A stretch of DNA of 33,265 nucleotides from positions 1 to 33,265 of the forward strand of contig JAIETA010000064.1 in assembly GCA_019745575.1 (NCBI GenBank), read 5' to 3'. The translations under genes and the position numbers were made by a program. This stretch comes from Reyranella sp. (lineage in GTDB: Bacteria; Pseudomonadota; Alphaproteobacteria; Reyranellales; Reyranellaceae). Below the pieces are notes generated by a model. The model had not been told where the DNA came from. It made no database searches and saw nothing but the letters and a program-made list of their open reading frames with translations. Positions 1-33,265 of this stretch are shown here, piece after piece. Each line of letters starts with the position of its first letter. The first letter of the stretch is position 1.

Positions 1-124
1 AACTCTGCCCAACCTGCCACAAAATTCCGTCATCATGAGTCAACCCGACGCACGATGTGTGCATCCCCTAGCCCCGAAACGGGGGAGGAGAAGCGATTCC
101 GTTTCAATCGAAAAGACTCCAACG

Positions 125-1057
125 TCACGCCGCCAGCGACGCCGCCGGTGTCGCCAGATGCGTCGACTCGCCAAAACCTTCCGCGTCGGGCTCGCGCACC
201 AGCTTCTGGTAGTCGGCCATCAGGGCCCGCGCCACGGGTCCGGCCTGATAGTGGCGCCCATCGATCGCGCCCACCGGCACGATCTCGGCCGCGCTGCCGC
301 ACAGGAACACTTCACTCGCATCGTCGAGTTCCTCTGGCATCACGTCGCGTTCCTCCACCGCCCAGCCGCGCTTCTTCGCCATGCCCATCACCGCCCGCCG
401 CGTGATGCCGTCGAGGAAGTTGTGCGGTATCGGCGTCACGAGCTTGCCGTCGATCACCAGGAAGATGTTGGCGCCGGTCGTCTCGGCGAGGCGGCCCTGC
501 CAGTCGAGCATCAACGCGTCGTCGAAACCCGCCTTGAGCGCGCGGTCCTTCTCGATGCCGCAGATGACGTAGAGGCCCGCCACTTTGGCGTGGCCCGGCG
601 CCGTCTCGGGTGACGGCCGGCGATACTTCGCCAGGGTGACGTTAATGCCGGCGTCGCGTGCCTGCACGGAAAGCCGGCCCTCCTGCGCCCAGGGCGCGAT
701 GGCGAGATGCACCGTCGTGCCGATGGCCGACACGCCCAGCACCTCCGAGCCACGCCAGGCGATCGGGCGGATGTAACCGCTGGTGAGTCTGTTCGCCTTC
801 ACAACGGTACGCGTCGCCTCGTCGATCTCCTCGCGCGACCACGGCAGATCGTAGTCGAGCAGCCGCGCGGAGCGGATCAGGCGGGCGCTGTGCGCAGCGA
901 GGCGAAAGACGCGGCCATCGTAGATGCGCTCGCCCTCGAAGACGGCCGAGCCGTAGTGCAGGGCATGGGTCAGGACATGCGTGCGGACGTCGCGCCACGG
1001 CGCCAGCTTGCCGTCGATCCAGATGAAACCGTCGCGATCATCCATCGTTGTGGACAT
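125..1057 (-). CDS. ilvE: Branched-chain amino acid aminotransferase (fold-type IV PLP enzyme)
   Basis: A 310-residue class IV aminotransferase expected to interconvert branched-chain amino acids and their 2-oxo acids in the cytoplasm with PLP. Visible family features are YGSAVFEGERIY near residue 35-46, a Schiff-base lysine in HAKVAGLY (Lys158), the PLP-binding glutamate in RLAETTGANIF (Glu192) and the phosphate-loop motif DGITRRAV. Lys158 and Glu192 match the Lys/Glu spacing of E. coli IlvE. I chose the ATG at 1057 because AGGAGA lies 7 bases upstream; a TTG at 1075 overlaps that ribosome site and is unlikely. The gene has its own promoter region with a TTGACA box and a palindrome. A second branched-chain aminotransferase lies at 4613, so the two may differ in direction or substrate. 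The family is clear; the exact substrate is inferred. Confidence 0.9.
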   Translation of the reverse strand: MSTTMDDRDGFIWIDGKLAPWRDVRTHVLTHALHYGSAVFEGERIYDGRVFRLAAHSARLIRSARLLDYDLPWSREEIDEATRTVVKANRLTSGYIRPIAWRGSEVLGVSAIGTTVHLAIAPWAQEGRLSVQARDAGINVTLAKYRRPSPETAPGHAKVAGLYVICGIEKDRALKAGFDDALMLDWQGRLAETTGANIFLVIDGKLVTPIPHNFLDGITRRAVMGMAKKRGWAVEERDVMPEELDDASEVFLCGSAAEIVPVGAIDGRHYQAGPVARALMADYQKLVREPDAEGFGESTHLATPAASLAA

Positions 1058-1123
1058 TGCGGAATCTCCTTGCAAAAGATTCTAAATAGACCTTTTGAAA
1101 CGTCTTTTTAGCAATCTTACATG

Positions 1124-1154
1124 CATATAGGACAGTACTATTGACTTTGTCAAT
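1124..1154 (-). promoter_or_regulatory. Sigma-70-like promoter with overlapping palindrome upstream of ilvE
   Basis: On the minus strand a perfect TTGACA box (1153 to 1148) is followed after 17-18 bases by CTATAT/TATATG (1130-1124). The -35 box lies inside the perfect inverted repeat ATTGAC-AAA-GTCAAT (1140-1154), a likely operator. The predicted transcript would start near 1117, giving about 60 bases of leader before the ATG at 1057. The region is noticeably AT-rich compared with its surroundings. Which protein binds is unknown. Confidence 0.5.
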
Positions 1155-1211
1155 GTCGCTGACTCCAAGTCGCGAGCAAACTTCGAGTCCCGACAGATTC
1201 CGCCGGGCCGT

Positions 1212-1865
1212 TCAGGTCAGGAGAGGCGCCATGTCGGGATCGCCCTTTCGCATCGCCCGCCGATAGGCGTCGCGCGCGCCGATGCGCTGGAGATAGGCGA
1301 GGATGGCGGGAAAGGGCGCGAGGTCGAAGGGCAGGAAGAGGCGCATGGTGGTCAGCGAAAAGACGTTCATGATGTCGGCGGTCGTGAACTCACGGCCGGC
1401 GAAGTAGTCGACCTTGGCGAGCCGTGCCTCGACGAGGCCAAGCGCCAGGGCGAGCCGACCCTTCATCGCGCCAAGGATCGGATTGTCCGCCGGCAGGTTC
1501 AGCCGGCCCAGGATCATGTTCCGCCCGGTGGCTGGCTGCAGCGTGCCATTGGCGAAATGGAACCAATAGAGGAACTGCGCAAAATCGGGATGGTCGGCGG
1601 CCAGCACGAGACGGGCCTTCCCTTCCCGGCGGCCGTACTTGGCGACGATGTAGTCGACGATGGCAGCGGACTCGGCCAGGACCAGATCACCGTCGGTGAT
1701 CACCGGTGCGGCGCCGATCGGATGCAGCGCCTTGTAGGCGGGCGGGGCCAGCCGGGTGACGGGATCGCGGTCGTAGACCTTGAGCTCGTAGGGGATGTCG
1801 AGTTCCTCGCAGAGCCAGACGATCCGCTCCGACTGCGACTTGCCGAGATGATGCACGGTCAGCAT
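1212..1865 (-). CDS. Glutathione S-transferase family protein
   Basis: A 217-residue cytosolic protein with the two-domain GST layout. The N-terminal thioredoxin-like domain (about residues 1-80) contains LTVHHLGKSQSERIVWLCEELDIPYELKVYDRD, the cis-proline segment HPIGAAPVITDGDLVLAESAAIVDYIVAKYG, and the Glu-Ser pair (AESAAI) that contacts the gamma-glutamyl part of glutathione. The C-terminal helical domain (about 90-217) follows. The family conjugates or reduces electrophiles with glutathione; the substrate cannot be read from sequence. Start: ATG at 1865 begins the first beta strand (MLTVHHL); a TTG six codons earlier is possible but less likely, and no strong ribosome site is seen for either. 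It is divergent from the MarR regulator gene at 1976, so that regulator may control it (inference). Confidence 0.88.
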   Translation of the reverse strand: MLTVHHLGKSQSERIVWLCEELDIPYELKVYDRDPVTRLAPPAYKALHPIGAAPVITDGDLVLAESAAIVDYIVAKYGRREGKARLVLAADHPDFAQFLYWFHFANGTLQPATGRNMILGRLNLPADNPILGAMKGRLALALGLVEARLAKVDYFAGREFTTADIMNVFSLTTMRLFLPFDLAPFPAILAYLQRIGARDAYRRAMRKGDPDMAPLLT

Positions 1866-1952
1866 GAACGAAACTATCCGCAACCGCCGCGCCGGCGCAA
1901 TGATCGTCGCGTGGGGCCGGCCGCGTGGGGTGCCAAGGCAGCGCGCCCGCTC

Positions 1953-1958
1953 TATAGT
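1953..1958 (+). promoter_or_regulatory. Possible -10 element for the MarR/two-component operon
   Basis: TATAGT lies 23 bases before the ATG at 1976 in the 110-base divergent gap. No convincing -35 box is present. A similar TATAGTC string precedes lgt, which is the main reason for listing this one. Confidence 0.3.
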
Positions 1959-1975
1959 CGCGGCCAGTTACAGGC

Positions 1976-2473
1976 ATGGTCGAACCCAAATCCCCCGCCA
2001 ATCCACTGTTTCTGCGCGACGAGGAGCTGCGCCAGGGCATCGAGTTGATGTTTTATGCCTATCGCGACTTCACGTTCGAATCGGACCAGCATCTCAAGCG
2101 CTACCAGCTCGGACGGGCGCACCATCGCGCGCTCTACTTCATCGGCCGGCATCCCGGCGAGACCGTCGGGCACCTGCTGTCGATCCTGAAAGTCACCAAG
2201 CAGTCGATCAGCCGGGTGCTGAAGGATCTCATCGAACAGGGCTACGTCGAGCAGAAGAGCGGCGCGCGCGACCGTCGCGAACGACGTCTATGGCTCACCG
2301 AAAAGGGCCAGAAGCTCGAACGCGACCTGACCGGGCGGCAGAGCCAGCGATTCGCCCGCGCCTATCGCGAGACCGGCGCCGAGTCGGTCGAAGGTTTCCG
2401 CAAGGTCCTGCTCGGCCTGCTCGACCCGGCGGAGCGCGCCGTGGTCGATCGGCGAGTCCGCAGCGGACGTTGA
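1976..2473 (+). CDS. MarR-family winged-helix regulator (PetP-like)
   Basis: A 165-residue MarR-type transcription factor. The winged helix-turn-helix occupies about residues 45-115: HHRALYFIGRHPGETVGHLLSIL, then the recognition helix in KVTKQSISRVLKDLIEQGYVEQ, then the wing GARDRRERRLWLTEKGQKLE. Flanking helices would form the dimer interface. It starts an apparent operon with a response regulator (5-base gap) and a histidine kinase. A MarR gene directly before an OmpR-type regulator is the arrangement of petP-petR in Rhodobacter capsulatus, so a PetP-like assignment is plausible but not proven. Possible targets are its own operon, the divergent GST gene or the flanking aminotransferases. 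No ligand can be deduced. Confidence 0.88.
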   Translation: MVEPKSPANPLFLRDEELRQGIELMFYAYRDFTFESDQHLKRYQLGRAHHRALYFIGRHPGETVGHLLSILKVTKQSISRVLKDLIEQGYVEQKSGARDRRERRLWLTEKGQKLERDLTGRQSQRFARAYRETGAESVEGFRKVLLGLLDPAERAVVDRRVRSGR

Positions 2474-2478
2474 GTGCG

Positions 2479-3180
2479 ATGGACGCCTCGTCCGACAAGC
2501 CGCACATCCTGGTGGTCGACGACGACACGCGACTGCGCGAACTGCTGAAGTCGTTCCTGTCGCGCAACGGCTTTCGCGTCAGCACCGCGGGCCACGCCGC
2601 GGAGGCGCGCCAGCGCCTGCAGGCGCTCGATTTCGACCTGATCGTGCTCGACGTCATGATGCCGGGCGAGACCGGCCTCGACTTCGCCACCGAGCTGCGC
2701 CGCAGCGACGACGTTCCGATCCTGATGCTGACCGCCATGGCCGACACCAAGGACCGCATTGCAGGCCTGGAAACCGGCGTCGACGACTATCTCGGCAAGC
2801 CGTTCGAGCCGCGCGAGCTGCTGTTGCGCATCCAGAACATCCTGCGCCGCGGGCGGCCCGGCACCGCGTCGCCGGCCACGGCGCCGCGCCTCGTCGCCTT
2901 CGGACCGATGCAGTTCGACGTCGAACTCGGCGAGCTCACGCAGAAGGGCAAGCGGATCGCGCTCACCGATGCCGAGGTGGCGTTGCTGCGCGCCTTCGCC
3001 GGCCGCATCGGCGAGGTGCTGAGCCGCGACACGCTGTGCAAGAGCGTCGGCAGCGCCGTCAACGAGCGCGCCATCGACGTGCAGGTGACGCGTCTGCGGC
3101 GCAAGATCGAGCCCGATCCGTCCTTCCCGCGCTTCCTGCGCACCGTCCGCGGCCAGGGCTACCGCCTGGTCGACGCATGA
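2479..3180 (+). CDS. OmpR/PhoB-family response regulator (PetR-like)
   Basis: A 233-residue two-domain response regulator. The receiver domain (about residues 8-122) has the acidic cluster VVDDD (Asp14-16), the phosphoacceptor Asp58 in LIVLDVMMPG, the conserved Thr in LMLTAMAD and the Lys in LGKPFEP. The C-terminal winged-helix DNA-binding domain (about 140-233) shows LTDAEVALLRAF, the recognition-helix region ERAIDVQVTRLRRKIE and the terminal hairpin RTVRGQGYRLV. It should be phosphorylated by the histidine kinase encoded 13 bases downstream. Start: ATG at 2479, five bases after the MarR stop codon; an in-frame reading extends further upstream but only overlaps the MarR gene and is not coding. 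Confidence 0.95.
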   Translation: MDASSDKPHILVVDDDTRLRELLKSFLSRNGFRVSTAGHAAEARQRLQALDFDLIVLDVMMPGETGLDFATELRRSDDVPILMLTAMADTKDRIAGLETGVDDYLGKPFEPRELLLRIQNILRRGRPGTASPATAPRLVAFGPMQFDVELGELTQKGKRIALTDAEVALLRAFAGRIGEVLSRDTLCKSVGSAVNERAIDVQVTRLRRKIEPDPSFPRFLRTVRGQGYRLVDA

Positions 3181-3193
3181 GAACGGGCCGCCC

Positions 3194-4549
3194 ATGAGCT
3201 GGACTGCCGCTCGCGACATCTTCGAGCGCATTGCCCGTTGGTCCGACCAGCATTCGCCGCAGACCCTGTTCGCGCGCGCTCTGCTCATCATCGTGGTGCC
3301 GATGCTGCTGCTGCAGGCGCTGTCCGCCTGGTGGTTCTACAGCCAGCGCGGCGACAACGTCACCAACCGCCTCGCGATCCTGCTGGTGCGCGATCTGCGC
3401 CTGCTGATCGCGCTGCGCTCCGACTTCCCCGACGACGAGCACAGCGCCTGGATCATGCGCCGCTCGGCCCAGGACCTGCTGCTGTTCGTCAGCTTCCGCA
3501 AGGGCATCGTACGACCGTTCAGCGAACCGGAATATTTCGACATCGTCGCCCGCGAGGTCCAGGGCGCGCTCGAAACCGACCTCAAGCGGCCCTTCTACAT
3601 CGACAACAACGTCGGCGCCGGCCAGATGCTGATCGAGATCCAGCTCAACGACGGCGACGTCATGGACGTGCTGGTGCCGCATGTCCGACTGACCTTCGGG
3701 TCGAGCTTCGCCTACGTCTTGGCGCAGCTCGGCCTCGCCCTGGTGCTGTTCGGGCTGGCCATCTGGTTCATGCGCCGCGAACTGGTCCCGATCGAACATC
3801 TCGGGGTGGCCGCCGACGCGCTGGGCAAAGGCCGCGACGTGCCCGACTTCGCCTTTTCGGGCGGGACGCGCGAAGTCCGCAACGCCGCCACCGCCTTCCA
3901 CACCATGCGCATCCGGCTGCGCCGCTCCATCCAGCAGCGCACCGAGATGCTGGCCGGCGTCAGCCACGACCTCCGGACGCCGCTCACCCGCATGAAACTC
4001 TCGCTGGCGCTGCTGCCCGAGTCGCCCGAGACCAAGGAGCTGGCCGACGACGTGTCGGACATGGAGCGCATGATCGAGGGCTATCTCGCCTTTGCCCGCG
4101 GCGAGGGCGACGAGGATCCGGCGCCGGTCGATCTCGCCGAGATCCTCGAGGACGTGGCGGCGGGCGCCCGGCGCGACAATGCCAACGTCGAGGTCGGCTG
4201 GCAGGGCGACATGCAGGTGGAGCTGCGCGCGCTCGCCATAAAGCGCTGCCTGACCAATCTCGTCTCGAACGCGCTGCGCTATGGCACCCGGGTCCAGCTG
4301 CAGGCGGTGCGCGGCCGGACCTCGGTGGAGATCACCATCGACGACGACGGCCCCGGTATCCCGCCCGACAAGTACGAGGACGTGTTCCGGCCGTTCTTCC
4401 GCCTCGACGAATCGCGCAACGTCGACACCGGCGGCGTCGGCCTCGGCCTCACCATCGCCCGCGACGTGGCGCGCAGCCACGGCGGCGACGTGGCACTGGA
4501 CGCCTCGCCGCTGGGCGGCCTGCGGGTGATCGTGCGAATTCCGCTATGA
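3194..4549 (+). CDS. Membrane-bound sensor histidine kinase (EnvZ-like)
   Basis: A 451-residue sensor kinase. Transmembrane segments are at about residues 27-48 and 172-193, bracketing a periplasmic sensor domain of roughly 120 residues. A HAMP linker follows (about 193-247, MRRELVPIEHLGVAADALGKG). The dimerisation domain contains the H-box GVSHDLRTPLTRMKL with phosphoaccepting His258. The ATPase domain has the N-box NLVSNALRYG, the G1 box DDDGPGIP, the F-box VFRPFFRLDES and the G2 box GGVGLGLTIARD. All catalytic boxes are intact. It is translated 13 bases after the response regulator, its probable partner. The stimulus is unknown; the layout resembles EnvZ. Confidence 0.95.
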   Translation: MSWTAARDIFERIARWSDQHSPQTLFARALLIIVVPMLLLQALSAWWFYSQRGDNVTNRLAILLVRDLRLLIALRSDFPDDEHSAWIMRRSAQDLLLFVSFRKGIVRPFSEPEYFDIVAREVQGALETDLKRPFYIDNNVGAGQMLIEIQLNDGDVMDVLVPHVRLTFGSSFAYVLAQLGLALVLFGLAIWFMRRELVPIEHLGVAADALGKGRDVPDFAFSGGTREVRNAATAFHTMRIRLRRSIQQRTEMLAGVSHDLRTPLTRMKLSLALLPESPETKELADDVSDMERMIEGYLAFARGEGDEDPAPVDLAEILEDVAAGARRDNANVEVGWQGDMQVELRALAIKRCLTNLVSNALRYGTRVQLQAVRGRTSVEITIDDDGPGIPPDKYEDVFRPFFRLDESRNVDTGGVGLGLTIARDVARSHGGDVALDASPLGGLRVIVRIPL

Positions 4550-4583
4550 CCGGACCGCAGGCTTGCACCATGGCCGTCTGTGC

Positions 4584-4589
4584 TACAGT
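4584..4589 (+). promoter_or_regulatory. Possible -10 element for the second ilvE gene
   Basis: TACAGT, within TGCTACAGTC, lies 29 bases before the ATG at 4613. A TTGCAC is present at 4563-4568, but the spacing of 15 is short. It would allow expression separate from the kinase gene that ends at 4549. Confidence 0.25.
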
Positions 4590-4612
4590 CGGGAAAACAT
4601 CCGAGAGAACTC

Positions 4613-5707
4613 ATGTCAAAGACCCCGTCGCTCGAATTCGTCCTCCATCCGCATCCGGCACCACTCGCCGCCGCCAAGCGCGCGGAGCTCCTGAAGAATC
4701 CGGGTTTCGGTCGGGTCTTCACCGACCACATGGTGACCATCCGCTATAGCGAGGCACAAGGCTGGCACGATGCGCGGGTCGAGCCGCGCGCGCCGATCCC
4801 GATGGACCCGGCGGCCGCCGTCCTGCACTACGCCCAGGAGATCTTCGAAGGGTTGAAGGCCTACCGCACGGCAACCGGCGGCGCGACCCTGTTCCGGCCG
4901 GAAGAGAACGCGCGGCGCTTCCAGCAATCGGCCGAACGGCTGGCCATGCCGGTGCTGCCGGAGCGGGTGTTTCTCGAGGCGGTCGACCGGCTGGTCAGCA
5001 TCGACCGCGAGTGGATTCCGGACGGCGACGGCAGCCTCTACCTGCGCCCGTTCATGTTCGCCAATGAGACGTTCCTGGGCGTAAAGCCGTCGTCGGACTA
5101 TCTCTTCATCGTCATCGCCTCGTCGGTCGGCGCCTACTTCAAGACCAGCGCGCCGGCGGTGTCGGTCTGGGTGTCGCCGGACTACACGCGCGCCGCGCCG
5201 GGCGGTACGGGGGCCGCCAAGTGCGGCGGCAACTATGCCGCCAGCCTGCTCGCCCAGGCCGAGGCGACACGGCACGGCTGCGACCAGGTCGTGTTTCTCG
5301 ACGCCGTCGAACGGCGCTGGATCGAGGAACTTGGCGGCATGAACATCTTCTTCGTGTTCGACGACGGCTCGATGGTGACCCCGCCGCTCGGCGGCACGAT
5401 CCTGCCCGGCATCACGCGGTCCTCGCTGATCACTCTGGCCAAGGACAAGGGCATTGCCGTACGCGAGGAGCGCTATTCCATCCAGCAATGGAAGGCCGAC
5501 GCCGCCAGCGGCCGCCTGCGCGAAGCCTTCGCCTGCGGCACCGCCGCGGTCGTCACGCCGATCGGCACCGTGCGCAGCCAGGATGGCGAGTTCACCATCG
5601 GCAACGGCGGCTCGGGCGCCCGGACCGAGGACCTGAAGTCAGCCCTGGTCGGCATCCAGCGCGGCAAGGCCGCCGATCCGCACGGCTGGATCCACAAGGT
5701 CTTTTAG
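4613..5707 (+). CDS. ilvE: Branched-chain amino acid aminotransferase, type II
   Basis: A 364-residue class IV aminotransferase of the longer BCAT type II branch (similar to mitochondrial and actinobacterial BCATs), catalysing the last step of Val/Leu/Ile synthesis or the first of their breakdown. Seen in the sequence: LHYAQEIFEGLKAYR (residues 71-85), RFQQSAERLAMP substrate-side loop, LYLRPFMF, GGTGAAKCGGNYAASL with the Schiff-base Lys203, the PLP-binding Glu239 in RWIEELGGMNIFFV, and the phosphate loop LPGITRSSL. Start: ATG at 4613 with GAGAA just upstream; in-frame sequence before it lacks a ribosome site. It follows the two-component operon in the same direction after 63 bases, so it may be partly co-transcribed. 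It is only distantly like the aminotransferase at 125-1057. Confidence 0.95.
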   Translation: MSKTPSLEFVLHPHPAPLAAAKRAELLKNPGFGRVFTDHMVTIRYSEAQGWHDARVEPRAPIPMDPAAAVLHYAQEIFEGLKAYRTATGGATLFRPEENARRFQQSAERLAMPVLPERVFLEAVDRLVSIDREWIPDGDGSLYLRPFMFANETFLGVKPSSDYLFIVIASSVGAYFKTSAPAVSVWVSPDYTRAAPGGTGAAKCGGNYAASLLAQAEATRHGCDQVVFLDAVERRWIEELGGMNIFFVFDDGSMVTPPLGGTILPGITRSSLITLAKDKGIAVREERYSIQQWKADAASGRLREAFACGTAAVVTPIGTVRSQDGEFTIGNGGSGARTEDLKSALVGIQRGKAADPHGWIHKVF

Positions 5708-5726
5708 CCCGCGTCCCGATGGGATG

Positions 5727-5768
5727 GGCTGGATCAGGGTGACTCCGGGTCCTGCCGCCGATCCAGCC
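5727..5768 (+). terminator. Inverted repeat after the second ilvE gene, possible terminator
   Basis: GGCTGGATC (5727-5735) pairs perfectly with GATCCAGCC (5760-5768) across a 24-base loop, starting 20 bases after the stop codon. No T-run follows, so intrinsic termination is uncertain; it may instead be a 3'-end stabilising hairpin or part of a repeat. Confidence 0.3.
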
Positions 5769-6244
5769 TCCCACCGCGGCGGGCCCAACTTTTGAAATCC
5801 GGCCCAAACGCGCCGACGAATGTTTGGCTCTCCGCACGCCGGAAAGCCAACAAAGACGGGCTTTTCGCCCGCTGCCCGGGCCCACCTGAAACGCGGGTGT
5901 GTTGGGCCTCGCGTTGGGCCCTGCTCCGGGACAGCCCTTGTTTGACGGGCTTTTACGCGGCTCGCTCGTTCTTCGCTCGCACAGGCCCCGGTGCGCCCTG
6001 TGCCCAGGGCGTCGTCAAGTGTCTGTTCCGGTGTCGTTATTCGGCACACGGTTGAAACGGGGTCGTTGTTGGGACTGTCCGCGCCTCAGGAGTCGCGGCG
6101 GCTGCACCAGGCCATAGAGGCGACCCGCGGGCGTGCCGCGGGAGGTCGTGCCGACGTGAAAAAGGCCGGCGCGGTCCTGGCGCCAGCCTGTCGCAATTCC
6201 TAGCACACTCCTGCTGAACCTGCTCATCACATTCGCGTGAACAA

Positions 6245-6263
6245 GTGCCGGCGGCGCCGGCAC
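6245..6263 (-). terminator. Hairpin terminator downstream of the CsaA-like gene
   Basis: GTGCCGGC-N3-GCCGGCAC forms a perfect 8-bp stem, followed on the minus strand by TTGTT. It lies about 40 bases beyond the stop codon at 6302. Confidence 0.55.
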
Positions 6264-6301
6264 CCGGCTCGCCTGCCGACCCGACCTGATGCCGCCCCGC
6301 C

Positions 6302-6640
6302 CTAAAAGAGCCGGCCGCCGTTCGGCACGACCCTGTCGGGCGCGAACAGCACCACGCTGCCGTCCTCGGCCGGGAAGCCCAGCGTCAGCACCTGCGACAT
6401 GAACTTGCCGATCTGGCGCGGCGGGAAGTTGACCACGGCGGCGACCTGGCGGCCGATCAGGCACTGCGGCGTGTAGTGCACGGTGATCTGGGCCGAGGAC
6501 TTCTTGACACCGATCTCGGGCCCGAAATCGATGGCAAGCCGCAGCGCCGGCTTGCGCGCGCCCTCGAGCGGGGCCGCCTCGACAATGGTGCCGACGCGGA
6601 TGTCGACCCGGGCGAAGTCGTCGTAGGTGATCTGTTCCAT
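6302..6640 (-). CDS. CsaA-like tRNA-binding protein
   Basis: A 112-residue stand-alone tRNA-binding (EMAP/Trbp111-type OB-fold) domain covering the whole protein. The pattern is typical of CsaA: FARVDIRVGTIVEA, then PALRLAIDFGPEIGVKKSSAQIT, then CLIGRQVAAVVNFPPRQIGKFMSQVLTLGF and the end SVVLFAPDRVVPNGGRLF. CsaA homologues form dimers, bind tRNA, and have been described as secretion-related chaperones; the physiological role is not settled. Start: the ATG at 6640 begins the conserved domain (MEQITYDDF); in-frame sequence upstream runs into the phasin terminator. The gene is monocistronic by position, with a hairpin on each side. Confidence 0.9.
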   Translation of the reverse strand: MEQITYDDFARVDIRVGTIVEAAPLEGARKPALRLAIDFGPEIGVKKSSAQITVHYTPQCLIGRQVAAVVNFPPRQIGKFMSQVLTLGFPAEDGSVVLFAPDRVVPNGGRLF

Positions 6641-6667
6641 GATGGGCCAGCCTAGTGCCGCCCACTC

Positions 6668-6718
6668 AAAAGAAAAGGGGCCGCTCAAGGCGCATGTGAA
6701 TGCGCCGGTGCGGCCCCT
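6668..6718 (-). terminator. Rho-independent terminator of the phasin gene
   Basis: On the minus strand GGGGCCGC (6717-6710) pairs with GCGGCCCC (6684-6677), extended by one A-T pair. Inside is a second perfect hairpin (GGCGCA 6689-6694 with TGCGCC 6701-6706). The T-rich run TTTTCTTTT follows (6676-6668). This is the clearest intrinsic terminator in the window. Confidence 0.85.
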
Positions 6719-6748
6719 CTCGTCCCATCGGCATGAGCCGATCAAAGC

Positions 6749-7183
6749 TTACTTCTTGGCGATCGCGGCCTTGACCTCTTCGGTCAGCTCCGAGACGCGC
6801 TGGCTGAGCGCGGCGAGCGCCTCGGTGTGGCCCTTGCTGTAGAGATCGGCCAGTTCCTTGGTGTTGGCGACGGCAACCTCGTAGCTCTTCTTCACGAAGT
6901 CGATCTGCTTGGCGGCCTTCTCTTCGACGGTCGCGGCGGCAAGCACTTCGCTGCCGTGCTTGGAGAAGTCTTCCATGGCCGCGCGGACCATGTCGCCCTG
7001 GCGCTGGGCAATCGCCTTCATCGACTCGACGGCCGAGGTGTTGGCGGCGGTCATGGCGGCGAAGTTCTTGCGGCCGGTCTCGACGATCGACTCGATGTTC
7101 ATGGTCGGCATCTTGAATTCGCCAGCCATCTTGCTGAAGTCGAAGTCGGCGAACGGGTTCTTGAAAGCGCCAGTGGCGTACAT
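6749..7183 (-). CDS. Phasin (polyhydroxyalkanoate granule-associated protein)
   Basis: A 144-residue Phasin_2-family protein. It opens with FKNPFADFDFSKMAGEFKMPTMNIESIVETGRKNF, a hallmark of alphaproteobacterial phasins, and continues as a long amphipathic helix rich in Ala, Glu and Lys (about residues 35-144) ending in VKAAIAKK. Phasins coat PHB granules in the cytoplasm and limit granule coalescence. The length is normal for the family. Start: ATG at 7183 with AGGAGA 6-7 bases upstream; upstream in-frame residues belong to the leader. It has its own promoter with operator-like repeats and a strong terminator, consistent with a highly expressed, separately regulated gene. No PHB synthase or PhaR gene is in the window. 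Confidence 0.92.
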   Translation of the reverse strand: MYATGAFKNPFADFDFSKMAGEFKMPTMNIESIVETGRKNFAAMTAANTSAVESMKAIAQRQGDMVRAAMEDFSKHGSEVLAAATVEEKAAKQIDFVKKSYEVAVANTKELADLYSKGHTEALAALSQRVSELTEEVKAAIAKK

Positions 7184-7259
7184 GGGATTCTCCTGAAGGG
7201 ATGGGGACACGTTGAAAACTCGGGGGTGTCCCGCATTGCTGCGGTGCACAACAGCATCT

Positions 7260-7310
7260 AATCTATGCTTGCAGTGCAGCAAGTCAAGGGGCGATTTGTG
7301 CGACGCACAA
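7260..7310 (-). promoter_or_regulatory. Phasin promoter with two operator-like inverted repeats
   Basis: On the minus strand TTGACT (7287-7282) is followed after 16 bases by TAGATT (7265-7260). CTTGC-N6-GCAAG (7268-7283) fills the spacer, and the perfect palindrome TTGTGCG-A-CGCACAA (7296-7310) sits just upstream of the -35 box. TGC/GCA-rich dyads in phasin promoters are known targets of the PHB-responsive repressor PhaR; that this organism's PhaR binds here is inferred. Confidence 0.55.
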
Positions 7311-7315
7311 TATTT

Positions 7316-7939
7316 TCACGGTGCGGGCGAATCGGGCTCCGGATCGGGTCGACGTGATGCCGGATTTTTTACATATTTATCAATAGTTTGAGACCATTTC
7401 TCGGCACTTTTCAGACGACTGTCCAGAGCCGCCATCGTCTTAGAAAGGTCGGCCGTATCGTCCTTGTCGAAGACCCGGGACACGGCATAGTGGATGGCCA
7501 GCAGGCCGTTCTGCCGCACCGCACCTGCCATGCCGTCGCTCGCTATGCCGGCCGCCTCGAGCATCGCAGCCATCGACCGGCGGAGCGACGGCGCCAGCGC
7601 CAGCGCCAGCAGGGGATCGCGGCCGGCGGCGCGGCGGATTGCGGCCAGGGCGGCCCGATGCGGCCGCAGGGCGTCGTAGCGGCGCATCATGGTGTCGAAC
7701 AGCCGGTCCCGCGCCGTCTCGTCGGGATCGACCGCCCGCGGTGTCCCGGCCAGGACCGCCGTATCGATCCGCGCCAGGAAAGCGCCGACCAGCGCCACCT
7801 TGTCGGGGTAGAGGCGGTAGAGATCGGCGAGGCCGAGGCCTGCCGCTTCGGCCACGTCGCGCAGCGCCACCTCGGCAAAGCCCCTGGCGGCGACCAGCCC
7901 GAGGAAGGCGTCGAGAGTGGACTCCTCGGCCGGCTTCAT
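7316..7939 (-). CDS. TetR/AcrR-family transcriptional regulator
   Basis: A 207-residue regulator. The N-terminal TetR helix-turn-helix is at about residues 5-50: LDAFLGLVAARGFAEVALRDVAEAAGLGLADLYRLYPDKVALVGAFL, with the canonical LYR-YPDK end of the recognition helix. The rest is an all-helical ligand/dimer domain, with a Pro- and Asp-rich disordered tail (RRPDPEPDSPAP). Its ATG overlaps the proC stop codon (ATGA), so it is translationally coupled to proC and follows the enoyl-CoA hydratase gene. TetR proteins near acyl-CoA enzymes often respond to acyl-CoA or fatty acids, but nothing here proves that. It ends 50 bases before the phasin promoter. Confidence 0.85.
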   Translation of the reverse strand: MKPAEESTLDAFLGLVAARGFAEVALRDVAEAAGLGLADLYRLYPDKVALVGAFLARIDTAVLAGTPRAVDPDETARDRLFDTMMRRYDALRPHRAALAAIRRAAGRDPLLALALAPSLRRSMAAMLEAAGIASDGMAGAVRQNGLLAIHYAVSRVFDKDDTADLSKTMAALDSRLKSAEKWSQTIDKYVKNPASRRPDPEPDSPAP

Positions 7940-8733
7940 CCCGCCAGCTCCTTCGAGCGACGCGACGCCGCCGCCAGCGCCTTGTCGAACACCGGCTGGA
8001 TGCCGTCGGCGGCCATCAGGACTTTTAGCGCCTCGGCGGTCGTGCCGCCCGGGCTGGTGACGTTGACGCGCAGCTGCGCCGCGGGATCGACCGACTGGCG
8101 GAGCAGTTCGCCGCTGCCGGCCACGGTGGCGCGCGCGAGCTGCATGGCCATATCGGGCGAGAGGCCGAGCTTGGCGCCCGCCGCCGCCATCGCCTCGACC
8201 AGCAGGAAGACATAGGCCGGGCCGCTGCCCGACAGCGCCGTCACCGGATCCATCAGCGCCTCGTCATCGACCCACAGCACCTGGCCCACGGCTTCGAGCA
8301 GGTCGTGGCAACGCTTCTTCTCGGCCGCCGACACGCCGGGCGCCGCCGTGGCGACGGTGATGCCCTGACGCACCGCGGCGGGCGTGTTGGGCATGGAGCG
8401 CACGACTTTGGCGCCCTTGCCGAGGTGGCTTGCGAAGTAGCCCAACGTCTTGCCGGCGGCGATCGACAGGAACACGGCTCCCGCATCGGCAAAGCGTCTG
8501 AGGTCGGTGAGCGTTGCGTCCATCGATTGCGGCTTGACGGCCAGCACGACGATCTCCGGCGTTTCACCGATCTCACTCGATGAGCTGACGACGCGAAGCC
8601 CGGCCTGCTTGGGCCGGCTGGCCTCGGCCGGCTCGGCCACGACGACGTCGGCGGCAGCCAGCCCGCGCGACAGCCACCCGTCCAGCATGGCGCCGCCCAT
8701 CTTGCCGCATCCGACCAGCAGTAACTTGCCCAT
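7936..8733 (-). CDS. proC: Pyrroline-5-carboxylate reductase
   Basis: A 265-residue enzyme that reduces 1-pyrroline-5-carboxylate to proline with NAD(P)H. The N-terminal Rossmann domain opens with LLLVGCGKMGGAMLDGWL (residues 4-21) and includes VVLAVKPQ and the RSMPNTPAAV segment. The helical C-terminal domain has the family signature DPVTALSGSGPAYVFLLVEAM and ends VTSPGGTTAEALKVL. The length and all signatures are normal. Start: ATG at 8733, ten bases after the stop of the upstream crotonase gene, with GAGGA in the intervening sequence. The gene is in the middle of a three-gene unit: crotonase, proC, tetR. Confidence 0.95.
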   Translation of the reverse strand: MGKLLLVGCGKMGGAMLDGWLSRGLAAADVVVAEPAEASRPKQAGLRVVSSSSEIGETPEIVVLAVKPQSMDATLTDLRRFADAGAVFLSIAAGKTLGYFASHLGKGAKVVRSMPNTPAAVRQGITVATAAPGVSAAEKKRCHDLLEAVGQVLWVDDEALMDPVTALSGSGPAYVFLLVEAMAAAGAKLGLSPDMAMQLARATVAGSGELLRQSVDPAAQLRVNVTSPGGTTAEALKVLMAADGIQPVFDKALAAASRRSKELAG

Positions 8734-8743
8734 GTTCCCGTCC

Positions 8744-9478
8744 TCACCGACCCTTGAATTTCGCCGTCCGCTTCTCGCGAAAGGCGGCGGCGCCTTCCTT
8801 GCGGTCGTCGGAGTTGGCGATCTGCTCGAGCTTGAAACGCTCGGGCACGAAGATCTCGGCCGGACCGCGCGGCAGCGTCTGGTTGGCGAAATCGCGCAGG
8901 GTGCGGATCACCAGCGGCGCCGAGCCGGCGATGATGGCGGCCATGCGCCGCGCCTCCGCGCGCTCCTCGCCGAGCGGCACGACCTTGTTCACGAAGCCCA
9001 CGTCGTAGGCGCGCTTGACCGAGATCTCCTCGCCCAGCAGCAGCAGTTCCATGGCAACCTTGTGCGGCATGCGCGAGACGATGCCCGGCATCAGGCCGCC
9101 GAACACCCCGACCTTGGCCTCCGGGTACATGAACCTGGTCGTGTCGGCCGACACCATCAGGTCGCAGGTCATGACCATGCAGATGGCGCCGCCGATCACC
9201 CAGCCCTGGGTGGCGGCAATCACCGGCTTGCTGAGCGCATGGCTGACATGCGGCACGGCCTTCCACATCGCCGACGGCGGCTCCTTGAGATCGGCGCCGA
9301 CGCAGAAGGCGGGCCCGTCGGCCTGCAGGATGGCGACCTGGTCGGAGCCGGCCTCGAAGCCACGGTAGGCCTCATAGAGCTGGTCGCACAGCGCCTGGCT
9401 CAGCGCATTGCGCTTGTCGGCCCGCGTCATGGTGATGGTGGTGATGCCTTCGGCCGATTCGACTTTGACCAAACTCAC
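8744..9478 (-). CDS. Enoyl-CoA hydratase/isomerase (crotonase) family protein
   Basis: A 244-residue crotonase-fold protein. It shows TMTRADKRNALSQALCDQLYEAY, the oxyanion-hole segments AFCVGADLKE and GWVIGGAICMVMTCD, and MYPEAKVGVFGGLMPGIVSRM. Of the two catalytic glutamates of classical enoyl-CoA hydratase (Glu144 and Glu164 in the rat enzyme), the second is kept (Glu120) and the first is replaced by Cys100, with the expected 20-residue spacing. The reaction may therefore not be hydration. Start: GTG at 9478 (residues MSLVKVESAEG) with GGAGG about eight bases upstream; the longer reading from 9535 overlaps the promoter region. It is the first gene of the unit with proC and tetR, and divergent from ubiK. 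Confidence 0.88.
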   Translation of the reverse strand: MSLVKVESAEGITTITMTRADKRNALSQALCDQLYEAYRGFEAGSDQVAILQADGPAFCVGADLKEPPSAMWKAVPHVSHALSKPVIAATQGWVIGGAICMVMTCDLMVSADTTRFMYPEAKVGVFGGLMPGIVSRMPHKVAMELLLLGEEISVKRAYDVGFVNKVVPLGEERAEARRMAAIIAGSAPLVIRTLRDFANQTLPRGPAEIFVPERFKLEQIANSDDRKEGAAAFREKRTAKFKGR

Positions 9479-9564
9479 GGGATCCCTCCGGTGCTTCTTG
9501 CGCCGGATGCTACCAGCCGCCCATACTTGTCGCATCAGGAGTCACGCCCTTCAGGAGCAAGGCG

Positions 9565-9816
9565 ATGCAGACACGCAATCCCTTCATCGACGACCTCGCC
9601 AAGGTGGCCAACGGCGCCGTGGGAGCGCTGAGCGGCATGAAGGACGAGGTCGAGGCCCGGGTACGCGACCAGATCGCCAAGATCCTCGACGGCATGGATA
9701 TTCCGCGCCGCGACGAGTTCGACGCGGTCAAGGCCATGGCCGCCAGGGCACGCGAGGAGAACGAGGAGCTGAAGAAGCAGATCGCCGAACTACAGGCCAA
9801 GCTGGGCGGGCGCTGA
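9565..9816 (+). CDS. ubiK: UbiK/BMFP-domain accessory factor for ubiquinone synthesis
   Basis: An 83-residue protein matching the YqiC/BMFP (UbiK) family. The N-terminal amphipathic part runs NPFIDDLAKVANGAVGALSGMKDEVEARVRDQIAKIL; the central motif is RRDEFDAVKAMAARAREENEEL; the end KKQIAELQAKLG is a short coiled coil through which family members trimerise. UbiK aids aerobic ubiquinone synthesis with UbiJ in E. coli; the Brucella homologue has membrane-fusogenic activity in vitro. Start: ATG at 9565 with AGGAGCAAGG just upstream. It lies four bases before hyuA but has no obvious functional link to it. Confidence 0.9.
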   Translation: MQTRNPFIDDLAKVANGAVGALSGMKDEVEARVRDQIAKILDGMDIPRRDEFDAVKAMAARAREENEELKKQIAELQAKLGGR

Positions 9817-9820
9817 GCCG

Positions 9821-11833
9821 ATGCGCGTTGGCGTGGAAGTCGGCGGTACCTTCACCGACCTGGTGGCGGTCGAAGGCGGCAAGGTCGTCGTCACCAAGGT
9901 GCCGAGCACGCCTAAAAGCCCCGACGTCGGCGCCTTCGCGGCGCTCACCGCCTCGGGCATCGACCTCGCGCGCATAAGCGATCTCGGGCACGGCTCGACC
10001 GTCGCCACCAACGCCGTGCTGGAGCGCAAGGGCGCAGCCGTGGCGTTCATTGCCACGCAGGGATTCCGCGACCTGCTGTTCATGCAGCGCCACGACCGGC
10101 GCAACATCTACGACCTCTTCTACGCCAAGCCGGCGCCGCCGGTGCGTCGCAAGGATTGTTTCGAGGCGACGGAGCGCCTGCGCGCCGACGGCTCGGTCGA
10201 GATGCCGCTCGACGAGGCCAAGGCGCGGACCGAACTGATTCCGGTTCTCAAGTCAGGCGGCTACCGCGCCGTCGCGATCTGCCTGCTCAATGCCTATGCC
10301 AATCCCGCGCACGAAAAGCGCCTGGCCGCGCTGATCGCCGAAGCGTTGCCCGGCGTGCTGGTGACTTGTAGCCACCAGGTGGCGCGCGAGTTCCGCGAGT
10401 TCGAGCGCGCCTCGACGACGTTGCTCTCGGCCTACGTCCAGCCCGTCATCGACGGCTATCTGCATCGCTTCGAGAGCAAGCTTGCGGACGCAGGCTTCAC
10501 CGGCCGCTTCACGGTGATGCAGTCCAACGGCGGCCGCCTGCCCGCCGAGGCGATGCGCCAAAGCGCCATCACCGCACTCTACTCCGGTCCTGCCGCCGGC
10601 GTGGTCGGCGCCACGCGGCAGGCCGCCCGCTCGGGTTATAGGGATCTCATCACCTTCGACATGGGCGGCACCTCGACCGACGTCTGCCTGGTGCAGGACG
10701 GACGGCCCTCACTCGCTTCGGAAAGCGAGATCGACGGGTTGCCGATCCGCACGCCGGTCCTCGACATCGTCTCGGTCGGCGCCGGCGGCGGCTCGATCGC
10801 CTGGGTCGACGACGGCGGCATGCTGCGGGTCGGCCCGCAGAGTGCCGGCGCCGATCCCGGTCCCGCCTGCTACGGCAAGGGCGGCACCGAACCCGCCACG
10901 ACCGACGCCCACATCGTGATCGGCACCATCCGGCCCGGCGCCTTCTTGGGCGGCCGGATGACCCTCGACGGCGACGCCGCGCGGCGCGCCTTCGAGCCCA
11001 TCGCCGCCCGCTTCGGCCTCGGCATCGAACAGGCCGCGTCCTCGGCGCTGCAGCTTGCCGACGCCAACATCGTGCGCGCCATCCAGCTCGTCTCGACCGA
11101 GCGCGGTCGCGATCCGCGCGACTATGCGCTGGTGCCGTTCGGCGGCGCCGGGCCGCTCCACGCCGCGCGCATTGCCGAGGAGCTCGGTATCTCGACCATC
11201 GTCGTGCCGCCCAATGCCGGCGTGATTTCTGCCTATGGGCTGGTGGCCTCCGACTACACCAAGTTCGATGCCGTCACGCGCAAGATGAAGCTCGACGATG
11301 CCGCCGCCGCCGAAGCCGGCAAGACCTTCGCCGAGATGCGGGCCCGGCTCGCCGCGCAGTTCGCCGACATGAAGCTGCCGGGCGACCTCGACTACACCCA
11401 CACGCTGGAGATGCGCTTCGTCGGCCAGGCCTTCGAGGTCGGCGTGGAAGTCCCCGCCGATCGACTGGGCTCGCTCGATGGCGCCTATCTCGCCGGCCTG
11501 TTCGCCGACGCCCACCATCGCACATTCATGCACGGCGCCACGCTCGATCGGGCGGTCGAGATCGTGACGCTGCGCGTGGGCGCCACGCTCCCGATCGGCA
11601 CCATTCCCCAGCTCGACCGCGAGAAGCTCGCCGCCCGTGCGCCGGAGCAGGCAAAAATCTTCCATGGCGAGGCCTGGCTCGACTGCGCCCGCCACACGGC
11701 GGAGGCGCTGGCATCCGGCCAGAAGATCGTCGGCCCCGCCGTCATCGAAGGCTACACCGCCACCACCTGGGTGCCGCCCGGCTGGACAGCCGAGCTCGAC
11801 CCGGCCGACAATCTGATCCTTCGGAGGTCTTGA
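9821..11833 (+). CDS. hyuA: Hydantoinase A / 5-oxoprolinase family subunit
   Basis: A 670-residue protein of the HyuA (N-methylhydantoinase A / 5-oxoprolinase N-terminal half) family, the ATP-using subunit that activates a cyclic amide such as 5-oxoproline or hydantoin. The first ATP-binding motif VEVGGTFTDLVAVE is at residues 5-18. Then come HGSTVATNAVLERKGAAVAFI and GFRDLLFMQRHDRRNIYDLFY, typical of the Hydant_A_N region, and the second actin-like phosphate motif TFDMGGTSTDVCL in the hydantoinase A domain, followed by SVGAGGGSIAWVD. The C-terminal third matches the family's C-terminal domain. Its stop codon overlaps the hyuB start (TGATG), so the two subunits are co-translated. Related pairs also include acetone and acetophenone carboxylases, so the substrate is open. 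Confidence 0.9.
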   Translation: MRVGVEVGGTFTDLVAVEGGKVVVTKVPSTPKSPDVGAFAALTASGIDLARISDLGHGSTVATNAVLERKGAAVAFIATQGFRDLLFMQRHDRRNIYDLFYAKPAPPVRRKDCFEATERLRADGSVEMPLDEAKARTELIPVLKSGGYRAVAICLLNAYANPAHEKRLAALIAEALPGVLVTCSHQVAREFREFERASTTLLSAYVQPVIDGYLHRFESKLADAGFTGRFTVMQSNGGRLPAEAMRQSAITALYSGPAAGVVGATRQAARSGYRDLITFDMGGTSTDVCLVQDGRPSLASESEIDGLPIRTPVLDIVSVGAGGGSIAWVDDGGMLRVGPQSAGADPGPACYGKGGTEPATTDAHIVIGTIRPGAFLGGRMTLDGDAARRAFEPIAARFGLGIEQAASSALQLADANIVRAIQLVSTERGRDPRDYALVPFGGAGPLHAARIAEELGISTIVVPPNAGVISAYGLVASDYTKFDAVTRKMKLDDAAAAEAGKTFAEMRARLAAQFADMKLPGDLDYTHTLEMRFVGQAFEVGVEVPADRLGSLDGAYLAGLFADAHHRTFMHGATLDRAVEIVTLRVGATLPIGTIPQLDREKLAARAPEQAKIFHGEAWLDCARHTAEALASGQKIVGPAVIEGYTATTWVPPGWTAELDPADNLILRRS

Positions 11834-13515
11834 TGAGCCAGTTGGGTCCGATCGACTATGCCGTGATCAGTCAGGCGCTGATCGCCTCGGCGCGCGAGAT
11901 GGGCGTAAAACTCATTCGCTCCGCGTACTCGACCATCCTGCGCGAGGCCCGCGACGGCTCGGCCGGTCTCATGGACCGCTTCGGCAACACGGTGGCCCAG
12001 GCCGAACTCATTCCCATGCAGCTCGGCCCGATCGGCGAGACGCTGCGCGCTTGTCTCAGGCGTCACCCTGTCGAGACGCTCAAAGAGGGTGACTTCCTGA
12101 TCAACAACGACCCGTTCGAGGGCGGCCAGCACATCCCCGACGTGTTCATTTTTACGCCGATCTTCGTCGCCGGCCGCGCAGGTAAATCTCAACTGGTGGG
12201 CTTCGGCGCCTCGGTGGCGCACCATCTCGATCTCGGCGGCGGCGCGCCCGGCCTCAACATCCATGCGTCGGACGTCTACCAGGAAGGCATTCGCTTCCCG
12301 CCCAGCAAGTACGATTTTCAGCGCGACTGGAACGGCGGCTCGTTCGAGCGCCTCGTCACCGCCAACGTGCGTGTGCCCGACCTCACCATCGGCGATTTCA
12401 ATGCCCAGTTCGCCGCCAATGCCATCGGCGTATTGCGCGTAAAACAGCTCTGCGACCGCTACGGCGCCGACAAGGTCGAAGCGGCGATGAAGGAGATGCA
12501 GGATTACTCCGAGCGCCGGGTGCGCGCCGCCATCGCTCAGGCGCCCAAGGGCATCTTTTATGGCGAGGACGCGGTCGACGACGACGGCCTCACCGACGAA
12601 CCTTTGGTGGTGAAGGCCAAGGTCACCATCTCCGACGACTCGGTCGAGATCGATTTCGAAGGCACCTGCGGCCAGGTGAAGCGCAACCTCAACTGCCCCT
12701 ACTCCAGCACGCTGTCCGCGGCGCTCAGCTGCGTAAAATCGGTGCTGACCAGTCCGGACATTCCCTACAACGAGGGCATGGCGCGGCCGATCGTCATAAA
12801 GGTGCCCTACGGCTCGCTGCTCAACCCGCGGCCGCCGGCGCCGGTGCGGGCGCGCATGATCCCGGCCTACCGCGTGTTCAACGCCGTCATGAAGGCGATG
12901 GCCCAGGCGTTGCCCGACAGGGTCATCGCCACAGGCTTCGACTGCACGACCGCCTTCTGCCTCTCCAACCTCGGCGAGAAGGGCTATAGCGTCTATCTCG
13001 AAATCTTCGGCGGCGGCTATGGCGCCTCACGCGGCGCCGACGGCTGCGACGCCGTCGACTCGCCGCTCAGCAACTGTTCCAACGCCCCGGTCGAGTCGCT
13101 CGACATCGACTACGACTTCTTCCGCATCGTCGGCTACGAACTCGCCCCCGACTCCTTCGGCCTGGGCGCCCGGCGCGGTGGCGCGGGTTTTAGCCGGCGC
13201 TGCGAGATCCTGAAGAACGACGTGCAGCTCGCCGTCTATTCCGACCGCTTCCGGCTCGCGCCCGAGGGTCTGCTGGGCGGCGAGCCCGGTCAGCGCGGCT
13301 ACTGCCGCGTCCACCGCGCCAACGGCACCGTCGAAGAGCTCAAAAGCAAGGCCGCGATCGACCTCGCCAAGGGCGACATCGTGGAAATGTTCGTGGGCGG
13401 CGGCGCCGGCTTCGGCCGCGTCGAGGAACGGCCCGATGCCATGATCGACCGCGACCTCGCCGACGGCCTGCTCACGCGCGATCCGAGGCCGGCGCGGAAG
13501 TTGGCGGCGGAGTAG
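11833..13515 (+). CDS. hyuB: Hydantoinase B / 5-oxoprolinase family subunit
   Basis: A 560-residue HyuB-family protein, the partner of the preceding subunit. Family landmarks are LIRSAYSTILREARDGSAGLMDRFGNTVAQAELIPMQLG near the start, FLINNDPFEGGQHIPDVFIF, HHLDLGGGAPG, IDFEGTCGQVKRNLNCPYS, and near the C-terminus the Gly-rich GGGYGASRGADGCD and YELAPDSFGLGARRGGAG. Start: ATG at 11833 overlapping the hyuA stop, with CGGAGG upstream; a TTG three bases earlier is not needed. Together the two would hydrolyse a cyclic amide at the expense of ATP. The stop codon directly abuts the stop codon of the convergent aminotransferase-like gene, with no base between. Confidence 0.92.
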   Translation: MSQLGPIDYAVISQALIASAREMGVKLIRSAYSTILREARDGSAGLMDRFGNTVAQAELIPMQLGPIGETLRACLRRHPVETLKEGDFLINNDPFEGGQHIPDVFIFTPIFVAGRAGKSQLVGFGASVAHHLDLGGGAPGLNIHASDVYQEGIRFPPSKYDFQRDWNGGSFERLVTANVRVPDLTIGDFNAQFAANAIGVLRVKQLCDRYGADKVEAAMKEMQDYSERRVRAAIAQAPKGIFYGEDAVDDDGLTDEPLVVKAKVTISDDSVEIDFEGTCGQVKRNLNCPYSSTLSAALSCVKSVLTSPDIPYNEGMARPIVIKVPYGSLLNPRPPAPVRARMIPAYRVFNAVMKAMAQALPDRVIATGFDCTTAFCLSNLGEKGYSVYLEIFGGGYGASRGADGCDAVDSPLSNCSNAPVESLDIDYDFFRIVGYELAPDSFGLGARRGGAGFSRRCEILKNDVQLAVYSDRFRLAPEGLLGGEPGQRGYCRVHRANGTVEELKSKAAIDLAKGDIVEMFVGGGAGFGRVEERPDAMIDRDLADGLLTRDPRPARKLAAE

Positions 13516-14430
13516 CTAGAGCGCGCCGACCGACTTCAGATAGAGGTTGCTGGCTTCCATGGTCACCTTGCCGGCCTTGCCATCGGCGATCGGCCGGCCG
13601 TCGACCTTCGTTACCGGCGTGACGCCGCCCAGCGTGCCGGTCACGAATGCCTCGTCGGCGGAATAGACCTGCGCCAGGGTGAAGTCGCACTCCTTCGCGA
13701 CGTTTCCAGCCGCGCGCCAGGCGTCGAGCACGTTGTGCTGAGTGATCCCCTTGAAGCTGTAGAGGCTCGTCGACGTCCAGAGCTCGCGACCGCGCACGAT
13801 GAAGAAGTTGGTCGAGTTGCAGGACGCCACGAAGCCGCGCGGATCGAGCATCAGCGCCTCGTCAGCTCCGGCGTTGATGGCCTGGATCAGCGCCTGGATC
13901 AGATTCAGCCGCGAGTGCGAGTTGAGACGCAGGTCGAACTGGTCGGGGCCAGTGGTGCGGAAGGTCGATGTGAAGAGCGCATAGCCCTTGGCCTTGGCCT
14001 CCGGGATCGGCGTCTTGTACTCGGCGACACAGACGATGGTCGCCTTGCCGATCACGAAACGTGGGTCCTGATTTGGTGTCTTCTTGAGGCCGCGCGTGAT
14101 CATCAGACGGACATGTGCGCCATCGGTCATGCCGTTCCTGGCGAGCGTGTCCGTCACGACCTTGACGATGCCAGCGCGGTCGAGACCGATATCGAGAGCG
14201 ATCGCCCGCGCACCCTCGAACAGCCGGTCCATGTGGGCGTCGAGGCTGATCAGCCGGCCCTTGACCAGCCGCAACCCCTCCCAGACACCGTCGCCCAGCA
14301 CAAAGCCTGAATCGAACACCGACACGCGCGCCTCGTTCCTCGGCACGAACTCCCCGTTCACGTAGACCAGCACCTTGTCGTTGCGTGCATCGGCCAGGTA
14401 GGCCTGTGCGCTTGCCTGCTCCGTTGTCAT
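13516..14430 (-). CDS. Fold-type IV aminotransferase-like protein lacking canonical PLP residues
   Basis: A 304-residue protein with the overall class IV aminotransferase pattern: VYVNGEFVPRNEARVSVFDSGFVLGDGVWEGLRL (residues 22-55), MDRLFEGARAI, AGADEALMLDPRGF, LYSFKGIT and DEAFVTGTLGGVTPV. The region that should hold the Schiff-base lysine reads RLNSHSRLNL: the expected Lys aligns with Asn170 and there is no lysine from residue 149 to 226. The glutamate that binds the PLP ring nitrogen aligns with Ser203 (FVASCNSTNFF). From memory, related proteins carry SHSKLN and CNSTxFF, so this may be a distinct subgroup rather than a decayed gene. It is the last gene of the gntR/transporter operon (11 bases after the ATPase gene). 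Usually annotated as branched-chain or D-amino-acid aminotransferase; activity is uncertain. Confidence 0.85.
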   Translation of the reverse strand: MTTEQASAQAYLADARNDKVLVYVNGEFVPRNEARVSVFDSGFVLGDGVWEGLRLVKGRLISLDAHMDRLFEGARAIALDIGLDRAGIVKVVTDTLARNGMTDGAHVRLMITRGLKKTPNQDPRFVIGKATIVCVAEYKTPIPEAKAKGYALFTSTFRTTGPDQFDLRLNSHSRLNLIQALIQAINAGADEALMLDPRGFVASCNSTNFFIVRGRELWTSTSLYSFKGITQHNVLDAWRAAGNVAKECDFTLAQVYSADEAFVTGTLGGVTPVTKVDGRPIADGKAGKVTMEASNLYLKSVGAL

Positions 14431-14441
14431 CTTCGCTCTTT

Positions 14442-15182
14442 CTACAGACTGAATTCCTTGTGCCGCGCCAGGAAGGCGCGGGTGCGTTCTTTCTTCGGAT
14501 CCTTCAGCACCTCGTCAGGTGTGCCCTGCTCATGGATCGCGCCATCAGCCAGAAAGATCACGCGCGTCGCGACGTGATAGGCAAAGCCCAGCTCGTGGGT
14601 GACCAGCAGCATCGTGCAGCCCTCTTCGGCCAGCGCCCGGATGACGCCCAGCACCTCGCCGACAAGCTCGGGATCGAGCGCCGAGGTCGGCTCGTCGAAC
14701 AGCAGAAGTTCCGGATCCATCGCGAGGGCGCGAGCGATCGCCACCCTCTGCTTCTGGCCACCGGACAGGTGCGCAGGATAGTGCGCCGCTTTGTCGGAAA
14801 GGCCGACGCGCGCCAGCTCACGTTCGGCCCGCGCCGCCGCCTCGGCTTTGGGCATTCGTCGCACGGTGCGCAGTCCCTCCATGACATTGCCGAGCGCCGT
14901 CATGTGCGGGAAGAGGTTGAACTGCTGAAAGACCATGCCGATACGCTGGCGGACGGCGGTCAGCTCGCGCTCGCGGCGGCCGACGACCTTGCCGTCGAGG
15001 GTGACGGTGCCGGCATCGGGCATCTCCATGAAGTTGATGCAGCGCAGCAGCGTGCTCTTCCCTGAGCCGGAGGCCCCGAGGATGGCGATGCGCTCGCCCT
15101 TGGCGACATCGAGGTCGATTCCTGACAACACCTCATGACTGCCGAATCGCTTGGCGAGGCCCTGGACGTGCAGGATCGTCAT
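14442..15182 (-). CDS. Polar amino-acid ABC transporter ATP-binding protein (GlnQ/HisP type)
   Basis: A 246-residue single nucleotide-binding domain. Walker A GASGSGKST lies near residue 35, the Q-loop in GMVFQQFNLFPHMT, the signature LSGGQKQRVAIARAL, Walker B LLLFDEPTSALD, and the switch His in LVTHELGF. The LFPHMTALGNV pattern is typical of the polar amino-acid (PAAT) group. It energises import by the two permeases encoded directly upstream. Start: ATG at 15182, overlapping the permease stop codon (ATGA); a longer in-frame reading continues into the permease gene and is not real. Confidence 0.94.
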   Translation of the reverse strand: MTILHVQGLAKRFGSHEVLSGIDLDVAKGERIAILGASGSGKSTLLRCINFMEMPDAGTVTLDGKVVGRRERELTAVRQRIGMVFQQFNLFPHMTALGNVMEGLRTVRRMPKAEAAARAERELARVGLSDKAAHYPAHLSGGQKQRVAIARALAMDPELLLFDEPTSALDPELVGEVLGVIRALAEEGCTMLLVTHELGFAYHVATRVIFLADGAIHEQGTPDEVLKDPKKERTRAFLARHKEFSL

Positions 15183-15838
15183 TCGTCCCTCGCCAGCCGT
15201 CGCTCGAGAAAATAGGTCAGCTGCACCATCGGCCATAGGCAGGCGAAGAATATCACCGCGACGGCGGTATAGGCCTCGATGGGATTGAAGTTCAGCGACG
15301 CAATAAGCTTGGCCTGCTGCAGTAGCTCGACGTAGGCCACGGCCGAGGCGAGCGTCGACATCTTGAAGATCTCGATCGCCCGATTGGTCAGCGCCGGCGT
15401 CATGCGCTTCAAGGCCTGCGGCAGGATGATGCGCCGCATCGCCTGCAGGAAGCTCATGCCCAGAGCACGGGCACCGTCCCATTGAGCGCGCTCGATAGAC
15501 TGAATGCCTGCACGATAAATCTCGGCCGAGAAGGCGGCCGAATTGAGCGAGATGCCGAGCGACGCTGCGGCAAGCGGGCTGATCGAGAACGGCATCAGGA
15601 TCGGAAGCGCAAAATAGAACCAGAGTATCTGGACCAGCACCGGCGTGTTGCGGAAGAACTCGACGAACGCCGTCGCCGGCCAGTAGAACCAGCGCCGACG
15701 CGAGTAGCGGCCGAGGCCGACAACCAGGCCGAGGCCAAGGCCCGCCACCAGGCAGATCGCGAAAATCCGCAGCGTGCCCATCGCACCGACAAGCAGCGCA
15801 TCGCTGTTGGCGAGTACCGAGGCGAAGTCCCACTGCAT
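15179..15838 (-). CDS. Polar amino-acid ABC transporter permease (second)
   Basis: A 219-residue inner-membrane permease of the HisM/GlnP type with about five transmembrane segments. It has the N-terminal PAAT-permease region GAMGTLRIFAICLVAGLGLGLVVGL, then VEFFRNTPVLVQILWFYFALP, and the EAA loop that contacts the ATPase, DGARALGMSFLQAMRRIILPQALKRMTPALTN. The ATG at 15838 is separated by one base from the stop of the upstream permease gene, and its own stop overlaps the ATPase start. Clearly homologous to the upstream permease, so the pair likely forms a heterodimeric channel. Confidence 0.93.
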   Translation of the reverse strand: MQWDFASVLANSDALLVGAMGTLRIFAICLVAGLGLGLVVGLGRYSRRRWFYWPATAFVEFFRNTPVLVQILWFYFALPILMPFSISPLAAASLGISLNSAAFSAEIYRAGIQSIERAQWDGARALGMSFLQAMRRIILPQALKRMTPALTNRAIEIFKMSTLASAVAYVELLQQAKLIASLNFNPIEAYTAVAVIFFACLWPMVQLTYFLERRLARDE

Positions 15839-15839
15839 G

Positions 15840-16517
15840 TCAGTGCACCGTCGTTTCGCCGCTGACGGCGAAGCGGCGTTCCAGCCGGCGGGCGGCCAGG
15901 CTGAAGGCGGTGATGACGACGAAGTAGATCAGAGCGGCAACCGTGAAAGTCTCGAGCGGCCGGAATGTCTTCTGGGCGATCTCATTGGCGGCGAACAGGA
16001 GGTCGGCATAGGCAATCGTCGCAACCAGGGTCGTCGTCTTCATGAGTTCGATGGCGCGTTCCATGAAGGCCGGGATCATGCGCTTCACGGCCTGCGGCAG
16101 GATGATACGCCGCATCGCCTGGGGCTGCGTCATGCCGATGGCGCGCGCGGCCTCCCACTGGCCGCGCTCGATCGAGACGATGCCGCCCCGGAACACTTCC
16201 GCGAAGAAGGCCGAGGACTGGATCGAGAAGGTCACAGCCGCCGCCAGGAATGGCGTCATCTCCACCCCGATGATCAGCGGCAGGGCGAAGAAGAACCAGA
16301 AGAGCTGGACCAGCGGCGGCGTCGTGCGGAACACTTCGATCACGAAACCCGCCGGCCACGCGGCGAGCCGACGACGCGACAGTCGCATCAAGGCCAACGC
16401 CAGGCCCAGCACCAGTCCGCAGGCGAGCGCCGTGCCGGTGACCTTCAGCGTATTCACGAGGCCCTGCGCCAGCAATCCTGCGTTGGCAAGGACCGGCGTG
16501 AAGTCCCAGACGTACAC
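15840..16517 (-). CDS. Polar amino-acid ABC transporter permease (first)
   Basis: A 225-residue inner-membrane permease, paralogous to the next gene. Landmarks: LLAQGLVNTLKVTGTALACGLVLGLALALMRL, VIEVFRTTPPLVQLFWFFFALPLIIG, and the EAA loop EAARAIGMTQPQAMRRIILPQAVKRMIPAFMERAIEL. Start: I prefer GTG at 16517 (residues MYVWDFTPVLAN), 14 bases after the binding-protein stop; this matches the start MQWDFASVLANS of the paralogue. The longer reading from 16610 would overlap the binding-protein gene by about 80 bases and adds unrelated residues. The ribosome site is weak, so translation may be coupled to the upstream gene. Confidence 0.92.
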   Translation of the reverse strand: MYVWDFTPVLANAGLLAQGLVNTLKVTGTALACGLVLGLALALMRLSRRRLAAWPAGFVIEVFRTTPPLVQLFWFFFALPLIIGVEMTPFLAAAVTFSIQSSAFFAEVFRGGIVSIERGQWEAARAIGMTQPQAMRRIILPQAVKRMIPAFMERAIELMKTTTLVATIAYADLLFAANEIAQKTFRPLETFTVAALIYFVVITAFSLAARRLERRFAVSGETTVH

Positions 16518-16531
16518 GGGCGGCTGACGCC

Positions 16532-17365
16532 CTACTTGATCATTTCCTTCATGACCGGCGGCGCCAGCTTCGGATCGAGGCCGAAGTCGGTCAGCGCCGC
16601 TTCGTACCATTTCTGCGTCTGGCCGCTCTTGTAGTAGCCGGCGAGCTGCTTATCGACCCACTCCGTGAAGGCCGTGTCGCCCTTGCGCAACGCAGCGCTC
16701 GAAGGCTGCGACTCGGCGGGCAGCGGCACCACGATCTTGCCCTTGCCGAGGCGCTGACGCGCAGCGAGCAGCGGCGGGTGGAAGAGGCAGACGGCGTCGA
16801 CACGGCCCGCCTGGAAGGCGGCGATCGCCTCGGCGTTGCCCGGAAAGCGCTGGATGTCGGCCTTGGGCGTGTGCTGGGTTGTCCAGCGATCCATGGTCGA
16901 GGCCTGTGGGACGGCGATGCGCACGCCGGCCTTGTTGAGGTCTTCCCAGGTCGTCACTGGCAGGTCGTCGCGCACCAGCACGGCAAGCGAGTACCAAAGG
17001 AGCGGCGCGTCGGGGAAGTTCGCGGCTTGCTTGCGCTCGGCGGTGGCGTCGAGCATGAACATGATGTCGATCTTGTCGCCCTGCAGCGCCGCGATCGCAT
17101 TGCCCCAGGTGACCTCGACCGGCTCGAACTTGACGCCGAGTGTCTGGGCCATCGCCTTGCCCATCGAGACGCCAAGTCCCGACGCCCACGCGCCGGTCTT
17201 GGGATCCTTCGAGTACCAGGGCGGTGCCTGCGTGACACCGACGCGCAGCACGCCGCGCTTCTTCACCTCGTCGAGGGTGGCCTGGGCACGTGCGGCAAAC
17301 GGCATGGCGAGCGTGCCGCCTGCGGCGGCGAGCACGGTGATCAAGGAACGACGATTGATGGTCAT
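16532..17365 (-). CDS. Polar amino-acid ABC transporter substrate-binding protein
   Basis: A 277-residue periplasmic binding protein of SBP family 3. A signal peptide occupies residues 1-28 (MTINRRSLITVLAAAGG, ending FAARAQA) with a twin-arginine-like RR. The mature protein begins TLDEVKKRGVLRVGVTQAPPWYSKDPKTGAWASGLGVSMGKAMAQTLG, the standard lobe I start, and includes the hinge and lobe II region DLNKAGVRIAVPQASTMDRWT. The ligand is likely an amino acid or derivative; specificity cannot be read by eye. GGGGGAAG upstream serves as ribosome site. It lies 24 bases after gntR and before its two permeases. Confidence 0.92.
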   Translation of the reverse strand: MTINRRSLITVLAAAGGTLAMPFAARAQATLDEVKKRGVLRVGVTQAPPWYSKDPKTGAWASGLGVSMGKAMAQTLGVKFEPVEVTWGNAIAALQGDKIDIMFMLDATAERKQAANFPDAPLLWYSLAVLVRDDLPVTTWEDLNKAGVRIAVPQASTMDRWTTQHTPKADIQRFPGNAEAIAAFQAGRVDAVCLFHPPLLAARQRLGKGKIVVPLPAESQPSSAALRKGDTAFTEWVDKQLAGYYKSGQTQKWYEAALTDFGLDPKLAPPVMKEMIK

Positions 17366-17389
17366 GACTGGCTTCCCCCTCTTCTTCCC

Positions 17390-18070
17390 TTAACGCGCAG
17401 GCAACGAGCGCAGGAAGCGCTCGGTGGTCTCGACACCGCGACGCATGTGGTCGCCGATCTCGCGCCGCATGGCATCGAGGTCGTCACCGAAAGCGGCGGC
17501 GATGTAGCTGTCGTGGCTGTCGCGCCGCGGACCACGGCGTCCGTGTGCGCGGTGATGCGCAGCCCAGTAGAGCTGCAGCCGCCCGCGCAGGCCGTTCCAG
17601 GCGCGTTGCAGCAGCCGGTGGCCGCTGGCCTCGTAGACGAGGCCGTGGAACTCGAGCTCGGTCGAGATGCTGGCGCGGTCGTCGCCGGCGTCGATGGTAA
17701 CCAGCAGTGCATCGTTGCGTCGCCGCAGTTCGGCTCGGAATCGATCGTCGCGATGCGGCCATATCTGCTCGAAGGCAAAAATCTCGAGCGCGGTACGCAG
17801 CGAGTAGATCTCCTGGACGTCCTCGACCGACAGCGACGCCACATGGGTGCCCGTGTAGGGCACCGTCACAACGAGCCCTTCCTCGATGAGCTGCCGCAGC
17901 GCCTCCCGGAGCGGGCCGCGGCTCACCTCGAAACGGTTTGACAGGGCCGTCTCGACCAGCGGCGCCCCCGGCGGAATGTCACCGGACAGAATCGCCGTCC
18001 TGAGCCGCTCGGCCACATGGGCGCGCAACGTGCTCCTGGGCACTGGATCGAGAAGGTTGGCAACTGACAT
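17390..18070 (-). CDS. GntR-family regulator (FadR/FCD subfamily)
   Basis: A 226-residue regulator. The winged helix-turn-helix at about residues 12-75 shows LRAHVAERLRTAILSGDIPPGAPLVETALSNRFEVSRGPLREALRQLIEEGLVV, followed by the wing PYTGTHVASLS. The C-terminal FCD domain (about 85-215) is all-helical and typically binds a carboxylate through a metal held by Asp/His residues; candidates are His141 within ELEFHGLVYEASGH and the later His-containing helices. It is the first gene of the operon that encodes an amino-acid transporter and an aminotransferase-like protein, so it most likely represses this operon and itself, released by the transported compound or a product. A perfect palindrome suited to this family lies four bases before its ATG. 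Confidence 0.9.
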   Translation of the reverse strand: MSVANLLDPVPRSTLRAHVAERLRTAILSGDIPPGAPLVETALSNRFEVSRGPLREALRQLIEEGLVVTVPYTGTHVASLSVEDVQEIYSLRTALEIFAFEQIWPHRDDRFRAELRRRNDALLVTIDAGDDRASISTELEFHGLVYEASGHRLLQRAWNGLRGRLQLYWAAHHRAHGRRGPRRDSHDSYIAAAFGDDLDAMRREIGDHMRRGVETTERFLRSLPAR

Positions 18071-18074
18071 CGTC

Positions 18075-18088
18075 GATTGTCGACAATC
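18075..18088 (-). promoter_or_regulatory. Palindromic operator upstream of gntR
   Basis: GATTGTCGACAATC is a perfect 14-bp palindrome ending four bases before the gntR start codon. It contains TTGTCGACAA, matching the TTGT-N2-ACAA type of core bound by many FadR-subfamily GntR regulators. A weak promoter (TTGCAC at 18114-18109) would start transcription inside it, which fits autorepression. Confidence 0.6.
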
Positions 18089-18096
18089 CTGCGCCT

Positions 18097-18131
18097 AAAG
18101 GCACCGCCGTGCAACAGGCTGCGGCGGCGCC
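18097..18131 (-). terminator. Hairpin terminator of the cyanase operon
   Basis: On the minus strand GGCGCCGCCG (18131-18122) pairs with CGGCGGTGCC (18109-18100), a 10-bp stem with one G-U pair and a 12-base loop, followed by TTT. It starts just after the cynS stop codon and insulates cynS from gntR. Confidence 0.5.
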
Positions 18132-18135
18132 TCTT

Positions 18136-18582
18136 CTAGTAGGACTTGTAGCCCAGGAACTTGCCCGACATGGCGATCTTCACCCGGTCGCCCTTCTGGT
18201 CGGGCTGGCGCTCCATGGTCATGTCGAAGTCGATGGCGCTCATGATGCCGTCGCCGAATTCCTCCTGGATCAGCTCTTTCCAGGTCGTGCCGTAGACCTG
18301 GACCAGCTCGTAGAAGCGGTAGATCAGCGGGTCGGTCGGCGGGATCTGGGGCAGCGAGCCGCGGTACGGCACCTCCTGCAGCAGCAGCACCTCTTCCTTG
18401 CCGAGGCCGAACAGCTTGCCGGCCTTGGTCGCCTGCTCCTTGGTCATCTTCATCTGGCCCATGCAGGCCGCGGTGACGATGATCTTCGAGGCGCCGCCGA
18501 TCTTCTTGGCGATCTCTTCCCAGCTCAGTTCCTTCATCCGCTTGGCGGTCAGGATCTTCTCGGTCACTTCAGCGCGCTTCAT
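18136..18582 (-). CDS. cynS: Cyanase (cyanate hydratase)
   Basis: A 148-residue enzyme that breaks down cyanate with bicarbonate to ammonia and CO2 (through carbamate). The N-terminal helical DNA-binding-like domain (residues 1-75) precedes the catalytic domain. The catalytic triad of E. coli cyanase (Arg96, Glu99, Ser122) is present as Arg89 and Glu92 in [12 protein letters not shown] and Ser115 in [10 protein letters not shown], all shifted by exactly seven. The C-terminus [16 protein letters not shown] is typical. The enzyme works as a decamer. Start: ATG at 18582, overlapping the transporter ATPase stop (ATGA), with GGGAGAAG upstream. It is the last gene of the transporter operon; no carbonic anhydrase (cynT) or LysR-type cynR is beside it. 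Confidence 0.97.
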
Positions 18583-19496
18583 TGTCTTCTCCCGGTTGTC
18601 AAAGTTACGACTTCGGCTGGCGGATTGACCGCGGCCAATTTCACGGACATGAGGCCCGGCTTCACCAGCTTCAGCCGGCGCGGGTCGTAGCCGCCGCCGG
18701 CGATCTCCTGGTCGAACGCCCTCGATCGGTTGACCAGGAACTCCACCAGGTGGTTGCGGATGGCGTAGTACTGCGGATGCTTGTGCAGGTCGTTCCGGTG
18801 CCGCTCGTTCCGGGGCATGGTGTTGACCACGATCTCGGCGATCTTGGCGCCGGGGCCATTGGTCATCAGCACGATCTTGTCGGCCAGCAGGATGGCCTCG
18901 TCGACATCGTGGGTGATCATGAACACCGTCTGGTTGGTATCGGCGCAGATGCGCAAGACCTCGTCCTGCAGCATGCCGCGGGTCAGCGCATCGAGGGCGC
19001 TGAACGGCTCGTCCATCAGCAGCATCTTGGGCTGGATCGAGAGCGCCCGGGCGATGCCGACGCGCTGCTTCATGCCGCCCGAGAGCTGCGACGGCTTCTT
19101 GCCCTCGGCACCCTTCAGCCCGACCAGTTCGATGAAGCGGCGGGCGTGATCCTGCACCCGGGTGCGGTCCCACTTGGGCCAGCGCGAGGAGACGGCGAAG
19201 GCGATGTTGCCCATCACCGAGAGCCAGGGCAGCAGCGCATGACCCTGGAAGATCACGGCGCGGTCGAGGCTGGGGCCGTCGATCTCGAGATTGTCGACGA
19301 TGACGGCGCCGGCGCTCGGCCGGTCGAGGCCGGCCAGGACGTTCAGGATGGTGGTCTTGCCGCAGCCGGAGTGGCCGATCAGGCAGAGGAATTCGCCGCG
19401 CTCGACGCCGAACCAGATGTCCTCGAACACGGCGGGCTGGGCGGAGTCGCCGAAGCGGCGCGCCAGGCCCTCGACGCTGATCAACGGGCGTTCCAT
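18579..19496 (-). CDS. Cyanate/nitrate-type ABC transporter ATP-binding protein (NrtD/CynD type)
   Basis: A 305-residue ATPase subunit. Walker A is GHSGCGKTT near residue 42, the Q-loop [12 protein letters not shown] (typical of nitrate/sulfonate/taurine importers), the signature [15 protein letters not shown], Walker [12 protein letters not shown] and the switch His in MITHDVDEA. The extra C-terminal stretch of about 70 residues ([28 protein letters not shown]) is characteristic of the NrtD-like group. Its ATG is at 19496, four bases after the permease stop, and its stop overlaps the cynS start. With cynS coupled to it, cyanate is the most likely substrate of this system; nitrate or nitrite cannot be excluded. 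Confidence 0.93.
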
Positions 19497-19500
19497 GACG

Positions 19501-20355
19501 CTACTCCGGATAGGTGACGAGCCGGGCGAGCCAGGCCAGGCCCTGGTCGAGGGCCAGCCCGACCAGGCCGATCAGCAGGATCGCCGTCACGATGTTGGCG
19601 ATGGAGAGGTTGTTCCACTCGTTCCACACGAAGTAGCCGATGCCGGTGCCGCCCACGAGCATCTCCGCCGCCACGATGACCAGCCAGGCGATGCCGATGG
19701 AAATGCGCATGCCGGTCATGATGGTGGGCGCCGCCGCCGGCAGGATGACCCGGAAGGCGGTGCGGAACGGGCCGACCTCGAGGGTGCGTGCCACGTTCAG
19801 CCATTCGCGCCGGACGCTCGCCACGCCGAAGGCGGTGTTGATCAGCATCGGCCATACCGAGCAGATGAAGATCACGAAGATCGAGGAGATGGCGCTGTCC
19901 TTGATGGTGTAGAGCGCGAGCGGCATCCAGGCGAGCGGCGACACCGGTTTCAGGATCTGGATGAACGGATCGAGCGCGCGGTAGATCAGCGGCGACATGC
20001 CGATCAGGAAGCCGAGCGGCACCGCGACCAGGGCGGCCAGGGCGAAGCCCAGCAGCACGCGGCCCAGCGAATAGGCGAGCTGGATGCCGATGCCCTTGTC
20101 GTTGCTGCCGCGGATATAGAACGGGTCGACGAGATGCTTCCAGATGGTGGTGCCGATGTCGGCCGGCGTCGGCATCGCCGACTTGGTGCCGCTGGCCGCG
20201 GCGGCGCCCAGCAGCTTGGCGTATTCCGGGTCCAGCGCCGGGCCGGTGCCCGCCGTCGGCGTCGTGGCGATCTGCCAGAACGCCACGATGCCGACGAAGA
20301 TCAGCAGCGACAGCAGCCCGGCCCTGAGGCCGAGGGAATTGCGGAACGCCGCCAC
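19501..20355 (-). CDS. Cyanate/nitrate-type ABC transporter permease (NrtB/CynB type)
   Basis: A 284-residue inner-membrane permease with a first transmembrane segment at about residues 12-27 ([17 protein letters not shown]), a periplasmic insertion (about 28-85) and then roughly five more segments ([23 protein letters not shown] onward). The ATPase-contacting loop is [41 protein letters not shown], as in nitrate, bicarbonate and cyanate importers. Start: GTG at 20355 (residues [10 protein letters not shown]), four bases after the binding-protein stop, with GGAGC upstream. Confidence 0.92.
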
Positions 20356-20359
20356 GCTC

Positions 20360-21742
20360 TCAGCTCCGGCGGATGGCGAAGCTGCTGACGTACTCGGCGG
20401 GCTTGCTGGCGTCGAACGGCTTGCCCATGACGACGATCGTCTTCTTCGTCGGATCGGGCGGCGTCAGCCCCATCTCCTTCATCATCGCGGCGGTGTCGGT
20501 GGCGAGGAAAACCTCCGACGCGACCTTGGCGTAGTCTATGTCGGCCTTGAGCTGCCCCCAGCGCTTCATCTGCGTCAGGATCCAGATCGCGAACTGGTTC
20601 CACGGGAACGGGTCGAAGTCGATGCGGTTGGGGTCGCGCTTCACGCCGCCCAGGCCATCGGCATAGGTGCCGGTGAGGACCTGCTCCAGCACCGTTTCGG
20701 GCTGGTTGAGGTAGTTCTGCGGCGCGATCGCCTTGGCGATCTCCTTGCGATTGTCGGCCTTGGAGGCGTAGGCCGTGGCCTCGATGATCGCCTTCAGGAG
20801 CGCCCGGTAGGTGTTGGGGTTCTGGGCCGCGAATTCCTTGCTGACCGTGAAAGCGCAACAGGGATGGCCGTCCCACAGCTCCTTGGTCAGGAGATGGATG
20901 AAGCCGATACCGTCGTAGACGGCGCGCTGGTTGAACGGATCGGGCCCGAGATAGCCGTCGATGTTGTCGGCCCTGAGGTTGGCCACCATCTCGGGCGGCG
21001 GCACGGAGCGGATGGAAATGTCCTGGTCGGGATCGAGCCCGTGCTCGGCCACGTAGTAGCGCAGCAGGTAGTTGTGCATCGAGTAGTCGAACGGCACGGC
21101 AAAGCGGAAGCCCTTCCAGTCCTTCGGGTTGCGCTTGTCCTTGTGCTTGTTGGCGAGCGTGATCGCCTGGCCATTGATGTTCTCGATCGCCGGCATGGTC
21201 CACGGCACCGGGTTCGAACCGACGCCGAGCGAGATGGCGAGCGGCATCGGCGAGAGCATGTGGGCGGCGTCGTATTCCTTGGCCAGCGACTTGTCGCGGA
21301 TCACCGCCCAGCCCGCCGTCTTGACGACTTCGACGTTGAGGCCGTGTTTGGAATAGAAGCCCATCGGATGAGCCATGATGATGGGCGTGGCGCAGGTGAT
21401 CGGGATGAACCCGACCTTGAGGTCCTTCTTCTCGGGCGTGCCAGCCCCTGGCCCCCCTTGGGCGAAGGCCTCGCGCGCCGCCGCCAGCGGCAGCACCGAG
21501 GAGATGGCGGCCATCGCGGTCGCCGCCCCGACGGTGCGCAGGAACAGACGCCGCTGGGCATCGACCGGGAAGACCGCCCGCAGGACGGCGGCGTCGACCA
21601 CCCGGTTCCAGCGCTGCTCCTCGCCCGCCGGCGCGGCCTCGGCGGTCAGGCGGGCATGGTCGGCCGCCGCGTGGTTGCCGCCGCAGCCGCATCGCCCGCC
21701 CAGCAAAGCCTTGGGGTCGAAGGGATCCTTGAACATCGACAT
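20360..21742 (-). CDS. NrtA/CmpA-type substrate-binding protein of the cyanate operon
   Basis: A 460-residue NrtA/CmpA-family binding protein, first gene of the cyanate operon. Its N-terminus is unusual: a long cytosolic-looking leader of about 60 residues with a CxCxxxH motif (GGRCGCGGNHA; Cys18, Cys20, His24) comes before a twin-arginine signal (Arg64-Arg65 in AQRRLFLRTVGAATAMA, cleavage region AREAFAQ). The mature part starts KDLKVGFIPITCATPIIMAHPMGFYSKHGLNVEV and contains PPPEMVANLRADNIDGYLGPDPFNQRA and ELWDGHPCCAFTVSKEF, typical of the nitrate/bicarbonate family. Start: ATG at 21742 preceded by GAGGAGG; residues upstream of it fall in the promoter. Exact ligand (cyanate, nitrate or other) is inferred from cynS. 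Confidence 0.92.
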   Translation of the reverse strand: MSMFKDPFDPKALLGGRCGCGGNHAAADHARLTAEAAPAGEEQRWNRVVDAAVLRAVFPVDAQRRLFLRTVGAATAMAAISSVLPLAAAREAFAQGGPGAGTPEKKDLKVGFIPITCATPIIMAHPMGFYSKHGLNVEVVKTAGWAVIRDKSLAKEYDAAHMLSPMPLAISLGVGSNPVPWTMPAIENINGQAITLANKHKDKRNPKDWKGFRFAVPFDYSMHNYLLRYYVAEHGLDPDQDISIRSVPPPEMVANLRADNIDGYLGPDPFNQRAVYDGIGFIHLLTKELWDGHPCCAFTVSKEFAAQNPNTYRALLKAIIEATAYASKADNRKEIAKAIAPQNYLNQPETVLEQVLTGTYADGLGGVKRDPNRIDFDPFPWNQFAIWILTQMKRWGQLKADIDYAKVASEVFLATDTAAMMKEMGLTPPDPTKKTIVVMGKPFDASKPAEYVSSFAIRRS

Positions 21743-21777
21743 GCCGCCTCCTCGCGCGAGCGCCTGAGGAGCGAGGA

Positions 21778-21793
21778 CGCAAGCAACGTGCCA
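21778..21793 (-). promoter_or_regulatory. Sigma-54 (RpoN) promoter of the cyanate transporter/cyanase operon
   Basis: The minus strand reads TGGCACGTTGCTTGCG (21793 to 21778), matching the sigma-54 consensus TGGCACG-N4-TTGCW at all but the last, weak position. The -24 GG and -12 GC are correctly spaced. Transcription would start near 21767, 25 bases before the ATG at 21742 and just upstream of its GAGGAGG ribosome site. Confidence 0.8.
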
Positions 21794-21845
21794 AGGCCGC
21801 CGGATATGCGGAATTCCGAGGCAATCCGTTGAGTGAGGCTCGTTT

Positions 21846-21862
21846 TGCCTAAAAATCCGGCA
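21846..21862 (-). promoter_or_regulatory. Candidate NtrC-type enhancer site
   Basis: TGCCTAAAAATCCGGCA keeps the TGC-N11-GCA dyad and A-rich centre of NtrC sites such as TGCACTAAAATGGTGCA. It lies about 80-95 bases upstream of the predicted sigma-54 start, a usual enhancer distance. Arms are imperfect relative to the consensus, so this is tentative. Confidence 0.4.
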
Positions 21863-22099
21863 CACAGTCGCGATTCGATCTGCGGAATTCTGTGACTCGA
21901 ATCTTAACGCTGGGGATTAAATTTATGGAATCGCTGACTCTTTCCCCGATTTCCGCTCGATTTCTTATTGCGTGCAGAGTCACCCTTATGGCAGGCTACC
22001 AATTGTGGGTTGTTGGGTGCCCACCACGATATGTCGGCCACCCGCCCCTAGAACGGGTCCTCAGGAGCCGCAGGGCGGAAATGGTTGGGGAGTGGGTCG
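21863..22099. other. Divergent regulatory gap between the cyanate operon and the YbjN gene
   Basis: Together with the sigma-54 promoter and candidate enhancer this completes the 357-base gap from 21743 to 22099. It is markedly AT-richer than its surroundings (for example around 21895-21985) and has no supported gene. A small TGGGTGCCCA palindrome lies near 22015. I cannot place a confident promoter for the YbjN gene. Confidence 0.45.
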
Positions 22100-22609
22100 A
22101 TGGCGTTATCGCGACACGAGCGGACCAGACGGAAAGCCGATTTGAACCCGCTCGAGATGATCGAGAGAGTCATCGCCGACAACGACTGGCCGTTCGACCG
22201 CACCTCGGACCGTGAAATCGCCGTCGAGGTCGCCGGCCGCTGGTGCGACTACCGCATGTTCTTCAGCTGGCGCGACGATGTCGAGGCGCTGCACTTCACC
22301 TGCGCCTACGACGTCCGCATTCCGCCCGAGCGCCACAACGAGATCCATGTCCTGCTGGCGCTGATCAACGAGAAGATGTGGCTGGGCCACTTCGATCTGT
22401 GGACCGAAGAAGGCCTGCCGATGTTCCGCCACGCCATCCCGCTGCGCGGCACCACCGGCCTGATGCCCGACCAGCTGAACGACCTCGTCGAGGTGGCGAT
22501 CAGCGAAAGCGAGCGCTTTTACCCCGCCTTTCAATACGTCGTGTGGGCCGGCAAGACGCCCGCCGACGCGCTTACCGCCTCGATCCTCGAGACGGTCGGC
22601 GAAGCCTGA
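22100..22609 (+). CDS. YbjN domain-containing protein
   Basis: A 169-residue protein matching the YbjN-family pattern seen in alphaproteobacteria: NPLEMIERVIADNDWPFDRTSDREIAVEVAGRWCDYRMFFSWRDDVEALHFTCAYD, then HEIHVLLALINEKMWLGHFDLW-type sequence (here NEIHVLLALINEKMWLGHFDLW) and PMFRHAIPLRGTTGLMPDQLNDLVE, ending FQYVVWAGKTPADALTASILET. The fold resembles type III secretion chaperones; the biochemical role is unknown, and E. coli YbjN affects motility and stress responses. Start: ATG at 22100 with GGGGAG upstream. From memory, alphaproteobacterial YbjN genes often sit beside proC; here proC is about 13 kb away. Confidence 0.85.
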   Translation: MALSRHERTRRKADLNPLEMIERVIADNDWPFDRTSDREIAVEVAGRWCDYRMFFSWRDDVEALHFTCAYDVRIPPERHNEIHVLLALINEKMWLGHFDLWTEEGLPMFRHAIPLRGTTGLMPDQLNDLVEVAISESERFYPAFQYVVWAGKTPADALTASILETVGEA

Positions 22610-22679
22610 CCAGGAATAGGACCGTCCGACGCCCCCTCTCGTAAAAACACAATAAACGTCTCTGTTCGGATCGTCCTCA

Positions 22680-22708
22680 GCGGCGCCGGCCCCCCAGGCC
22701 GGCGCCGC
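22680..22708 (+). terminator. Strong hairpin between the YbjN gene and lgt
   Basis: A perfect 12-bp stem, GCGGCGCCGGCC (22680-22691) with GGCCGGCGCCGC (22697-22708), encloses a 5-base loop. No T-run follows; a second small hairpin (GCCCA-TTA-TGGGC, 22709-22721) comes directly after. It likely marks the 3' end of the YbjN transcript. Confidence 0.45.
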
Positions 22709-22721
22709 GCCCATTATGGGC

Positions 22722-22727
22722 TATAGT
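22722..22727 (+). promoter_or_regulatory. Possible -10 element of lgt
   Basis: TATAGT lies 17 bases before the lgt ATG. If used, the leader would be only about five bases, so lgt would be nearly leaderless. There is no -35 box and no clear ribosome site. Confidence 0.3.
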
Positions 22728-22738
22728 CCTCGCGTCCC

Positions 22739-23545
22739 ATGACCCCGCTTCTGATCCCCTATCCCGAAATCGACCCGGTGCTGGTGCAGCTCGGGCCGTT
22801 CGCCATCCGCTGGTATGCGCTGGCCTACATCGCGGGCCTCGTGCTCGGCTGGCGCATTATGCGCCGGGTCTGCGAGCAGCCTCCGGCCATCCTGTCGCCG
22901 CTCAAGATCGACGACTTCCTGCTGTGGGCGGCGCTGGGCGTCATCCTGGGCGGCCGGCTGGGCTACGTGCTGTTCTACAAGCCGGGCTTCTACCTCGACC
23001 ATCCGCTGGCGGCGCTGACGTTGTGGGAAGGCGGCATGTCGTTCCACGGCGGTCTGCTGGGCGTGATCGCCGCGATCCTGCTGTTCGCGATCCGCAACAA
23101 GACCGACCCGTTCATGCTGTCCGACCTGGTGGCCATCGTGGCGCCGATCGGCCTGTTCTTCGGCCGGCTGGCCAATTTCATCAACGGCGAGCTGTGGGGA
23201 CGCGCCAGCGACGTGGCGTGGGCCATGGTGTTCCCGCGCGGCGGCCCCGTGCCGCGCCATCCCAGCCAGCTCTACCAGGCCTTCTTCGAGGGCGTGCTGC
23301 TGTTCCTGGCGGTCGCGGCGGTGTGGCGTCTGGCCGACGGCCGCCGCCGTCCCGGGCTGCTGACCGGCGTCTTCTGCGCCGGCTACGGACTGGCGCGCAT
23401 CGCCGGCGAACTCTTCCGCGAGCCCGACGCCCATCTCGGCTATCTGTGGGGACCGCTTACCATGGGCATGCTGCTGTCGGCGCCCATGCTCGCCTTCGGA
23501 GGCTGGCTGATCGTCCGCGCCTGCGCCCGGCCCGCCCGGCCGTGA
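22739..23545 (+). CDS. lgt: Prolipoprotein diacylglyceryl transferase
   Basis: A 268-residue, seven-helix inner-membrane enzyme that moves diacylglycerol from phosphatidylglycerol to the lipobox cysteine of prelipoproteins. Catalytically important residues fall at the E. coli positions: His103 in MSFHGGLLGV and Arg143 in the Lgt signature GLFFGRLANFINGELWGR. FAIRWYALAYIAGL near residue 21 and the later ARIAGELFREPD are also typical. The start ATG at 22739 lacks a strong ribosome site. Its stop overlaps the GTG of the methyltransferase gene (GTGA). A lipoprotein gene lies three genes downstream. Confidence 0.96.
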   Translation: MTPLLIPYPEIDPVLVQLGPFAIRWYALAYIAGLVLGWRIMRRVCEQPPAILSPLKIDDFLLWAALGVILGGRLGYVLFYKPGFYLDHPLAALTLWEGGMSFHGGLLGVIAAILLFAIRNKTDPFMLSDLVAIVAPIGLFFGRLANFINGELWGRASDVAWAMVFPRGGPVPRHPSQLYQAFFEGVLLFLAVAAVWRLADGRRRPGLLTGVFCAGYGLARIAGELFREPDAHLGYLWGPLTMGMLLSAPMLAFGGWLIVRACARPARP

Positions 23546-24624
23546 CCAGCGAGCTGGCCGGCCTGATCGCCCGGCGCATCGCGCTCGCCGGCCCGATCTC
23601 TCTCGCCGACTTCATGGCCGAAGCGCTCGGCCATCCGCGCCTCGGCTACTACCGCCGCGCAGCACCATTGGGCGCCGCCGGCGACTTCACCACGGCGCCG
23701 GAAATCTCGCAGATGTTCGGCGAGCTCGTCGGAGCATGGCTGGCCGACCGCTGGCAGGCCATGGGACGGCCGGCACCGGTGCGGCTGGTCGAACTCGGAC
23801 CGGGGCGCGGCACGCTGATGGCCGACGCCCTGCGCGCCACCCGCGGCGTGGCAGGCTTCCATGCCGCGATCGACCTGCACCTCGTCGAGACCAACGAGCC
23901 GCTGCGCGCCGCCCAGCGCGCCGCCCTGTCGAGCGTCCGGCCGACCTGGCACGAACGTTTCGACGGCGTGCCGGCCGGACCGCTCCTGCTGGTCGCCAAC
24001 GAGTTCTTCGACGCCCTGCCGGTCCGGCAGTTCCACCGCACGCCGCGGGGCTGGGTCGAACGCATGGTGGGGCTCGCCGCCGACGGCAGTCTGCGGCTCG
24101 CACTGGCGCCGGGCATCACCCCTTTCAGCGCCCTTTTGGGCGACGCCCCGCCCGGCGCCGAGGCCGAGATATCGGAGGCCGGCCGCAGCCTCGCCGCGGC
24201 GATCGGCGCGCGCATCGGCCGCGATGGCGGCTGGGCGCTGATCGTCGACTACGGCGTGCCGGAGGCCGGGCGCGCGGCCTCGCTGCAGGCTGTGCGCGGC
24301 CACCGCGGCGCCGACATCCTCGACCGGCCGGGCGAGACCGACCTCAGCGCTCATGTCGACTTCACCGCCCTCGCCGCGGCGGCCGGCGTACCGTGCTTCG
24401 GGCCGGTCAGCCAGGGCGACTTCCTGCGTCGGCTCGGCATCGAGCGGCGGGCCGCTGTCCTCAAAGAACGCGCACCCGCCGTGCAACGCCGCGCCATCGA
24501 CGCGGCACTGGCGCGCTTGATCGGCCCCGATCAAATGGGCACCCTCTTCCGCGTTCTGGCCGTGGGCGACACGAGAAGCGCCGCGCCGGCCGGCTTTGCG
24601 GAACCCCCCTCGGACGCGACATGA
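23542..24624 (+). CDS. MidA/NDUFAF7-family SAM-dependent methyltransferase
   Basis: A 360-residue class I protein-arginine methyltransferase-like enzyme. The N-terminal family region PISLADFMAEALGHPRLGYYRRAAPLGAAGDFTTAPEISQMFGELVGAW is highly characteristic. The SAM-binding motif is VELGPGRGTLMADALRA (residues 83-99). Later come HLVETNEPLRAAQ, LLVANEFFDALPVRQF and WALIVDYG. In mitochondria NDUFAF7 dimethylates an arginine of a complex I subunit during assembly; the bacterial target is unproven. Start: GTG at 23542, overlapping the lgt stop. Its stop overlaps the pgeF ATG, so lgt, this gene and pgeF are translationally coupled. The reading frame extends upstream through lgt but only as a shadow. 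Confidence 0.93.
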   Translation: MTSELAGLIARRIALAGPISLADFMAEALGHPRLGYYRRAAPLGAAGDFTTAPEISQMFGELVGAWLADRWQAMGRPAPVRLVELGPGRGTLMADALRATRGVAGFHAAIDLHLVETNEPLRAAQRAALSSVRPTWHERFDGVPAGPLLLVANEFFDALPVRQFHRTPRGWVERMVGLAADGSLRLALAPGITPFSALLGDAPPGAEAEISEAGRSLAAAIGARIGRDGGWALIVDYGVPEAGRAASLQAVRGHRGADILDRPGETDLSAHVDFTALAAAAGVPCFGPVSQGDFLRRLGIERRAAVLKERAPAVQRRAIDAALARLIGPDQMGTLFRVLAVGDTRSAAPAGFAEPPSDAT

Positions 24625-25388
24625 TCCTGGCCCAGACGCTTGCCGACCTCGACGGCGTGCAGCACCGCTTCTTCACCCGCGCCGGCGGCGTGAGCGCCGG
24701 CCTCTATTCGTCCCTGAACTGCGGCTACGGCTCGGGCGACGCGCCGGACAACGTGCGCGAGAACCGCCGCCGCGTCGCCGGTCATTTCACGCGAGCCGAA
24801 ACCGACCTGCTGACCCTCCACCAGATCCATTCGACCGACGTGCTGACCGTCGGCGGCGACCGCTGGCGTTCGCCGGGCGCACCCAAGGCCGACGCGCTGG
24901 TGACCGACCGGCCCGGGGTGGTGCTGGGCGTCCTCGCCGCCGACTGCGCGCCGGTCCTGCTGGCTGATGGCGATGCCGGCGTCGTGGGCGCGGCCCACGC
25001 CGGCTGGAAGGGCGCGCTGGGTGGCGTCGTCGAGGCCACGATCGCCGCCATGGAACGGCTGGGCGCCCGGCGCGAAGCCATCCGTGCCGCCATCGGCCCC
25101 TGCATCGGGCCCGACTCCTACGAGGTCGGCCCCGAGTTTCCCGCGCCGTTCCTGGCCCAGGACGACGCCAACGCCGCCTTCTTTCGCGCCGCCCCGCGCA
25201 CCGGCCACTTTCTGTTCGACCTGGCCGGCTACCTCGGCCGCCGCATCGCCCGCGCCGGCGTTGCCGCCAGCACGACCGGCCATGACACGCTGGCCGCCAC
25301 CGAGGATTTCTTCAGCTACCGCCGCAATACGCTCCAGGGCGTGCGCGACTACGGTCGCGGCCTGTCGGCCATCGCCTTGCGCGGCTGA
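24621..25388 (+). CDS. pgeF: Peptidoglycan editing factor / laccase-domain protein (PgeF, YfiH family)
   Basis: A 255-residue YfiH/LACC1-family protein. The metal-binding His-Cys-His set is visible: His70 in LHQIHSTDV, Cys109 in LAADCAPVLL and His126 in AAHAGWKGALGGV. HRFFTRAGGVSAGLYSSLNCG, AAIGPCIGPDSYEVG and DTLAATEDFFSYRRN are also characteristic. Family members have been linked to correct peptidoglycan composition in E. coli and to purine nucleoside phosphorylase/adenosine deaminase activity; the older 'multicopper polyphenol oxidase' name is doubtful. Its ATG overlaps the methyltransferase stop (ATGA). No cupredoxin domain is present. Confidence 0.95.
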   Translation: MILAQTLADLDGVQHRFFTRAGGVSAGLYSSLNCGYGSGDAPDNVRENRRRVAGHFTRAETDLLTLHQIHSTDVLTVGGDRWRSPGAPKADALVTDRPGVVLGVLAADCAPVLLADGDAGVVGAAHAGWKGALGGVVEATIAAMERLGARREAIRAAIGPCIGPDSYEVGPEFPAPFLAQDDANAAFFRAAPRTGHFLFDLAGYLGRRIARAGVAASTTGHDTLAATEDFFSYRRNTLQGVRDYGRGLSAIALRG

Positions 25389-25442
25389 CGTGCCGTACCT
25401 GATCATCCTGATGTTCTGCTGCTTGCTGGGACTCGTCGCGAC

Positions 25443-26402
25443 ATGCGCGCTGTTGTGATCCTGCTCTGCGGCGCCCTGCTGGGGGCGTGCGCGGCGGGTT
25501 CGCGCCCTTTCGAAACGGTGAGCTCGGAGGCGGCGCCCTATCGCTCGCCGCTGGACAAGGTGGACCTGGCCATCGCGGCGCCGCGCAACATGCCGCGCGA
25601 GATGGGCTCCCGGCTGGCGGCGGCGCTCGCCATCGAACTGCAGTCCTACGGCGTGGTGGCCGTGATCCAGCCGGCGGAGGCACCGATCCGGGTGGGTGGC
25701 GTGATGAGCACCCGAGATGCCGGCGAAGGCATAGAAGTCCAGATCGACTGGCGCATCGAGGGCAAGCCGGCCAATCAGGAACCGGCGGTCAGCCGGACGC
25801 GCACGCGCGGCGAGGACTATGCCGAAGCCAGCGACCGTCTGGTATCGCGTATGGCCCAGCAGGCTGCCCCGCGCATTGCCACCCTGATCGGCCGCCCCCC
25901 GACCTTCCAGCCGCGCTCGCCCGGGCAGGTCGCCGCCGGCCTCAGCATGCCGCCCGAGCCGCCGCCCGAGACCGCCGATGTCGCCACCGCCCCGCCCGGC
26001 CCAACGCCGGTCGCGGCGACCGCGGCCGTCCCGCCGCAAATCAAGGTGATGGTGGCGCCCGTCACCGGCGCGCCGTCCGACGGCAACCGCCAGCTCTTCT
26101 CGGGCATGCGGCGCGCCCTGGGGTCGAGCAAGGTCGTCATTTCGGATGCGGCCGGCGCCGACGTCTTCACCGTCATCGGCGCGGTGAGCCTGACGCCGAT
26201 CGATGAAAAGACAGGCCAACTGGTCGTAAAATGGCTGCTGAAGGACCCGGCGGGCAAGACCGTCGGCGATATCGAGCAATCCAACCCGGTGCCGCTTGCC
26301 GCCGCCCGGGGGTCGTGGGCGGGCTTCGGCGACATCGTGGCGACGGCGGCGTCGGAAGGTGTGCTCGAACTGCTGGAGAAGGCGCTCAGCCAGCCGCGCT
26401 AG
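25443..26402 (+). CDS. Predicted lipoprotein of unknown function
   Basis: A 319-residue protein with a lipoprotein signal peptide MRAVVILLCGALLGAC; the lipobox is LGAC with Cys16 as the lipidated residue. The residue after Cys is Ala, so an outer-membrane location is plausible. The body has two globular stretches (about 30-150 and 200-315) joined by a Pro/Ala-rich linker (about 165-200, PEPPPETADVATAPPGP). Both halves begin with a short beta-like segment followed by an amphipathic helix and contain GAVSLTP- or GGVMST-type strands, suggesting a duplicated domain. I do not recognise the family. It follows pgeF after 54 bases in the same direction and would be a substrate for the upstream Lgt. 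Confidence 0.8.
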   Translation: MRAVVILLCGALLGACAAGSRPFETVSSEAAPYRSPLDKVDLAIAAPRNMPREMGSRLAAALAIELQSYGVVAVIQPAEAPIRVGGVMSTRDAGEGIEVQIDWRIEGKPANQEPAVSRTRTRGEDYAEASDRLVSRMAQQAAPRIATLIGRPPTFQPRSPGQVAAGLSMPPEPPPETADVATAPPGPTPVAATAAVPPQIKVMVAPVTGAPSDGNRQLFSGMRRALGSSKVVISDAAGADVFTVIGAVSLTPIDEKTGQLVVKWLLKDPAGKTVGDIEQSNPVPLAAARGSWAGFGDIVATAASEGVLELLEKALSQPR

Positions 26403-26427
26403 GCGGCTTCATGAACTCTGAATCGGC

Positions 26428-26458
26428 TTGTCAGAGGGGGGCCTCCGGCTGCTACTGT
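26428..26458 (+). promoter_or_regulatory. Possible promoter of the peptide transporter operon
   Basis: TTGTCA (26428-26433) and TACTGT (26453-26458) are separated by 19 bases, about 60 bases before the ATG at 26517. The spacing is long. TACTGTC resembles the TAnnGTC strings before three other genes here. Confidence 0.3.
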
Positions 26459-26516
26459 CCCGGAGAGCGGCTCAATTCTTGCAAAGACAGACCGCACATT
26501 CAGGGAGTCCTAACCA

Positions 26517-28103
26517 ATGTTCAATTTCAGGAAGTCGGTCGCGACCGTCATGGCGGCCGCCAGTCTGACCGGACTGCTGGGAATCGCGCCGGCCCAGGCG
26601 CAGACCCTCAAGGTCGTCATGCATTCGGATCTGAAGATTCTCGATCCGATCTGGACGACTGCCTACATCGTACGCAACCACGGCTATCTCGTCTGGGACA
26701 CGCTGTTCGCGATGGACGAGAAGTTCGAGGTCAAGCCTCAGATGGTCGACAAGTGGGAGGTCTCGCCCGACAAGCTGACCTGGACCTTCACGCTGCGTGA
26801 CGGCCTCGAGTGGCACGACGGCAAGCCGGTCACGGCCGAGGACTGCGTCGCGTCGATCAAGCGCTGGGCGGCCAAGGATTCGATGGGCCAGAAGCTGATG
26901 GGCTCGGTGAAGAGCCTCGATGTCGTCGACGCCAAGACCTTCAAGATGACCATGACGGAACCTTACGGCCTGGTGCTGGAGTCTCTCGGCAAGCCGTCGT
27001 CCAACGTCCCCTTCATGATGCCGGCTCGCGTCGCCGCCACCGATCCGAACACTCAGATCAAGGTCGAGGACGTGGTCGGCTCCGGTCCCTTCATCTTCAA
27101 GCGCGATGAATGGAAGCCCGGCGAAAAGACGGTCTACGTCAAGAATCCCAAGTACAAGCCGCGTAGCGAGGCACCGTCGGGCCTGGCCGGCGGCAAGGTC
27201 GCCAAGGTCGATCGCGTCGAGTGGATCTGGATCTCCGACGTCCAAACCCAGGTCGGCGCCATCCAGAATGGCGAAATCGACATGATCGAATCGCCCGGCC
27301 ACGATCTGCTGCCGCTGTTGGCCAAGGACAAGAACATCTCCCTGGTCACGACGAACCCGACCGGAAATCAGTACACCTTCCGCTTCAACAGCACGGCCAA
27401 GCCGTTCGACAATGCCAAGGTCCGTCACGCCGTGTTCGTGGCCTTCGCCCAGGACGACTTCCTCAAGGCGACCATCGGCGATCCGAAGTACTACAAGGTC
27501 TGCAAGGCGCCGTTCATCTGCGGGACCCCGCTGGCCACCGACGCCGGCATGGCCGATGTGCTGAATGGCAACGCCGCCAAGGCCAAGCAGCTCCTGACCG
27601 AGGCCGGCTACGACGGCACGCCGATCGTGCTGATGCAGTCGACCGACCTGCAGGTGCTCACCAACCTCGCGCCGGTCGCCAAGGCGCAGTTGGAGCGGGC
27701 CGGCTTCAAGGTCGACCTGGTGGCGATGGACTGGCAGACCCTGGTTGCGCGTCGCGTCAAGAAGGATCCGCCGAGCCAGGGTGGCTGGCACGCCTTCCTC
27801 ACCTCTTGGGTGGCCGCCGACATCCTCAACCCGGTGATGGCCGGCTTCTTCAACGCCTCGTGCGACAAGGCCATGTTCGGCTGGCCATGCGACGCCACGA
27901 TCGAGAAGTTCCGCGACCAGTTCTCGAAGGAATCGGATCCGGCCAAGCAAAAGGCCATCGTCGAAGCCCTGCAGAAATACTGGGTCGACCACCCGACCCA
28001 TATCAACGTCGGGCAGTGGTATGCGCCGCTCGCCCGGCGCAACACCGTCGAAGGCAACATGATCGCGCCGGTGACGGTGTTCTGGAACGTGACCAAGAAG
28101 TAG
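26517..28103 (+). CDS. Peptide-type ABC transporter substrate-binding protein 1
   Basis: A 528-residue periplasmic SBP family 5 (DppA/OppA-like) protein. The signal peptide spans about residues 1-28 (MFNFRKSVATVMAAASLTG, cleavage after PAQAQ). The mature start QTLKVVMHSDLKILDPIWTTAYIVRNHGYLVWDTLF and the family signature region WEVSPDKLTWTFTLRDGLEWHDGKPVTAEDCVASIKRW are clear. Cysteines in YYKVCKAPFICGTP and CDKAMFGWPCD may form disulfides. Start: ATG at 26517 with GGGAG upstream. It is followed by a close paralogue, and both share the downstream permeases and ATPase. The ligand could be peptides, opines or glutathione-like compounds; the sequence does not decide. Confidence 0.93.
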   Translation: MFNFRKSVATVMAAASLTGLLGIAPAQAQTLKVVMHSDLKILDPIWTTAYIVRNHGYLVWDTLFAMDEKFEVKPQMVDKWEVSPDKLTWTFTLRDGLEWHDGKPVTAEDCVASIKRWAAKDSMGQKLMGSVKSLDVVDAKTFKMTMTEPYGLVLESLGKPSSNVPFMMPARVAATDPNTQIKVEDVVGSGPFIFKRDEWKPGEKTVYVKNPKYKPRSEAPSGLAGGKVAKVDRVEWIWISDVQTQVGAIQNGEIDMIESPGHDLLPLLAKDKNISLVTTNPTGNQYTFRFNSTAKPFDNAKVRHAVFVAFAQDDFLKATIGDPKYYKVCKAPFICGTPLATDAGMADVLNGNAAKAKQLLTEAGYDGTPIVLMQSTDLQVLTNLAPVAKAQLERAGFKVDLVAMDWQTLVARRVKKDPPSQGGWHAFLTSWVAADILNPVMAGFFNASCDKAMFGWPCDATIEKFRDQFSKESDPAKQKAIVEALQKYWVDHPTHINVGQWYAPLARRNTVEGNMIAPVTVFWNVTKK

Positions 28104-28110
28104 GAGGTCA

Positions 28111-28136
28111 GCGCGCGGGGGTCCGCCCCCGCGCGC
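28111..28136 (+). terminator. Intercistronic hairpin 1 after binding protein 1
   Basis: A perfect 11-bp stem, GCGCGCGGGGG (28111-28121) with CCCCCGCGCGC (28126-28136), closes a TCCG loop seven bases after the stop codon. No T-run follows, so it more likely protects the upstream mRNA or partly attenuates transcription. Confidence 0.5.
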
Positions 28137-28144
28137 CCACCGAC

Positions 28145-28168
28145 GAAGGCGGATGGGGGTCCGCCTTC
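28145..28168 (+). terminator. Intercistronic hairpin 2 before binding protein 2
   Basis: GAAGGCGGA (28145-28153) pairs perfectly with TCCGCCTTC (28160-28168) across a 6-base loop. It follows hairpin 1 by eight bases, and 20 bases separate it from the ribosome site of the second binding-protein gene. Confidence 0.45.
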
Positions 28169-28199
28169 CTCCGTGGGAGAAAAACCGAGAGGGGCTTCG

Positions 28200-29780
28200 A
28201 TGAAACAGGTGATGAGACGGACACTCGCCGCGATCGCCGCTGGCGCAGTGGTGGCGGCAGCGGGACCGGTGATGGCCCAGGGCAAGACCCTCAAGGTCGT
28301 GCAGCACGGAAATCTGACAATCCTCGATCCGGTCTGGACGACGGCCTACGTCACGCGAAACCACGGCTATCTGATCTACGACACGCTGTTCGCCGCCGAC
28401 GGCGACTACGCCGTCAAGCCCCAGATGGTCGACACCTACACGGTGTCGCCGGACAAGACCGTCTGGACGTTCACGCTGCGCGATGGCCTCGAATGGCATG
28501 ACGGCAAACCCGTCACGTCGGCCGATTGCATCGCCTCGCTGCAGCGCTGGGGCAAGCGCGACGCCATGGGCCTGAAGCTCATGGACTTCGTCAAGGAATT
28601 CAAGGAGGTCGACGGCAAGACTTTCCAGATGGTGCTGAAGGAGCCCTACGGCCTCGTCCTCGACACACTCGGCAAGCCGAGTTCCAACGTGCCGTTCATG
28701 ATGCCCAAAGCCGTCGCCGACACCGACGCCTTCAAGCAGTTCGATTCCTACATCGGCTCCGGCCCGTTCATCTATCGGGCCGCCGAGTCGAAGCCCGGCG
28801 AACGCCACGTCTACGTCAAGAATCCGAAGTACAAGCCGCGCAGCGAAGCGCCGTCGGGCCTGGCCGGCGGCAAGGTCGCCAAGGTCGACCGGGTCGAGAT
28901 CATCGAGATGCCAGACACCCTGCAGCAGGTGAATGCGCTGATCGCCGGTGAGATCGACATCATCGAGGCGCCGCCGCACGACCTCCTGCCGACGCTGAAG
29001 AAAGACAAGAACATTGCGCTCGACGACTGGAACCCGCTGGGCCATGTCTTCGTCATCCGCTTCAACCACCTGGTGAAGCCGTTCGACAATCCCAAGGTGC
29101 GTCTGGCCGCGCTTCACGCCATCAACCAGGAGGACTACCTCAAGGCGACCGTCGGCGATCCGGCCTACTACAAAGTCTGCGGCGCCGCGTTTATCTGCGG
29201 CACACCCAATGCCTCCGACAAGGGCTCGGACATCCTGCTCAAGTCAAATTTCGAGAAATCGAAGGAACTCCTGAAGGAAGCCGGCTACGACGGCACGCCG
29301 GTCGTCCTGATGCAGTCGACCACGCTGCCTATCCTCACCAATACCGCGCCCGTCACCAAGTCGCTGCTCGAGAAGGGCGGCTTCAAGGTCGACATGCAGT
29401 CGATGGACTGGCAGACACTGGTCAGCCGCCGCACCAAGAAGGACGCACCGAGTGCCGGCGGCTGGAACGTCTTCCACACCTACTCGGTGTCGGCCGACGC
29501 GCTCAACCCGATCTCCAACTCCTACTTCGTGGCGGCTGGCGACAAGTCCTGGTTCGGCTGGCCGACCGATCCCGAGATGGAGAAGCTACGGGACGCCTAC
29601 GCCAAGGAGACCGATCCGGCCAAGGCCAAGGCGCTCGCCGAAGCCGTGCAGCTTCGCGCCCTCGAGACCGCCCAGTTCGGCTGGATCGGCCAGTGGTACG
29701 GGCCGGGCGCAAGACGGACCAACGTCACGGGCTGGCTCAAGGCTCCGGTTCCGGTGTTCTGGAACATCGAAAAGAAGTGA
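28200..29780 (+). CDS. Peptide-type ABC transporter substrate-binding protein 2 (tandem paralogue)
   Basis: A 526-residue SBP family 5 protein, collinear with the preceding gene over its whole length. The signal peptide is about residues 1-26 (MKQVMRRTLAAIAAGAVVA, cleavage after PVMAQ). Shared blocks include GLEWHDGKPVT, EPYGLVL, GKPSSNVPFMMP, VKNPKYKPRSEAPSGLAGG, YYKVC-A-FICGTP and the end GPVPVFWN-like motif (APVPVFWNIEKK). A 38-base stretch is identical at DNA level (27174-27211 and 28851-28888). It lacks the CDKAMFGWPCD cysteines of paralogue 1 (here GDKSWFGWPTD), so ligand range may differ. Start: ATG at 28200 with GAGAGGGG upstream; the GTG-region start at 28173 would use the hairpin sequence and is rejected. 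Confidence 0.93.
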   Translation: MKQVMRRTLAAIAAGAVVAAAGPVMAQGKTLKVVQHGNLTILDPVWTTAYVTRNHGYLIYDTLFAADGDYAVKPQMVDTYTVSPDKTVWTFTLRDGLEWHDGKPVTSADCIASLQRWGKRDAMGLKLMDFVKEFKEVDGKTFQMVLKEPYGLVLDTLGKPSSNVPFMMPKAVADTDAFKQFDSYIGSGPFIYRAAESKPGERHVYVKNPKYKPRSEAPSGLAGGKVAKVDRVEIIEMPDTLQQVNALIAGEIDIIEAPPHDLLPTLKKDKNIALDDWNPLGHVFVIRFNHLVKPFDNPKVRLAALHAINQEDYLKATVGDPAYYKVCGAAFICGTPNASDKGSDILLKSNFEKSKELLKEAGYDGTPVVLMQSTTLPILTNTAPVTKSLLEKGGFKVDMQSMDWQTLVSRRTKKDAPSAGGWNVFHTYSVSADALNPISNSYFVAAGDKSWFGWPTDPEMEKLRDAYAKETDPAKAKALAEAVQLRALETAQFGWIGQWYGPGARRTNVTGWLKAPVPVFWNIEKK

Positions 29781-29787
29781 CGGCGCT

Positions 29788-29803
29788 GTCGCCAGCCGGC
29801 GAC
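29788..29803 (+). repeat. Small hairpin after binding protein 2
   Basis: GTCGCC-AGCC-GGCGAC is a perfect 6-bp stem with a 4-base loop beginning eight bases after the stop codon. It lacks a T-run and sits just before a REP-like element. Confidence 0.4.
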
Positions 29804-29813
29804 CGTGCCGCTA

Positions 29814-29876
29814 TGCCGAGCGGAGCGAAGGATCTTTCGGGACACGCAAAGGTCCCTCGCTTCGTCGGGGACGACA
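29814..29876. repeat. REP/BIME-like palindromic element in the transporter operon
   Basis: A left unit near 29814-29840 (GCCGAGCGGAGCGAAGGATC) and an inverted right unit near 29847-29876 (reverse complement GTCGTCCCCGACGAAGCGAG) face each other with a short AT-richer middle. The pattern, CC-GAGCG-AGCG-AAGG-ATC with its complement ending in GGGACGAC, is the widespread intergenic palindromic repeat type of many proteobacteria. A second member lies at 31787-31892. Confidence 0.6.
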
Positions 29877-29888
29877 GATAGAGGGAAA

Positions 29889-30830
29889 ATGCTCGATTTC
29901 ATCGTCCGCCGACTGATCGCCATCATCCCCGTGCTCACGGTGGTGGCGGTGTTCGTCTTCCTCATGCTGCGGCTGACGCCGGGCGATCCGGCGGCGGTCA
30001 TCGCCGGCGACAACGCGACGTCGGACCAGATCGACGACATCCGCCGCAAGCTCGGCCTCGACGAGCCGATCTGGACGCAGTTCGTCATCTGGATCAGCAA
30101 CATGCTGCAGGGCAATTTCGGCGAGAGCTTCTTCTTCAAGAAGACCGTGGCTGAATTGATCGCCCAGCGGGTCGAGCCGACACTGGCACTGGCGGTGTGC
30201 ACGCTGGTCTTCGCCGTGACACTCTCGGTGCCGCTCGGCGTGCTCGCCGCCTACCGCCAGGGATCGATGCTCGATCGCGTCGTCATGGGCTTTTCGGTGC
30301 TGGGTTTCTCGGTGCCGGGTTTCGTCATCGGCTATTGCCTGATCTATGTCTTCGCCATCGAACTCGGCTGGCTGCCGGTGCAGGGCTATATCCGGATCGG
30401 CGTCAATTTCTGGGCCTTCCTGGAGCGCATGGTGCTGCCCTCCCTGACCCTGTCGGTGGGCTTCATCGCGCTGATCTCGCGCATCACGCGCGCCTCGGTG
30501 CTCGAGGTGCTGAACGAAGACTATATCCGCACCGCGCGCGCCAAGGGGCTGTCCAATCGCGTGGTCCTGATGCGCCACGCGCTACGCAACGCCGCGGTGC
30601 CGATCCTGACCGTGATCGGCCTCGGCATCGCCATCCTGATCGGCGGCGCCGTGGTGACGGAGAGCGTGTTCGGCCTGCCCGGGCTCGGCCGCCTCACCGT
30701 CGAGGCCGTGTTGAGCCGCGACTTCCCGACCATCCAGACGGTCATCCTGATGTTCTCCGTGGTCTATGTCGTGATCAACCTGCTGATCGACATCAGCTAC
30801 ACCCTGTTCGACCCGAGGATCCGCTATTGA
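29889..30830 (+). CDS. Peptide-type ABC transporter permease (DppB type)
   Basis: A 313-residue inner-membrane permease. The N-terminal MLDFIVRRLIAIIPVLTVVAVFVFLMLRLTPGDPA is the classic DppB/OppB start, followed by IRRKLGLDEPIWTQFVIWI. Six transmembrane segments are apparent. The ATPase-contacting loop is DYIRTARAKGLSNRVVLMRHALRNAAVPILT, followed by GGAVVTESVFGLPGLGRL. Start: ATG at 29889 with GAGGGA upstream, directly after the REP-like element. Its stop codon overlaps the TTG start of the partner permease. Confidence 0.95.
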   Translation: MLDFIVRRLIAIIPVLTVVAVFVFLMLRLTPGDPAAVIAGDNATSDQIDDIRRKLGLDEPIWTQFVIWISNMLQGNFGESFFFKKTVAELIAQRVEPTLALAVCTLVFAVTLSVPLGVLAAYRQGSMLDRVVMGFSVLGFSVPGFVIGYCLIYVFAIELGWLPVQGYIRIGVNFWAFLERMVLPSLTLSVGFIALISRITRASVLEVLNEDYIRTARAKGLSNRVVLMRHALRNAAVPILTVIGLGIAILIGGAVVTESVFGLPGLGRLTVEAVLSRDFPTIQTVILMFSVVYVVINLLIDISYTLFDPRIRY

Positions 30831-31762
30831 GCGCCATCATCGAAGAAGTCGTCGACTCCGCCTCCATCGCGGCGGCATCGACCAAGCGCAAGAGCCTCTG
30901 GCTCGCGGCGATCAAGAACCCCAACGTCATCATCGGCGGGTCCATCCTGCTGATCATGCTGATGATCGGCGTGCTGGCGCCGTTTCTCGGCACGGTCGAT
31001 CCGACGCGCATCGATCCCGCGGGGCGCAACAAGAAGCCCGGCACCGAGATCACCATGCGGCTGGACGACGGCACCACGGTCAAGCGCGTGGCCATCATGG
31101 GCACCGACAGTCTCGGTCGCGACATCTACAGCCGGGTGCTCTACGGGGCGCGGGTCTCGCTGGCGGTCGGCGTCTCCGTCGCCATCATCGCGGTCGCCAT
31201 CGGCGTGGTGATCGGCCTGATCTCGGGATACATCCGGTGGCTCGACGGCATCATCATGCGCATAATGGACGGGCTGATGGCGATACCGGGCATATTGCTC
31301 GCCATCGCCCTGGTCTCGATCTGGCGCGCCGGCCTGATCACGGTCGTTTTCGCCATCGTCGTGCCCGACGTGCCGCGCGTCGTGCGCCTCGTGCGATCGA
31401 TTGTGCTGACGGTGCGCGAGGAACCCTATGTCGAGGGCGCCATTTCGGTCGGCACGCCGTCCTGGATCCTGATGTTCCGCCACATTCTGCCCAACTGCGT
31501 GGCACCGCTGATCGTGCAGGGTACGTTCCTCGCCGCCGCCGCGATCCTGGTCGAGGCGGCGCTCAGCTTCCTGGGCATCGGCATCCCGCCCGAGATTCCG
31601 AGCTGGGGCAACATCATGGCCGAGGGCCGCACGCTGTTCCGGGTGTTCCCGCACAACATCTTCTTCCCCGGCATCTTCCTCGCGCTCACCGTGCTGGCAA
31701 TCAACATCATGGGCGACGGGCTGCGCGACACGCTCGATCCGAAGATGAGCAAGAAGGTATGA
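30827..31762 (+). CDS. Peptide-type ABC transporter permease (DppC type)
   Basis: A 311-residue inner-membrane permease, partner of the preceding one. After an N-terminal cytosolic tail (MSAIIEEVVDSASIAAASTKRKSLW) come a first membrane segment (residues about 34-55, NVIIGGSILLIMLMIGVLAPFLG), a periplasmic loop ending MGTDSLGRDIYSRVLYGARVSL, and the core. The EAA-type loop is EEPYVEGAISVGTPSWILMFRHILPNCVAPLIV, and FLGIGIPPEIPSWGNIMAEGR is typical of DppC/OppC. Start: TTG at 30827 overlaps the previous stop (TTGA) and has GAGGA upstream; no ATG or GTG start fits before the first membrane segment. Its last codons and stop form half of a long perfect inverted repeat. Confidence 0.93.
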   Translation: MSAIIEEVVDSASIAAASTKRKSLWLAAIKNPNVIIGGSILLIMLMIGVLAPFLGTVDPTRIDPAGRNKKPGTEITMRLDDGTTVKRVAIMGTDSLGRDIYSRVLYGARVSLAVGVSVAIIAVAIGVVIGLISGYIRWLDGIIMRIMDGLMAIPGILLAIALVSIWRAGLITVVFAIVVPDVPRVVRLVRSIVLTVREEPYVEGAISVGTPSWILMFRHILPNCVAPLIVQGTFLAAAAILVEAALSFLGIGIPPEIPSWGNIMAEGRTLFRVFPHNIFFPGIFLALTVLAINIMGDGLRDTLDPKMSKKV

Positions 31763-31786
31763 CCGCAGGTCATACCTTCTTGCTCA
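31746..31786. repeat. 19-bp perfect inverted repeat spanning the DppC stop codon
   Basis: TGAGCAAGAAGGTATGACC (31746-31764) is followed by GCA and then its exact reverse complement (31768-31786). The left arm encodes the last residues MSKKV and the TGA stop, so the intergenic sequence carries an inverted copy of the gene end. It can fold into a 19-bp stem with a 3-base loop in RNA, or extrude as a cruciform in DNA. Confidence 0.9.
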
Positions 31787-31892
31787 CCCTGAGCGAGCGC
31801 AGCGAGCCGAAGGGTCTCGTCTCCATGATCGAAAATCTTGCCGTTGAAACAAGGTCCCTCGGCTGCGCGCTACGCGCTCCGCTCGGGACGAC
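31787..31892. repeat. REP/BIME-like palindromic element before the fused ATPase gene
   Basis: The left unit CCCTGAGCGAGCGCAGCGAG (starting 31788) continues as CCGAAGGGTCTC. Read in reverse complement, the right unit (about 31851-31892) is GTCGTCCCGAGCGGAGCGCG continuing as TAGCGCGCAGCCGAGGGACC. They are diverged inverted copies of one unit around an AT-richer middle (about 31822-31850). It belongs to the same family as the element at 29814-29876 and fills the gap between the permease and ATPase genes. Confidence 0.65.
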
Positions 31893-31904
31893 GAGAGTTC
31901 AGTG

Positions 31905-33265
31905 ATGACCGATACCCAGCGTCCCGTTCTCGAAGTCCGCAACCTGAGCGTCGCGCTGCCGGCCGGCGCCGACCGCGTCCATGCCGTCGAGAAGGTGAAC
32001 TTCACGGTCAATCCCGGCGAGATCGTCTGTCTGGTGGGCGAGTCAGGGTCAGGCAAGTCGGTGATCGCCTTCACCGTCATGGGGCTGCTCGCCAAGGCGC
32101 TGAAGCCGACCTCCGGCGAGATCCTGCTCGAGGGTGAAAACATCCTGGCGGCCGACGAGACGCGGCTGCGCGAACTGCGCTGCACCCGCATGTCGATGAT
32201 CTTCCAGGAGCCGATGACCGCGCTCAACCCGGTCATGACCTGCGGCCAGCAGATCGACGAGGTGCTGGACACCCACACCGACCTCGACGCCACGGCGCGC
32301 AAGGCCAAGATCATCGCCATTCTCGATCGCGTTAAGCTGCCCGAGCCGGAGCGGATCTACGCCTCTTACCCGCATCAGCTGTCGGGCGGCCAGCGCCAAC
32401 GCATCATGATCGCCATGGCGCTGGTCCTCGATCCCGTGCTGCTGATCGCCGACGAGCCGACGACGGCGCTCGACGTCACCACCCAGGCCGAGATCCTGAA
32501 GCTGATCGCCGAGCTGCAGACGCTCGAAGGCACCGGCGTGCTGTTCATCACCCACGATTTCGGCGTGGTCGCCGAGATCGCCCATCGCGTGGCGGTGCTG
32601 CGCTGGGGCGAGCTGGTCGAGATGGGGCCGACCGAGAAGATCCTGTCGCGGCCCGAGCACGGCTACACCAAGATGCTGATCTCATCGGTGCCGTCGATCC
32701 ATCCGCAGCATCGCGGCGTGCGCAAGGACGGACCGACCGTGCTGCGCACCGAGAAGCTCGGCAAGACTTATAGCGCCAGCGCCTTCTTCCAGAAGTCGCG
32801 CGTGGTCAAGGCGGCGATCGACGTCGACCTCGACATCCGCAAGGGCGAGACACTGGGCATCGTGGGCGAATCGGGCTCCGGCAAGTCGACGGTGGCGCGC
32901 TGCATCGCCCGGCTGATCGATCCGACGGAAGGCAAGGTGTTCCTGGGCGACACCGAGATCGCCACCATGTCGGCCAGCAGGCTGCGGCCGCACCGGCGGC
33001 GCGTGCAGATCGTCTTTCAGGATCCCTACCGCTCGATGAACCCGCGCATCACCATCGGCGAGTCGATCATCGAGGGGCCGATGAATTTTGGCCTCAAGCG
33101 CGACGAGGCTCTGGCCCGCGCGCGCAAGCTGATGGAGACGGTGCGGCTCGATCCAAACTCGCTCGACCGCTATCCGCACCAGTTCTCGGGCGGCCAGCGC
33201 CAGCGCATCTGCATCGCCCGCGCGCTCGCCATGGAGCCCGAGCTGCTGATCGCCGACGAGGCGGT
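31905..33265 (+). CDS. Fused double ATP-binding protein of the peptide-type ABC transporter (partial)
   Basis: The first 453 codons of a protein with two nucleotide-binding domains in one chain (GsiA/YejF-like fusion of DppD and DppF functions); it runs off the window end. Domain 1: Walker [10 protein letters not shown]-loop [10 protein letters not shown], signature [15 protein letters not shown], Walker [13 protein letters not shown], switch His in FITHDFG. A linker with [12 protein letters not shown], the family's oligopeptide/dipeptide C-terminal motif, follows. Domain 2: Walker [21 protein letters not shown], signature [15 protein letters not shown] and the beginning of Walker B (LLIADEA). 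The ATG at 31905 fits the N-terminus [16 protein letters not shown]; only a weak ribosome site (GAGAG) is seen, next to the REP-like element. Confidence 0.95.

Follow-up and report, generated by a model that had tools for sequence, protein, structure and literature searches.

The window analysed here, a 33,265-nucleotide stretch of DNA from Reyranella sp., encodes a 304-residue aminotransferase-like protein that belongs to a lysine-less group of class IV homologues, and this group is a real, selected protein family and an old branch among the aminotransferases of class IV (fold type IV). As judged from sequence, the loss of the catalytic lysine is a family-wide trait, neither private to the Reyranella genome nor an accident, and the accompanying residue pattern is that of a rebuilt active site rather than a damaged one. 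A lysine anchors the cofactor in almost all B6 enzymes, and a branch that keeps the fold and the operon, with both cofactor residues swapped in a fixed way, offers a natural test of the roles of Lys and Glu. Such genes are annotated as plain 'aminotransferase class IV' in genome records, a label that is probably misleading.

The gene (Table 1) begins with ATG, preceded by an SD-like AAAGAG, and contains no internal stops. Its product scores 140.1 bits against the Pfam model Aminotran_4 (PF01063; curated cut-off 28.5), which places it within the class IV fold, and passes none of the NCBIfam equivalog or subfamily models for branched-chain aminotransferase (BCAT), D-amino acid transaminase or aminodeoxychorismate lyase; its best NCBIfam score, obtained with PRK08320, is 234.5 bits against a cut-off of 363, and other models score lower. 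An earlier note on this DNA had proposed that Asn170 occupies the Schiff-base Lys position and Ser203 that of the PLP glutamate, and that residues 149-226 are free of lysine. All of this held: the nearest lysines are residues 148 and 227, and both substitutions were borne out by alignment (see below). Two ordinary BCATs of different types (IlvE I-like, IlvE II) are encoded in the same window, at 125-1075 (-) and 4580-5707 (+). Both pass NCBIfam cut-offs as branched-chain aminotransferases and, as the note had also stated, keep Lys and Glu, spaced by 34 and 36 residues (in the second, the Glu counted is the one directly before LGGMN). Judged as a functional class IV aminotransferase, the 304-residue protein lacks the Schiff-base Lys and the Glu to pyridine N1 and has the phosphate-cup residues (Arg69, Gly-Ile-Thr230, Thr-Gly-Thr266). 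Judged as a member of the lysine-less family of 7Z79, it has Asn at the Schiff position, Ser/Thr at the Glu position and a place within the clade.

Table 1. Features of the aminotransferase-like gene and its neighbourhood (positions in the window).
Feature	Positions	Strand	Remarks
Lysine-less class IV aminotransferase-like protein, 304 aa	13516..14430	-	PF01063 match; nearest solved structure 7Z79
Codon 170, AAC (Asn), at the Schiff-base Lys position	13921..13923	-	Alignment
Codon 174, CGG (Arg), 4 residues past the Schiff position	13909..13911	-	Alignment; Arg/Lys across relatives
Codon 203, TCC (Ser), at the PLP-N1 Glu position	13822..13824	-	Alignment
Codon 116, Lys, in the RGxKxxPxQxP loop	14083..14085	-	Alignment; near-invariant
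ABC transporter ATPase, 11 bp upstream of the aminotransferase-like gene	14442..15242	-	Conserved neighbour in relatives
Amino-acid-type ABC permease	15179..15838	-	
Amino-acid-type ABC permease; listed start lies 79 bp inside the SBP gene that precedes it	15840..16610	-	Position conserved in relatives
SBP_bac_3 substrate-binding protein (SBP)	16532..17365	-	Profile match
GntR/FCD regulator, operon head	17390..18070	-	
HyuA-HyuB, hydantoinase/oxoprolinase-type, convergent neighbour	9821..13515	+	Kept in most Reyranella-group loci

Relatives came from a scan of genome contigs (80 loci), from two whole-genome sweeps (299 and 385 genomes) and from a plasmid collection; after removal of duplicates, 146 distinct relatives (39-100% identity) were compared with an outgroup of 29 other class IV homologues, including the genome's own class IV paralogues. 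Asn170 is present in all 146 relatives, down to the remotest member (L169, 39% identity), a uniformity well past what chance would give, and faces Lys in all 29 outgroup proteins; a search among the 146 for a member with Lys at the Schiff position found none. Position 203, which is Glu throughout the outgroup (29/29), is Ser in 101 relatives and Thr in 45. At position 174, 102 relatives have Arg and 44 have Lys, and the residue there covaries with the one at 203 (Arg+Ser 101, Lys+Thr 44, Arg+Thr 1). Ser173 and Asn205 are each found in 146/146. Lys116 is found in 144/146, and both members in which it is replaced by Arg carry Lys174, so that each relative has at least one of these two lysines. 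These counts bear on the SHSKLN relatives mentioned in the earlier note, in which Arg174 would stand in place of the only candidate Lys: such relatives exist (the 44 with Lys174) but they too carry Asn170, and Arg174 is confirmed but Lys116 is a candidate as well.

In a maximum-likelihood tree, one branch (support 100/99) has all the lysine-less rows to one side of it; the outgroup branches are long, and for the lysine-less group to be a clade the root must lie on the other side. The median dN/dS against 20 orthologues is 0.077, indicating purifying selection, which together with the conservation excludes decay, in agreement with the note's view of an intact gene. A decaying paralogue or an assembly artefact, for which nothing speaks beyond the missing residues themselves, is thus refuted by this ratio, by the 146 intact relatives and by the conserved operon. 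Additionally, copies 77-79% identical occur, without the transporter operon, on Chloroflexi-labelled contigs (L045-L047, one labelled Thermoflexus), and these may reflect mis-binning or recent transfer.

Alignment of the Lys, Glu and phosphate positions showed the first two replaced in every relative and the phosphate cup kept, with Arg69 and Thr230 in 146/146, Thr264 in 145/146 and Thr266 in 143/146; the phosphate-cup role of Arg69 and of the threonines of GIT and TGT is assumed here from known class IV structures. The ring-stacking position 226 is bulky in nearly all relatives (Phe, Met or Leu) and Leu in all outgroups, and the carboxylate-side Arg108 is kept in 147/147 rows. Around this scaffold lies a set of clade-specific invariant or near-invariant residues (Trp50, His106, Lys116, Gln121, Glu137, Asn170, Asn205 and Ser220), an invariance not shared by ordinary relatives. 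Trp50 and His106 align with substrate-side aromatics of D-amino acid and branched-chain aminotransferases, and position 174 with the Tyr that lies close to PLP O3' in several of the branched-chain enzymes. An AF2 model of the protein (pLDDT 91.9) matches 7Z79 with a Z of 40.7 and an rmsd of 1.5 A over 298 residues (66% identity), as compared with Z values of 32-36 for ordinary class IV enzymes, the branched-chain enzymes lying near 35.

The regulated transporter operon described in the earlier note is real and recurs in relatives. In the window it runs GntR-SBP-permease-permease-ATPase-aminotransferase-like, the last being the terminal gene; the overlap of the SBP gene by the listed start of the permease that follows it suggests that the true permease start is internal. 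Across 83 long Arg174-type loci, the ATPase is found in 77, a permease in 75 and the SBP in 71, and a few Lys174 members (L157, L178) also have transporter genes. Variable companions of the Arg174-type operons include a ClC-type channel, pyrroline-5-carboxylate reductase, ornithine cyclodeaminase, gamma-glutamyltransferase and MmgE/PrpD. The presence of reductase or cyclodeaminase genes within or beside some of these operons fits amine or imine chemistry and lends mild support to a B6 enzyme. On the other side of the Reyranella gene, the HyuA-HyuB pair abuts it directly; its nearest NCBIfam model is caprolactamase, with a score far below the cut-off. Just upstream of the GntR gene lie a cyanase gene and a nitrate-type ABC transporter (ATPase, permease and NMT1-like binding protein; 18136-21865, -).

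The SBP gives a hint as to what is imported. Compared with 74 homologues, it keeps the carboxylate Arg111 (TxxR) and has Phe195-His196-Pro197 where amino-acid binders have Asp; we take the TxxR Arg to bind the carboxylate and the Asp, in amino-acid binders, to bind the alpha-ammonium. With the Arg retained and Phe-His-Pro in place of the Asp, the imported compound may be a carboxylate lacking an ordinary free alpha-amino group. Within the SBP family, a His-Pro motif beside this ammonium-binding position is invariant.

Other subgroups show a second genomic context. A Sulfotransfer_5 (PF19798) gene adjoins the lysine-less gene in 13 of 25 long Lys174 loci and in 4/4 of a second Arg174 branch; a search of the Reyranella genome for this domain gave no match, and the control gave no match anywhere either. 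In many Alphaproteobacteria (L105-L111, L117-L132 and similar loci) the two genes are direct neighbours, and the members of such pairs sometimes overlap or abut within a few bases. Plants have proteins in which a sulfotransferase-like domain is fused to a class IV domain.

Since Asn170 replaces Lys, a conventional internal aldimine is impossible, and an ordinary ping-pong transaminase cycle via a Lys170 aldimine is ruled out. The explanation that we favour, tentatively, is that the branch would hold PLP or PMP non-covalently and act on an imported carboxylate by non-standard chemistry. The retained phosphate cup and scaffold would bind PLP or, more probably, PMP without a covalent link, and Ser/Thr203 would provide a neutral hydrogen bond to the pyridine nitrogen (N1), a type of contact known from fold type II enzymes. 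Arg/Lys174, His106 or Lys116 might take over the acid-base and carboxylate work, and the substrate would be an amine- or imine-type compound with a carboxylate, imported by the operon's own ABC transporter. Against this explanation stands the fact that Lys and Glu, the residues most tied to B6 catalysis, are both gone; moreover, a different phosphorylated ligand might occupy the phosphate cup, and the sulfotransferase-like neighbour of other subgroups is hard to fit into this scheme. The main rival, which we consider possible but on the unlikely side, takes the scaffold to be no longer B6-using, i.e., ligand-binding, regulatory or otherwise repurposed, with another compound in the old phosphate cup. 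In its favour are the absence of both B6-defining residues from all 146 members and the lack of any reversion at Asn170 or Ser/Thr203, which looks like selection for a different role; against it are the persistence of the phosphate-cup and bulky ring-stacking residues and the imine-reductase-type neighbours in some operons, which suggest metabolism.

Alternatively, the enzyme could be an ordinary if slow transaminase, with Asn170 and free amines or substrate-assisted steps standing in for Lys. The K145N and K145Q mutants of bacterial D-amino acid aminotransferase, single point mutants that are laboratory counterparts of the Lys loss, reportedly perform partial reactions, and the kept Arg108 would suit such an activity; however, the Glu is missing as well and the substrate side is remodelled too (Trp50, His106), which a merely slowed enzyme would not need, so that this account appears improbable. 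Slightly more improbable still is a relocated lysine restoring an ordinary internal aldimine, either Lys174 in the SHSKLN members or Lys116, possibly that of the partner subunit, in the Reyranella protein. The frequencies of these two lysines given above favour it, as does the loop of D-amino acid aminotransferase aligned with the Lys116 loop, residues of which reach the neighbouring active site. Nonetheless, position 174 is Arg in most relatives, including the closest kin of the Reyranella protein, Lys116 comes after an RG motif and is distant from the Schiff position along the chain, and the Glu is lost as well; furthermore, the depositors of 7Z79 mutated its Asn174 to Lys, which, going by the title of the entry, suggests that they saw no functional lysine there. 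To return to the non-covalent B6 enzyme, its furthest-reaching form would be a natural class IV-fold B6 family without internal aldimine and without pyridine Glu, in which Asn/Ser(Thr) and a new His-Lys-Arg set (or a lysine from elsewhere) serve an undescribed reaction coupled to carboxylate uptake and also, among the sister branches, to a protein resembling sulfotransferases; this form is a speculative one, and we rate it as doubtful.

Part of this is already known, since a 66%-identical member and its Lys-bearing mutant are in the PDB; new here are how widespread and how strict the trait is, the division into Arg/Ser and Lys/Thr subgroups, the residues specific to the clade and the existence of two genomic contexts. 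A literature search (7Z79, 9J32, lysine-less class IV proteins, BCAT-like/sulfotransferase pairs) returned, among the papers it covered, none on the family or its function, and subscription papers may exist; a study of an Aspergillus BCAT describes Lys conservation as absolute (PMC8262921). The nearest solved structure, 7Z79, in the PDB since 2022 as 'aminotransferase-like protein from Variovorax paradoxus', resembles the Reyranella protein in its fold and in having identical residues (Asn, Arg and Ser) at the equivalents of positions 170, 174 and 203; 9J32, in the PDB since 2025, is its N174K mutant at the position equivalent to Asn170. These entries point to 170 as the Schiff-base position independently of the outgroup alignment. 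The family member of V. paradoxus NBRC 15149 (L076) adjoins the same kinds of transporter genes as the Reyranella gene but differs in gene order (ATPase-AT-SBP-permeases-GntR) and in not having HyuAB alongside. The closest ordinary class IV enzymes are the archaeal BCATs of Archaeoglobus fulgidus (5MQZ) and Geoglobus acetivorans (5CM0/5E25), with Z values of 35-36 at about 35% identity, which, unlike the Reyranella protein, keep the Schiff-base Lys and the Glu. The E177S mutant of D-amino acid aminotransferase (1G2W) is a laboratory counterpart of the natural Glu-to-Ser change, and its crystallisation indicates that this change is compatible with the fold, although it is a point mutant whose active site is not otherwise remodelled. 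Finally, the PMP-dependent dehydratases ColD and E1, aminotransferase homologues that lack the Lys and use non-covalent PMP, provide a precedent for the chemistry proposed here, but they belong to another fold type (fold type I), have His replacing Lys and act on sugar-nucleotide substrates.
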